NCBI GenBank assembly: GCA_036873755.1
Contig: JAVTVY010025208.1
Coordinates: 1-64,000 of the forward strand
Origin: Hanleya hanleyi
Lineage: Eukaryota > Mollusca > Polyplacophora > Lepidopleurida > Hanleyidae
Reading direction: 5' to 3'
Length of the DNA stretch: 64,000 bases
A program made the position numbers and the translations under genes. Position 1 is the first letter of the stretch; each line of letters begins with the position of its first letter. The notes below the pieces were generated by a model. It had not been told where the DNA came from. It did no database searches and worked only from the letters and a program-made list of their open reading frames with translations. Of this stretch, positions 1-64,000 are shown piece after piece.

Positions 1-589
1 TATTGAATTATTGTATTCAGTTGGTTATTGAATAGTTCAGTTCTTCTGATTTCAGTTCTTCAGTCGTGTTAATTTGTGGCTCAATAGGTGACGTAACATC
101 AAAATTGTCAACTTTATATTCTCGTTAACTATTAAAATTATGGATAACTGATACCATATGAAAAGTAACAATTAACTTATCTACAGATAAACTGAATGAT
201 CGTCATAATAGACGTCAGTTCATGAGTTCGCAAGATACGTGTCCAGATTACATGTCCATGACTTGTGGTGCTTTTACGATTCGGCCACTGCAGGTTGTAA
301 GCTGAACTATTGGATTGACCAGATGCCAAACTACCCTTCTCGACAGATGAAGGAGGGCGAATGGCCATACTGCCCTTCACAGATGGTAAAGGAGGGCCTT
401 CAGCCTCACTACCCCCAGAATTGAGAGGGCTGTTTCTGGTATGATGCCATGAGGTTACATCTGATGATGGCTTCCATTTATCCGAACTCCATGAGGAGGG
501 AAAATATTGCGTGTGTTATTCATTTGCGATCATAGAACAGAGATCATAACAATACCAGCCCGATGGTCTAGCAAAGTTTTATGGTAAAT
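1..589. other. No gene or repeat recognised
   Basis: Low-complexity-poor, AT-biased sequence. Only short ORFs without recognisable domains occur on either strand. I see no TIR, tandem repeat or RNA gene here. Confidence 0.5.
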
Positions 590-772
590 TCATGCCCTGG
601 GGCAGGGCTTGTTTTTTCATGGAAATCCGATTCCCGTCAGCACTCCGGCAAAATAATTTACGGGAATCCAACAGATTCCCATAAAATAGAAATGAGCATT
701 GGATTCTCGCGGATTCCCATAGAGCTGGGTTGCGAGAATCTACATGTATTTGAATTCCCGTGAATCTTAGTA
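590..772. repeat. Dispersed ~180-bp repeat, copy 1
   Basis: This stretch matches 19655-19832 in the same orientation, beginning with GGCAGGGCTTGTTTTTTCAT and ending with TTTGAATTCCCGTGAAT. The two copies differ by substitutions and a short indel in the middle. It contains several GATTCCCRT words. It lies directly beside a tRNA-like sequence (798-891), but the second copy has no tRNA neighbour, so the two are probably independent. Family unknown. Confidence 0.75.
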
Positions 773-797
773 TTAAAAAAATGGTAAAATTGGTCGA

Positions 798-891
798 GTC
801 CCGAGCGGGATTCGAACCAGCGACCCACAGAGTAATGCACCTAACAGCTAGCACTATATGTCGGCGATCTAAACCACTCAGCCATCGAGCT
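798..891 (-). tRNA. tRNA-Ser-like sequence (pseudogene or SINE head)
   Basis: Read on the minus strand it has a canonical A box (TGGCTGAGTGG) and B box (GGTTCGAATCC). The acceptor halves pair at five of seven positions (one G-U) and the T-stem has one mismatch. Spacing and extra length suggest a type II (Ser/Leu) tRNA; the loop aligns best with a GCT (Ser) anticodon, but the anticodon stem is poorly paired. This degeneracy favours a tRNA-derived SINE head or pseudogene over a working tRNA gene. The internal Pol III promoter elements look intact. Confidence 0.55.
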
Positions 892-1185
892 TCCCACAAA
901 TTAGAAGGTAGCAGACCGGCAGTATTGAAAGCGAACACAGATTACCCCTCCGATGATCGTAATGACATAGCTTCCATATAGCTGAATACATACGAAGCTT
1001 TATTTTCTGTGGCTTAAAAAGTGATCGTAAAACAGTATTTTTTTGAGTCGACCAATTTTCAGCACTAGAATCTGTGCTAGACTAAGACAGTGTAATCCCA
1101 GAACTAACGAAAATAATGTTATATGATCACTTTCTAAATGACAAAGGAATATATCTTCCTATACAGTTCCTGTCAAATGTAGAAG
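892..1185. other. No feature recognised
   Basis: AT-rich sequence between the tRNA-like locus and the 1.1-kb dispersed repeat. No domain-bearing ORF and no repeat recognised. Confidence 0.5.
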
Positions 1186-2307
1186 ATGACACTGATTTTA
1201 ATACTGGAAATGACGCGAGTTGGCTGCCATTTCACTGTGAACATTAGTTCGCAGATAGGGAGGGGTGGTCGAAGGAAACCAATGACTGCGCCCCGTGTCA
1301 CATGACATAAACACATCTGTCGAAATGGGATTGTCGTCCGACTTGCGTGGAATGAACATGATAGTCATCAATCATGCTACCTATATTGGTCGGTGATAAA
1401 ATGGACTTCCCGTGTGATGAAAACTAGAAGTATATACCCTGGAAAGCAATTAAAAAAAAAAAAATACTTCCAACTACACCAAGAAGTAGAAATTTTGACA
1501 GACAAATTAAACTTCCCCCACACATAAGCAATCCACATAGAAAGTCACCACTTGCTCTGAACGCGCGCAAGTGAGAGGTGCACGAGATTTGATCTGTACG
1601 AGAACCGATCCAGAACCCGTAATTCACGAAAATTGTATAAAAATGATGCCTGTAATTTCTCATTTTTCCGGGGCTCTTACTGCAGGGACAACACACTCAT
1701 ACTTCACTCCTTGGCAAACTGAAAAAAAAATAAGAGGGGTTCTTTGTCACGCCCCCCCCCCCCCCAGGCACCAACAGGCAACACAGATCGGAACTGAGGA
1801 TAATCCGAAAGGCCTAGGCCTAAATGTTCACATTTCAGCTTTCTCGGTTCAGTTGCACTCGGTGACTCGCTCGATGATGGTGCGAACAAGGATTGCCAAC
1901 ACCCGAATCAGAGTGCCGGAAAGGAGAAGAGCATCAAGATCAACAATAACAACAAGTTAATAATGTATTCAATCAGTTACAAAGAAAATTAACAAAATAA
2001 CAACAACCAAACTTACCGAAACGGCACGTTGAATTTTCCCACACACAGCCGGCAGGCTCATGCTATCCAGCAATGGCAGAAGTATCACGTGAAGCAAGAG
2101 CCAATCAGATTACTCACTGTCTCCGCGCGCCAGCGTGCATGGCGCGAAAATAACACAACATTGTTTAGATGTTGTTAAAATCCGAAGAGTTTTTAAGATT
2201 ATGACACTTTAAATGTTATAACACTAGTATTCAACATTTTAAAGTGTTGTATTGAGTATAACACTTAGAAAATGTTACCATTACAACACTTGTGTTTTAA
2301 GAGTGTA
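1186..2307. repeat. 1.1-kb dispersed repeat, copy 1, ending in AACACTTT-type palindromes
   Basis: Matches 20571-21786 in direct orientation from GAAGATGACACTGA to the shared end TGTGTTTTAAGAGTG. The last ~100 bp carry AACACTTT/AAAGTGTT palindromic words. The terminus, read inward, is CACTCTTAAAAC, the same as the start of the palindrome cluster at 8268. Termini beginning CACT with repeated subterminal motifs resemble EnSpm/CACTA elements; that is inference, because no transposase is present. Copy 1 lacks about 97 bp found in copy 2 (near 21155-21254). A C-homopolymer of about 15-17 bp lies near 1750. Confidence 0.75.
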
Positions 2308-2479
2308 GATATTTCCAGCATACGCCCTACTTCGGCTTGTAGGAGACTATAGATCGTGAATCATATATATTATTCGGTTGTCTTACGCATTTACACAGTA
2401 TAGTATAGTAATATAGATTTTTCCATCGACAATTCCGCAATCAACATTACATGTAGTTCCCAGTTCGCGGATAGAGCGG

Positions 2480-2765
2480 CGTACGACGGCAACACGGCCT
2501 ATGTGTCAGATATCACTCCGCCTCACGATTCTTTCGCACCATGAAAAAAACGATTCTCTCGCGACTGAAGATTCGCGATCAAGAACGGATCGCGCATCGG
2601 TAAACGATTCAAAAACGATATCGCGAGAGAATGGTTTTTTTTCAGAAAAGGTTCAATCGTTTTTTCTCATTTTTTTTCTCGATATCCTCGCGACTGATTC
2701 GCGAATGATCGTTTTTCAATCGAGAAAATTGAAGAAAAATCGCGACTGAAGAAAAAACGAATAAT
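2480..2765. repeat. CpG-rich TCGCGA motif cluster
   Basis: An otherwise AT-rich interval in which TCGCGA recurs at least six times, including three TCGCGACTGA words (about 2558, 2689, 2740). They are separated by A/T homopolymers and CGATT/AATCG words in both orientations. It has no periodic monomer. The motif resembles the TCTCGCGAGA element of some animal CpG promoters. Function unknown. Confidence 0.5.
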
Positions 2766-5700
2766 GGAAACGATCCCTAAGCCGATTGATATTGCACCTG
2801 AATAAACGGTCTGGCTGCTCAGATATGTGATGTCTGGGGTTTGAATCAAGGGATTTACGAGCTCGGGACTTGGTCAAAATGTCTCCCGGGCAACCTAACA
2901 ACGCAACATATCCTGGAGAAAAAGAGGATTCGAGTGCAGGCGACCTGTATATAATTCCAATTTAACAAAACATCGTCGCCGTCGATGTTTCTTTTCGAGC
3001 CTATATTAACATTGGCTGGCAGCTGGTCGTTGGTTTTAGCATGTCGGGGTTTTTTCCAAGTGAGATATGAAGGTTTAAACTCTGTGTTTATGGTGATAGA
3101 TCGTGTATTTTCGACAAGGGCTGTTCAAATGATACATTTGAAGCAAATGAGAGTTGTTTTAGAATATCGAGAAGATTCCCATCGATAGTTTTCTTTATAG
3201 TTCATTTGCGATGGTACACTATTCAAACTGGAATAGATGTAGATTGTCGACCAAATCCAGAAAACAGGTAATCCAGAAATACTCGAGAATCAATCTGATT
3301 CGCCATAACTACGTTGTTTCAAACATGTTACCAATGCACCAATCATTGTGACCGAGACTGTATGATGCTCCACTTGGCCTGTTTGTTTTCTTCTAGTTCA
3401 ATGAAGCTGGATTTATACCATTCGATGCTTTAACTGGTGATATAAGAGTATTATAGTGAGACAATATTTGCAGACACTGATCAAATCTGTTGACCACTGT
3501 TGTCTCTCATATTATTAATTTTGACCTGTTCTCGCATACACTGTCAGAATTTGGATCTGATAACCCCATCTTGATAATTTCTTGCAATTATAAAATTATA
3601 AGCTGAAAAAGGCTTAGTAATGATGAGGGTAGTCCAATCATTATAATGCTTGCAATCTTTTCATTGTTGTTCTCTACTGCTGCATCAACGTTTCAACGCA
3701 AAAGTTCAGACTGGAATTGGGCACTTTCTAAGATAAAATACTGACATTGGTTTACAAGAATATTGAAGTTCTTCTGGCAACAACTATCCAACTTGCCACT
3801 TCCTGTTTGTCGCTTTTGGCCAAGTTAACCAATCAGCTGACAGAACTAGAACTTCCAATTTATCTTGCGGTCCTATCGTGCAAACCACCCTTTCCATTTT
3901 GCTATTTTTCTCACAGTCTAACTACATAGCTCTCGTCTGATCACAATCTGAACTTCTAAAAGTATCGTGCCACGGCGGATAGCTGAATGCACGAATATAT
4001 TCGATCTGCGAAGTTAATTCGGAAACACCCGGTACCGTGCCAGACTAAAACGGGGAAGTTGCGCATCAAACAATATTATTCCTAAGTTAACACGCTCGGT
4101 CACCCGAGAATCGACATAGACTGTGTCCGCAACAAAATATTCAGTTTAGGCATGGTTTCGATGGAAAGTAGCGTCTTCGGTAAATACCCAGAACGATACT
4201 TTCCTATTCGTTCTATTCTAATGTCCTGCCAATGACAAAGAACCGGAAACATATAGGGTCAGAGTGCTCTTTGAAAGCTACTTTACAACCGGTTGTCACT
4301 TTACTTCCTTTGATGCGAGGTCTCATCAAAATGTTCTTCGAAGAGAAGGACAAATATTATCTTTAACAGGATCGACAAAGCCTTCGAAGGGATTACACTA
4401 TCTGTTAACGAAAAGCTGCGTCAATATGTCCGGAGGATTGCCACGGCCGGAGGAAGTAAGACGATTGAGTAGGCATTAGAGAGAGATTGGACCAATAACC
4501 CTGTAATGAAAGTACTATGTGGGCTAAGCAAATTATACCACATCTCTGCTATCTGCGATATCCTGTCAATGATATTTCAGAGTGGGAGTGTCTTTTGTGG
4601 GATAGATTATGATTGTATCGTAACTCTAGACTATTGATCAGGCTTCCGAAACATAAAACCATACAAATACATGGTTTAATCTCTAATATTCTTCCAGATG
4701 TCTAGAAAACAATCCCCTAGCAAAAACATTTATAATCAACTGCGAATGTTTACGAAAAAGTGATAAAAACATAATTCTTTGTGCGGAAAATTAAGCTTCT
4801 AAAATTAGCTGTCAGACAATGTGACAATCAAAATATTACAATAATTATAAATTCCCAGAATGAACAGGTCCCAAAAATATAAACTATGGTAAGTTTATTT
4901 ATTGCAATTTAAGGAAGTTCGCGGATGATTTTTGGCTTTGGCAGCCATTCTCCACGTTTTGCTTGTTTGTCCTAGTAGGTTAGGTTCGGAGATAGGGATT
5001 TCCTTTAAAAGATAACTTTTGATAGACATTGTGATTATCTTCAAACAGTTAAAAATATAAGAAAAAGTTAAATGATATTTATATATGATTTTTTTTCATG
5101 AATATGCTTATCAAATGGAGCATGGGTCAGTCCACTTAACATTATCTGTTGCTAAAAAATATACAGGGACCAATATATATATATATATTATGTTTTTCCT
5201 CATAATACACATTTATGAATGCAACAACACACCTTATTCAAAAAAGTTAATTACTTGGATCAACCACCAGTGGACATCCTTAAACGGTAATAGCAAGACA
5301 GAAATTTGATATGAAATTAGTCTGGCTATCATTCCATCAACATGTAAATTGTCATTGATATTCTTCATTTGCAACGTGCATGGCCCCGGGGCTATGAGGC
5401 CGTATGAAGGCCACATAAAGCATGATAATTATGGTGTTCGTAAGGGCAGCCCCACTCGAAGTGCACCTCTTCCCACTTCCCTTATATGTGTTGCAACATG
5501 CATGTTATACTCTGGCTGATGGATGATTTCATCATAATAAAACCTGTCGCAAGAAATTACGTTGTGTTTGTTCTAATTCTTCTTACTGATATTCATAATT
5601 CACAGAATTATCTATATTCATATATAAAGATCATCATAGATTCTATACGGACAACCACTGATGCTATATGCCTGAGGTGCATGCAGATTATATTGTGACT

Positions 5701-6360
5701 GAATTGGAACTTTAGAGGGATGTGGAGATACCGGTAAGTGTTGCGGAGAGTGTTACTGGGATATTCTTTTTATTTAATTTCTTTAGGATTATGTTGATCA
5801 TGAGAAATTATGCCAGGATGTTTGAAATCTGTTAACACATTCTCTCTTACAAGAAACTGTTGCATGAATGCAGGGATTTATATTGTTGAATTATGCAAAA
5901 TTACGCTCGAGGGAATTAGTTATCTTTAGACCACTGACTCCTGGATATCGGTTGGGACGCTTATATTTGAAGAAAACACTGTTACAGGAGACTATGCCGT
6001 GTTTGTTTGATTTATTTGCACTGGTGCTATTCAATGGCGATGTACACGGCATATCTATTTCCAAACCCATATGTACGGCTAATTAATAATGCACATCAAT
6101 GCAAAAGCCAAGCCACTATATTACAAATATTGTCCGGATATCTTGACAAATAATCAGCTTGAGTTTTCAACTTATACAACGTGGTAAAATTTCCTCATCA
6201 GATTTATGGGCCAATTTCAACACCTATCATGGACTAGAATCATCCATTGAAAATATATGGAGATTAAATGGGGCTATAAATAAGATTAAATACTTTAAAT
6301 AATTTCTATATGGAGAATATCACTTTACTAATTGAATATTATAATAGGCGGGCTCTTCAT
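2766..6360. other. 3.6 kb without recognised genes
   Basis: Short ORFs only (longest about 70 residues), none with a recognisable domain or convincing splice context. Short AT microsatellite tracts occur, for example (TA)n near 5176-5190. I see no long tandem repeat or TIR pair in it. Confidence 0.45.
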
Positions 6361-6363
6361 CGT

Positions 6364-6440
6364 GAGGGGCCCTCGGTGGCCGAGTGCCTCACACCGCTGG
6401 ACCGGCACGGGTTCGAGCCCAGCTAGTTCATGCGAAATTT
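6364..6440 (+). repeat. Truncated tRNA-derived SINE head
   Basis: Contains GGTGGCCGAGTG (A box) and GGGTTCGAGCCC (B box), separated by a shorter gap than in a tRNA. The start GGGGCCCTCGGTGGC matches the head of the SINE at 10204-10421 (opposite strand), so both belong to one Ser/Leu-tRNA-like SINE family. The anticodon region is largely deleted and no clear tail is recognised. Confidence 0.55.
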
Positions 6441-7225
6441 GTCACGTAATTTCCTACAAAATCGTTAAACATTTGACAATTCACAGACAACGATATCATT
6501 AACACTTTGGGTTTCTTTAGCATGCTTAGTCTGTGTGTACGAATGCAGACAATTGACTCTTTAATATAAAAGATGTAGTTCGACAAACAGGACATTGAAT
6601 ATTTCGGTCAAATGACTGTCTTTAGCTGGAAACAAAACAAAAAGGAATGAATAGGGCACTTTACTAACCCGTAATAGATTCCTGCTTCGCACCTGAGGGA
6701 CGTCTTACAAAAAAAAAATCATTGACTACCGGTATCTTAATTTACAGGCTAATAGACATCTACGCGAAACGATTAATATTCACTGCGTGAAAACGCAAGT
6801 TTTCATTTCCGGTAAACTTGTGGAAACACGCTTGGAACCGAAGCGACACAATTTCCAATAGGTTTCCGGTGAGATTCAGAAATTGGAAACTTGAGTTTTT
6901 CATACAGTGATTATAAAGGAATCTAAATCTCTGAATTGTCGATAGGATATGACGTATTAATCATATTAGTAAATTTACCAGACGGTTTCATTCGAGGTAT
7001 ATAGCTTGAGTGATGGAAGCCACTCTTTCAAAGCATTAATGATATCAAACAACGGATCAGGAGATATGCATAATGTGAGGACATTACTTGACGTGCCCCT
7101 TTACAAAACGAAACAGCATTGCTTCACCGAGATAATAGGGCAATCGAAACGAGGAATTGTTGTAAGCACTGTAAGCACTGTACAAATGTATAGAAATGCG
7201 ACTATAGAAATATGAACACTAATAC
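6441..7225. other. No feature recognised
   Basis: AT-biased sequence without a domain-bearing ORF. A GTAAGCACT word is repeated in tandem near 7163-7180. Confidence 0.4.
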
Positions 7226-7832
7226 TCCTACGAAGTAGGCTACCATTTGCAAATTCTCCGATAATGAGTGAGTGAGTCAGTCCATCCGAATCATTTCGTT
7301 GGCAAATTAAGGAGAACCGTTGACATTAGAACCTTGATTTTTGGCATGAACGTGCATTAGTGCATTGTTGCCAGCAAGTTCTGAACTGACCGAATTCTGA
7401 TGAAAATTTGATTTATAATTATTTTCTAATTATTTATTGATGGCTCAGCGAGTGCACCGTCATGCCCATCGGGAACCCTTGGATGTATGTTTCACTGTGA
7501 CTTTTGAGGGTTCCCTGATACGGCATATCACGTTGGACACACCGGTTCTCGTGAAATCATCGAAGTTAAGCGACTTTGAGCCCGGTCAAGACTTGGATAG
7601 GTAACCTAGTGCTGTACTGCTGGGCTGATAATTATAAGTGTCCAGGGTAATAGGAACCGAGGGCGATAATAGTTGCTACGCTGATGACTCACCAGCGGTG
7701 ACATCTGGAAAAGTTAATAGTACCCACTGTCAATTAGAGACTGCGATATGAATTCTCTCACGGTAGCACATAGGGCCCCCGAGTCATCTCTCGAGTACAC
7801 ACTTAAATCATTTCAAACCCTACTTCGTAGGT
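7226..7832 (+). repeat. 5S rRNA-derived SINE, copy 1, within a CCTACGAAGTAGG-bounded segment
   Basis: About 7517-7625 aligns along most of 5S rRNA, with recognisable internal-control-region words such as GAAGTTAAGC and ACTTGGATAGGTAACC, but with many substitutions. It is followed by a non-5S body (GTGTCCAGGGTAATAGGAAC) that also follows the 5S part at 31105-31345. A shared tail behind a 5S head defines a 5S-derived SINE (SINE3 class) rather than a stray 5S pseudogene. Related words CCTACGAAGTAGG (7228) and CCTACTTCGTAGG (7820) bracket the segment; whether they bound a larger element is unclear. Confidence 0.7.
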
Positions 7833-8267
7833 CCTGTGACGTTAGTCACACTGCCATGTTACAAATCATTTTCGCATTTGCATTGTGCAGATAATACAAG
7901 TGGTTTCTGCCGTTTCTGTCTATTCTGGGATCCATTCAGTCCGCTGATGCAATAGCTTTATGAGTTAATCATTCGCGTGAGAGATATTGAATGGTGTCCC
8001 CGTAGCGTCCATATTTCCTCGTACACTATTAATTCGGTCGAAGTAGCACAACACATGGATAGACATTATTAATTTCATTCTATCGAGCTCGAATTTCATA
8101 CTATCGCTTATTCAACAAGTTTCCAGCTGGCTGCATTGTTCGCCCTTACAAATATTATAATTTAAAACTAACTAGCGGAAAAAATCGTTACGTCCTTCGT
8201 ATCGTTAAATACAGGAAATGTGAGATTGATTACTTTTTAGGAACTAACTCCGGATATCCACACTCTT
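7833..8267. other. No feature recognised
   Basis: AT-rich spacer between the 5S-derived SINE and the AACACTTT palindrome cluster. No ORF of note and no repeat recognised. Confidence 0.4.
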
Positions 8268-8570
8268 AAAACTAAAGTGTTGTATACAACATTTATAATG
8301 TTGTAAATAACACTTTGATAAGTGTGGAGGAGGGAAAACATTTGTAAATCTTAATTTAACACTTTCGAAAGTGTTGCTGGTTTCAACACTTTGTAAAGTG
8401 TTGGATTTCAACATTTTAAAAGTGTTATGATCTCGTTTCTAACCTTTATAAATGTTGAATTCTAACACTTGTAAGTGTTAGATTTGTGTCCATATTTAAC
8501 ATTTGGTAAATGTTGACTTTCAGCACTTTGCAAGTGTTGGGATTCAACACTTTGTAAGCGTTGGTATTCA
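8268..8570. repeat. AACACTTT/AAAGTGTT palindrome cluster with CACTCTTAAAAC terminus
   Basis: Begins CACTCTTAAAACTAAAGTG and then holds around ten short inverted pairs such as AACACTTTGTAAAGTGTT, AACACTTGTAAGTGTT and AACATTTGGTAAATGTT, spaced roughly 25-45 bp apart. The start equals the end of the 1.1-kb repeat (2307, 21786). The second terminus is absent because the cluster stops abruptly at a different MITE (8573). It looks like one end of a foldback element with palindromic subterminal repeats. Confidence 0.7.
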
Positions 8571-8572
8571 AA

Positions 8573-8800
8573 AAGGAGATGGCATGATAAGGTGGCATTT
8601 TGGCCTATATACATGGTGCAGTTGAACATTCATGTGAGAACTATAATCTTAATACAATCAAGCTAGAACTTTCACATAATATTGTATACATATATTTTCT
8701 CGTCATTAGATTAAAACAATTATTTTAGGACATTTTAATTTCTTGATTTCAACTGCACCATGTATACTTATGCCGCCTTATCGTACCATCTACTTTTAAG
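8573..8800. mobile_element. 228-bp MITE with ~50-bp TIRs
   Basis: The left ~55 bp (AGATGGCATGATAAGGTGGC, then CATGGTGCAGTTGAA) recurs inverted at 8747-8800 (TTCAACTGCACCATG, then CCGCCTTATCGTACCATCT), with few mismatches. The core is AT-rich and non-coding. Exact ends and TSD are ambiguous because the element abuts the palindrome cluster. Superfamily not identified. Confidence 0.8.
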
Positions 8801-9087
8801 GCATTTCACAAAAATTGCCTGTTAAAATTTGCAACAGCAACACAGTAATCCATCATATGGCCACTGTTAATTAATTGTTTGTTTCTCGTAACCTTGCTGG
8901 TAAAAATATACATGCTGAGCGCGATAATTATTAATTATTAACTTGCAAACCAATTGTGTACAAATATGAAGAAACTGAGCAAGTTTTACTCATGAAAATG
9001 TAAATCCCTCATGGATTTTAATTATTTGCCCTCAAAATATAGATGAGGGCTGGTTACGGGAAACGGAACATTAATTATCAGCGGCCT

Positions 9088-9660
9088 ATGCTATCTGAAA
9101 ATATCAGCATATGGGGTCGGGCGAGGCTCAGTTTCGAGATACAGGGTGGAGCTCTGTTCCGGGGGTGGCGGGACAGGTGGATATACCCCCAGGGTGTAGT
9201 GGATGAGTGCAATCAATGCAGTATCAGATATGCTATCTGAAAATATCAGCATATGGGGTCGGGTGAAACTTAGGTTTGGAGATACAGCCAGGGTGAAGCT
9301 CAGTTCCAGGGGCGGGGATATGCCCCAGGGTGTAGTGGACGAGTGGACGAGTGGGGGGTGGGGGGGGGGGATTTGGCTTAATGTCACACTCAAGTTTGTT
9401 TCACTCATATGGTGACAGTCATAGTGGACTAGTGTAGTAGTCAAGGCAGTATCCGATATCATGCTATCTGAAAATATCAGCATATGGAGTCGGGTGGGAC
9501 TTAGTTTCGGAAATAGAGGGAATTAGGCTATGTTCCGAGTGTGGGGAAGAGGGGAGATACCCCCAGGGTGCAGTGAATGGATGGAGTCCATGCAGCATCT
9601 GGTATGGCATCTGAAAATATCAGTATATGGGGTCGGGCGAAGCTTAGTACACATGATACA
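9088..9660. repeat. 142-bp tandem satellite, four monomers, one interrupted
   Basis: The word ATGCTATCTGAAAATATCAG (fourth copy ATGGCATCTG) starts monomers at 9088, 9230, 9461 and 9604. The spacings are 142, 231 and 143 bp. The long second monomer carries about 89 extra bp including a G-run and a SINE tail fragment (about 9366-9425). The last monomer is truncated near 9655. Confidence 0.85.
9366..9425 (-). repeat. SINE tail fragment inside a satellite monomer
   Basis: Matches the tail of the SINE at 10204-10421 (same minus orientation), through words like TTTGGCTTAATGTCACACTCA and the following TTTCACTCATATGGTGACAG. No tRNA-like head is present. It accounts for most of the extra length of the second satellite monomer. 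Confidence 0.65.
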
Positions 9661-10194
9661 TGGTAGAGCTCAAACTTTTACAAAATCTTGAACACAAAAC
9701 TTGTATCCTGAAATGTTGATGACGAACAACCAGCCAGCCAGACATCAAGCTATAGGACGGCTATTGCTTCGCAATCCGTTCAAAAAGTGAATGTACATGT
9801 ATGTTAGACAGTCTCCTTCGTTCTGCACAAATTGAAGTGTTCTTCTTGATGCATTGTATTACTAAATTTTGGAATGAAATCCATACTCTGTAATTGAGGA
9901 TACAATATCAAACAAGCAATAAACAGATGTATGTGAAAAGACAAGCCCAAAAACCAAGAGGCTTTCTGTTGCCAGGTGTTTGAGACAACTGGACTTTGAC
10001 CATGAGCCATAAACTGTCCTCAACTATTTCATGGTTTTCTGAAGACTGTCCATCATATTAACATTTGATGTCAACCCATATTCAAAGTGTTAATGCATGA
10101 ACACAAAATATCTTTTCTTTACTTTGTTTCTTTACTCGAAGTTGCGGTGAAAGGGACATTAAGGCTGGACATATGGAATGCTGCAGTAACCTTT
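9661..10194. other. No feature recognised
   Basis: Spacer between the satellite and the SINE. It contains only short ORFs without domains. Confidence 0.4.
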
Positions 10195-10203
10195 ATGAAT
10201 AGG

Positions 10204-10421
10204 TGGGGGCCCTGGGGGGATGTGGTTTAATGTAACACTCAATGTTATTTCACCAATATAGTGACAACCACTTTGAACTCGGAAGCCGGAGTATCCGGAG
10301 TGAACCATCAGCCGTCGGCGAGTAACAGGCAAACTTTCACACACGCACCAGCGGGGCTCGAACACAGGCCGTTTCAGCAGTGTGGGGCTAGCGATCACCA
10401 ATCAGCCACTGAGGCCCCCCC
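10204..10421 (-). mobile_element. tRNA-derived SINE with 9-bp target duplication
   Basis: On the minus strand the head GGGGCCTCAGTGGCTGATTG carries a degenerate A box, followed by a B box (TGTTCGAGCCC) and a ~140-bp body. It is flanked by the direct repeat ATGAATAGG (10195-10203 and 10422-10430), a target duplication. The 3' end is GGGGGATG-like rather than poly(A). Related pieces: 6364-6440 (head) and 9366-9425 (tail). Confidence 0.8.
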
Positions 10422-10483
10422 ATGAATAGGTTATTGGATTATCATGGATGGTAAAGCTTTCTGATAACTGGACAGTTTGCATG

Positions 10484-10789
10484 TTAGGATAACCTGGAAA
10501 TTACAATATACATTGCTATGAAAAGCACCAGGCTAAAAATTGTTATTCCAATCGAACTGTTAGTGTTACTCGCAGAAGTCTGGAGCCATTTACTTGAGGG
10601 ATTATTATCTGGATTTGCAAATATTACCTTCTGATAGTTCATTGCAAGTCTGCAGTTCCTCACAGAGCCCACCGCTCTCTTCACTCTTGTGACATCTTTG
10701 CGATCTTCAATATGTTTGGTACATATCGGCTTTGTTAAAAGTTTCGATCCCGTGTCCTCTGAATATAGCATCGCAAATTCTTGATCAAT
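10484..10789 (-). CDS. Candidate terminal coding exon of an unrecognised membrane or GPI-anchored protein
   Basis: I do not recognise the family. An open frame of 101 codons plus stop follows a good splice acceptor on the minus strand: a pyrimidine-rich CATATTCATTTTCAG ends at 10790 and the exon opens in phase 0 with the residues IDQEF. The product has a basic stretch (RVKRAVGSVRNCR), an N/S-rich spacer (SNTNSS) and a hydrophobic C-terminus (about 18 residues, GITIFSLVLFIAMYIVI) ending in SRLS. That layout fits a type I membrane tail or a GPI-anchor signal. No upstream exon or polyadenylation signal was found nearby; upstream lies the foldback and palindrome complex. It could equally be a pseudogene exon. 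Confidence 0.35.
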   Translation of the reverse strand: MDQEFAMLYSEDTGSKLLTKPICTKHIEDRKDVTRVKRAVGSVRNCRLAMNYQKVIFANPDNNPSSKWLQTSASNTNSSIGITIFSLVLFIAMYIVISRLS

Positions 10790-11188
10790 CTGAAAATGAA
10801 TATGTATTTGCATAAATATTAATTGACAATTGACTGGATAGGACTGTCGAATGGAAATCAACGAAGCAATACTTAATTCCACTGTGACCGAGTATATCAA
10901 AAAAAATCCAATTGATCGGACGTTGAAAGGTTTGGCAGATCATAACACTCCCTTAGCGCATGCGTACTTCAACTGAAGAAGTCGCAAGAAGAACAAGAAT
11001 GCGATCCTTCCACAGACCTGCATGCCGAATCAAACAGGTTGGGGAAAATACCTTGATCGAGGTATTATACCTTGATAGGGGTCTAACACCTCGATCAAGT
11101 TATAGGCATATACCTCGATGGGTATAGGGCTCGATGGGTATAGGGCTATGTCAGCTTCAGTTTTTATATATTTATGCAAAATGCAAAC

Positions 11189-11194
11189 ATCCCC
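11189..11194. repeat. Left target-site duplication of the palindrome (ATCCCC)
   Basis: ATCCCC lies immediately outside the left terminus and recurs at 18803-18808 immediately outside the right terminus. The uninterrupted arm of the host foldback has the site once (as ATCCAC), so this is a true 6-bp duplication. Confidence 0.85.
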
Positions 11195-11640
11195 AGTAGT
11201 ATAGAAAGCGTATTACAGCGCGCATTGACCTACTTTTTTGTTCCCCGCGGGTAAAATTTGAGGCGGAACTGGGGCGGGGTTTCCCAGTGGGGATTCCCCA
11301 GTGGGGGTTTCCCATGACGATCACGTGATCAAGGCATGTCTAGACTTGTTCTGGGTTGTACAGTTCTGCCATGCGGAGGATGGGTACTAGTATTTCGCTG
11401 ACGTCCTAGTAATAAACATAATCTATAGGTGTTGTACCATGTTAATAGGATCAGTCTAGCATCTGTACCACCCTAGGGTCGAGCGTTTATTGTCCCGTGT
11501 ATCTCCGCAAAAAATCAACAAACAAAATGGCGGCTCCAGGATGGTGTGGGGACGCCCTTTCCACATCACGGCGTCGATCCTAACCATAGCGCCATCTGCA
11601 CACACTGACGCAAGGGAGACAACTCGTGTGGACCAAGGGT
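11195..11640. repeat. Palindrome outer arm segment (left), promoter-like motifs
   Basis: Unique, non-tandem outer part of the left arm, mirrored at about 18357-18802. It contains GGGATTCCCC between GGGG runs (near 11290), GATCACGTGATC (near 11320) and AAAATGGCGGC (near 11525). These resemble kB, E-box and YY1 type sites; function is unproven. The inverted copy differs by scattered substitutions. Confidence 0.7.
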
Positions 11641-12850
11641 ATGGAAATAGACGTTTTGGCATCTAGGGGAGCCACTATTGGTCCAGTGGGGTCATATGAG
11701 GTATCAATGTGAAGCATTCGTGAAGGGGCATCTGATGGGCTGGGTGTGGGGTTGAAATATCGGCATTCTGCGCATGCGCGGTGGCCCAAGGGTATGAAAA
11801 TAGACGTTTTGGAGCTGGGGAAGCCCCTAATGGTCCGATGGGGTCGAGTGAGGTATCAAAGTGAAGCATTCGTGAAGGGGCACCTGACTGGACTAGGGGC
11901 TCGTGCGTTGTCACCATTCTGCGCATGCGCGGTGGCCCAAGGGTATGAAAATAGACGTTTTGGAGCTAGGGAAGCCAATAATGGTCCGATGGGGTCGAGT
12001 GAGGTATCAAAGTGAAGCATTCGTGAAGGGGCATATCACTGGACTAGTGGGTTGAAATAGCATCATTCTGCGCATGCGCGGTGGCCAAAGGGTATGGAAA
12101 TAGACGTTTTGGAGAAAGGGGAGCCCCTAGTGGACCAATGGGGTCGAGTGAGGTATCAAAGTGAAGCATTCGTGAAGGGGCATCTAATGGGCTGGGTGTG
12201 CGGTTGAAATATCGGCATTCTGCGCATGCGCGGTGGCCAAAGGGTATGGAAATAGCCGTTTTGGAGTTAGGGGAGCCACTAATGGTCGAATGGGGTCGAG
12301 TGAGGTATCAAAGTGAAGCATTCGTGAAGGGGCATCTGATGGACTGGGTGTGGGGTTGAAATATCGGCATTCTGCGCATGCGCGGTGGCCAAAGGGTATG
12401 AAAATAGACGTTTTGGAGCTAGGGGAGCCCCTAATGGTCCAATGGGGTCAGTGAGGTATCAAAGTGAAGCATTCGTGAAGGGGCATCTGATGGACTGGGT
12501 GTGGGGTTGAAATATCGGCATTCTGCGCATGCGCGGTGGCCCAAGGGTATGAAAATAGACGTTTTGGAGCTAGGGGAGCCCCTAATGGACCAATGGGGTC
12601 GAGTTAGGTATCAAAGTGAAGCATTCGTGAAGGGACATCTGATGGGCTGGGTGCGGGGTTGAAATATCGGCATTCTGCGCATGCGCGGTGGCCAAAGGGT
12701 ATGGAAATAGACGTGTTGGAGCTAGGGGAGCCCCTAGTGGACCAATGGGGTCGAGTGAGGTATCAAAGTGAAGCATTCGTGAAGGGGCATCTGATGGGTT
12801 GGGTGTGCGGTAGGGATATCATTCTGCGCATGCGCAGACGCAATGCGGAG
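11640..12850. repeat. Satellite A, left arm: ~151-bp monomers with GCGCATGCGC
   Basis: The word CTGCGCATGCGC starts at 11768, 11919, 12068, 12220, 12372, 12523, 12675 and 12824 (spacings 149-152 bp). Each monomer also carries GTATGAAAATAGACGTTTTG and GAGGTATCAAAGTGAAGC. GCGCATGCGC is the NRF-1 core palindrome. The array is mirrored in the right arm. Confidence 0.9.
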
Positions 12851-13185
12851 CTCTCGTCCAATCAGAAGCGAGTATTTCAAATCCGTCACAGATCTCTCAG
12901 CCAATCAGCAGCGAGTATTTTGACCCGGTGCATTATGAGACATATCCAAGATGGCGGCACGTATGTTCAAGATGGCGGCACATCCGGTGTCCAAAACTGG
13001 CCATTTCGTCGGGATGTGGTCACCTAGTGTCGAAAACTGGACCTTGTATGGGTCCTGCTAGACGTTTTGGATCTAGGGGAGCCCCTAATGGGCCGATGGA
13101 GTTGTATGAGGTATCAAAGTGAAGTATATTTCAAGCATGGGTGGGTGCATGTAAAATTTTTCCTGAAAAAATACGGAACACGGAC
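12850..13185. repeat. Linker with CCAAT and YY1-type motifs, left arm
   Basis: Two CCAATCAG words (near 12858 and 12900), each followed by a GCGAGTATTT block, then two AAGATGGCGGC words (near 12949 and 12968), then a return to satellite-like sequence with GAGGTATCAAAGTGAAG. Motif order resembles a compact CpG promoter. Mirrored at about 16812-17147. Confidence 0.7.
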
Positions 13186-13189
13186 TTTA

Positions 13190-13790
13190 TCCTAAATTAC
13201 GTGAAAATGCCTATATGGGGTATGGGGGGTATAGGACCATCGTCGGAAACCTACTTCTCGACATTTGCGGTATAGGTTGTGGGGTCTCGTTTTCTTAGTC
13301 TCGTCAAGACAAACATGATAGGAAGTGTCCCGGAGCGAATCGGTGAAATTTTTGAAAAAAGTACGATATAGCCCCATATAGTCTCATACTGGGGGTATAG
13401 GACCAATGTTTGTCCCCCTGGGAAATCTACTTCTAGACATTTGCGGTAGGGTTGTTTGGATTTGTTTTTCACGTCTCGTCATTTAGAACATGACAGGAAG
13501 TGTCCCGGAGCGAATCGGTGAAATTTTTGAAAAAGTTCGAGGAGCCCCATATAGACCCGTATAGTCCCATACTGGGGTATAGGATCAATGTTTGTCCCCC
13601 TGGGAAACGTACATCTATACATTTGCGGTAGGGTTGTTTGGATTTGTTTTTCACGTCTCGTCATTTAGAACATGATAGGAAGTGTCGCGGAGCGAATCGG
13701 TGAAATTTTTGGAAAAAGTCACCGAGGCCTGGGTAGGCTCATATAGACCCATATACTGGGATATAAGCCCAATGTATGTATAAATCCATA
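13190..13790. repeat. Satellite B, left arm: ~175-182-bp monomers
   Basis: CGGAGCGAATCGGTGAAATT starts at 13331, 13506 and (as GCGGAGCG) about 13688. Monomers also share TTTGTCCCCCTGGGAAA and CATTTGCGGTA. No NRF-1 or CRE palindrome occurs in these monomers. Mirrored at about 16207-16807. Confidence 0.85.
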
Positions 13791-13839
13791 CGGGGTGGAC
13801 ATTGTGAGGTCTAGGTGGGCCACTAATGGGCCAATGGTG

Positions 13840-14320
13840 TCGTATGAGGTCTTATTTTGAAGCTCTCATGCAGGAGCACTTGACTACACTAATGGTTCGT
13901 CCGTGTTCAATAGTCTGCGCATGCGCAGCCTGGCCGTAGTAGAGAAAGCATGCGTTTTTTGAGGTATGTGGGTGTGTGTTTGGGGTAGAGATGGGTTATT
14001 CACGGTTCGAATGGGTCGTGTGAGGTATCAATGTGAAGCTTGTGTGGGGTAGAGTCAGAATGGCGTGTTTTTAAATGCAAGTCGCGTCAATCTGCGCATG
14101 CGCAGCCTGGCCGTAGTAGAGAAAACAGGCATTTTTGGGGTATGTGGGTGTGTGTTTGGGGTAGAGATGGCCCGCTATGGGTCGTGGAAGGTGTCAAAGT
14201 GAAGCTTGTGTGGGTGAGAGTCCGAATGATGTGCTTTTAAGTGCAAGTCGCGGTAATCTGCGCATGCGCAGTTGGTTGTAGTAAGTAAAGTGGCCATTTT
14301 GGGGCAGTACATGAAGGTAT
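13840..14320. repeat. Satellite C, left arm: ~172-bp monomers with TGCGCATGCGCA
   Basis: CTGCGCATGCGCAG starts at about 13915, 14092 and 14258. It is followed by a GTAGTAAGTAAAG or GTAGTAGAGAAA block and by GTGTGAGGTATCAATGTGAAG. That last block is shared with satellite A, so A and C are homologous. One left-arm monomer has lost 10 bp between two GGGTC words relative to the right arm. Confidence 0.85.
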
Positions 14321-15677
14321 TTGGGGTCGAGATGGACCATCCTTGGTCCGAATGCGTCCTGGGAGGTGTCATTTTGTAGTTCTCGGGGTGTACATTCCGA
14401 TTTGAGGGATTATCCCGTCATCTGTGACGTCATCGATGACGTCATCAGTACGAGTAGTAGCGAAAGTGAGCCTTTTGGGGTAGTGAAGGATGTTATTTGG
14501 GGTCGAGATGGACCATCCTTGGTCCGAATGCGTCCTGGGAGGTGTCATTTTGTAGTTCTCGAGGTGTACATTCCGATTTGAGGGCTGTTCCCGTCATCTG
14601 TGACGTCATCGATGACGTCATCAGTACGAGTAGTAGCGAAAGTGAGCCTTTTGGGGTAGTGAAGGATGTTATTTGGTGTAGAGATGGGCCATCCTTGGTC
14701 CGAATGCGTCGTGGGATGCAGTGGACAGCCCTTAAATCGGGGTCTGCACCCCGAGAACTACAAAATGACACCCCACACGACGCATTCGGACTGACAATGG
14801 CGCATCTCTACCCAAAATACCTTCCTTCACTGCCCCAAAATGCTCACTTTTGCTACTACTCCTACTGATGACGTCACAGATGGCGTGGACAGCCCTCAAA
14901 TCGGGGTCTGCACCCCGAAAACTACAAGACGACACCCCACACGACGCATTCGGACCAAGGATGGTCCCTCTCTACCCCACATACCTTCCTTCAGTGCCCT
15001 AAAATGCCCACTTTCGCTACTACTCGTACTGATGACGTCACAGATACTATGAACAGCCCCCAAATCGGGGTCTACATCCCGAGAGCTACAAAAGGACACC
15101 TCCCAGGACGCATTCGGACCAAGGATGGCCCCTCTCTACCCCAAATACCTGCCTGCACTGCCGTAAAATGTTCACTTTCGCTACTACTCGTACTGATGAC
15201 GTCACCGATGAGGTCACAGATGCTGTGGACAGCCCTCCAATCGGGGTCTACACCCCGAGAGCTACAAGATGACACCTCCCACGACGCACCAAGGATGGTC
15301 CATCTCTACACCAAATAACACCCTTCACTACCCCAAAAGGCTCACTTTCGCTACTACTCGTACTGATGACGTCATCGATGACGTCACAGATGACGGGAAC
15401 AGCCCTCAAATCGGAATGTACACCCCGAGAACTACAAAATGACACCTCCCAGGACGCATTCGGACCAAGGATGGTCCATCTCGACCCCAAATAACATCCT
15501 TCACTACCCCAAAAGGCTCACTTTCGCTACTACTCGTACTGATGACGTCATCGATGACGTCACAGATGACGGGATAATCCCTCAAATCGGAATGTACACC
15601 CCGAGAACTACAAAATGACACCTCCCAGGACGCATTCGGACCAAGGATGGTCCATCTCGACCCCAAATACCTTCATG
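14320..15677. repeat. Satellite D and palindrome centre: ~164-176-bp monomers with TGACGTCA
   Basis: Monomer marks (CCTTGGTCCG or its complement) lie at 14341, 14517 and 14693 in one orientation, then at about 14787, 14951, 15115, 15285, 15461 and 15637 in the other. The switch is near 14716. Three monomers on each side pair, and three more (14717-15275) form a 559-bp unpaired spacer. Eleven exact TGACGTCA octamers occur, at 14425, 14437, 14601, 14613, 14868, 15033, 15197, 15367, 15379, 15543 and 15555. Confidence 0.9.
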
Positions 15678-16157
15678 TACTGCCCCAAAATGGCCACTTT
15701 ACTTACTACAACCAACTGCGCATGCGCAGATTAACGCGACTTGCACTTAAAAGCACATCATTCTGACTCTCACCCACACAAGCTTCACTTTGACACCTTC
15801 CACGACCCATTCGGACCCATAGCGGGCCATCTCTACCCCAAACACACACCCACATACCCCAAAAATGCCTGTTTTCTCTACTACGGCCAGGCTGCGCATG
15901 CGCAGATTGACGCGACTTGCATTTAAAAACACGCCATTCTGACTCTACCCCACACAAGCTTCACATTGATACCTCACACGACCCATTCGAACAGTGAATA
16001 ACCCATCTCTACCCCAAACACACACCCACACACCTCAAAAAACGCCTGCTTTCTCTACTACGGCCAGGCTGCGCATGCGCAGACTATTGAATACGGACGA
16101 ACCATTAGTGTAGTCAAGTGCTCCTGCATGAGAGCTTCAAAATAAGACCTCATACGA
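15677..16157. repeat. Satellite C, right arm (inverted copy)
   Basis: Mirror of 13840-14320. Retains the 10 bp (within CCCATTCGGACCCATAGC, near 15810) that the left arm has lost. Confidence 0.85.
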
Positions 16158-16206
16158 CACCATTGGCCCATTAGTGGCCCACCTAGACCTCACAATGTCC
16201 ACCCCG

Positions 16207-16807
16207 TATGGATTTATACATACATTGGGCTTATACCCCAGTATATGGGTCTATATGAGCCTACCCAGGCCTCGGTGACTTTTTCCAAAAATTTCACCGA
16301 TTCGCTCCGCGACACTTCCTATCATGTTCTAAATGACGAGACGTGAAAAACAAATCCAAACAACCCTACCGCAAATGTATAGATGTACGTTTTCCAGGGG
16401 GACAAACATTGATCCTATACCCCAGTATGGGACTATACGGGTCTATATGGGGCTCCTCGAACTTTTTCAAAAATTTCACCGATTCGCTCCGGGACACTTC
16501 CTATCATGTTCTAAATGACGAGACGTGAAAAACAAATCCAAACAACCCTACCGCAAATGTCTAGAAGTAGATTTCCCAGGGGGACAAACATTGGTCCTAT
16601 ACCCCCAGTATGGGACTATATGGGGCTATATCGTACTTTTTTCAAAAATTTCACCGATTCGCTCCGGGACACTTACTATCATGTTTGTCTTGACGAGACT
16701 AAGAAAACGAGACCCCACAACCTATACCGCAAATGTCGAGAAGTAGGTTTCCGAGGATGGTCCTATACCCCCCATACCCCATATAGGCATTTTCACGTAA
16801 TTTAGGA
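16207..16807. repeat. Satellite B, right arm (inverted copy)
   Basis: Mirror of 13190-13790 with scattered substitutions and no net length change. Confidence 0.85.
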
Positions 16808-17146
16808 TAAAGTCCGTGTTCCGTATTTTTTCAGGAAAAATTTTACATGCACCCACCCATGCTTGAAATATACTTCACTTTGATACCTCATACAACTCCA
16901 TCGGCCCATTAGGGGCTCCCCTAGCTCCAAAACGTCTAGCAGGACCCATACAAGGTCCAGTTTTCGACACTAGGTGACCACATCCCGACGAAATGGCCAG
17001 TTTTGGACACCGGATGTGCCGCCATCTTGAACATACGTGCCGCCATCTTGGATATGTCTCATAATGCACCGGGTCAAAATACTCGCTGCTGATTGGCTGA
17101 GAGATCTGTGACGGATTTGAAATACTCGCTTCTGATTGGACGAGAG

Positions 17147-18357
17147 CTCCGCATTGCGTCTGCGCATGCGCAGAATGATATCCCTACCGCACACCCAACC
17201 CATCAGATGCCCCTTCACGAATGCTTCACTTTGATACCTCACTCGACCCCATTGGTCCACTAGGGGCTCCCCTAGCTCCAACACGTCTATTTCCATACCC
17301 TTTCGCCACCGCGCATGCGCAGAATGCCGATATTTCAACCCCGCACCCAGCCCATCAGATATCCCTTCACGAATGCTTCACTTTGATACCTAACTCGACC
17401 CCATTGGTCCATTAGGGGCTCCCCCAGCTCCAAAACGTCTATTTTCATACCCTTGGGCCACCGCGCATGCGCAGAATGCCGATATTTCAACCCCACACCC
17501 AGCCCATCAGATGCCCCTTCACGAATGCTTCACATTGATACCTCATATGACCCCATTGGACCATTAGGGGCTCCCCTAGCTCCAAAACGTCTATTTTCAT
17601 ACCCTTTGGCCACCGCGCATGCGCAGAATGCCGATATTTCAACCCCACACCCAGTCCATCAGATGCCCCTTCACGAATGCTTCACTTTGATACCTCACTC
17701 GACCCCATTCGACCATTAGGGACTCCCCTAACTCCAAAACGGCTATTTCCATACCCTTTGGCCACCGCGCATGCACAGAATGCCGATATTTCAACCCCAC
17801 ACCCAGCCCATTAGATGCCCCTTCACGAATGCTTCACTTTGATACCTCACTCGACCCCATTGGTCCACTAGGGGCTCCCCTTTCTCCAAAACGTCTATTT
17901 CCATACCCTTTGGCCACCGCGCATGCGCAGAATGACGCTATTTCAACCCACTAGTCCAGTGATATGCCCCTTCACGAATGCTTCACTTTGATACCTCACT
18001 CGACCCCATCGGACCATTATTGGCTTCTCTAGCTCCAAAACGTCTATTTTCATACCCTTGGGCCACCGCGCATGCGCAGAATGGTGACAACGCACGAGCC
18101 CCTAGTCCAGTCAGGTGCCCCTTCACGAATGCTTCACTTTGATACCTCACTCGACCCCATCAGACCATTAGGGGCTTTCCTAGCTCCAAAACGTCTATTT
18201 TCATACCCTTGGGCCACCGCGCATGCGCAGAATGCCGATATTTCAACCCCACACCCAGCCCATCAGATGCCCCTTCACGAATGCTTCACATTGATACCTC
18301 ATATGACCCCACTGGACCAATAGTGGCTCCCCTAGATGCCAAAACGTCTATTTCCAT
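17147..18357. repeat. Satellite A, right arm (inverted copy)
   Basis: Mirror of 11640-12850. One GCGCATGCGC core is mutated to GCGCATGCAC (near 17768). Some monomer variants differ from their mirror partner, for example CATATGACCCC near 17546 against GGGGTCAGTGAGG in the left arm. Confidence 0.85.
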
Positions 18358-18802
18358 ACCCTTGGTCCACACGAGTTGTCTCCCTTGCGTCAGTGTGTGC
18401 AGATGGCGCTATGGTTAGGATCGACGCCGTGATGTGGAAAGGGCGTCCCCACACCATCCTGGAGCCGCCATTTTGTTTGTTGATTTTTTGCGGAGATACA
18501 CGGGACAATAAACACTCGACCCTAGGGTGGCACGATGCTAGACTGATGCTATTAACATGGTACAACACCTATAGATTATGTTTATTACTAGGACGTCAGC
18601 GAAATACTAGTACCCATCCTCCGCATGGCAGAACTGTACAACCCAGAACAAGTCTAGACATGCCTTGATCACGTGATCGTCATGGGAAACCCCCACTGGG
18701 GAATCCCCACTGGGAAACCCCGCCCCAGTTCCGCCTCAAATTTTACCCGGGGGGAACAAAAAAGTAGGTCAATGGGCGCTGTAATACGCTTTCTATACTA
18801 CT

Positions 18803-18808
18803 ATCCCC
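18803..18808. repeat. Right target-site duplication of the palindrome (ATCCCC)
   Basis: Second copy of the 6-bp duplication, directly after the right terminus CTATACTACT. Confidence 0.85.
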
Positions 18809-19654
18809 ACATACCCCGGACTGCATGGATCTTTCAACAGCATCTATGGCTTCATTGTCGGAATGTTCCATGATTTCCATCAAATTATTGCTTCGTTTTA
18901 TGCGACTAGGTAATCATTCAAATTAGCCACTCTAAGTCTAATATTTACAAAATGAAACATGGCTTCAAATGACATATTCGGTGAAATTTATTCTGTAAAT
19001 GAAAATAGCATGTGATTGCATACTTCGATCTCAAAGTCATATCCAAGTTGCATGAATGTAGATGCATTGACTGATGAATACATTAGATTAAATTGTCTGA
19101 TGCAATGCACAATCTCCTAGCATGCACACACATGGCAGGGTCATAATACCCAGAGCAGAGGTCTGTTTTTATGTGCACATGCTAGCAGTTTAGATTATGT
19201 GTCTTGCTAGCAGTTTAGATTATGTGTCTGTCAGTTTGATTTATTAACTAGGCCTAGCCTCTCAAATCCTGCAATTTGTGTATGACCTTTACATGGAAAT
19301 ATGCCACCACATGCCATTTTCATTTAGAAAATATATTTCACCGAAGATGTCATTTGAAGCTAGGTTTCATTTTTGAAATTTTGAAGTGGCTAATCGCATA
19401 ATGATTAGTCGCATAAAACGAAGCAATAAGTTGCTGTGAAAATCATGGAACAATGAAGCCATAGATGCTATTGTAAGATCCATACACTCTGGGGTACGTG
19501 TGGATGTCCCTTTTTGATAAATATATAAAAACTGAAGTTGACATAGCCCTACACCCCAACGAGGTATTGGCCTCAAGCATGTCAAGGTGTTTCCCCCAAC
19601 CTTTAAATAATAAAGACTTTAGGTATGCGGGCAGGGAAAGACATATGTTCAGTG

Positions 19655-19832
19655 GTAGGGCCCGGCAGGGCTTGTTTTTTCATGGGAATCCGATTCCTGT
19701 CAGCACTCCCGCAAAATAATTTACGAAAATAATAGCAATCTGCATAGAAATGATAGCATTGGATTCTCGTGGATTCCCATAGAGCTGGGTTGCGAGAATC
19801 TACATGTATTTGAATTCCCGTGAATTTTGACG
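19655..19832. repeat. Dispersed ~180-bp repeat, copy 2
   Basis: Direct copy of 590-772. Not accompanied by the tRNA-like sequence. Confidence 0.75.
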
Positions 19833-20570
19833 AAAAACAAGGCATGGAGGGTAAGCATAAGAGTACAAACAGCATTTTGGGAATATAGCACCACATCATT
19901 TTGTCTTGTAGAACCAGTGAAAAATACCCATCAAGTTAAGAGTGGATGTACAGATAAACAACAACAACAATAACAAGTAGAACTTGGTTATTTTATAATG
20001 CAACCCGGCCTTGTGTAGGGGGCAGAGCTGATGCAACTGTATGTAAAAAATTACCTGATGCAACTACGGGCTTGGGATTAGTTCTCATACGCTTTTCATG
20101 GTTTATTTTAATGTATATAAAAGTAATTTCTTGAGAGACACAAAAACTGGCCTGGCTAATGCCTTTCCCTGCACGTGTGGGAGCAGTTATTATAACTCGA
20201 CTTTTTAGGTACCTAACCCACGAGAGCAATTCTCGTACAGCAGACGAAAGTCACAATTTTATGCTGAATTGTTCTCTAATATCATTGTTCATGCACTTAA
20301 AAAGTTTATTTGAGTAGCTTTAGAAGAAATAATATAAGCTTATACTAATTGGACAATTCATCATCTGACCGGTTCACAATGAGAGACTGAACAGCGACTC
20401 GTTATTTGGACGGAAAACAAGATTATTTTACCTCCGGAAAATCTTTGGCAGTCATCGGAAGTATAACTCTTCGGCCGTCGATAGCTAATAGCGTCATGAT
20501 CCACCAATTATCCGATTTTAATTTTAATAATATATTTGGAACGCTATTTCATGACAAAAAATTCAACCGG
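19833..20570. other. No feature recognised
   Basis: Spacer between two repeats that are also neighbours at 590-2307 (the same pair in the same order, about 18.4-19.5 kb away). No gene recognised. Confidence 0.4.
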
Positions 20571-21786
20571 AAGATGACACTGACATGACTGATTTACTGG
20601 AAATGACGCGAGTTTGCTGCCATTTCACTGTGAACATCAGTTTGCAGATAGGGAGGGGCGGTCGAAGGAAACCAATGACTGCGCCCCGTGTCACATGACA
20701 TAAACACATCTGTCGAAATGGGATTGTCGTCTGACTTTCGTGGAATGAACATGATAGTCATCAATCATGCTACCTATATTGGTTGGCGATAAAATGGACC
20801 GTGTGATGAAAACCAGAAGTATATACCCCGGAAAGCAATTAAAAAAAAAATACTTCCAACTACACCAAGAAGTAGAAATTTTGACAGACAAATTAAACTT
20901 CCCCCACACATAAGCAATCCACATAGAAAGTCACCACATGCTCTGAACGCGCGCACGTGAGAGGTGCACGAGATCTGATCTGTACGAGAACCGATCCAGA
21001 ACCCGTAATTCACGAAAATTGTATAAAAATGACGCCTGTAATTTCTCATTTTTCCGGGGCTCTTAATGCAGGGTCAACACACTCATACTTCACTCCTTGG
21101 CAAACTGAAAAAAAAAATGAGAGAACACCCCCAGCCAGGCACCAACACATATTTGTTCATTCAATTACATCGGATGTGTTATGTTACCACCCATGACAAT
21201 TTAAACATAATAGTATGGGGATTTTTCAGATCTCCGTTTAATCATAATTTACTAGGTAATCACAGATCGGAACTGAGGATAATCCGATAGGCCTAAATGT
21301 TCACATTTCAGCTTTCTCGGTTCAGTTGCACTCGGTGACTCGCTCGATGATGGTGCGAACAAGGATTGCCAACACCCGAATCAGGGTGCCGGAAAGGAGA
21401 AGAGCATCAAGATCAACAATAACAACAAGTTAATAATGTATCCAATCAGTTACAAAGAAAATTAACAAAATAACACGTTCTAACAACAACCAAACTTACC
21501 GAAACGGCACGTTGAATTTTCCCACACACAGGCAGGCTCATGCTTTCCAGCAATGGCAGAAGTATCACGTGAAGCAGGAGCCAATCAAATTACTCACTGT
21601 CTCCGCGCGCCACCTTGCATGGCGCGAAAATAACACAACATTGTTTAGATGTTGTTAAAATCCGAAGAGTCTTTAAGATTATGACACTTTAAATGTGATA
21701 ACACTAGTATTCAACATTTTAAAGTGTTGTATTGAGTATAACACTTAGAAAATGTTACCATTACAACACTTGTGTTTTAAGAGTGC
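20571..21786. repeat. 1.1-kb dispersed repeat, copy 2
   Basis: Direct copy of 1186-2307 with high identity. It includes about 97 bp (near 21155-21254) absent from copy 1 and ends at the same TGTGTTTTAAGAGTG. Flanking sequence beyond the end differs (CACTTTCC here, TAGATATT there), confirming the boundary. Confidence 0.8.
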
Positions 21787-22875
21787 ACTTTCCAATTTAC
21801 TTCTTTCTAATGTTATGCATTTAGAACCGGAATTTAATTAATGAAGGATGTTTAGAATCAGTCTGCATTAATGAAATGTCTATCGATAGTGACATATAAT
21901 ATATATTTCGACATGTTTTTAAATTAATTAACTATTCGCATATTGCAGTTATATTGTTACATTTGTCCCCTCATAGTTTCAAGTTCAACAAACCGCCTCA
22001 TACTTTTCTCGGAAACATCCAAAGTCTTTTTTAATTACCTAAAACTATTATCGGATTATATTTTCTCAAATCTGGGATGAAAATTGTGAAATGTCTGAAA
22101 TAGATTCCGTCATTTGACGAGGGAACAACCGCATACTGGAGATAGGAGGGTTTTTTAGACATGATACCATCTATGAAATTCAAATGGGTTCAGCCACATA
22201 CCTATAAATTATTGAAGCGTATTCATGTAAGAATATGTTCATGCAAAATGCCCCCTCTTCCTTGCACGAAGTCTACGGTCTACATGGTCTATTCGTCTAT
22301 ACGTTTTCACTGAATGATTTGCCTGGCGGAAAATCTTAATGAAAGTATGTCCAGACCAGGCGAGGCGTCTTCCGCGGATATTCACGTATTTATGTTTATA
22401 TACATACATGTATATAGTTTTTGGAACACATGGAAATGCAATGTTCTGTACATTCTTTGTCCTCTCTCCTCTAAATTTCGACTCTAAAACCATCCTAAGC
22501 GACTTTTTGTTGGCTACGGACAAACGTGCACATGCTATATTACCGTTTGTATCATGTTTGTTGCCCCAGGTGGCGCCAAATGCCGTTCCCAACTGTTTGA
22601 AGTCTCATGTCCCGCTCCCCAATCCAATAGTTGCATGCATCTCCAGATGTAGTCAGACTGATTGATTTGCACGTGCAATTTCGTCTCTGTTATTTTGGGT
22701 CTGTCTGGGGTTTTAAGCTGGTATTATTCCAGATTTTTTGTGTAGCATTTTTCGTGAACGATTTTGGCATCTGTGCATGGTGAAATTTTGAGTTGATTCG
22801 TCAGATTTTCGCTGTTCGCAGCGTTTTTTTGTTTGTCTTGGCAAATGGGCTGACCTAGATCATCATTTTTCTTGT
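21787..22875. other. No gene recognised
   Basis: AT-rich. ORFs of 108 and 117 residues overlap antisense near 22239-22665 but show no domain, splice context or repeat relationship I can recognise. Confidence 0.4.
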
Positions 22876-23960
22876 GTAGCATGACTGCCCGGTTATTGGA
22901 CAGGCCCTATTATTGAACACCTAGACTCAGCGGGGCTATTTTCTGGGAATATTCCATGACAACTGTAATACAAATTTAATTTTACAGTTGAGTTACAAAG
23001 ACATACTGATAAATTTCTGTTTGCTCGCGAAATTTGTGCACGTGCGGGTCGGAAATAGTGTCACAAATTTGGGTGAAAAAAATGCGTCAGAAAATTTCCT
23101 CCAGTTTCTCAGTTTCATTCCTGATTGTATGCTTCATTGAATTCAACGAAATATAACTGAAAATGTTCCCGCAAATATAGAGAATCTCCATTCTGAATCT
23201 CAGTGTGCAACGCGACAGGCGTTCGGCAAACGATGTATATTTCTCCCCACCACTCCGCCTAAAAATAGAACAGTTCCGGGGAGCAGCCAGTTTACGATAG
23301 CATGACATGTAGCTCACACTGGCAATAGCACTGATCGACAGCCAAGATAATAGACACTCCTAAAAACTGCAAAATTTGGGACTGGTTGAATCTGCGACTC
23401 AACATGATGTCTTGCCGGCATCACTGAAAACTGTTGACCGCTTCTCTCTTGCAAGAAACAAGCCTATGTTTATGTATACTATGATTGTCTTTTTGAATTT
23501 GGTGCTAATACTGTTATATGGAATATGGAATAGGTCTTTGGATTATGGACGTGGATATTCTCTAATGGACGACGGCTGGATTATGAATGACGGACTAGAC
23601 GCTTGTAATCTCATTCCAAAACTCATTTGTGGGCTACAGTGCTGATTCATGTTTAAATTTTCTTGGAGGTATACTAACGACTGTGGGACAAACAATATGA
23701 CAGTAAGTTGATTAGTTTCAAACAAATTCATCACTGAAATAACTGGGCGCAAACTTGCATTTTCATACCGTGAATGGTCCCTGTGTTTTAACTGTTCCCA
23801 GTCTCTACCCGTATTTTTTCTTCAACATTTATTTATGACGATTTATCACTAAAGATGTAGTCTTTTATCCAGTGTTACTTTCTCGGCCATACGTGGTCGC
23901 ATGGCCGACCTGCAAACTTTTATTCATAAAAAGTGTCCAATAACCGTGCTGTCATGCTAG
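22876..23960. mobile_element. Candidate TIR element (27-bp TIRs)
   Basis: GCATGACTGCCCGGTTATTG near 22880 recurs inverted near 23935 (CAATAACCGTGCTGTCATGC), two mismatches in 25, each flanked by TA. TA flanks suggest a Tc1/mariner-type insertion. The interior includes a family L fragment (23376-23645) and no transposase. Confidence 0.5.
23376..23645. repeat. Family L fragment (sense)
   Basis: Shares TTTATGTATACTATGATTG, GGTGCTAATACTGTTATATG and AATGGACGACGGCTG with 61075-61290 (inverted) and with parts of the large repeats near 32880-33290 and 51690-52100. ORFs crossing it are incidental. Confidence 0.7.
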
Positions 23961-23962
23961 GT

Positions 23963-24400
23963 AGATGGCGCTCTATTGAATGTAACACGGTCATACGGGA
24001 CTTTTGGGTCTTTGAAGGCGCTGTTGATATCATTTGCGTACACGTCGCCATCCATAAGACCGCGTATAGATGACCCAGATGGTTACAGGTTGTGTTGATA
24101 TATAGAGCGGGCTATTTGTAAACTGTTGACAACTGTTATTATTTTCTTGTTTGTTCGAATTAATCTTTTGTAGTGAGTCATGGGTGGGAGTCTATAATTA
24201 ATAATTATTTTTTTAGTGCTGTGACAGTCAAACTCTGAGAGTTCACCATTTTCCTTGAGTAGATAGATGGCGCTGTATTGAATATAACGCTGTCATACGG
24301 GGCTTTTGGGTCTTTGGAGGCACTATGTTAATATATAGCGCGGGCTATTTGTACAACTGTTATTATTTTATTGTTTGTTCGAATTAATCTTTTCTTGAGG
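23963..24400. repeat. Two diverged direct repeats upstream of LINE ORF1
   Basis: A block starting AGATGGCGCT, then GTCATACGGG, CTTTTGGGTCTTTG and GTTTGTTCGAATTAATCTTT occurs at about 23963-24172 and 24255-24396. The second copy ends just before the ORF1-like reading frame. Tandem 5' UTR units are known in some LINEs; whether these are promoter units is inference. Confidence 0.55.
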
Positions 24401-24403
24401 CTG

Positions 24404-27400
24404 AATGCTGCTAAGCCGATTGATATTTGGCGTGCTGTAAAAGAGTCTGTCGGATCAGGGCCGAAAGTCCTGGATTGATTAGCGCAGGTGACAACGGACC
24501 TCTGGATTGTGACACTAAAAAATGAACAGGCCAGAGATGTTCTCCTCTCAAACAATATCTTGCATTTTCAAGATCAGTGCGCTCACTTTGAGGTGATTGC
24601 ACCCAAGAAAGTACTTGTCAGAACAAAATGCCCTGTGGAGATACCAAACACTGACATCAGACATATTTTTGAGAAATATGGTAAAGTTCATGACATTTTT
24701 GACGAGTACTATACTTTCGACAGAGATTTCAAAACTGGGAGTAGGAAGGTGATCAGAATTTGAAAAGAGTTGTTCACAAGAACTACAAGCAGTTTCTTTT
24801 GCTAAATTGCTAACCAACCCATACCCACATCTTCAGGAGTTGCACATATTAAAAACACATGGTTTAATGATGTCTGCAAAGAAGTAAGGAAACGTAGGAA
24901 GAAAGCTGAACGGTGTTTCCGCTGACATCCAAATTCTGAAAATTTGAAAGATCTCAGAGTAACTAAAGCTAAAGCTCTTAGAACCATGAAACAGAACAAA
25001 CGTGATTCTTGGAAAAAAATATGATTCTAAGTTTGGAATATGATGCAAGGAATAAAAGGTAAACGCTCCAAGCCGAGTGTTCATCTCAACGATGGAAATC
25101 AGGTGTTAACTGACATAGTAGAGATTGCAAATAAGCTAGGTGAAACAATTGCTAAAATAAATTCTTCAGATAATTATGTACCTAAATTTCAAAGTTTCCA
25201 GAAAAGAGAAGGCAAAAATGAAATTAAATTCCCCTCCGGTAACCATGAAGGCTATTACGCTAAGTTTACAATTGAGGAACTTCATGCTTCTCTCTCGAAA
25301 GCTAACGATTCTGCTGCAGGCCCTGATAATACCCATTATCAACTTTTGAAACATCTACCCGAATCTTCTCTAGAAATTCTATTACGCATATTCAACAGAC
25401 TTTGGCCAAGAGAAGACTTTCCAACGTCATGGCATAATGCCATCGGTATACCAGTACCAAAACCTGGCCGTAACCATACATACCCTGGTAATTATTGTCC
25501 GATTTCACTGACGAGCTGTGTTTGTAAAACAGTGGAACACATGATAAATGATCGTCTTGTTTGGTACCTAGAAACTGAAAAGTAACTTACTGATATTGAA
25601 GCTGATTTCCGTAAAAATAGAATACCATTGACCAGTTAGTCAGACGAGATTCCTGTCAAGAATACTTTCGCCAAGAATGAAGATGTAGTTTCCAATTTTT
25701 TTTTATTTAGAAAAAGCCGATGATACTACATGGAAATATGGGATTCTAAAAGACCTTCACACTATGGAATTAAAGGGTTATTTGCCCATTTTCATATCCT
25801 ACTTTTTGAATGATAGACAAGACAATTCCAAGTTCGGTTGGGAACACCATGTCTGCTCATTTCGACCAAGATCAAGATGTCCCACAGGGCAGTATTTTGT
25901 CTACTACTCTCTTTAGTGTGAAGATAACAGCATGGCGAAGTTTTGAATAAATCAATCGATAGTGCACTCTTTGTAGACGATTTCAACATTTCGTGCACTG
26001 GAAAAAGTATACACAATATTGACAGAATATTACAACTTGTCCGAATAAAATTCAAAAATGGTGTCTAGAAAATGGCTTCAAATTCTCCAGGATTAAGACA
26101 AATTGTATACACTTCTGCAGAAAATACTTCCAGAACAAAGATCCAGTACTTGTATTAGATGGAACTGAAATCAAAGTGGTAAAAGAGGTCAAATTCTTAG
26201 GAATGTTGTTTGACCACCAACTAACATTCAAGTCGCATATATACTGCTTTAATAGCAAATAAGTGCACGAAAGCTCTTGATTTATTGAAGGTAGTTGCCA
26301 ACTATAAGCGGGGAAGAGATCAGCAAAGACTTCTCCATTTATATCGATCATTTGTTCGTTCCAAACTTGATTATGGCTCTATTGTTTACAACGGTGCAAG
26401 CAAGTCAAACTTGGCAAAGCTAGATTCTAGTCTCCATCAAGGACTAAGTCTTTGCCTTGGACCGTTCAGAACATCCCATGTTAAAGAAATCTTATATGTC
26501 GAAGCAGATGAATTTCCTTTAGAACTTCGAAGACTTAAACTGTCACTGCAATATATCACAAAGTTGCGATCAAATCATTCGAATCCTGCATATAACTGTG
26601 TTTTCAAATCTCAGTTCGCGGATCTCTATTTGAAGAAACCCTCCATTATTCCACCTCTTGGAATTCGTATGAAACCACACATTGTAGCGGCTGGTATTAA
26701 TCTTAGTCAAATTTTACCTAACAAGCTCTTACCAATTCCCCCATTGCAGTTAACTCAACCAGAAGTAGATATTTCTGTAACGGAATATAAAAAGACAGAC
26801 ACGAGCCAGCTCTTGTATACACAAGAATTTGGTCTATTGAGAGAGAATTACAGATCGCATCGGGTTATTTATACAGATGGTTCTAAAGATGACGAGAGAG
26901 TAGCATGTGCTACTATCTTTTGTTCCAAAACTAAAACCTGTTGACTGCCAGGTAAAAGGTCGATATTCATTGCAGAAGCAAAAGCCATATTCTTGGCTTT
27001 AGAAGGTATTGGGTCCACTAAAAGGAAAAATATGTCATATATTCTCAGATTCAAGCGATTAAAAGTGGAACTTCGACTCATCCCACTATCTTGAGTATTC
27101 TACAACTACATGACTGTAGATTTGATCAACAGATTGATATTGTGTTTTGTTGGTTGCCCAGTCACGTTGGAATCAAAGCTAATACTGAGGCTGATAGGAT
27201 GGCTAAGGCAGCCCTAGATGATGAGGTCGATCCTGTTGGTATCTCATATAGAGATTTCAGACCCTCTATCTGTACCTATGTGAGACGGCTGTTTCAATCT
27301 TTATGGGATGCTGTGAATAATAAACTTCATGAGTTCAAAAAAACTGTAGGCTATACTCACCTGAACAGTCAGAAACGTTTCGATCAAACCATGATCAGGC

Positions 27401-27785
27401 TATGTAGAATCGGCCATACACGATTAACTCACGAACATTTACTAAAAAAAGAGCCAGTCCCAAGGTGTATTCCATGCCATGAAGATCTCACGGTGAAACA
27501 TGTACTTATCGAATATATAGATTTTAATAATCTAAGAGATGCTTTTTATCGAATGACTACTTTGGAAGATCTTTTTGGTCGGGTGAGGGAGGATTGCATG
27601 TTGGGTTGTTTTAGACAAATCGGTTTGTTACATAAGTTTTAATGTGTGTATGTTTTAATGCGTTGAATTACTAAGTTATTGGCTTGAGTACTTAGAATTT
27701 TGTTTGATCGTCGCTACATAGCTGAAATATTGCTGAACACGACATTAAACATTACTTCTCTTTCTCTTTCTCTCTCCTTTCACTA
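24404..27785 (+). pseudogene. Degenerate I-superfamily LINE (ORF1 piece, RT, RNase H)
   Basis: About 24404-24763 encodes an ORF1-like piece (residues IWRAVKESVGSGPKV, one stop, then TTDLWIVTLKNEQARDVLL). From 24845 the frame jumps to the ORF2 linker; the endonuclease is missing. 25040-25585 encodes the start of RT (SLSKANDSAAGPDNTHY, FPTSWHNAIGIPVPKPGRN, NYCPISLTSCVCKTVEHMIN). 26285-26944 holds the thumb/connection region and the RNase H start YTDGSKDDERVA. 27091-27642 holds the RNase H end (WLPSHVGIKANTEADRMAK) and a C-terminal CxxC...H motif. Several frameshifts and stops break it, and the YxDD motif is lost or degraded. RNase H places it near I/Nimb-type LINEs. The 3' end is a CTTTCTCTTTCTC tract (about 27755-27780). 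Confidence 0.85.
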
Positions 27786-28599
27786 CACAGGCTATAACAC
27801 GTAAAATGTATGTTCCATGTTCTCGGTCCTCATCAGGTAACTTCCTTTTTTGACTTATTTTTCGCTTTAAGTTATTTTCGCGGACCTAAAGACTATCCTA
27901 GTGAAATTTCAGGGCGCTCCACCCAAAATGGAACACCAGCTCCAAACGGGCGTTTGATGCCCTTCTTGTACTGTTTTTCTTTGATATTAACCTCATTGGC
28001 CGTAATTCTATCAGGACGAAGTGCCATGGTCTTTTGATCAAAATGTGGTCTTACACTGGACACAAACAAACAAGTGAGCAGGGATGGTTTAGTGAATTAT
28101 TGGGAGATAATCGAAACTACTGAGATCAGTAAAGATTAGCAGTAGACAGAAAACGGCAAACTCTCGGGCTATATTCATGGAGCACCCTTTATTTTAAATA
28201 ATACTAGTCAACCACCCGTTCCACGAACGGAAAACTGCAACTGATGGGTAAGAAAGAGACTACTCATGCAGAGTTAAATAGCTTTAATTTTTATTTAAGA
28301 GTAATAATGTTCAATCTCTGATTTAAAATGTGTTCTATAATCTGTTAAGGCAAATTATGCATTACATTTCGTCGCTTCTCCCTTCATCCACATGAACCAA
28401 ATAGTTAACAGCCAAATACATCAACAGCAGAATAAGCATCAAGACAATCTAGAATTTCTCTACAGTGTTTGAAACACATACTTGTATATCCTTCGTCATC
28501 ACATATGTGTGAATTAATCCATTTGTCCACGAGCCTGCCACACACAACAACAATCACAAAAAAAGACGAAATGATTTTTGAGAGAGAAAGAATATATTG
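27786..28599. other. No feature recognised
   Basis: Only short ORFs without domains. No repeat recognised. Confidence 0.4.
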
Positions 28600-28672
28600 G
28601 TCTTCAGCGGGATTCGAACTAACGACCTCGGCTCAACGCACCGATGCTCTACCGACTGAGCTATGACGGACC
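28600..28672 (-). tRNA. tRNA-like sequence, probably a SINE head
   Basis: Minus strand: canonical A box TAGCTCAGTCGGTAGAGC and B box AGTTCGAATCC. The anticodon stem pairs (TCGGT/GCCGA), with loop GCGTTGA; position 33 is C rather than the universal T. The T-stem and the 3' acceptor half are mismatched. Good promoter boxes with a poor fold are typical of SINE heads. A SINE tail was not delimited. Confidence 0.6.
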
Positions 28673-30404
28673 ATAGGTATTATACCCGTGGATTGCTCCT
28701 GTGATGACCAACCTTCTCTCTCCGTGTTGCATTGTGCGCAACTGGCTTTAATAATAAAGAAATGATATTTAGTATGGCGTATAACCCGCCACAAAAAAAG
28801 AATAGGCTCGAGTCCTGCTACTCCGCAACAACCGCCACTGTTAACTATTATTCGGGAACACATAGTTGAAGCTCGACGTTATTCAAGTTGATGTCGCACT
28901 AGGTATGCCGAATATAACTCCGTTGTTCTGAAAATTACTCCCTCGCCCATATATTCAACAACAACAACAAAAATAATCCGCATAGGCTTGAGTCATGCTA
29001 CTCATTAACAGATCCCCTTTTACCTATACCTGATAACATATACATGTAGTTCAACGGTGATGTCGTCTTGTCCGTGTTTGTCGATAAATCAAGTCCTGTT
29101 TTCAATGTTACTGCGACGTAAACACACGTTGATGTTACATGTCAATCTTTCAGTGAGATTGAGGGCATGGATTTGCGCTGAAGTCGGGTAAAGCTACTCC
29201 TGCTGGTGGCTCATCTAAGAAATATATCAAACATGCCATTCAAAGACTTCCCGTGTTAAACTCGTTGTTGTTGGCTATGGTAGTAACCCACGGTTGGTTT
29301 AAGGGGACTCATACACCAATAATTAATTTAAGTGTGGTCGCGTGACCTACAATCCTCAACTGGTGGTCATGAACGTGTGACTGAAACTTGAAAATTTCCT
29401 CGGTTTTTCTTCATAATATTTACCTTTTGGTAATAAAAGTGCCAGAAATAATATTATTTCGCGTCAGACAATTATTTCCTATCATGTAGTTTTTTTTTCG
29501 AAGAAAATGGTATAAATAAAAATATAAAAAATCTGATCGAAGAATCGACCATAAAATGTAGTTTTAGAATTGCACGTCACTGTGACGCAATCGGCCATCT
29601 TGGATTTGTTGTTTTTACATTTTCTGGTAAAGCTTGACCTCAAGATACATCATGGTAAGCTTCAAACTCGGATCAGAAGGAGAAAGAACAAATACGGGTG
29701 CTTATTAGGGAGGCAGAGGGCAAATATCCCATCCCCAGGCCCGAGGAGGCCTTAAATCGCCCAGTACCTATACGATTCAATACCAGCTTCGTGATATATA
29801 ATTTCGGGGGAATATTACTCGTGAAATGATTGCAAAACAAACTTGACACTGTTCAATCTTCATGTAGTAGCTAAATATTGTGCGCCGCGTTGGAGCAATT
29901 ATATTGCAACTACTAGGAAAATACTGCACGCAGCTAAAGTAACACATTTAATTTGGTGTTAGCCGCGATAATGCAGAGCTAGTTTCAGGTTTGTTCAAGC
30001 GAGAACTAATGTCTTTCCATAAATTGATGCGTCGCCCCTCCATACATTACGAAACAGGGTGTTAAATAGCGATAACGACCGTGAACGGGCATTTATGTTA
30101 AGCCTGGAAAAAGGCCACTGTGCATTTATTCTTCATGACCACAGTTTTACATAATCCTTAGATGCCCGTATGGTATCTGGGTTATGATTTTTCAGTATAT
30201 CTGATATGGTTGCGATATATGTTGGAATTTCGAGAAAACTTCAGATGTGAAGATAGTGGTTTGAGAAAAGTAAAAACTCCCCACAATCACATGGCCCTGA
30301 TGCGCATTTCTGTCAAAGAACAGTCTGGTTTAATACAATGGCACAGCAGATATTCGCGATATTGTTTACATTAGCAATAATATCCTAGATAAACGTCACA
30401 GAGC
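28673..30404. other. 1.7 kb without recognised genes
   Basis: AT-rich sequence. 29480-29640 has words resembling the 30640-31030 repeat (AAAAATCTGATCGAAGAATCGACC, split by substitutions) and may be a fragment of it. No coding signal recognised. Confidence 0.4.
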
Positions 30405-30627
30405 TTGACCCAAACGTATAGCGTGGTCAGTTCCAACCCCATAGATCTAGCGGTGAGAAATACATGTATACTGGCCCTCCTCGAAATGGCCCTCCCCCTG
30501 GCCTGGACAGGTTCCAAATCACCCAGGCCTTTTGACCTTTGGGCTGGGTTAAATATTTCCTTACCTCGTCCCCCTTCAGCTGAGGGATTCAAACTCACCA
30601 CGCTATACCCTTGGGTCAAGGTCTGCC
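30405..30627. mobile_element. 223-bp foldback/MITE
   Basis: The left end TTGACCCAAACGTATAGCGT recurs inverted at 30590-30627 (ACGCTATACCCTTGGGTCAA). The match extends through a B-box-like GTCAGTTCCAACCCC / GATTCAAACTCACC pair. It may be two tRNA-derived ends in inverted array. Non-coding. Confidence 0.65.
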
Positions 30628-30639
30628 AGAAAATGTGAT

Positions 30640-31030
30640 AAAAATCCAAGATGACCGCTTCGATGACGTCACGCCATCTTCAGAACAGACATTTTTTTGT
30701 CGATTTTTGGATTTTTTATTCTTGTTTCCTTTGTAAAAACTGCATGATAAATTAGTAAATAATTGTCTGATGTGAAATAAAAACATTTTGCCCAATTTTC
30801 CTCAAAGAAAAGCAGAAATTTTGAAGAAAAATTTAAAAAAAATCATCTTTTTGGTAGCCCACATGACCGCCATCTTGAATTTCCTATGATCCTCTACTCG
30901 AGGGGTTATTATGCAAATAGACCCAAAATAACCCCAATATGATAAACTAAAAAGTGGAGGAGGATGAGCTTTCATTTTTATGTCGTTCCGGAGATAGTGG
31001 AGAAAGTTTGGGGCATAATGACCCTCATGC
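30640..31030. repeat. ~390-bp dispersed repeat, copy 1
   Basis: Matches 53815-54215 in inverted orientation. Shared marks include GAAATTTTGAAGAAAAAT, AAGATGG/CCATCTTGAATTT, GGTTATTATGCAAATAGAC and CGGAGATAG. The other copy sits inside the left arm of the long-TIR element at 53786-57544. Confidence 0.7.
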
Positions 31031-31104
31031 CTAGTAGAGGTAAGGAATGTTCAATAATATATTTTATATTCTCGTACATCTGGCGGGATGCAAGTCTAAT
31101 ACCG

Positions 31105-31345
31105 ACACGAAGTTGAAGGTCAACGCATATCCCGTTGGACACATGCACGGATGCTCGTTAGATCATCGAAATTAAGCAAAGTTGAGGCCGTTCAATACTT
31201 GGATGGGTGACCAGGGTTGAACTGACTGGGCTATGCAGTGTCCAAGATAGTAGGAACTATAGGCATTCTCGTGTCCTGGAACATTCCAACACCGTCGTGA
31301 AATAAAAAAAAATGTTGAAAACGACGTTCTCAATCAATCTATCAA
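31105..31345 (+). repeat. 5S rRNA-derived SINE, copy 2
   Basis: The 5S-like head (CGTTGGACACATGCACGGAT, ATCGAAATTAAGC, ACTTGGATGGGTGACC) is followed by the same body as copy 1 (GTGTCCAAGATAGTAGGAAC). It ends in an A-run, GAAAACGACGTTCTCAATCA and a CAAT/CACT microsatellite. The 3' microsatellite is typical of SINEs mobilised by a LINE with a repeat-type tail. Confidence 0.75.
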
Positions 31346-32690
31346 TCAATCACTCACTCATCATCAGCTTTCGAATTTACATAAACTCTTTTAGAAGAAG
31401 GTTTGACTTATTTGATTCATTAATTAGTTACTCGAGTGATTGTTAAAGGAATAGAAACCCCATACTAACATCGAAAGAACTATATCATCAGTATTCAAAA
31501 AAAAATAAAAAATCAGCTTTTCTAGTAATTCCGAATGAATGACAACGTTTTGAACATCAGAGCTATTGTCCAGATCAAGAATGAATCCGTGGAGGTCGCC
31601 ATTACAAGAAGCCTGACAGCCGTTAGCCAATGAAAATCCTTGAAATATTACCTGTAGCTAATAACATGTAGGCCAATTGTAAATTATTGTGTCGATGGCT
31701 TTTGACAGATCTGTGGATCTTTCTCTATGCTCCGAAACGATTATGAGGATCATGATATATGAATGACGAATTAATATACAGGTTGACATGTGGCATTGTG
31801 CATATGATTTCACGAGTTCTCTTTCTGAGGCAGGAACATCAGGTCACATCACCCGATAACGGTGGGAAAAAAGTTGTTGATGCTGCCGTTGTTGTTGTTT
31901 AATGCTTTACCTTATGGGATAGAGCCCGGATGACAACGGTATTTTTGTCGCAGCGCCATCTACATAAAAACATGAATTGTTAAAGTGTGAACGATAAATC
32001 GGTGTTTACTCAGCTGTAGAATTTTGCTTATTTTTCTACCGGTGTTTTTGCAATCTGATGGCATAATTATGTCATGCCGAGCATGAGTGTACGCATTATC
32101 GGTTTAATTTCATACTTGATTTCTTCAGTTTTATGAAGATATCTGTTTGGAAGTGGAGAGGATGCAAGTCGTTAAAGAAGTACGAAGCTTCGTTTTCTTG
32201 CTCACCCCTCACCTCAGTAGTTATGCCAAACACTCGCCGTTTTTTTGCGCGATGTTATTATACTGTAGAGGTTACACAATGGTGATGTAATGAGGGAGGA
32301 GCCCCAGGGAACGTAGACAAACAAGCGATGCCCGATTTTCTCAGCACGAGTTTCTTCGGGCTGCCCATAATGAATGTGTGACATTCTGCATACAGGACAT
32401 AGCGTGAGTTCAAACGCGCCCTAACGGAAGCTCCTCGGAGACAAAGCGGGAATAAATGTGAAGGATAATCGAAAAAAAATTGTTTTGCTGGGAGAGTACC
32501 TCCGGCATTCTCTCTGATTATTGACTTGGTACACTACGGACCCGAACTAGATAACAAAATCTTTGGCTAGGTTTTGAGGAAGTAATTATCAAATTGTCCG
32601 GGTAAAAGATGCAAGATGGAGACACAAAATCAATGGCGACTGGAAAGATTCAAACAAAATCTTGTGAAGCAAAGAGAAAACTCAAGCGTA
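31346..32690. other. 1.3 kb without recognised genes
   Basis: Short ORFs only. No tandem repeat or TIR recognised. Confidence 0.4.
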
Positions 32691-32699
32691 CATTAATGG

Positions 32700-33599
32700 G
32701 TGGATTTGTCGTGATCAGCACGTTAAAAACCGAATCTGGATGACGCAGTCCGCTCTAATTTTAATATCCCACTCTATGTGTTTTTTTTCTTGTCAGGTCC
32801 GTGCTGCCACAATTTAAGTCCACCGGATAGTGTTGGATTCAGGCGCCAATTACGGAATGATACGCCGAACTAGACATGATAACTAGCATTTGTTTATGCA
32901 TACTATGATAGGTTTTTTTTATTTGTTGCTAATGCTGTTATTTGAATTAGGACTGTAAACCTGAAATCTAAAGCCTTGGGCACTCAGTATATTTGTCTGT
33001 GCCGTCATATGACTTCTTGTCAGTACACCAGTATCGTTTTCCACCACCTTTTTAATGTTGCCTTTAATTCGGATTATAAACGCGGAAATTCTTTAATGGA
33101 CGACGGTGGAACATAGAACGATGGACTAAACGCTTGTATTTTGTTTCTAATATTCAGTTGCCACTCACACAAGATTTCCGCGTCAATTATTGACTTAGCA
33201 CAAATTTCAAACATGCATAAAATGAAAACAAATAAGAAACACCGCATCACTGAAGATTGTTGGTCCACTTTTCTCTTGCAAGAAACAAGACTCTTTCAAT
33301 AACTTTCTTTCTTAAATTTACATTTTATGCTTGATTTGAGTTGGTGGTAGTTGTCGAACGTAATAGGTATTCCAACTATTTACGGGGTATTTACGGGTCA
33401 CTGGAAGTAAGGTAACAGACTAATGAAAAATCCAAGAAGTCCATCTAACTTGGTCATGGATACCTGTTGAACCGAAGAGAGCGACTGAATACCAACGCAG
33501 CTCGATGTGGAATATAACGTGCACTGGAGGCCAGTGAACACGAAACTAACATTACCATGCTATAACGAGAATAGGATATATTCCAAGGGTAATGCCAAT
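32700..33599. repeat. Family L repeat, copy A, part 1
   Basis: Aligns with copy B (about 50630-50700 and 51597-52470). Shared words include AATCTGGATGACRCAGTC, AGTCCACCGGATRG, TCGTTTTCCACCACCTTTTT, AATGGACGACG and TTGGTCATGGATA. No protein domain is recognisable. The mobile class is unknown. Confidence 0.75.
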
Positions 33600-33613
33600 G
33601 GGAGGGATGTCAG

Positions 33614-34083
33614 AGAGAGGAAAGAAAGAATTAAGGTTTAACGTAGCATTCAGCAATATTTCCGCTATATAGCGACGATCAAACAAAATTTTAAGTATTC
33701 AATTAAACAACTCGGTAAACTAATGCGTTAAAACAGGTACAAACATTAAAATTTGTACAACAAATCAATCTTTCTCAACTAATCGAAAATACAATCTTCT
33801 TTTACTCTGCTAAAAAGATCTTCCAGCGTAGCTGCTCGATAAAAAGTATCTCTTACAATCTTAAAATCTATGCAGTCTATGAGAATTTGTTTGACCGTGA
33901 GATCTTCATGGCATGGAATACACCTTGGGTCCGGGTCCTGTTTTAGTAAATATTCGTGAGTTAATCGTGTATGGCCGACCCTACATCGTCTAATCATGGC
34001 CTGATCGAAACGTCTCTGACTGTTCAAATGAGTATAACCAACCGCTTTTTTGAACTCGCGAAGTTTGTTATTATCCATAGTAG
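33614..34083 (-). pseudogene. 5'-truncated I-type LINE tail with TSD
   Basis: Minus-strand 3' end of the same LINE family as 24404-27785. It encodes NNKLREFKKAVGYTHLNSQ and the CIPCHEDLTVKQILIDC finger-like motif, then the 3' UTR and a TTTCTTTCC-type tail. It is flanked by GGAGGGATGTCAGA at 33600-33613 and about 34085-34098, a target duplication, so it inserted into family L copy A. Confidence 0.85.
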
Positions 34084-34098
34084 GGAGGGATGTCAGAA

Positions 34099-35300
34099 TA
34101 GGGACTGCAATCAAAACGTGAGTGAATTGTCGGCTAGTATTGTATGTGTACATACAGACATGTGAATGTTAAACACGATTAAACGCAACATTAAAAAAAA
34201 TGGTGAAAAACGATTCCGGAGTATTGACAAGAAGTCATATGACCCCACAGACAAATATACTGACTGTATATCACGAAAACAGTACAAGAATCAAAAGTGA
34301 TCCTTGTGGTGATTTGTATCCCAGCCACGTTTTTATTTTAGCTGCACAGCGACGAAAAGGTAAGATATTAGAAGCAGCAGGATCTCAAGGCTTTGTCTCG
34401 TAAACTTAACATCTGCTAATTTCGTTCTTCGAGCCATTGACCAAAACAAAGCTTTATTCGGCCGACATCATTTTAGGTCGCTTCAACTGACAACCTCTAA
34501 ACGGAAACAGAATGAGGCATCATGCTGTAATTTTAGTACCCGCCTCACTGTCAGAAGGATATGGTCGCGCTGACCGTTCAGTTTTGGAACGCACGTGACC
34601 GTCCCTACTTTATGGCTATCCCTTTCAGGCGCACCACAGTGACCATATCATGATCGGGCTAGATAATTGGTAGTATGGTTGGTCATCACGTGTGTACCAG
34701 AAAATGGATCGTCAGAGTGATCTTTTCCTTATGACGGTATACCGTGTGCTTGTTGCCTTGTGTGTTTGTCCGGATCGTACGTGACAATTTAAGTGAAAGT
34801 GTCCACGCTTGTGTGGACATTAGCATGCGAAGTTTTTGTACTAAGTCCGTAAAATCTCCAAACCTAACTTGTTCATACCCATGACAAATATTACTCTGTT
34901 TAGTCAGAACAGTAAGATAAAATAGGTCAGATACAGCCGATATTGTGTAGTTTTTGGTGCGTATATTCGCGTAAACACTGATATTTTCAGGTGTTACATC
35001 TATTCTCCGACGATAGAGCATGAATATTTTATATAAGCACCAGTCCACTGAGACTATTACTGAGATGTATTTACGTTCACATTGCGACTTCCTGTCATCC
35101 AATTGTGGCTCGAATTTCCTTTGATCGTTTCCTTGTAACATTTTCACTACATAAGTCACCCGATGAGTATTTCAAATATCGCATATGGCGTATTTGAAAT
35201 ACTCTACAGCTGACCTCCTTTTCGCAGATTACGCGAATAGAGGCGGAGCATGCTATAATGATCAGTGGATAAAACAGTTACATGAGAGACACGCGACAAT
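34099..35300. repeat. Family L repeat, copy A, part 2
   Basis: Continues copy A after the LINE insertion and aligns with 52540-53540, 59080-60140 and 63010-64000. Shared words include GTACCAGAAAATGGATCGTC, TCCGTAAAATCTCCAAACCT and ATCTATTCTCCGACGA. Near 35171-35204 it has a near-palindrome TATTTCAAATATCGCATATG, also in copy D. ORFs here show no domain. Confidence 0.75.
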
Positions 35301-35355
35301 GTATGCCAAATATTGGTACGATATTGCACTCTCCAATATCTGGCATACATTATTA

Positions 35356-35494
35356 GTTATATGCCGCCCTTCCGGGGTAATACGGGATGAGATTTGGTTT
35401 CTCTCGCCATATTTTTCCGAGGCGCAGCCGAGGAAAAATATGGCGAGAGAAACCAAATCGAATCCCGTATTATCCCGGAAGGGCGATGTATAAC
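35356..35494. mobile_element. 139-bp near-perfect hairpin
   Basis: Mirrored bases sum to 70850 throughout: GTTATA at 35356 with TATAAC at 35489, CGCCCTT at 35365 with AAGGGCG at 35479, CTCTCGCCAT at 35401 with its complement ending 35449. Arms of about 63 bp have few mismatches and a short loop (GAGGCGCAGCCGA). It could be a tiny foldback MITE or a long hairpin RNA source. No clear TSD. Confidence 0.8.
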
Positions 35495-36068
35495 GAATTT
35501 ATCATATCTCAGAGCATTAAGAATCACTTTGGACTTCAAGGCCGACATAATGGAACGGACTTCGATCGGACTTGCACTGGTTTCAGAACGATCCACAGCA
35601 TGCACCGGAAAAAATGAACACAAAGACAAATGTATCATTTTTACAATCCTCATCTTTAAAACGTACTAAGGGAGGAGCAAAGATAACGATAACATATACT
35701 GTAATCCGTGAACAATGAACCCGGTTTCCGTGTGAAATACCGGTGGTCTTCGGTGATAAAGAATGAACAATCTAACTTCAAATTCAGCTTCATCTCTTAT
35801 GTTCTATTCTGAAAATCAGAAACGTATAAAATACTGGAACATTAAGCTTAATCTCAATTTCATATTTAATATTTAATAACCATCGACGAGTATAATATCT
35901 AGATTATATACCTTTTGTTAATAAATACATCGAAAGACCCGTTCCGGATTCACATCTGTTGCGTGGATATGTAAGTTTCAAATACACGTGTGAACTGTTA
36001 CATTTCCATTCTGTCTATAATTCAACACCGTGTCACTCGACAGTGTCACTTGTGTCATGTTTCCATAA

Positions 36069-37697
36069 CATCACACAGGAGAAGGACCAACATGAACTGA
36101 CTTAAATTTACAGTTCGAGAGAAAAATCGGAAAAATCAAACTATCCTGCACAATTTGGCAGAAGTATAGGTATTTGCTTCATTTTCGCACGATGATGTTG
36201 ATTGCATTTATTGTGCAGTTATTGAACATTGGCGCTGAGGGATTTGCGGCGACCAGGATAGCTGTGGGAATGTCACACGATGTGGGCGGGACAGCGGTGC
36301 TGTCGAATTCACAAAACAGCTGATTAAGATCAAAATCAAAGTCGTCGGCATGGCCTTCTGCTCGTACATCCTGGGTGTGTAACACGGCCGACGTGGCATC
36401 ATTTGACGTGGGTGCAGGGTACTGAGAAGATGATGTCACAGTTTCTGCAGGATGGGGTTTGACAAGAACATTTACTGGAAGTGTATGCGTACCGGTATTC
36501 GTCTTTCGGGTTGAACCCATCGTGTCAGGAAAGGCTACTGACGCAACCGTGTGGCCCATTTGCAGTTTCTCGCCATCACTTACTCGCTGGTAAACCGACA
36601 GCGACGAGACAGATCTGTGACCTGTGACAGCCATTATTTGAGATGCTGAATAGTTGTTTCTACCAAGGATGGTGATGCCGGTTGCTCGTATACTGTGGTT
36701 AGTGTATGGTTCCGAAAGTTTCAGACGAGTGCCCAGGTTGGTCATGAAGGCTGCCAAGCGGTGTTTCCCAATAGGTTTGTTATAATACCAAACTTTATCG
36801 TCGTCGAGGAAACCGGGTACTGCCACAAGCGATCACATTTCGGATGGAGTTTGGAGATATAACTTTCGAATGAAGCAACAGGACAGAACGGGGAACCTTC
36901 TTCTTCAGGCATGAATCCGGTAACACCCTCTTTTTGCTGGGCCCGGCGATTTTTTGTGAGTTCATCCTCCTTTTTTTTCACATACCTCTGCCCAGTTTTC
37001 GGGTCCCGCTTGATGATGAATGTGTTTTTTGTCATCTTTTCCATATTCTCCACTCCCCTTCTAAAGAAGAACAGACGTACATCGAACTGAACTTTATTTG
37101 CAAGCCCAGTTGGGGTTTTTGGGGACATGAGAACAGACTTGTAGAGTTTACAACGATCGGACTCGTTTATGGGCTCATAATGATCGGTGTCGCCTTTTCC
37201 AGATGCCTTCAACTCTGCAAGTGCGGTTTTGAAGCACTCGTTGGCTTCATTAAACTCCGAATTTCTAATCAAATCAAAAGTTTTCAAATACGGTGGGGCC
37301 TTCAGGTAACGATTCAGAGAATGTCGAAAGTTTTCGAGAGTGGATGTTTTGTACAATTCTCCGTCTTGTTTTCGGGCATCCAAATAAAAATGACTGAGTA
37401 CCTCTGCTAACCTCTCGGCCGAGAATCCTTCGAATTCTTCACTCTGTCCCTTCTCTTTCAGGCAATACTTCAAAGTTCTGGCGGACGCTTTGTTCGACTT
37501 TTTTGTGTTGCTGGGAATAATATTAGCCCGCTTTTCAACAACTTCATCGTCCGTGTGAGACGCGAAACGTTTGCCTGATTCAGCCATTTTGTTTAGCAGA
37601 CGATGTAATCTAGTGAACACCTGTTCGTTGCCCTTGGCGACGGGGGTATACGATATATATTCGACCAGCAAGTTGGCAATACAGCATCACACAGGAG
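36069..37697. mobile_element. Crypton-like element bounded by CATCACACAGGAG
   Basis: CATCACACAGGAG is present exactly at 36069-36081 and 37685-37697, bracketing the recombinase gene in direct orientation. Cryptons have short direct rather than inverted ends, which fits. A LINE-mediated retrocopy would need an A-rich 3' end, which is not seen here. Confidence 0.55.
36179..37587 (-). pseudogene. Crypton-like tyrosine recombinase (ZMYM2/QRICH1-type domain), frameshifted
   Basis: I place the start at the Met at 37587 (MAESGKRFASHTDDEVVEKR), typical for this family; an upstream Met at 37671 is possible. Residues 30-110 form the SAM-like core-binding region (KSNKASARTLKYC, LENFRHSLNRYL). The first catalytic Arg is in RLFFFRRGVENM (about 176-177). 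After a frame change near 36815 the second frame carries DDDKVWYYNKPIGKH, the HxxR box NHSIRATGITILGR, a TGHRSVSSLSVYQR block with the second His and the Tyr nucleophile, and an S/T-rich tail. All tetrad residues survive, so only the frameshift (or an assembly error) breaks it. It could be a Crypton transposon gene or a domesticated relative. It is flanked by a 13-bp direct repeat. Confidence 0.85.
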
Positions 37698-37789
37698 GTC
37701 TGTCAGCCAATCAAAAGTCTACATGCTTCTCTGAGATATGATAATGTCTCGTGTCATCACGTAACTACAACATAATTTACATCTCGGGA

Positions 37790-38110
37790 ATAAAGGCAAT
37801 GTATCCGTATTAATGATGCATTTTTGGAATCCATATACACTGGTCATTCGAAACAAAGGAAAATAATGGTGAGACAGACAGGTTACTGAAAACTCGACTC
37901 CGATTTATCCCGTAAATGGAGTTATCCGAAAAAAAAGATTATAGAATATAATCCGTCCTGAAATAATTTACAATGTGAGCTGATAAATATTTACTGTATT
38001 TGTGTCTTTCATCACGATTTCTTGTTTGAATTTATTGAACCCTGGCTGATTATACTAGGAAGACATCTGCTAGCAAAATCAACAATAACATTGATCCCTC
38101 TTTGGATACA
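37790..38110. repeat. Family L repeat, copy A, part 3
   Basis: Aligns with the ends of copy B (53545-53785) and copy C (60150-60405), sharing GGAATCCATATACACTGGTC, CTCCGATTTATCCC and AACATCTGCTAGCAAAATCA. It places the hairpin and Crypton segment between parts 2 and 3. Confidence 0.7.
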
Positions 38111-38595
38111 TATACTTGTTGTCACCTCCGAGATGTCCCGAAGTGATAATGGTATACCTAGACACTGAATATTACGTTATCTGCGTAGTCTATGAGTTAA
38201 AAACATTCCAGACTTGGTATACTATAGTCACTCAGGAAATAAATGTTGGAAGTTGTTAGCGTGCGGTTCACTATTACACTGTGCAGATGTTGAATTAGTG
38301 GCTGTATACACGCGGTTAAGTTAGCATAAAGCACTACTGACTTATGTGTGCAGAAAAAAAACTAACTAATCAGTTAGAGACGGAGTGTGGTTTCATCTGT
38401 CGAGGTTCTGAGTAGGATTTGGTAGTCTGGAAATTGTTCTCAACTGTGAATAAGTGAACACATTTCATTCTGGCCTGAAGAACAACGCTCTCGTTTACCA
38501 ATGGGTAATACATGACAATCGAAGCAAGAACAGTTCTCTTCGGTGCATGGCTGAGATACAATTTATCAATGGAATTCGTTTTAGTTTTTGCGATC

Positions 38596-39400
38596 TACAG
38601 TACCGACCAGATTAAAGGTTCGCCTAACGGACTCATCTAACGGACTAACGCGCTTCAAATTAATGCGCTCAGTGGGAGGCCTAGCACGCTCCCAAACGCA
38701 CTCGAAAATTCCTAACGGTCTGCTAACGTTCTCTTTATTCTACGTAACGAACTCGGACAATAGGCAGGTCGAGCAGCTGCCAGACGGGACAGCGGGGGTC
38801 AGTAACGTGTTCTTTGTTCAACGTAACGCCCTCGGAGAAATTGACATGCTGGTTATACTAACGTGCGCTTTGTCCGACCTAACGCACTCGCGGGACGAAT
38901 ATGATCAGCCAAATAACTGAGGCATATATCTATGTAAACTGGAAAATAGGAAATGATATAATTAATTAGTTTGACATCTTCGTTTCAATGGCGATGACAA
39001 GCTAATACATTTGATTGCATCGACACTAAAAATAATTGCCCCCGAACTAGAATTACTGATAGTATCCGAAACATCAAGATATATCTTATAGTGTCGGGTT
39101 TGTCCATATTCGTTCTGCGAGCGCGTTACGTTGGACAAAGAGCACGTTAGTGTAATAGTGACGACGATTATCCTAGAGCGTTAGGTTGAACAAAGAGCAC
39201 GTTAATAACGCATGTGGCTTGTCAAAGTGAACTAAAAATAATGTCTCGGTACACAATGTCAATTTTTATATGTTTCTCTTGAGAAAAATATGTCATCCCG
39301 GAGTTGCAAATAAAGAAAAAAATATGCTAGTTAGGTTATTAGATAGTAGCCGGACATTATCGGTTATTATTCCCTTTTATGCAGAGCTTATCAGCTACAG
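38596..39400. repeat. TAACG-motif element with Tc1-type TIR
   Basis: Starts TACAGTACCGACCAGATTAA, which recurs inverted at 49714-49733. It then has many TAACGNNCTC words in one orientation (38615-38885) and the reverse (GAGCGCGTTACG, GAGCGTTAGGTTGAAC) at 39115-39200. The part from 38789 is duplicated at 39848. TA at the end is consistent with Tc1/mariner. No transposase. Confidence 0.6.
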
Positions 39401-39847
39401 CTATACTCGGTCTGCCATTTACACGATGACAGTTTACCTATATTTTCTCAAACCTGATCTCCTCGTATCCATGTATCTTGCGCAGATTTATGAATGAATG
39501 ATTTTGATCCTTCCTAAAATACGGTCATAACAGATGATAGGTATGACCTAACAAGGCGATCAGAGTCCTAGCCAAACCCGAGTGTCGGATGGGCTCAGAT
39601 AATTTTGCAAGATCATTACCATTGTTTCTGATGAGGTAAAATAGATGCGGCCCATGTATATTGAAAAGATTTTCGCCATTTCATATTAATAGTAGCCACA
39701 GCTGTTCCTTAGTTCCCTCCCCCTGCCTCCCCCCCCCCCACACCAGATAGGTCTGAAGGGAGTGAATATGATACTTATCACTGAAGGTGGACAGATGAAA
39801 TATAAAGGGGAAAATGGACGGATCGAGAAATTGTCACGATACTAGAC

Positions 39848-40400
39848 CTGACAGCGGGGGTCATTAATGTGCTCCTTGTTAAACATAACGCACTCGGACA
39901 AACTGGCATGCGGGTTATTGTAACGTGCAATTTATTTGACATAGCGCCATCGCAGAATGTTGGCAGGCGAATCATTGCGGCATGCTAGAATTAATTAGTT
40001 CGTTGTCCTCGTTTCAATAAAGATGATACGCAAATAAATTCGATTACAGTCGAAACTGAATATAAATCCAGTCGAACTGGAGTTACTGGTAGCATCCGAT
40101 ACATGAATATCTCATCATGCCGAGTTTGTCTATATATTCGTTCTGCCGGTGTGTTACTTTGGGCAAAGGGCAAGATAGTGTAATCATCACAATACTCATT
40201 CGAGAGCGCTAGGTTGAACAAAGAAAAGACTAATAACCTAAAATTATTTGACAGAGTGAACGGAAACAATGCTCCAGGGAACAAGGACTATTTTCGGTTG
40301 GGAAAATATGCCGTACATGAGTTGCAAATAAAACAAAAAATATCCTGGCTATGTTATTAGATACGAGCCGGACATTATCGGCATATCCAGAGTTATGCAG
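39848..40400. repeat. Local direct duplication of the TAACG element
   Basis: Diverged direct copy of about 38789-39400, offset about 1.05 kb. Shared words include GACAGCGGGGGTCA, AATTAATTAGTT, TTCGTTCTGC, TGAACAAAGA and GCCGGACATTATCGG. The outer TIR part is not duplicated. Confidence 0.7.
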
Positions 40401-40449
40401 CTATGACGAGGACTAAAGAGAGTGTCCGATGAAGCAATGCAGAATATAA

Positions 40450-41100
40450 AGGAATCGTCTACTAGCTAAGTTGAGAAGTTACGCAATTAGGTGAGAAAAG
40501 AAGAAAGCGTTTATTGATGGAGTTTCGCTGACAAAGAGGGGAAAATTGCTGACAAAGTTGAACAGTTACGATTTCAGGAAAGACACACTGCGAACAAAAT
40601 TGTGTTGAAATCATTTTAGCACCAGAATTGAATTGAAAATAACACAATTTGGGTTACAATCAACACCGATGTGTGTTAACTCAACTAGATTTTGTGTTGA
40701 TATATGGAATTCAGCACAAAACATTTTGTGTTGAAGCCATTTTAGCACAATATTTTGTTAAAACAACACAATTATTTTCTCAGTGCAGGTCTATAGAATT
40801 TACGCTGTCAGAAAAAAGAGAGACCGATATAGCTGGAGTTACACAGTTACGCTGAGAAAAGATAAAGGACCTTACGAAGTTACGCACTTACCCTTGAATG
40901 AAATAAACTCGCCCATCACTGGAGTTACACAGTTACATGTAAGCTGAGAGAAAAAAGTAAAATTCACCGAAGTTACGCAATTACGCTCTCAAGAAAGAGA
41001 TGCCTATAGCTGGAGTTACGCAGTTACAGTGAGCAGAAGAGAAAGGATCTCTCGCAGTTAGACAATTACACTGAGCAAAAATAAAAGCTTCACTCGCCAA
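40450..41100. repeat. Degenerate GTTACGCAGTTACG minisatellite
   Basis: Words like GGAGTTACACAGTTACG, GAAGTTACGCAATTACG and GGAGTTACGCAGTTACA recur at irregular ~40-60-bp spacing, alternating with GAGAAAAGA blocks. A 200-bp MITE (40586-40785) is inserted in it. Confidence 0.7.
40586..40785. mobile_element. 200-bp MITE with CACTG ends and AACACAA palindromes
   Basis: Ends CACTGCGAACAAAATTGTG and CACAATTATTTTCTCAGTG are inverted copies, flanked by CA on each side. The interior repeats AACACAAT/ATTGTGTT and AACACAAAATTTTGTGTT-like words. Architecture parallels the CACTCTTAAAAC cluster at 8268, with a different palindromic word. Confidence 0.7.
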
Positions 41101-41391
41101 TCTGTTTGTTAGAATTTTGGTTACGCGGGTTGAATTTCATCGATATTGAGAAGTAAATTTTGATTATCAACGAGAATCGATCCCAGGGCCCTTCGAATGT
41201 GTATGTTTTGTATGTAATGACTATGCGTTGTCATAACGTACTATGAATCCAAAAACCAACTGAACGAAATGAAATCAATTGTAACAGTGCTAGCCTGGTA
41301 ACTGACATGTGGAACAAGATAAGAAACGACAAAGAATTGTTTGATTTTTCTCGCATCTTTAAACCGACGGAGAAATACATCTGGCTCTGAA

Positions 41392-42105
41392 TCCAGGGCA
41401 TTTCCCCCAGTGGACATTTTTCCCATCGGACATATAAAAACGATATATGGATTTCCACATATGTTTTACGATAAATGAGTCAAATAGTGATAATATGTTA
41501 TACATATACACAGTATATAGCAGTATTATATTATATAGTCATATAGCACATTTTAAAACAACATATCACATATTTTTACAATAAGTTTTAAAAAATAACA
41601 TAATATTCATATACATAGTATATATTTTAACATTTTAAGAAAATATTACATCACATAGTGGTAAAATAAAAGATGTATTTTTAAACAATATAATTTTGTT
41701 CTATTTTTTACCTGTTTTCACTGCAGTTCAGTTTTATGTTCATCAAATGGCTTCATGACACCGACCTACGAACGGATAATGTTACGCTATATACCATGTA
41801 TACATCTTTTATATTGTTTTAAAATGTGCTATTAGATTGTATAATACTGATATACACTGTGGCTATGTATAATATCTTATCACATTTGTGACTCATTTAT
41901 CGTAAAACATATGTGGAAATCGTTATATCCTTATCTACAGAAAAAAATGGTGTTATTGCCAAATTATTTGAAAACCATGTTCAAAATAACCTAAAAATAT
42001 AGGATGGGGGAAATGTCCACTGGGGAAAATGCCCACTGGGGGAATGTCCATGGGGGAAATGTCCACTGGGGGAAATGTCCACTGGCGGAAATGTCCGTAC
42101 ACCGA
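41392..42105. mobile_element. Hairpin element with GGGGAAATGTCCACT ends
   Basis: The left end has the complement of GGGGGAAATGTCCACTGG (41400-41420); the right end has about six ~16-bp copies of GGGGAAATGTCCACTG (42003-42100). Inside, 41440-41570 pairs with 41800-41940 (TTTCCACATATGTTTTACGA and complement). The centre is very AT-rich and non-coding. Confidence 0.7.
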
Positions 42106-43310
42106 CTGCACTGAGATATCTTATCTTTGCTGAAGTTTGAAGGAGATTAGACTTAAAGAATAGCTCTGTGAATGTTCCAACGAATGTTCACTTGAAACAT
42201 CAACTGAATCTCATTTGCATACTACATGTATGCCTACATATCGTATTTACATTTCAAACTCCGGTATCTCTGAAACCGCGCGGAATATCTACATAGGATA
42301 AACAGAACTTAACTGAGAATCATGAGCACCTTTTTTCTCTCTTGAAAGTGACCCCAGATCATTTGGATCATAATCAGCTACTAACTATAAAAATTTTACC
42401 GTTACCGTTTTGTGTTGCTCTATTAATAACAGAAAGTGACTAAAATTAGCGAAAACAGCGTGAATGTCGAGCTGGATAAGAAATATATGTTAAAACGAAG
42501 CCCGACCGCCAAGTACAGCGGCAGAAACAGAAATAGGATCCGACATATCGATAACATAAGTCCATGACATTATCCCCTAAGACTGTTTACGCAGTCACTG
42601 TTTCCCCACCGACATTTTTCCCCACGACAGTATCCCCACACGACATTTTCCCCACCCTAATATTATGTGCTGTAATAATTCGATCTGCTGACAATCACAG
42701 TCGCGGTCTGCCGACAATCACAGTCGCACTTATTTCTCCACCTTGAATTTTTTTAAAGTTGGGACGTTGGAGAGTTCCATGAATTCATGGGAGATTACTT
42801 TTTAGTTGATCATCGGAAGAGCAGCAGCAAGATGACAATTGTATGAAGAGATGTTCATATCCACCCCCACTTTCTCGGGGTGTTCTGACGATTTAGACAG
42901 ACCTGAACTTTCAAACAGTACATTATCACAATAAATCTACTCAAAAGTATTGATTACCCACTGTATAGTCACAAACTATAGATAGCCTTGCCAGAAATTG
43001 ACGAAATAACACTTGAATTCAAATTTTCTGTGGTCTGTACAGGCATACATAAGACCATGCCAAGAAATAAATAACAGACAGAAAACAGAACATAACAACA
43101 ATAATATCGTAATATTATATATTGATAATATATTCTTATTTATCATGCCTGAAAACAAGGCACGTTTGCCAACATCTATCGATGTTCAGCTAAAAAGTAA
43201 TCTCCCTTGAATTCCTAGAACTTTCCTACGTGCCATTCTCATGGCATCTGATTGTATATCCAATATTGTCATATATATATGGCAAGTCAAAATGCTTTTT
43301 ATCCCGAATT

Positions 43311-43787
43311 TCCGATATCGGAAATGAAATTCTAATTTCCGATATCGGAAATTGCAATTCTGGAATTAGGATTTCCGATATCGGAAATTCAGTGACAATT
43401 TCCGATATCGGAAATAGAATTTCCCATATCGGTAATTCAATTTCCGATATCGGAAATAGAATTTCCCATATCGAAAATTGTCACTAAATTTCCGATATCG
43501 GAAATGAAAGCTCTGGAAGCTTTACAAAAACTAGAATTGCAATTTCCGATATCGGAAATTCAGTGACAATTTTCGATATCGGAAATTGAATTTCCGATAT
43601 GGGGAATTGAATTTCTGATATCGGGAATTTTCTCCGAGTTTCCGATATCGGAAATTGCAATTCTCGATATCGAAAATTCAATTTCCGATATCGGGAAGGA
43701 CATGAATTTCCGATATCGAAAATTTCAATTCCGATATCGGAAATTTCAATTCCTATATCAGGAATTCAATTTCCGATATCGGAAATT
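43311..43787. repeat. Array of 19 TTTCCGATATCGGAAAT palindromes
   Basis: I count 19 copies, full or degraded, of a ~20-bp perfect dyad centred on GATATC, in about 477 bp. Typical spacing is ~21 bp with short longer gaps (for example at 43500-43540). About half have the full TTTCCGATATCGGAAA core and the rest have one to three changes. Both strands read alike, so nested cruciforms are possible. Overlapping ORFs are artefacts. Confidence 0.9.
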
Positions 43788-43799
43788 CTTGAATAAAAG

Positions 43800-44435
43800 A
43801 CACTTTGGCTTGCCTATTTCTACGCTCTGGTGTCAAAGTGGGGCAAATTGCGGCGCGCGGCTGTTCTGCGCATGGCTCTAGCCCAGTCAACATCCACCGT
43901 TACTAAATGATTACCGAATGGGGCCGATGATTTCCGAAAAAGGTCAGCGTAACTTCGGCGAGCCAATCAACATAGGCGTTGTATATCGACGTATTTCTCG
44001 TCCACCTCCTTCATTGATTGTTTTTATTACTTGCTTGCACATGAATACATAATAATATATAACCCGCTGAAGTTCAGATGAGTAATTTTGGCTGAGTAAT
44101 TTTTCGATATTATATTTTGTGTTGACTTTGATCTGTATTGTGTTACCCTCCCTCACTGAGTTCAAAAGACCCGCGACATGAAACAGATATTCGAAACACA
44201 CGGCCATTATATGATTTTCTGAAAGACGCACGCTTGTTGATTGCCTGGTCACATCTGTCACACGCTTGATCCATTTTCCAGGGTCATTATCAATTCATGC
44301 TTACAATAGCTCTCAGTGTGAATCAGAATGCTAGCCCTTTAAATGTTATTTACAATATCTCCACGCGGTGATCAGCTGTGATGACGTAGTCAGCCGGAAA
44401 ATATAACACGCTCTCTCATTGGTTTTCTTTTCATT
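43800..44435. other. No gene recognised
   Basis: Spacer between the palindrome array and the LINE relic. A 105-residue antisense ORF (43944-44261) shows no recognised domain. Confidence 0.4.
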
Positions 44436-44439
44436 TCAA

Positions 44440-45330
44440 TCTTTATTTAACGTCGAAATGGTTATTACAGATAACATTAGCTACAAAAGCTATTGGTCCG
44501 ACCAACATATGTGTATATGTATATATATATATTTAAAAGAGTATGAAAGCATTATTGCATAACGCAGATAAAACGGACTAATTAACTGAAAAAAAGGACC
44601 GCAACACAACAGGAATACCACAAGATTCCTATTTACAAGGTAGTAAAACTAGGATAGGAATAATTAATTAGAAATGTTGTATCTGCAAAAAATAACAAGA
44701 ACAGCTTGAACCTTTTCACTTGCTAATTATTCGTTTAAAACATTTAAAATTGTCCTCATTTCTAATACCCGAGGGGAGATCATTCCAGATTTTGGCACCC
44801 GTGTATCCAAAACTTCTTTTGCCATGATTTTTCCCCTTGACTCGGGGTACCGATAGGATACTAGACTCTCCCCTCAGACCATATGAACTGTTTCGTCTAA
44901 TAAAAAATTGTCTTGCAGATATCCCGGAGACATGTTGTTTAAGATCTGAAAAACTTCCATAGCTAAGAGATGTGTCCTTCTTAAGTGAAATGTTGGGATA
45001 CCTGCTTTTTGTAATAAAATATCGTAGCTGCTAATAAAATCTTTAAAAACGAATCTCATGGCTCTTTCTTGAATTTTTTCATGTTCTTGGTGCTTGTTAA
45101 GCTGGTAAAATGCCACACAGTGGGATAATAGTTAAAACAGCAGAGTATAAAACTTTTGAAAACTGCAAGTCTTTTGAGCTGACTGCCAGAGTGTTGTCAT
45201 CGGCATAATTATAAATATCACGGTTTTGTATAACATGAAAAATATCGTTAATGAATATGTTAAGAAGAAGTGGGCCCAAAATGGCTTGGCGGAAAAGACG
45301 CAATGCTGCTGCGCGCCAGGCATTTGCATA
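44440..45330 (-). pseudogene. CR1-like LINE relic (RT motif and C-terminus)
   Basis: Minus strand: 45303-45160 encodes the RT block GPLLLNIFINDIFHVI then YNYADDNTLAVSS, containing the YADD catalytic motif. 45116-44874 encodes the C-terminal region (KIQERAMRFVFKDFISSYD, LRRTHLLAMEVFQILNNMSP). A further frame ends with GAKIWNDLPSGIRNE (about 44780). The segment between the RT block and the C-terminus is deleted, and frames are broken. The 3' end is near AACGTTAAATAAAG-like sequence at about 44440-44465. It lacks RNase H, unlike the I-type LINE. Confidence 0.8.
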
Positions 45331-45569
45331 GGGGTGAAGTCAGAGTCTGTTTACCAACGGATTGGAGGTTACAAACTCGGACGTTGGGAGAATGCTACGT
45401 GCCTACTTAAAAAAAATCAAGGTGGAGAAATGACCGCGACAGTGATTGTCGACAGGATCGAATTATTACAGCACGTGATATTAGGGTGGGGGGAACCTCA
45501 TACTGTCGTGGGGGAAAATGTCGTTGAGGAAACTGTCGCTGGGGAAACTGTCGTCGGCGGATAATGTCG

Positions 45570-46370
45570 GTATTCCTTCACAAATATTACAGTGTGGATG
45601 GAAAACCGTCAGACAACCGATCCCAGGCAGTTTTGTCAAGTCCCTATTACTGCAAGAAACGAACTTTTTAGTCCATAACAGAATAGTGGATGAAACCCGT
45701 CGCTTTTTTGTTTAGTGTATCGTGTATTGCCCCCATTTACTGACAGTTTGTGTCCAATTTTAATATCACCCATGAATCAAATTTACAATTTGGTAAACTG
45801 TGATATACTCAATGTCATTTTAAATAAAATTGAATATTGACAGAGTACATGAGTATTTTATCGATGAAAGTGGACAAATGTAAAGAAACGAATATAAAAT
45901 GTAACATCCTAAAGAGCACATCGATCGTCATCTCAGCAAATCTGAACACAACTCTTAATAACTTTATCAACTTGTATTTATCAGTCTGTTATGTTCATTC
46001 ATATATGTATTGAGTTCCAGGTTAAGGCCAAGGCTCCCTCGCCCAGTCCGGTTCTTGACTCTCCTTTTGTTCTTTGTACCTAACGCCCTCGGAATATATA
46101 ATGAATAGCCAGTGGGTAGTGTAGTTGGCATGGTTGCAGTTTTCACATGACTAAAAAGTATTTGAGGCAGGTAGGTTGGACAGTCTATTTTCATATTTGC
46201 TTAAAAAAATCATTTATTATATTTTGTTATCAATGACACATTAAAAGGTAAAAAAATAATAAAATTTTGCAAAGTCTGAACATGTTGGACAGTCTATTTT
46301 CGTATAGTTTTTTTTAAATTAAGAAAAAATCAATTTGTTTTATTAAGGTCGTTAGTTCTCTGTAAAGCCT
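45570..46370. other. No gene recognised
   Basis: AT-rich. A TAACGCCCTCGG word at about 46080 is a likely fragment of the TAACG-motif element. Confidence 0.4.
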
Positions 46371-46410
46371 TTGTCGGGAGGCACGCGAATGGGTACGAAA
46401 TTGCAGGACA

Positions 46411-46880
46411 ATTTCAGAATGCGGCATAGGTGTGAAATGATCAAAGGGTTAAAGTACACAGGAAAATATGACACTTCCACTGACATAGTCCATGAATAGG
46501 TTGTTTGTTGTATTATTCTCGGTAAACCCTTTGTCGTGAGGCACGCGAACAGGAGCGGATATGATAATTTCAGTGCATATGCGCAAAACTTCGAGTAAAG
46601 AACAAGAGAGGATATGAATTACATAGACCATGGAGTTATTTAACTCCATGCACAGACTGCTATGATATGGAGAACGCTTTCTCAAATCTTTACTTTTCAG
46701 CGGGATTAAGAGTGTTCCATATAACTTATGCAAATTTCCACTCGAGAGAAGGAAATCATATTCCAAACGAGCCGCCATTACTCGAATAAGTATTCCCGTA
46801 AAAATTATTAACGACACTCTGAGAGAAACGAGACTAGAGTGCATCATGCCTGCAGTTTGTGTCGAGCGTCGTGATTGGCC
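46411..46880. repeat. Duplicated segment, copy 1
   Basis: CAGAATGCGGCATAGGTGTG at 46411 and 46735-46880 (ATTCCAAACGAGCCGCCATT, CATCATGCCTGCAG) recur in the same order at 48292 and 48393-48535. The gap is about 180 bp longer here. Confidence 0.7.
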
Positions 46881-47195
46881 AGCCTTCTTTCTGTGCGCTC
46901 ATCCCATTTGTGGGATAACAAGCTCGTCATCTTGCTCAGGTTTGATAGGGTCGAGGATAGTTCCCATGCACCACACTCAAGTGGGCTGTTATTTGATATT
47001 TGTTAGACTTTTCCCTGCAATTTTCACATGTTGTTGGGGCACTGTATTCACCCGTTCAACAATTTACGGGCTAGAAAAAACCTGTACGAAAATAACGAAA
47101 CTGGCACCGACGCCATTCTTTGCTCCATAGTCAGGCATCTTACCCCTGAGCCACGGAAGCAGCTGAAAGCAACCGTTGGATCTTTTTTTATATAC

Positions 47196-47255
47196 CTAAC
47201 ACAAACCTAACCCTAACCCGAACCCCAAAACCCCAAACCTAACCTTGACCCGTAA
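47196..47255. repeat. Degenerate CCTAACCC-rich stretch
   Basis: Contains ACCTAACCCTAACCCGAACC and related words, resembling a short degenerate telomere-type (TTAGGG) tract on the opposite strand. Too short and imperfect to call a telomeric fusion. Confidence 0.4.
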
Positions 47256-47319
47256 CCAGTAATACTGATTTAACGCTAATTAGACGTTATCACGCTTAAC
47301 AGCATTCAGTCACGTGATT

Positions 47320-47375
47320 TGATGAACTCACGTGATTTCATGGCCTAAAGCCACGTGATTTCATGGCCAAGGCTA
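47320..47375. repeat. Three CACGTGATTT repeats
   Basis: CACGTGATTTGATG, CACGTGATTTCATGGCC and CACGTGATTTCATGGCC follow at about 20-bp steps. The E-box core CACGTG repeats exactly. Short local duplication; function unknown. Confidence 0.55.
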
Positions 47376-47787
47376 CTTGATTTTGGTGCATGGGAACTAT
47401 CCTTAACTATCCTTAATAATTGGGTAAGTTTTGATAAGAGGTATACCATAAATCAGCGGTCAGTACATCTCGTTCTATATTTATGGCGTTTTTCACATTT
47501 ACCCGTGTACAAGGAGGGGGGGGGGCTGCTTGTGACGTAATTTTTTACTTCACATTGCCTTGTGCTCTGTGGGGCGTGACTATCGTTAATCAACCAATTG
47601 GATGAAGCCCCGGGAGAATTTCTAGTACATGTACATTAGCAGACCAAACTGTATTGTCTGAAACGATATTAGGCTTTTTAATTAACGTGAATTATGAGAA
47701 AGAAATGATACGTGCACGATATGATAAAAACTTCACTTTATCAGAAGAAATATATGCGTGTAACAAGAGCTTGTCACTACATAGACA

Positions 47788-48070
47788 GCACTGCGGTGGC
47801 CTAATGGTTAGAGCGTCGGTCTAGTAGGCGGGGAAGCATTGGGATCAATCCCAGGCCGGGTCATACCGAAGACTTGGAAAATGGAACTTGTTGCTTCCTC
47901 GCTTACTCTCAGCATTAAGAGGATAGAACAAGGACTGGTTCGCTCGATGTCAGTATAATGTGACTGAGTGGGGTGTCATGTCTGCCTACGGCGTGATATT
48001 TCAGTGGGACAGCACTATAAAATGGCAGCATTAGATCTGCTCTGTTACAAGTAGGTGCAAAAAAGTTTAT
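47788..48070 (+). mobile_element. tRNA-derived SINE (second family)
   Basis: A box TGGCCTAATGGTTAGAGCG and B box GGGATCAATCC lie at tRNA-like spacing, followed by a ~200-bp body (ACTGAGTGGGGTGTCATG, TCAGTGGGACAGCACTATAA). This head and body type is common in lophotrochozoan genomes as far as I recall. The 3' end is not sharply defined. Confidence 0.7.
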
Positions 48071-48291
48071 ATACACCGATACCAGAAAATTAAAAATGGA
48101 AGAACAATCATTCAAGATCAAGTTGATTCGATATGTTTGCTCTGCTGAACACCATGATCTAAAGATGGAAATATCAGCAAAGTTATGGACATAGCGCCAG
48201 GTCTTATCACTATCAGCATAATGGCGTTTACCCAGAATTACTCTAACATATTTTAGGGAATACATGCAAGAGAGAACCCGCCAGCAGTCCC

Positions 48292-48535
48292 TCCAGAATG
48301 CGGCGTCGGTGTGAAATGATCAGTGGTATAAACCAATGCTACAAAAACAAATCACATGCCCGCCGACATAATCACCAAACATGTAGTTTCCACTCAAGAG
48401 AAGGAAAACATATTCCAAACGAGCCGCCATTACTTGAATAAGTATTCCAGCTAAAATTATTAACGACACTCTTGAGAGAAAGGAGACTAGAGCGCATCAT
48501 GCCTGCAGCTTGTGTCGAGCGCCGTGATTGGCAAA
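48292..48535. repeat. Duplicated segment, copy 2
   Basis: Direct copy of 46411-46880, shorter by an internal gap. Ends at CGTGATTGGC in both copies. Confidence 0.7.
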
Positions 48536-49490
48536 AACAAAAAATTGTATTTTTTCCTATTTATTTCTCTGATTATTACTGTTTCAAATCAATTTTTTTT
48601 ATGAAATTTAATAATTACCCGAAAAAAATCTTTCTCTTTTAAAATAATTGTTCCGTGCCAAATTGTTTGTACCACATTTGTTAAAATTCTCCTTTACATG
48701 TATTTCTCCGATATTTCCCAATGAAGATAGTTGTGGGCTGGTGTCCACTTCTCGAATAAGCCCATTGGGGTCTTGTCCATACGGGCGCCAAGTCTATTGA
48801 ACTCCTGTCCTTAAGGGATCCTGTCCTGTGTCTCTTTATAGCGTTCTATAGCGTACTATTATGAGTGCCCATTATGAGTAAACTTATCAGTTACAACATA
48901 ATATTAAGACTGAACCCACAAGAAACGTAGAGCGTAGTACATTGGTAAGAGCAAGTAGGTAGGAGGTTAAGTATGAGGAAATACAAACCATACAAATATG
49001 CCGTATATCGCTACCAAATATACGATAACAAGCGCCCTTATCCATTCTCATCCATTTATTTTCAGAAAATAAACCACGCACCAAAAACATATCCTTGAAT
49101 TATTTATTACATTTCTTGAAAATATGTCATATGGTGCACCATGATCACCATTTCTAAGTAAAAATACGCCACAACAATTTCGCCTCAACCAAGTACTTTT
49201 GATTACCTTAACTCCCACATAATGACATTGCCATAGGTATTTCAATGTTACCACTAGTTGGGCTCAATATGACCTCAAGTACAAATGGATACTAAATTCA
49301 CCAAGCAAAATCTAACCGGAAGGTAAGTTGATTACCTCAACATCCGACGGTCAAAATGAACGTTGATCGTCATTCGGTGAACTAAGAAAAAAATACAAAG
49401 TAACTGAATAGTTTGTAAGGTTAGGTTCATTTTCAAGTACAAATATACCGTATATATGCATTACTATGAAATAGGCGCTGTCGAGAAGGT
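48536..49490. other. No gene recognised
   Basis: AT-rich sequence with short ORFs lacking domains. Confidence 0.4.
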
Positions 49491-49733
49491 GACGGGTCGT
49501 TAAAAATTTCTAACGCAGCTATTGTTCAATGTAACGCGCTCGAAGATCCTACGAGACAGTTAAATTAGCGATCTAACGCACTCTTTGTTCACAGCTAACC
49601 TGCTTGTAACGCTCTCCTAACGCATTCTAAGGCCGCGTTAGCATGTTACTAACGGGCATGCTGTGAATCGTAACGTGCTCAGACTTAAATCCCTAATGCG
49701 TTAGGTAGAACCTTTAATCTGGTCGGTACTGTA
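49491..49733. repeat. TAACG-motif terminal segment with inverted Tc1-type TIR
   Basis: Contains eight or more TAACG/CGTTA words (TAACGCGCTCG, TAACGCACTC, TAACGCTCTC) and ends TTTAATCTGGTCGGTACTGTA, the inverse of the start at 38596. It may be the far end of one 11.1-kb composite or of a separate element. Confidence 0.6.
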
Positions 49734-50614
49734 TTTCTTGACAGTACATGGGGAAATTAAATATGGCGCCCAGGACGGTCCCCAGAATTTTTTTTTGAAC
49801 AAATAATGAATTAACCAAAAGTAACGATTCTCCATTAAAATCATCATGTTTTCAAAGAAAGGCCCAGATGTTTTAATGGGCGACAGTTGCATGTCGAACG
49901 ACAGATTTCACGATTATATTACATGAGTTACAACGTCGTTGGTTTTGATACAGAGCCGATCGATGCCACTGTACACATCAAATATTGACGACATATTAAC
50001 GATTACAGCAATACATCCAGAAATAGAAGAAAGTACATTAAAGCACTTGTATCGTAGAATAGAAAGTCGTTGACCTTCTAATAAGATCTAGTGCAATACA
50101 AAACAGCGCTGTTTTTGCTTCGCCATTACATTGATTAACGCGCAGGTAACTGTGATATAAAATATAGTGAACTCTCAGCCTATCTACTCCAAGACTATAT
50201 TCAGACAAGTACCGGTAATTGAATGCGGAATAGCCAGAAGAAAAGCTAGTGATCATGCCTGGTTTTCACAGCAGGATTTCTCTGGGCCATCCAGTGATAA
50301 CAGAATGTTTTTTTTATAGATTCCTTTTTATTGTTGCGGAGCTGACGTTTTGTTGGAGATACTTCTTACTTTTTCAAGCTAATTGTTAGATATTATTCAT
50401 AAAATAGCTCTGTGCTATACATGCCGTCTTCCAAATGACTGAAAATCTTCTATTTGCTATCGCCTTGTGTACAGGACGCACTGAATACAAAAATATTTTG
50501 TCATTCTTTGTTTACATTTTTTTTAGCTCTTGTTGACGTTACAGTGACGTTATAAACACGAGAAAATAATCAAACAATTCAATCAATATTTAAATATATA
50601 TATAATAACACAAA
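49734..50614. other. No gene recognised
   Basis: AT-rich sequence, short ORFs without domains. Confidence 0.4.
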
Positions 50615-50702
50615 ATCGAATTGTTAATGATCAAACCACATTAGATTGAACCATTAAACCAAATCTGGATGACACAGTCTACTATAATTATAGAAACCGT
50701 AT

Positions 50703-51596
50703 ACAGGGTGTATCAAAAAAAACGGAGTCCTAGTACGATGACATATTTTTCATTGAGCAAAGGAGAAATCTATTTTTTTTGTTGATTTGTCATTAAGACC
50801 GACCCTTTGGGACTGACCAGCTGAACAATTCAATGATCTGTGATCAAGCATGTTAGAACAATAGCTATTCTTCAATTATGAGTGAAATGTGACTTGCGCC
50901 AGATTTGGTTTACATCATTCGTCTGCCCTGAAATACGGTGTACAAATGAAATGTTTTTTATCCACTCTGAATTCATTGACATTTTGAAAACAAAACGGTG
51001 TACAATTAAGATGTCTTTTAACTCTGAATTTAACAAAAAGGTGTACAATTCAAATGTCTTTTTAACAGACAATTGAATCTCAATCTTCAACGTGTCCTCC
51101 ATTTCTCTGGATGCAGGTACGCGCACGTTCATTCATTGCCGCCACGGCCCGTCTGATAAGTGCCTGGTTCTGCCTCAGGTTGTCAACTTCTGTTATGATG
51201 CGCTGTTCCAGGTCATTGAGATCTGCTGGAGGCGTGATGTACACCCTGGACTTTAGGTAACAGTTAAAATACATTTTAATTGTACACCGTTTTGTTTTCA
51301 AAATGTCAATGAATTCAGAGTGGATAAAAAACATTTCATTTGTACACCGTATTTCTTTTCTTTCAAGGGCAGACGAATGATGTAAACCAAATCTGGCGCA
51401 AGTCACATTTCACTCATAATTGAAGAATAGCTATTGTTCTAACATGCTTGATCACAGATCATTGAATTGTTCAGCTGGTCAGTCCCAAAGGGTCGATCTT
51501 GATGACAAATCAACAAAAAAAATAGATTTCTCCTTTGCTCAATGAAAAATATGTCATCGTACTAGGACTCCGGTTTTTTTGATACACCCTGTATAT
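50703..51596. mobile_element. Tc1/mariner foldback with long arms
   Basis: Ends CAGGGTGTATCAAAAAAA and TTTTTTTGATACACCCTG, each flanked by TA, the usual target of this superfamily. Arms of ~350 bp pair inverted (50705-51075 with 51255-51594). Words like GGTGTACAATT and GAAATGTTTTTTATCC repeat within the arms. The centre keeps a transposase fragment. Family L copy A has the empty site. Confidence 0.85.
51080..51250 (-). pseudogene. Transposase C-terminal relic in the foldback centre
   Basis: About 56 residues on the minus strand: RVYITPPADLNDLEQRI, then VDNLRQNQALIRRAVAAM and CIQRNGGHVED with a stop at 51080. The pattern matches the C-terminus of Tc1/mariner-type DDE transposases. The catalytic domain is gone; the upstream part of the frame is TIR-arm sequence. 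Confidence 0.7.
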
Positions 51597-53260
51597 GTGC
51601 TTGTTTGTCAGACCCGGGCGGCCACAATTTTAGTCCACCGGATGGCATTGGGTTCAGGCACCAAATACAACATAATACGCATGACTGAACATAACAACTA
51701 GCCTATGCTTGTGTTTTTTTATTTGGTGCTAATGCTGTTATATGAGTTAGGACCTTACACCTAAAGTCTAAATACTTATGCTATCATTATATTTGTCTGT
51801 GCGGGCTTCTTGTCAGTTCACCGGCATCGTTTTCCACCACCTTTTTAATGTTGTGTTTAATCTGGATTATGGACGCGGAAATTATTTAATGGACGACGAC
51901 TGAATAGCGAATGACGGACTTAACGCTAGTATTTGGTATCCCGTATTCAGTTGTACACATACAAGCTTTTCTCGTCAATTAGCGAGTTTGACAATTAGAC
52001 ACTTTCGTACAGATTTCTAATATGCATAAAATGAAAATAAATAAGAAACAACACAGCATTGAGTATTGTTTGGCCACTTCTCTTTGCAAGAAACAAACTT
52101 TTAATTGATTGCAATTGGTGGTAGCTGTCCACCGTAATAGGTATTTGGACTATTTATGGGGTTATTTTATTGTGAATGATAGATGAATGCTGAATATTCA
52201 ATGCATATTTGAATGTTCTGAAGAATATACAATTTTAGGTAAAATGTCATGGAACTTCATCAGAATTGCCGCGGGGCCACTGGAAGTGATGTAAAGGTTA
52301 AAGAAAATATAAGAAGTGCATCTGACTTGGTCATGGATATCTGTGAAGTTGGAGTGAGCAACTGAATACCAAAACACCTAGATATGGAATTTAGCGTTCA
52401 CTGGAGGCTGAAAAACATGAAGAGAACGATAATAGGATATATTCTAAGGGGAATACCAATGGAGGGATGATCAGAATGAGAATTTAACGCTTCAAAGGGG
52501 ATAACAACAAAAATGTCCATGTGCATAAATATCCAAGAAAACTGTCGTCCAGGGTATGCGTACATACACATATGTGAATAATAAATACGAGATCGGTATA
52601 GCGAGAAAACTTACAATGTTAGATGTAGGTTGGATTTCATCCCTTTGTCTCGTAAACTTAATAGTTGCTAACTTCGTGTGCCGAGCCAGTGATCAGAACA
52701 AAGCTTTATTCGATTGTCATCATTGTTTGGGCTCTGTAGTTGACAATGTTTAAATTGTATTAGAATGAAGACTCCTGCTTCACATCTAGCAACCGTCTCA
52801 CGTCAGAACGATATGGTCACTCTGGCCGTTCAGTTTCTGGTACGCACGTGACCGACCATACTTTATACGATGAAGTAGCCCACATCGCCATCTATTTCAT
52901 AGCCTCTCTAACTACATTTGTCATGATCAAGCGTGGTATTTGACCATATAAAGTTAGGTCGACCATCACGTCTGTATCAGAAATTGGATCGTCAGGGTGA
53001 CCATTTCCGTATGACGTCACCCCGTGTGCCTGTTGTGTGTGTGGTTGTGCGAATTGTACATTACACTTGTGCGGACATCAGCGTTTGAGGTTTCCGTGAT
53101 AAATCCGTAAAATCTCCAAACCTACCTCGCTCATACGCATGACACATAATAATCTAATTAGGCAGAACAGTGAGATGAAGTAGATCAGATATAGCCGATA
53201 TTTTTTGGTTTGTTTCAAATTTGGCTTTCGGCGCGTCTGTTCGAGCAAATACTGATATTA

Positions 53261-53404
53261 GGTTTATACTTGGTGTAAGAACGCACAAGACAAAGCCTAC
53301 AATAGCCTGTCTGAGCTCAACAATGCGTCTAGATGTGACCCTTTTCAGCTGCACAAAAGCCTCAACAAAAGCCTCAACAATGCGTTCTTACATCAAGTAT
53401 CGAT
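53261..53404. mobile_element. 144-bp MITE with 9-bp TSD
   Basis: TIRs of ~20 bp (ACTTGGTGTAAGAACGCA and TGCGTTCTTACATCAAGT) with one mismatch, flanked by CTGATATTA (53252-53260 and 53405-53413). The other three copies of family L have the uninterrupted site. A 9-bp TSD suggests a Mutator-like enzyme (8-bp hAT less likely); inference. Confidence 0.8.
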
Positions 53405-53814
53405 CTGATATTATTTCAGGTGTTTCATCTATTCGCCGACGACAGAGCCACTCAACTGGGACTACTATTGTGGTGTATTTAAGTCCTTCTTATGGCCACT
53501 TCCTGCCATAATGCACTTCAAGGAAATAAAGCTGATGTGACAGCTGTAATGATGCATTGCTGCAATCCATATACATGTACACTGGTCATTCGAAAAAAGG
53601 GGGAAATAATAATAAAAAAAAAGACAGCCAACTGGTTACTCTACTCCGATGTCTCCCTTACATGTTGTTACTAGAAAAGGATTAAGACATATAATCCATT
53701 CGCACGACGCTGTAGTTGCTGATATTTATTGGACTCTGGACGACTTATATTAGGAAAACATCTGCTAGCAAAATCAACAAAGATTCGTATGAAAGTGCCC
53801 CATTATAGCTAATA

Positions 53815-54215
53815 TTGAAAATTTAACCCTATGGGGGTGGGGAGGGGGACAAGATGGCCCATCCTACCAAATTTACGCGCTATCTCCGGAAAGACAAAAG
53901 ATTTAGAGCTGACACTCCGTGGCTTTATAGTTTTTCATATTGGGGTTATTCTGAGCCTATTTGCATAACCTGCGGAGTACCGGATCATGGGTAAATTCAA
54001 GATGGCGACCACGTGGGGTACCAGAAAAGTGATGTTTTCCTCATTTTTCTTCAAAATTTCTGCTTTTCTGCGAGGAAAAGTGGCCAAAAAACTATTTTAT
54101 TTCACATCACATTAATATTTACTAATTTATCATGCTTTTTGCCCAGAAATCGCATAAATTAAAAATTAAAAAAATCTGACCGAAAAATCGACTAAAAATG
54201 GCGTTTTTGAAGAGT
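53815..54215. repeat. ~390-bp dispersed repeat, copy 2 (inverted)
   Basis: Inverted match to 30640-31030, inserted in the left arm of the long-TIR element; the right arm lacks it. Confidence 0.7.
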
Positions 54216-54849
54216 TGGAAGTTTGGGGACGTACATGTATGCGATAATATTTCCATGTTTGTTCCGGATCATTGAACGTGTGATACTACCGGAAATCAAC
54301 AAATTGTTACCTCCACGGATTGTACGATGTCCCCGTTGTAGTAATCCTGCATTTCGACACAGAACATTATCTCACTCACCGAGCGTATGAGGAGAAAAAC
54401 GGTGATCTTTGAATTGTACTCACATATCCAGACATGGCATACTTCTGGTTAATCAAATAATAAACGTTAGAAATAGTGAGCTGTTCATTATTGCACAGTG
54501 TAAATGTCCTATTCGTACCAGTATACATTAGAGAAAAGTTAGCCAAAAGCACCAGAGATTTATCTGCTCAGAACAACTTACATATGGCTTTGATGTCGCA
54601 ATTAAAAGCCATGTGAGACGGATTATTTAAAGAGGAGGATTGTCTGGGTATTCTTGAATGAGCTGACAAGTGTTAACAATACTGTGGACTGTTGCGTTGG
54701 GGCAAGAACATTCAATAGATGTTCTTAAAATGTTCTTTTCGGTGTATGGCAAATTGAGACAGACTTTGAGGAATGCAGTGTTACCATAACAGATGGCAAT
54801 TTGTTTGACAAGAAGTTAAACAATCCATTCCAGCTCATTCCCACCCCCT

Positions 54850-56880
54850 CCTCCATACAGTCATCTCAGTCAGTTCGACATTGAGCAACGAAAAGTAGTT
54901 ATAGAGTTTGCTCTCCCTGTTAGCCCGATCTGGCCTGAAAAACTTGAGTTGCACCAAATTCTGGTTATCTTTGACATGTGGCAGCGTTAAAAAGAGAAAT
55001 TTTGCAAGTAGGTTAAAATTCATCCAGGTGTGACGAAAACGTTGGCCCGATGCATCTAGATATCGGTGTCTCGATCTGGATTTTGTTGTCCTTCGGGCAT
55101 TGCGGTCTGGATTGCAGTGCCCAGGCACACTGACTTCCAAGAGACGAATGTTCGGCCATGAAAACCAAGGTCCGCTACATTCATACGGTGGCAACGCAGC
55201 ACTGAATCGAAGAGGATGATTATAGGCGAAGGCAGCAGTTCATCGTGTCATCTTTAGGCGAGTTGACGTCTGCTAGCAGCCAGATAATTGCACCAACGCT
55301 AAAATGAGGCAGCAGATGACTGTATATAAAATATGGCGACAATCCATTATAGCTAGCATTCTTGAGGCAACAGTGCATTTGGTATTTTGGTAATTGTAAC
55401 CCATGTACATATTATCCATACTCACGCTGCTGATGATTTACGGTTTTGTTTTTTACAGCTAGTTTACTGAAATAAATTGAAAAAAAGTACTATTTTACGA
55501 TCATTTGTCTAAGTTGAATAATTAAAAAACTAAACTTATAGGTAACAAGCATGCCAAATTTCAAAAGTATAGCATGGATACTTTCCGAGAAATAAACGTT
55601 TAAATCTCGGAATTTGTACAAAAATGAAAAGCTAGAAATCGGGCAAAAATGTGTCCAGCCATACATCTGATCAATTCATCCAAATTTTTTGCTTGAATTT
55701 TATTGCCAAATACATTTTTAATCTGTCTACTGGGACCTACTCGAATTTCTGTTTATTCTCGATAACTATTACACTAAGTTTATCCATCAAGGTGGTTTAA
55801 AGTCCAATTTAAACTTTAAAAACTTACTAAAACTTGTTCAGCTGAGAATTGTTCACACCTGTGTAGATCACTTCATGGCGGGTTTCTGAGCGAAGTGTCA
55901 CTGTTATAATTCGAAACAAAAATACGGATGTTTGCATGGTTTTGTTCAGAAGGGGGTAGATTAATGTAAATAAGTAGGACTAATAGATAATTAACTTACC
56001 AAAATACTGCGGAAATGAGTTTTGGAAAGGGAAATTTAACAGACAAAAATAATAGTAGCCAAGCCCAAGCAATCTGTTTAATTTTTCCAGTGCCTTGGAA
56101 ATTAAACGTTTAATCCTAAATTGAAGCACTTCTATTTATAATTTTGATTTCATTTTTTCACCAAATGTTAGACGAAATAGTGAATATTTGAATGAAGAAA
56201 TAAAAAAATGACAAATTTTGACCCTCTAACGGGATAGCTATCCTTAAATATGCATGAAGGGAATGGAAATTGAGACATATTTGGATCAGTAATATTTCCG
56301 ACAAGATGTAAGTTCTTATTAAAGTGCTCGTTATGTTCAGTTTATTACATGAAATCGCCCCGTTTCGTCATAATATTTTCCATATAATGGACTGTTGCTC
56401 ACATAGATCAACTCGGACAACGCCACAAAATGTGTAAATTATTTGTTCTAATGGTAATAACCCGAGATTTGGTGTGATGTCGATGCAGTACGACATCTAG
56501 TGATCAAAAATAAATTGACACCAACAACCATACCTTTCGTTCACAGGCTGCAAATCTCACATTTTTGAGTAACGATGCAGACGTCTGGTTCAAATCACGC
56601 TGCGCTTAAAAAAATAGCCGCATGAACTATAATCATCAGTTGAACGACAAATGTACTGCTGCCTTCACCGAAAATCATCCTTGTCGATTCAGTACTATGG
56701 GCAATGTCGTGGAAACCCACCACAGAGTGAATGTAGAACGGCCAATGTACATTATGTAAAGCCCAGGAGAGACTGAGATCTCACTTTCATGAATTTCGTC
56801 CTGAAATCGCTGACACATGAAACTTCACTAATGAGCTCCGTAAATTCTCAATTTAAGGAGTTCATTAGTCCAAAGAATTA
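54850..56880. other. Non-coding core of the long-TIR element
   Basis: AT-rich 2 kb without tandem repeats or recognisable coding sequence. I see no transposase motif. Confidence 0.45.
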
Positions 56881-57614
56881 CTTGATGTTAAGGTAACACT
56901 ACAATCCTCAAATTTTGTCTCGATTTGTCATACACCGAATAAAAGAATTCAAGAACATCTATGAAATTTTCTTGCCCGATCCCAATAGTCCAGAATATTA
57001 TTAACACTTGTGAACTCCTTCAAGAATACCCAGACCTACTCGACCGCTCGGCAGAACAAACAGCACTCCTTCTCTCTACATGATCCGACTCAGTTACATA
57101 TTTCACTATCAGATACAACACCTACCTTCTAATTGCGACCTTCACATGTAAGCTTATTAACGTATTTTTGGACAACTTTACCCGAAGGCATACTGGTACG
57201 AATAGAACATTTACACTGTGCATTAATAAACAACTCGCTCACTATATCCAAACTTTATTATCTGATTAACTAGAAATATGCCAAGTCTGGATATGAAAGT
57301 GAGATTTAAAAATAACCGTTTTTTCCCTCATAACCTCCGCAGGTGACGTAATATTCTTTGTCGAAATGCAGGATTAGCACAACCGGGAAAGCTTAGTATC
57401 GTGGAGGTAACAATATGACCCAGAGGAGATGAGAAGTGGTTGATTTTCGGTAGTGTCACCAGTTCATTGATCCGGAATTTCAACTATCCTGACGTGATGG
57501 GCTTTAAATTTTCAATATTAGCTATAGTGGGTCACTTTTATACGATTCGTTTTATTTTATGCCCGATTGGAATTTGTGGTACCTGTCGAACGTAACAGGC
57601 ATCTCGATTATTTG

Positions 57615-58600
57615 GAAGGTTATTGTCCTCCGCCACGAAGTGGTGGGAGGACTTGGAAATGCTAGCCGTCCGTCCTTCCGTCCGTCCGTCCCAAATCTTG
57701 TGAACGCGATATCTTGAGAACAATTCGACCAGTCGACTTCAAACTTGAGAAGGTGCTTCACAACTGTTGGACCGCCATTGGTATTGATTTTCACGGAGGT
57801 ACGTAATCCAAGATGGCTGCCATTGACATATTGGATTCTGTCCGTCCCACATCTTGTGAACGCGATATCTCGAGAACAATTCAACCAATCGACTTCAATC
57901 TTGAGAAGGTGCTTCACATCAATTAGACGGCCATTGGTATTAATTTTCACTGTGGTACGTAATCCAAGATGGCTGCCATTGACCATATTGGATTCCATCC
58001 ATCCCAGATCTTGTGAGCCCGATATCTCGAGAACAAAACAACCAATCGACTTCAAACTTGGGAAGGTACTTAACATCAGTTAGCTGGCCATTGGTATCGA
58101 TTTTCACTGAGGTACGTAATCCAAGATGGCTGCCATTGGCCATATTGGATTCTGTTCATCCCACATTTTGTGAACGCGATATCTAGAGAACAATTCGACC
58201 AATTGATTTCAAACTTGAGAATGGGGCTTCGCATCAGTGAGACGGCCATTGGTATTGATTTTCACTGAGGTACGTAATCCAAGATGGCTGCCATTGATCA
58301 TATTTGATTCCGTCTGTCCCACATCTTGTGAACGCGATATCTCGAGAACAAAACAACCAATCAACTTCAAACTTGGGAAGGTACTTAACATCAGTTAGAT
58401 GGCCATTGGTATCGATTTACACTGAGGTACGTAATCCAAAATGGCTACCATTGACCATATTGGATTCCATCCGTCTCGCATCTTGTGAACACGATATCTC
58501 ACGAACAATTCGACCAATCGACTTCAAACTTGAGAAGGTTCTTCACATCAGTTAGACGGTCATTGGTATTGGTTGTGAACGCGATATCTTGATCTGTGCC
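57615..58600. repeat. ~157-bp tandem satellite, about six monomers
   Basis: CGTAATCCAAGATGGCTGCC begins at 57802, 57958, 58115, 58273 and 58430 (spacings 156-158 bp). Each monomer has TTGTGAACGCGATATCTCGA and GAGAAGGTGCTTCACATC-like blocks. A CCGTCCGT microsatellite precedes it (57665-57692). AAGATGGCTGCC is YY1-like. ORFs through it are repeat artefacts. Confidence 0.85.
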
Positions 58601-58879
58601 ACCCATCGATTTATGAACCTCACCATCCACAAATCCATATACAACTACCGACTTACATTCCAGTGTTACACTACCCATTTCTGCTTCCCAAACCTCCTCA
58701 AATTGTCTCAACAATTCCAGATAAACGTCTCTTTCCACATACACATATCCACTCTCCAAGTTATATTTAAGGAGATATTGGAAACGTATATGCTGTACGC
58801 TCTCAAACAGGCTACTTGGCGGAGGACCTGCTGGCTACTCAGCTTGTTCTATTCTCAATGACGGCTGAATACTGAATAA

Positions 58880-60410
58880 CACACCTGATGAATATACATT
58901 TTTGAGTTAAGGTTTAACTAGAGAGTGGGAAACACGAAGCGAACGTTGCACGGTGTAAGTTGTACGAGAATAAGGTATGTTCCAAGGGGAGGGATGGACA
59001 GAATGTGAACTTAACGCTCTACAGGGACTGAACACAAAACATGTAAATGTGCATACTTATCTGAGAAAACTGTCGGCCAGGGGATGTATACATTCTGAGA
59101 AAACTGTCGGTCAGGGGATGTATACATACATATATGTGAATATTAAACACGAGATCGGTATAACGAGAAAACTTACAATATTAGATGTAGCTTGGATCTC
59201 AATGCTTTGTCTCGTAACCTTAATAGCTGCTAACTTCGTGCGCCGAGCCAATGATCAGAACAAAGCATTATTCGACTGTCATCATTATTGGGCCTCTGTA
59301 ATTGACAACGTTGAAACTGCATCAGAATGAAGAATCCTGCTATGCCTTTAGTAACCTTCTCAGCGTTACTCTGAACGTCCAGTTCCTCTCAAGCACGTAA
59401 ACGATCATACTTTATATGATCAAATATCCCGCATGTCCATTTGACCGTAAACAGTTGTGTCGGTCATCATGTCTGTACCAGAAAATGGATCGTCAGAATG
59501 GCCATATTCTCATGACGATACGCCGAGTGCTTGTGTGTTTTTCCGGATCGTACTATACAATTTAAGCGAAAGAGTGGGAATTACAACACATATAAGGGAA
59601 GGATGAAGAGGTGCCGACATACTGACATGCGTCACATGACTTCACAGAATAGTCTTCTGGATAACCTATTCTAAAGCACATACAAAGCATCTAGCGATTC
59701 GTGATATGTGTTGTATCTCAGGCACGCTTTTATTGTATCTGTTCATGCGGCAACCCGGATGACATGACCACACGGCCCCTAGCACCGCTTTTGTGGACAT
59801 TAACGTGTTAAGTGTTTTATTAAATCCGTAAAATTTCCAAATCTAACGTGTTCACACGCATGACACAAAATAACCGGTTTATTCACAGCAGTATGATGAA
59901 ATAGGTCAGATATAGCCGATATTGTTGTTTTGTTTCAAATTTCGTTTGTCTCCTCAAGCAAAGATAGCTTTCGGTGCGTCTGTTCGCGTAAATACTGATA
60001 TTATATCAGATGTTCCATCTATTTGCCGACGACAGGTCATAAATATTTCATAAAAGCACCAGTCCGCTGGGACTATTACTGAGATGTATTTACGTTCTTC
60101 CTATTAAAAGTTCCTGCCATAATTTACTTCCTGGAAAGAGAAACCAAGTTATCCGTTTTAATGGGGCAGTTTTGGAGTCCATATAGATTGGTAATTGAAA
60201 CAAGGGAATATAATGAAGAGACAGACAGGCTACGGGGTACTCTACTCAGATTTATCCTTTAAACTTAATCCATCGTGAATAATTTACGAAGTGAACTGAT
60301 AGATATTTAATATTTCCTTGTGTCTTTCAGCACGATGCTGTAATTCTTGTTGAAAATGTTGGACTCCGGATGATTATACTTGAAAAACATCTGGTAGCAA
60401 AATCAGTAAC
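58880..60410. repeat. Family L repeat, copy C
   Basis: Aligns with copy B 52390-53785 and copy D. It has a local 47-bp duplication (CTGAGAAAACTGTCGGYCAG at about 59067 and 59095). Starts after GTTAAGGTTTAAC, a word also in the I-type LINE 3' end. Non-coding. Confidence 0.7.
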
Positions 60411-60439
60411 GACTCAAATAAAAATAATTCGGCTTGGAG

Positions 60440-61065
60440 AGTGAAAGAGAGAGAGTTAAGATCTGAAAGTGCGTCCTGCAATATTTCAGCTCTATAGCGA
60501 CGATCAAACAAAATTTTAAATATTCTATCAAAAACAACTTATTAAACTAGCAATCTCGAAGTAATCAACACAGCACATTGAAAACATGTACATGCATTAA
60601 AAAATCTCTTACAGTCTTGAAATGTATACAGTCTATCAGAATACGTTTCAATCTGAGATCTTCTGAGCATGGAATACACACTGGGCTGGTTCTTTCCTCA
60701 GTAAATGTTCGCGAGTTAATCGTGAATGGCTGATTCTACAAGGCCTGATCGAAAATTTTCCGGCTGCTCAGAGTTTTACCTGCAGGTCATGAAGTTTGTT
60801 ATTATCCATAGCATCTCATAAATATTGAACAGCTTCCTCCCATAAGCACCGATGGAGGGGCTGAAATCGCTATACGGGGTTCCAGCAGGATCAACCTCAT
60901 TATCTAGGGCGACAATAGCAGTTTCAGTATTTTCTTTCAGACTAAGCAACCAAAAAAACACAATATCAACCTGTTGATTAAATCTGCGGTCATTCAACTG
61001 TAGAATAATCAAGATGGTGGGATGAGTTGAAGTTCCACTTTTATTCGCTTGAATTACAAGCGTCT
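60440..61065 (-). pseudogene. 5'-truncated I-type LINE tail
   Basis: Minus-strand copy of the last ~620 bp of the LINE. 61012-60776 encodes MIILQLNDRRFNQQVDIVFF, the RNase H C-terminal end with a degraded SHVGIK motif. The 3' UTR word ATCGTCGCTATAGAGCTGAA and a CTCTCTCTTTC tail (about 60440-60460) match the 27.7-kb copy. The 5' break abuts a family L fragment. Confidence 0.8.
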
Positions 61066-61069
61066 ATTC

Positions 61070-61295
61070 CGTCATTCATAATTCAGCCGTCGTCCATTAA
61101 AGAATATCCGCGTCCATAATCCAAAGACCTATTCAATATTCCATATAACAGTATTGGCACCAAATTCAAAAAGACAATCATAGTATACATAAACATAGGC
61201 TAGTTTCCTGCAAGAGAGGCTAGTTTCCTGCAAGAGAGAAGTGATCAACAGTTTTCAATGATGTCGATAAGACATCATGATGTTCCAAAATATAA
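61070..61295. repeat. Family L fragment (inverted)
   Basis: Inverse of 23376-23645, with a 20-bp tandem duplication of GAGGCTAGTTTCCTGCAAGA (about 61196-61235). Confidence 0.7.
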
Positions 61296-61464
61296 AATCT
61301 GTACCCCTGATCAGTATTTTTAATCCATAATAAAATCGTCATCTAGAGAATGATGTATCTCAGTCACGCTTTGATTGTGACTGCTCATATGAGCACCATG
61401 AGGATCTTGAAGTACATGGGTTCATAGAGCCCCTAGCCCCGGGTTAAGCGGAATTAGACACAAG

Positions 61465-61910
61465 TTACGAAACGTAACGCCATAGATCTTGCACGCTACG
61501 GTCGCATTTTGCTATCAGCATGCGATATATATCGTCAAATTTAAGAAACGTTGAGTGGAGGCGCTCGGTGAAATAGCCCTGTTTTATAAGTTTCTGCAAC
61601 AATGTTTTGTGACGCTGGAATATTACTGTCCAGAAAGGGATAGCGTACGATGTCGAAATTGTAATCATCTCTTTTGTCATACAGTCGACGAGAGAGAATG
61701 CCCGCTTCATTTTTATAGAGATAGAGATCTAAATATGATGGTCCTGTAGGGTTATCTGTAGTTTCCTTCAAACCCAGTGAAGGTGGATATATATCCTTCA
61801 CTGCGTCATTTATATAGCGATTATCCACAGCGAGAAGATCGTCTATATAGAGTTTGGTGAATGAGAAGGAACGAGCTTTGAATGGATCGGTTTTGAAAGC
61901 GCCTGCATAT
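61465..61910 (-). pseudogene. Reverse transcriptase fragment with YIDDL motif
   Basis: On the minus strand a frame from about 61900 reads SFTKLYIDDLLAVDNRY, the RT catalytic YxDD box. It continues PSYLDLYLYKNEAGILSRRL and YDKRDDYNFDIVRYPF. A frameshift leads to FQRHKTLLQKLIKQGYFTERL and FLKFDDIYRMLIAKCDRS. This RT type is distinct from the two LINE families here. It recalls RT ORFs with a beta-strand thumb as in Penelope-like elements, but I am not certain of the class. 5' truncated and joined to a LINE piece. Confidence 0.65.
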
Positions 61911-61914
61911 AGTC

Positions 61915-62815
61915 ATATTCATAAGAGACAGAGAATATGACATATTTTCCTCATTTAGTGGACTCAATACCTTCTAAAACTAACAATATAGCTTTGATCA
62001 CGACAGTGAATATTGAAGTTTTACCTGGAAGTCGACCGCTTTGAGTTTTGGAACTAAAGTTAATAACACACGCTATTCTCTCACCATCGTTAGAACATCT
62101 GTATAAATAATCTGTAGCTTTCTCTCAGTAGACCAAATTCTCGTCTATACACGAGCTGGCTCGTATCTGTCTTTTTATATTCCGTCCATGTAATATTGAC
62201 TAAGCTTAATAGCAGCGGCTACAATGTTTGGCTTCATGTGAATTTCAAGAGATGGAATAATGGATGGCTACTTTAAATACAATTCAACGCATTGGGGACT
62301 GAAAACAGTTTGAGCGATTAGATCGCAATATTGTGATATGTTGCAGTGACAGTTTAATTCTTCTAAGATCTAAAGGACATTCATCTGCTTCGACATATAA
62401 GTTTTCTTTGTGGGATGGTTTGAACGTTTCGAGGCAAAGTCTTAGTCCTTTATGGAGGATAGGGTCTAGCTTTCCGAAGTTTTACTTGCTTGTGCCGTTG
62501 TTAACAATAAAGTCCTATAAAAGCTTAGAACGAACACATGATCGATAAATGGAGAAGCGTCTGCTAATCTCCTCTCCACTCATAGCTGGCAACTACCATC
62601 AACAAATCAAAAGCTTTCGTTCACTTTACTTTCAAGCAATTTATATGCGTTAGCGACGGTAATCTGTGATCAAACAATATTCCTAAGAATTTCAATTCAA
62701 TAAGACGATAATTATCAGGGTCTGTATGGTTACGGCCAGGTTTTGAAACTAGCATAACAACAGCATAATGCCATGACGGTGAAAAGTCTTCTGTCACCAA
62801 AATCTGTTAAATATA
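61915..62815 (-). pseudogene. Internally deleted I-type LINE copy
   Basis: Minus strand, colinear with 25415-27030: starts in the RT block (SKPGRNHT), jumps over ~0.65 kb to the region before the thumb, and continues through the RNase H start. Multiple stops and indels. It ends at about 61915 against the YIDDL fragment. Confidence 0.75.
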
Positions 62816-64000
62816 CATAAAGAGCGAGAGAGAGAGAGTTATGGTTTAACTGGAGAGTGGGAAACACGAAGCGAACGTTACCATGTTGTAAGTTGTACGA
62901 GAATAAGATAAATTATGAGGGAAATGTCAATGGGAGGGATTGTCAGAATGTGAACCTAACACTCTGTAGGGGCTGAACACAAAACATGTACACGTGCATA
63001 TTTATCTGAGAAACCTGACGGCTAGGGTATGTGTACATACTTATATGTGAATATTAAACACGAGATCGGTATAACAAGAAAATTAACAAAGCGTTGAGAG
63101 CCAAGCTACATATATATTGTCTCGTGAACTTAATAGTTGCTAACTTCGTGCGCCGAGCCAGTGATCACAATTTTTTTTTATTCGATTGGCACCATTATTG
63201 GGCCTCTGTAATTGACAACGTTTAAACTGTATCCGATTGAAGAATCCGCTATATTTCTAGTAACCGTCTCAGCGTCAGAAAGATATGGCTCCCCTGACCT
63301 TTCAGTTTCTCTTATGCACGTAATCGACCATACATTATATGATCAAATATCCCGCATGTCCATTTGACCGTATAAAGTTAGGTCGGTCATCACGTCTGTA
63401 CCAGAAACTGGATCGTCAGAATGACCATATTCAAATGGAGGTATCCCGTGTGCTTGTTCGTTTGCGTCTCTGTCCGGATCGTACGTTACAATTTAAGTGA
63501 AATAGTAGGAAAACAATTTTGTAGACATTAGCGTGTTAAGGTTTTGTACTAAATCCGTAAAATTTCCAAGCCTAACTTGCTCATACGCATGACACAGGTC
63601 ATGATATAGATGAAATAGTTCAGATATAACCGATATTGTTTGTTTAGTTTCAAATATCGGTGTCTCCCCAAGCAAATATAGCTTTCCGTGCGTTTGTTCG
63701 CGTAAACACGGATATTATGTCAGGTGGTCCATCTATTCGTCGACGACAGAGCATTCATATTACATAAAAGCACCTGTCCACTGGGAATATTACTGTGATG
63801 TATTCACGTTCCTATTGCAAATTTCTGTCATCCAGTTGCTGCTCGAATTTCCTTTGATCTTTTCCTTGTATATTTTCACTACACAAGTCACCAGAGGTGT
63901 ATTTCAAATATCGCATATGGTGTATTTGAAATACACTAGAGATGACCTCCTTTTCGCGGATTACACGAAAAGAGGTGGAGCGCCACCCTCATGCTCGGAT
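62816..64000. repeat. Family L repeat, copy D, running off the window
   Basis: Preceded by a GAGAGAGAGAGAG tract, then aligned with copy C from GGAGAGTGGGAAACACGAAG. It keeps the TATTTCAAATATCGCATATG near-palindrome (63899-63932) shared with copy A. Continues past the window end. Non-coding. Confidence 0.75.

What the first reader, a model, noticed from the sequence alone, without database searches (positions are those of the whole stretch)
11189..18808. A 7.6-kb gene-less palindrome that behaves as one transposable element
Two 3.5-kb inverted arms pair base for base (coordinate sum 29997 at anchors spread over nearly 3 kb of each arm) and end in AGTAGTATAG termini flanked by the 6-bp duplication ATCCCC. 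Foldback elements of this size made wholly of satellite arrays are unusual. The 6-bp TSD and 5'-AG ends match Polinton/Maverick integration, suggesting a giant non-autonomous relative mobilised in trans. The integrase link is inference.
Basis: partly seen in the sequence, partly recalled or inferred. Interest (0 to 1): 0.9.

Follow-up and report, generated by a model that had tools for sequence, protein, structure and literature searches.

The report
Gene-less palindromic satellite of Polinton transposons
A 7.6-kb stretch of mollusc DNA with no recognisable genes is a mirror-image mobile element that carries the same ends and the same kind of insertion scar as virus-like Polinton transposons in the same genome, so it very probably hitch-hikes on their machinery.

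Summary
Window 11195-18802 is a 7,608-bp palindrome flanked by the 6-bp duplication ATCCCC. Its 3.5-kb arms differ by 36 substitutions and three indels, it has no recognisable gene, and it is built largely of tandem arrays.

The same genome holds gene-bearing Polintons (rve integrase, chromodomain, packaging ATPase, a weak adenovirus-type protease match, a B-family polymerase by motif only) whose terminal 156 bp are 93-94% identical to this element's. Six of eight same-contig end pairs examined carry exact 6-bp duplications. The ends AGTAGT...ACTACT equal the published Maverick end motif.

The window copy belongs to a wider class of palindromes. Gene-bearing members carry mirror-image open frames that fuse C2H2 zinc fingers to a piece of a Polinton protein: the polymerase N-terminus (117 copies scored, 110 without a stop) or the packaging ATPase. 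Array units resemble the segment upstream of the Polinton polymerase gene.

I read it as a non-autonomous, palindromic Polinton satellite replicated and integrated in trans: a new variant of a known kind. That the fusions redirect helper proteins to the arrays is attractive but untested, and mobilisation itself was not shown.

The parts
11189..11194 (+). left target-site duplication ATCCCC
   Evidence: other copies have different 6-mers
18803..18808 (+). right target-site duplication ATCCCC
11195..18802 (.). the palindromic element (7,608 bp)
11195..11350 (+). left terminal 156 bp, 93-94% identical to the two ends of Polinton C14334; begins AGTAGT
18647..18802 (-). right terminal 156 bp, mirror of the left (1.3% different)
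11195..14698 (+). left arm
15289..18802 (-). right arm, 36 substitutions and three indels from the left arm
11628..12835 (+). 152-bp tandem array, 8 copies; GCGCATGCGC occurs in many units
17162..18370 (-). mirror copy of the 152-bp array
13245..13719 (+). 182-bp tandem array, 2.7 copies
16278..16756 (-). mirror copy of the 182-bp array
13787..14030 (+). segment 80% identical to the region upstream of the polymerase ORF of Polinton C14334
   Evidence: arm 2593-2836
15967..16210 (-). mirror copy of the polymerase-upstream-like segment
   Evidence: position from the pairing; similarity
14287..14716 (+). 176-bp tandem array, 2.4 copies, whose units also resemble the polymerase-upstream segment
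14721..15700 (-). opposite-orientation 164/176-bp array, 5.8 copies; holds most of the unpaired centre 14699-15288

Best explanation
The window holds one insertion of a non-autonomous, palindromic relative of the Polintons (Mavericks) that live in the same mollusc genome. Shown: it has Polinton ends, a Polinton-type 6-bp duplication, no recognisable gene, and relatives of the same build. Inferred: with the helper Polinton's proteins the element is copied as a linear duplex from its protein-primed ends, and the helper's integrase joins both ends to a 6-bp staggered cut. A palindromic lineage probably arose by a snap-back event at one end of a Polinton-like ancestor, as protein-primed linear genomes are known to do (recalled, not tested here). 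It was then inherited as a palindrome while its arms filled with tandem copies of segments such as the one upstream of the polymerase gene.
For: Terminal 156 bp are 93-94% identical to the two ends of the gene-bearing Polinton C14334, which has rve integrase, chromodomain, a Pox_A32-type ATPase and a weak Peptidase_C5 match below the curated cut-off. Exact 6-bp duplications in 6 of 8 same-contig inverted end pairs: window ATCCCC, C14334 ATCGTC, C18716 AACACT, C18449 CACCTA, C19791 GTCATG, C37913 CACGAC. Published vertebrate Mavericks have (AGT)2//(ACT)2 ends and 6-bp duplications (PMC8097293, passages). The palindromic build recurs in C18716, C18449, C37961 and C34603 and, as mirror-oriented arm pieces, in C22143. 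Inner segment s4 separates palindromes from Polintons at 100/100 support, with nearest distances of 15-19%, while nearest terminal distances shown are 2.6-6.8%: the ends stay close to the helper's while the inside drifts. In 4 of 6 elements with both ends read (window, C18716, C18449, C19791) the two ends are each other's closest match. The window's inner arms are as close or closer to C37961, C45672 or C24658 as to each other (segments s2-s4), so this palindrome was inherited rather than made at this insertion.
Against: No mobilisation was observed. Two of eight same-contig pairs lack an exact duplication (C22143 matches at 4 of 6 bases, C37961 at 3 of 6). Ends are not each other's closest in 2 of 6 elements: C14334's left end is identical to an end of Polinton C39253, and C37961's ends are no closer to each other than to others. 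In C18449 the inner s4 arms are each other's nearest, unlike the window's. The terminal tree is weak: 11 of 19 inner branches are open, strongly supported branches force only one change, and the labels are still clustered against shuffles (3 changes, shuffled mean 7.2). For the gene-less subtype only the window has both ends plus a perfect duplication; C37961 has both ends without it, C9588 one end found with only a 0.67-kb central inverted repeat in the part read, and 8 of 8 predicted end places on four further contigs held no terminus. The Polinton polymerase was named by motif; Pfam gave no match.
Confidence: 0.87

Rival explanations
1. A classical foldback DNA transposon (FB, Galileo, Tetris type) moved by a cut-and-paste transposase, similar to Polintons only by chance.
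For: Long arms with internal tandem repeats and no conserved ORF are the Tetris anatomy (PMC4079207, passages).
Against: Tetris makes 8-10 bp duplications; here they are 6 bp. The 156-bp ends are shared with a gene-bearing Polinton in the same genome.
Confidence: 0.05
2. An assembly artefact: one arm is real and the other is a fold-over copy.
For: Large palindromes are hard to assemble; no reads were available here.
Against: 36 substitutions between the arms; inner segments of each arm have nearer or equal relatives on other contigs; the same build recurs on other contigs; perfect duplication at the outer edges.
Confidence: 0.03
3. Two neighbouring insertions, or satellite DNA that picked up Polinton ends by recombination, rather than one mobile unit.
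For: C37961 has mismatched flanks and its ends are not each other's nearest; C9069 carries four same-strand hits of the inner arm about 5 kb apart, so arm-like DNA also occurs in tandem; no ends were found at 8 of 8 predicted places on four contigs with mirror hits.
Against: The window has a perfect 6-bp duplication and ends that are each other's nearest; all five contigs with opposite-strand hits, the window among them, show the mirror arrangement.
Confidence: 0.05

Closest known systems
Polinton/Maverick transposons (adintovirus-like proviruses)
   Same: (AGT)2//(ACT)2 ends, 6-bp duplications, and terminal 156 bp shared with gene-bearing copies in this genome
   Different: No recognisable genes; 7.6 kb rather than 12.7-24.6 kb; inverted repeats 3.5 kb rather than 46-1447 bp (published vertebrate figures, PMC8097293 passages)
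Foldback elements such as Tetris of Drosophila virilis
   Same: Long inverted arms with about 220-bp tandem repeats and no conserved ORF (PMC4079207 passages)
   Different: 8-10 bp duplications, arms up to 1.7 kb, autonomous partner not found; here 6 bp, 3.5 kb and a gene-bearing element with the same ends
Helentron-borne satellite arrays of oysters
   Same: Satellite-like arrays dispersed by a mobile element in a bivalve (PMC7492417, search listing only)
   Different: Rolling-circle elements without inverted arms or target-site duplications (recalled)
Helper-dependent satellites that redirect helper packaging, such as phage-inducible islands (recalled)
   Same: Idea only: gene-bearing relatives encode zinc fingers joined to helper polymerase or ATPase pieces
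   Different: No function shown; the window copy has no gene

Membership tests
Polinton/Maverick (as non-autonomous member) | 6-bp target-site duplication | tested here: met
   ATCCCC in the window; exact in 6 of 8 same-contig pairs
Polinton/Maverick (as non-autonomous member) | (AGT)2 at the 5' end and (ACT)2 at the 3' end | tested here: met
   published motif PMC8097293 (passages)
Polinton/Maverick (as non-autonomous member) | ends shared with a gene-bearing Polinton | tested here: met
   156 bp at 93-94% with C14334
Polinton/Maverick (as autonomous member) | protein-primed PolB, rve integrase, capsid, ATPase and protease genes | tested here: not met
   no such gene found in 11195-18802
Polinton/Maverick (as non-autonomous member) | moved by Polinton proteins in trans | not testable with these tools
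   inference from ends and duplications
Foldback (FB/Galileo/Tetris) elements | long inverted arms with internal tandem repeats | tested here: met
Foldback (FB/Galileo/Tetris) elements | 8-10 bp target-site duplication | tested here: not met
   6 bp here; Tetris value from PMC4079207 (passages)
Helper-redirecting satellite (PICI-like) | encodes a protein that redirects helper replication or packaging | not testable with these tools
   the window has no gene; gene-bearing relatives encode zinc-finger fusions of unknown activity

The most novel reading that the evidence does not exclude
The palindromes are true satellites of Polintons. Gene-bearing members make zinc-finger proteins fused either to the N-terminal domain of the Polinton polymerase or to its packaging ATPase (Walker motifs kept). 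The zinc fingers bind the tandem arrays of the arms, so that helper replication or packaging is drawn onto palindromic DNA. Gene-less members such as the window copy are second-order parasites that carry only the landing array and the ends. This would be an animal counterpart of the helper-hijacking phage satellites, living inside transposons.
Probability: 0.3. Interest if true: 0.92.

Novelty: new variant of a known kind. Interest (0 to 1): 0.8.

Why it matters
Polintons are usually drawn as self-sufficient virus-like elements. A class of palindromic, helper-dependent derivatives would show that they carry their own parasites in animal genomes, explain one route by which satellite-like arrays and large palindromes spread, and offer tests of Polinton replication: which sequences act as an origin, whether the polymerase N-terminus is a priming domain, and whether Polinton DNA is packaged. 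A search of 5.39 million open papers for six phrases such as 'non-autonomous Polinton', 'nonautonomous Maverick' and 'palindromic Polinton' returned none; subscription papers, preprints and Repbase were not searched.

Tried and rejected
Viral contigs: a 16-base exact pattern from the end gave three stretches, which I judge chance in so large a collection (my rough estimate); none of the three matched the 100-bp terminus at E<=0.001. The zinc-finger/PolB-N protein had no relative at E<=0.001 among 885 candidates of the 5.8-billion protein set (only proteins of 0.55-1.75 times its length are candidates, so full polymerases were outside) and none in viral contigs. The Polinton polymerase had none in viral contigs and no Pfam match; PHROGs and PDB gave only weak endonuclease-like or zinc-finger matches to parts of it. 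The capsid-like ORFs gave nothing in Pfam, PHROGs or, for the one tried, PDB.

End hunting that failed: C34603 left end and C9588 right end, C5310 both sides, and 8 of 8 predicted places on C51895, C14380, C15451 and C6309. C22143 gave both ends with an imperfect duplication. A genome census of the zinc-finger ATPase and of integrases was requested repeatedly and never answered because the server was busy (last).

Results against selection on the fusion ORFs: the two zinc-finger-ATPase copies of C18449 differ by 1 synonymous and 7 non-synonymous changes (ratio 2.14, too few to judge); its second ORF pair gives 0.68; comparisons of like ORFs between elements give 0.42-0.70 with few changes.

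Other motifs counted: CACGTG 2 in the element against 16 in the rest of the window, AAGATGGCGGC 2 against 0 (and 8 in C14334 outside the polymerase end), CCAAT/ATTGG 23 against 117; none of these was used.
Full report
What is there. The window is contig C20565 of a 2.48-Gb assembly. The named relatives of its Crypton-like ORF are molluscs (oysters, scallop, mussels, a sea snail, a chiton), so the host is taken to be a mollusc. Between the direct repeats ATCCCC at 11189-11194 and 18803-18808 lies a 7,608-bp element, 11195-18802. Its arms pair from 11195/18802 to about 14698/15289 with 36 substitutions, two 1-bp indels and one 10-bp indel. The inverted self-match is far above 50 shuffles. The arms hold a 152-bp array (8 copies), a 182-bp array (2.7) and a 176-bp array; the last continues in the opposite orientation with 5.8 copies and so makes the centre unequal. 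Six frames of 110-148 aa had no Pfam match, and seven zinc-finger-bearing ORFs of the relatives found nothing in the element.

It is a family. A 100-bp query from the left end gave 40 scored matches among 1085 candidates in the genome; apart from the query's own place, 39 of 40 start at query base 4-7, base 7 being the first after the duplication, as expected of a mobile end. A second end type gave 40 scored of 2105 candidates. Candidates are not copy numbers.

Duplications. Eight same-contig inverted end pairs were seen: seven in the lists (window, C14334, C18716, C18449, C19791, C37961, C37913) and C22143. Six of eight have exact 6-bp duplications: ATCCCC, ATCGTC, AACACT, CACCTA, GTCATG and CACGAC for window, C14334, C18716, C18449, C19791 and C37913. 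C18449 needs the boundary moved by one AGT, since its ends carry an extra AGT. C22143 reads GTCACA/GTCGCT and C37961 reads ACCGCA/ATCGAC. Two more reciprocal six-mers join ends on different contigs: TAGTTC for C18491 and C34603, which also share inner sequence (one s4 copy identical), and CCTATG for C38683 and C22718; these were picked out by eye among the unpaired ends and are suggestive only. The inside of C37913 (16.9 kb) was not read.

The helper. C14334:22646-39732 is 17.1 kb with the same ends. Its ORFs include an rve integrase (E 7.6e-10), a chromodomain, a Pox_A32-like ATPase and a Peptidase_C5 match below its cut-off. Other copies with the same ends share its ORFs (C38683, C39253, C881, C31756, C22718 and, in part, C19791). 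Capsid-like ORFs were not confirmed by any library. The polymerase, in several frames in C14334 and in one 1338-aa frame in another copy, gave no Pfam match; I name it B-family from recalled motifs (exonuclease YDFEA and NSGRYD, polymerase DANALY, GNGYYGK and DTD). The inverted repeats of C14334 are 168 bp. The window's terminal 156 bp match its two ends at 93-94%. Vertebrate Mavericks are reported with (AGT)2//(ACT)2 ends, 6-bp duplications, 12.7-24.6 kb length and 46-1447 bp inverted repeats (PMC8097293, passages seen). The window's ends and duplication fit; its length and arm length do not.

Palindromes are a class. C18716, C18449, C37961 and C34603 are palindromes over most of the length read, best arm matches 93-97% with lower stretches of 80-90%. 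C22143 carries arm sequence in mirror orientation on its two sides. In C9588 and C18491 only short central inverted repeats (0.67 and 0.59 kb) lie in the part read, and C19791 has no inner inverted arms. C18449 has mirror-image copies of an ORF with a C2H2 motif (weak in Pfam, below cut-off) followed by a Polinton-type ATPase, 43% identical to the C14334 ATPase over 199 columns, with GPTACGKT and VVVLDDLM. C18716, C18491 and C24658 carry ORFs of 316-344 aa with C2H2 fingers, most of them followed by a domain 61-66% identical to residues 31-199 of the Polinton polymerase ORF; in C34603 such ORFs are shorter or split. In the genome the 344-aa protein gave 117 scored matches of 49,040 candidates; 110 of 117 had no stop. 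Nine contigs had two matches, and in 9 of 9 the lower one was on the minus and the higher on the plus strand, as mirror copies reading outward would be. The scored ones are the best matches, so openness is biased upward, and it was not checked that all lie in palindromes. The two paralogous ORFs of one element differ with dN/dS 0.41-0.44 over 329 codons, which fits past selection on the protein; comparisons with few changes are less clear, including 0.68 and 2.14 in C18449.

Where the arms come from. Window arm 2593-2836 is 80% identical to a segment 250-490 bp upstream of the polymerase ORF of C14334, and units of the 176-bp and 152-bp arrays resemble parts of it at 68-90% across the arms compared. 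It carries GCGCATGCGC, which occurs 21 times in the element, 0 times in the rest of the window and once in C14334. From recall this is the NRF1 site; TGACGTCA (11 in the element, 2 in the rest) is the CREB site. The arms thus look like multiplied upstream DNA of the polymerase gene.

Mode of evolution. For the inner segment s4, palindromes (11 rows) and Polintons (5) form two groups with 100/100 support; for the terminal 156 bp (13 and 9 rows) they are mixed (3 changes, 0% of bootstrap trees with one), though with weak branches and still more clustered than shuffled labels. Nearest s4 distances between the groups are 15-19%, nearest terminal ones shown 2.6-6.8%. In 4 of 6 elements with both ends read the two ends are each other's nearest. 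The left end of C14334 is instead identical to an end of C39253, and the ends of C37961, which also lacks a matching duplication, are no closer to each other than to others; C37961 may be a recombinant. The C18716 right end was compared without its outermost 25 bases. In inner segments the window's two arms are not each other's unique nearest relatives; those of C18449 are in s4. So in most elements the ends are kept alike and close to the helper's, as replication from both ends of a linear molecule would do, and the window's palindrome was inherited as such.

Interpretation. The best reading is a gene-less palindromic satellite of Polintons, replicated and integrated in trans. Snap-back origin and protein-primed copying are inference from what is known of protein-primed linear genomes (recalled). 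The bolder reading, in which zinc-finger fusions draw helper enzymes onto the arrays, fits the anatomy but has no direct test here.

Limits. No reads, no empty site and no other species were available. The gene-less subtype is supported by the window (both ends, exact duplication), C37961 (both ends, no matching duplication), C9588 (one end) and mirror-arranged inner-arm hits on C51895, C15451, C14380 and C6309 (40 scored of 1278 candidates), where 8 of 8 predicted end places were empty. A full census was blocked by a busy server.

Noticed in passing
L020:8961-9449 (C19791): An 11.2-kb element with Polinton ends and exact duplication GTCATG carries a 163-aa open frame with a core histone domain (PF00125, E 3.5e-35), apparently a divergent H3; of its polymerase only the first 51 residues were found.
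   Followed up: partly
G000:C9069:12177-28470: Four same-strand copies of the window's inner-arm sequence 5.2-5.7 kb apart, as if an arm or element had become a long-period tandem satellite.
   Followed up: no
G000:C37961:168769-181413: A 12.6-kb palindrome of the window's subtype whose flanking 6-mers do not match and whose ends are not each other's nearest; possibly a recombinant of two insertions.
   Followed up: partly
L015, just upstream of the polymerase ORF boundary at 3941: The sequence before the polymerase ORF holds AGTAGTATAAAAAGCG...ATTGACCT, an internal look-alike of the element's own terminus.
   Followed up: no
window 36179-37686 (-): Crypton-like tyrosine recombinase remnant; named relatives in oysters, scallop, mussels, a sea snail and a chiton.
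   Followed up: partly
window 7516-7620 (+): 5S rRNA-like match, 41.5 bits against a cut-off of 38, possibly a 5S-derived repeat.
   Followed up: no
window 25031-27642 (+): Remnant of a LINE-type retrotransposon; some relatives carry reverse transcriptase or RNase H domains.
   Followed up: no
window 57681-58571: A 157-bp tandem array, 5.7 copies, without similarity to the palindrome.
   Followed up: no
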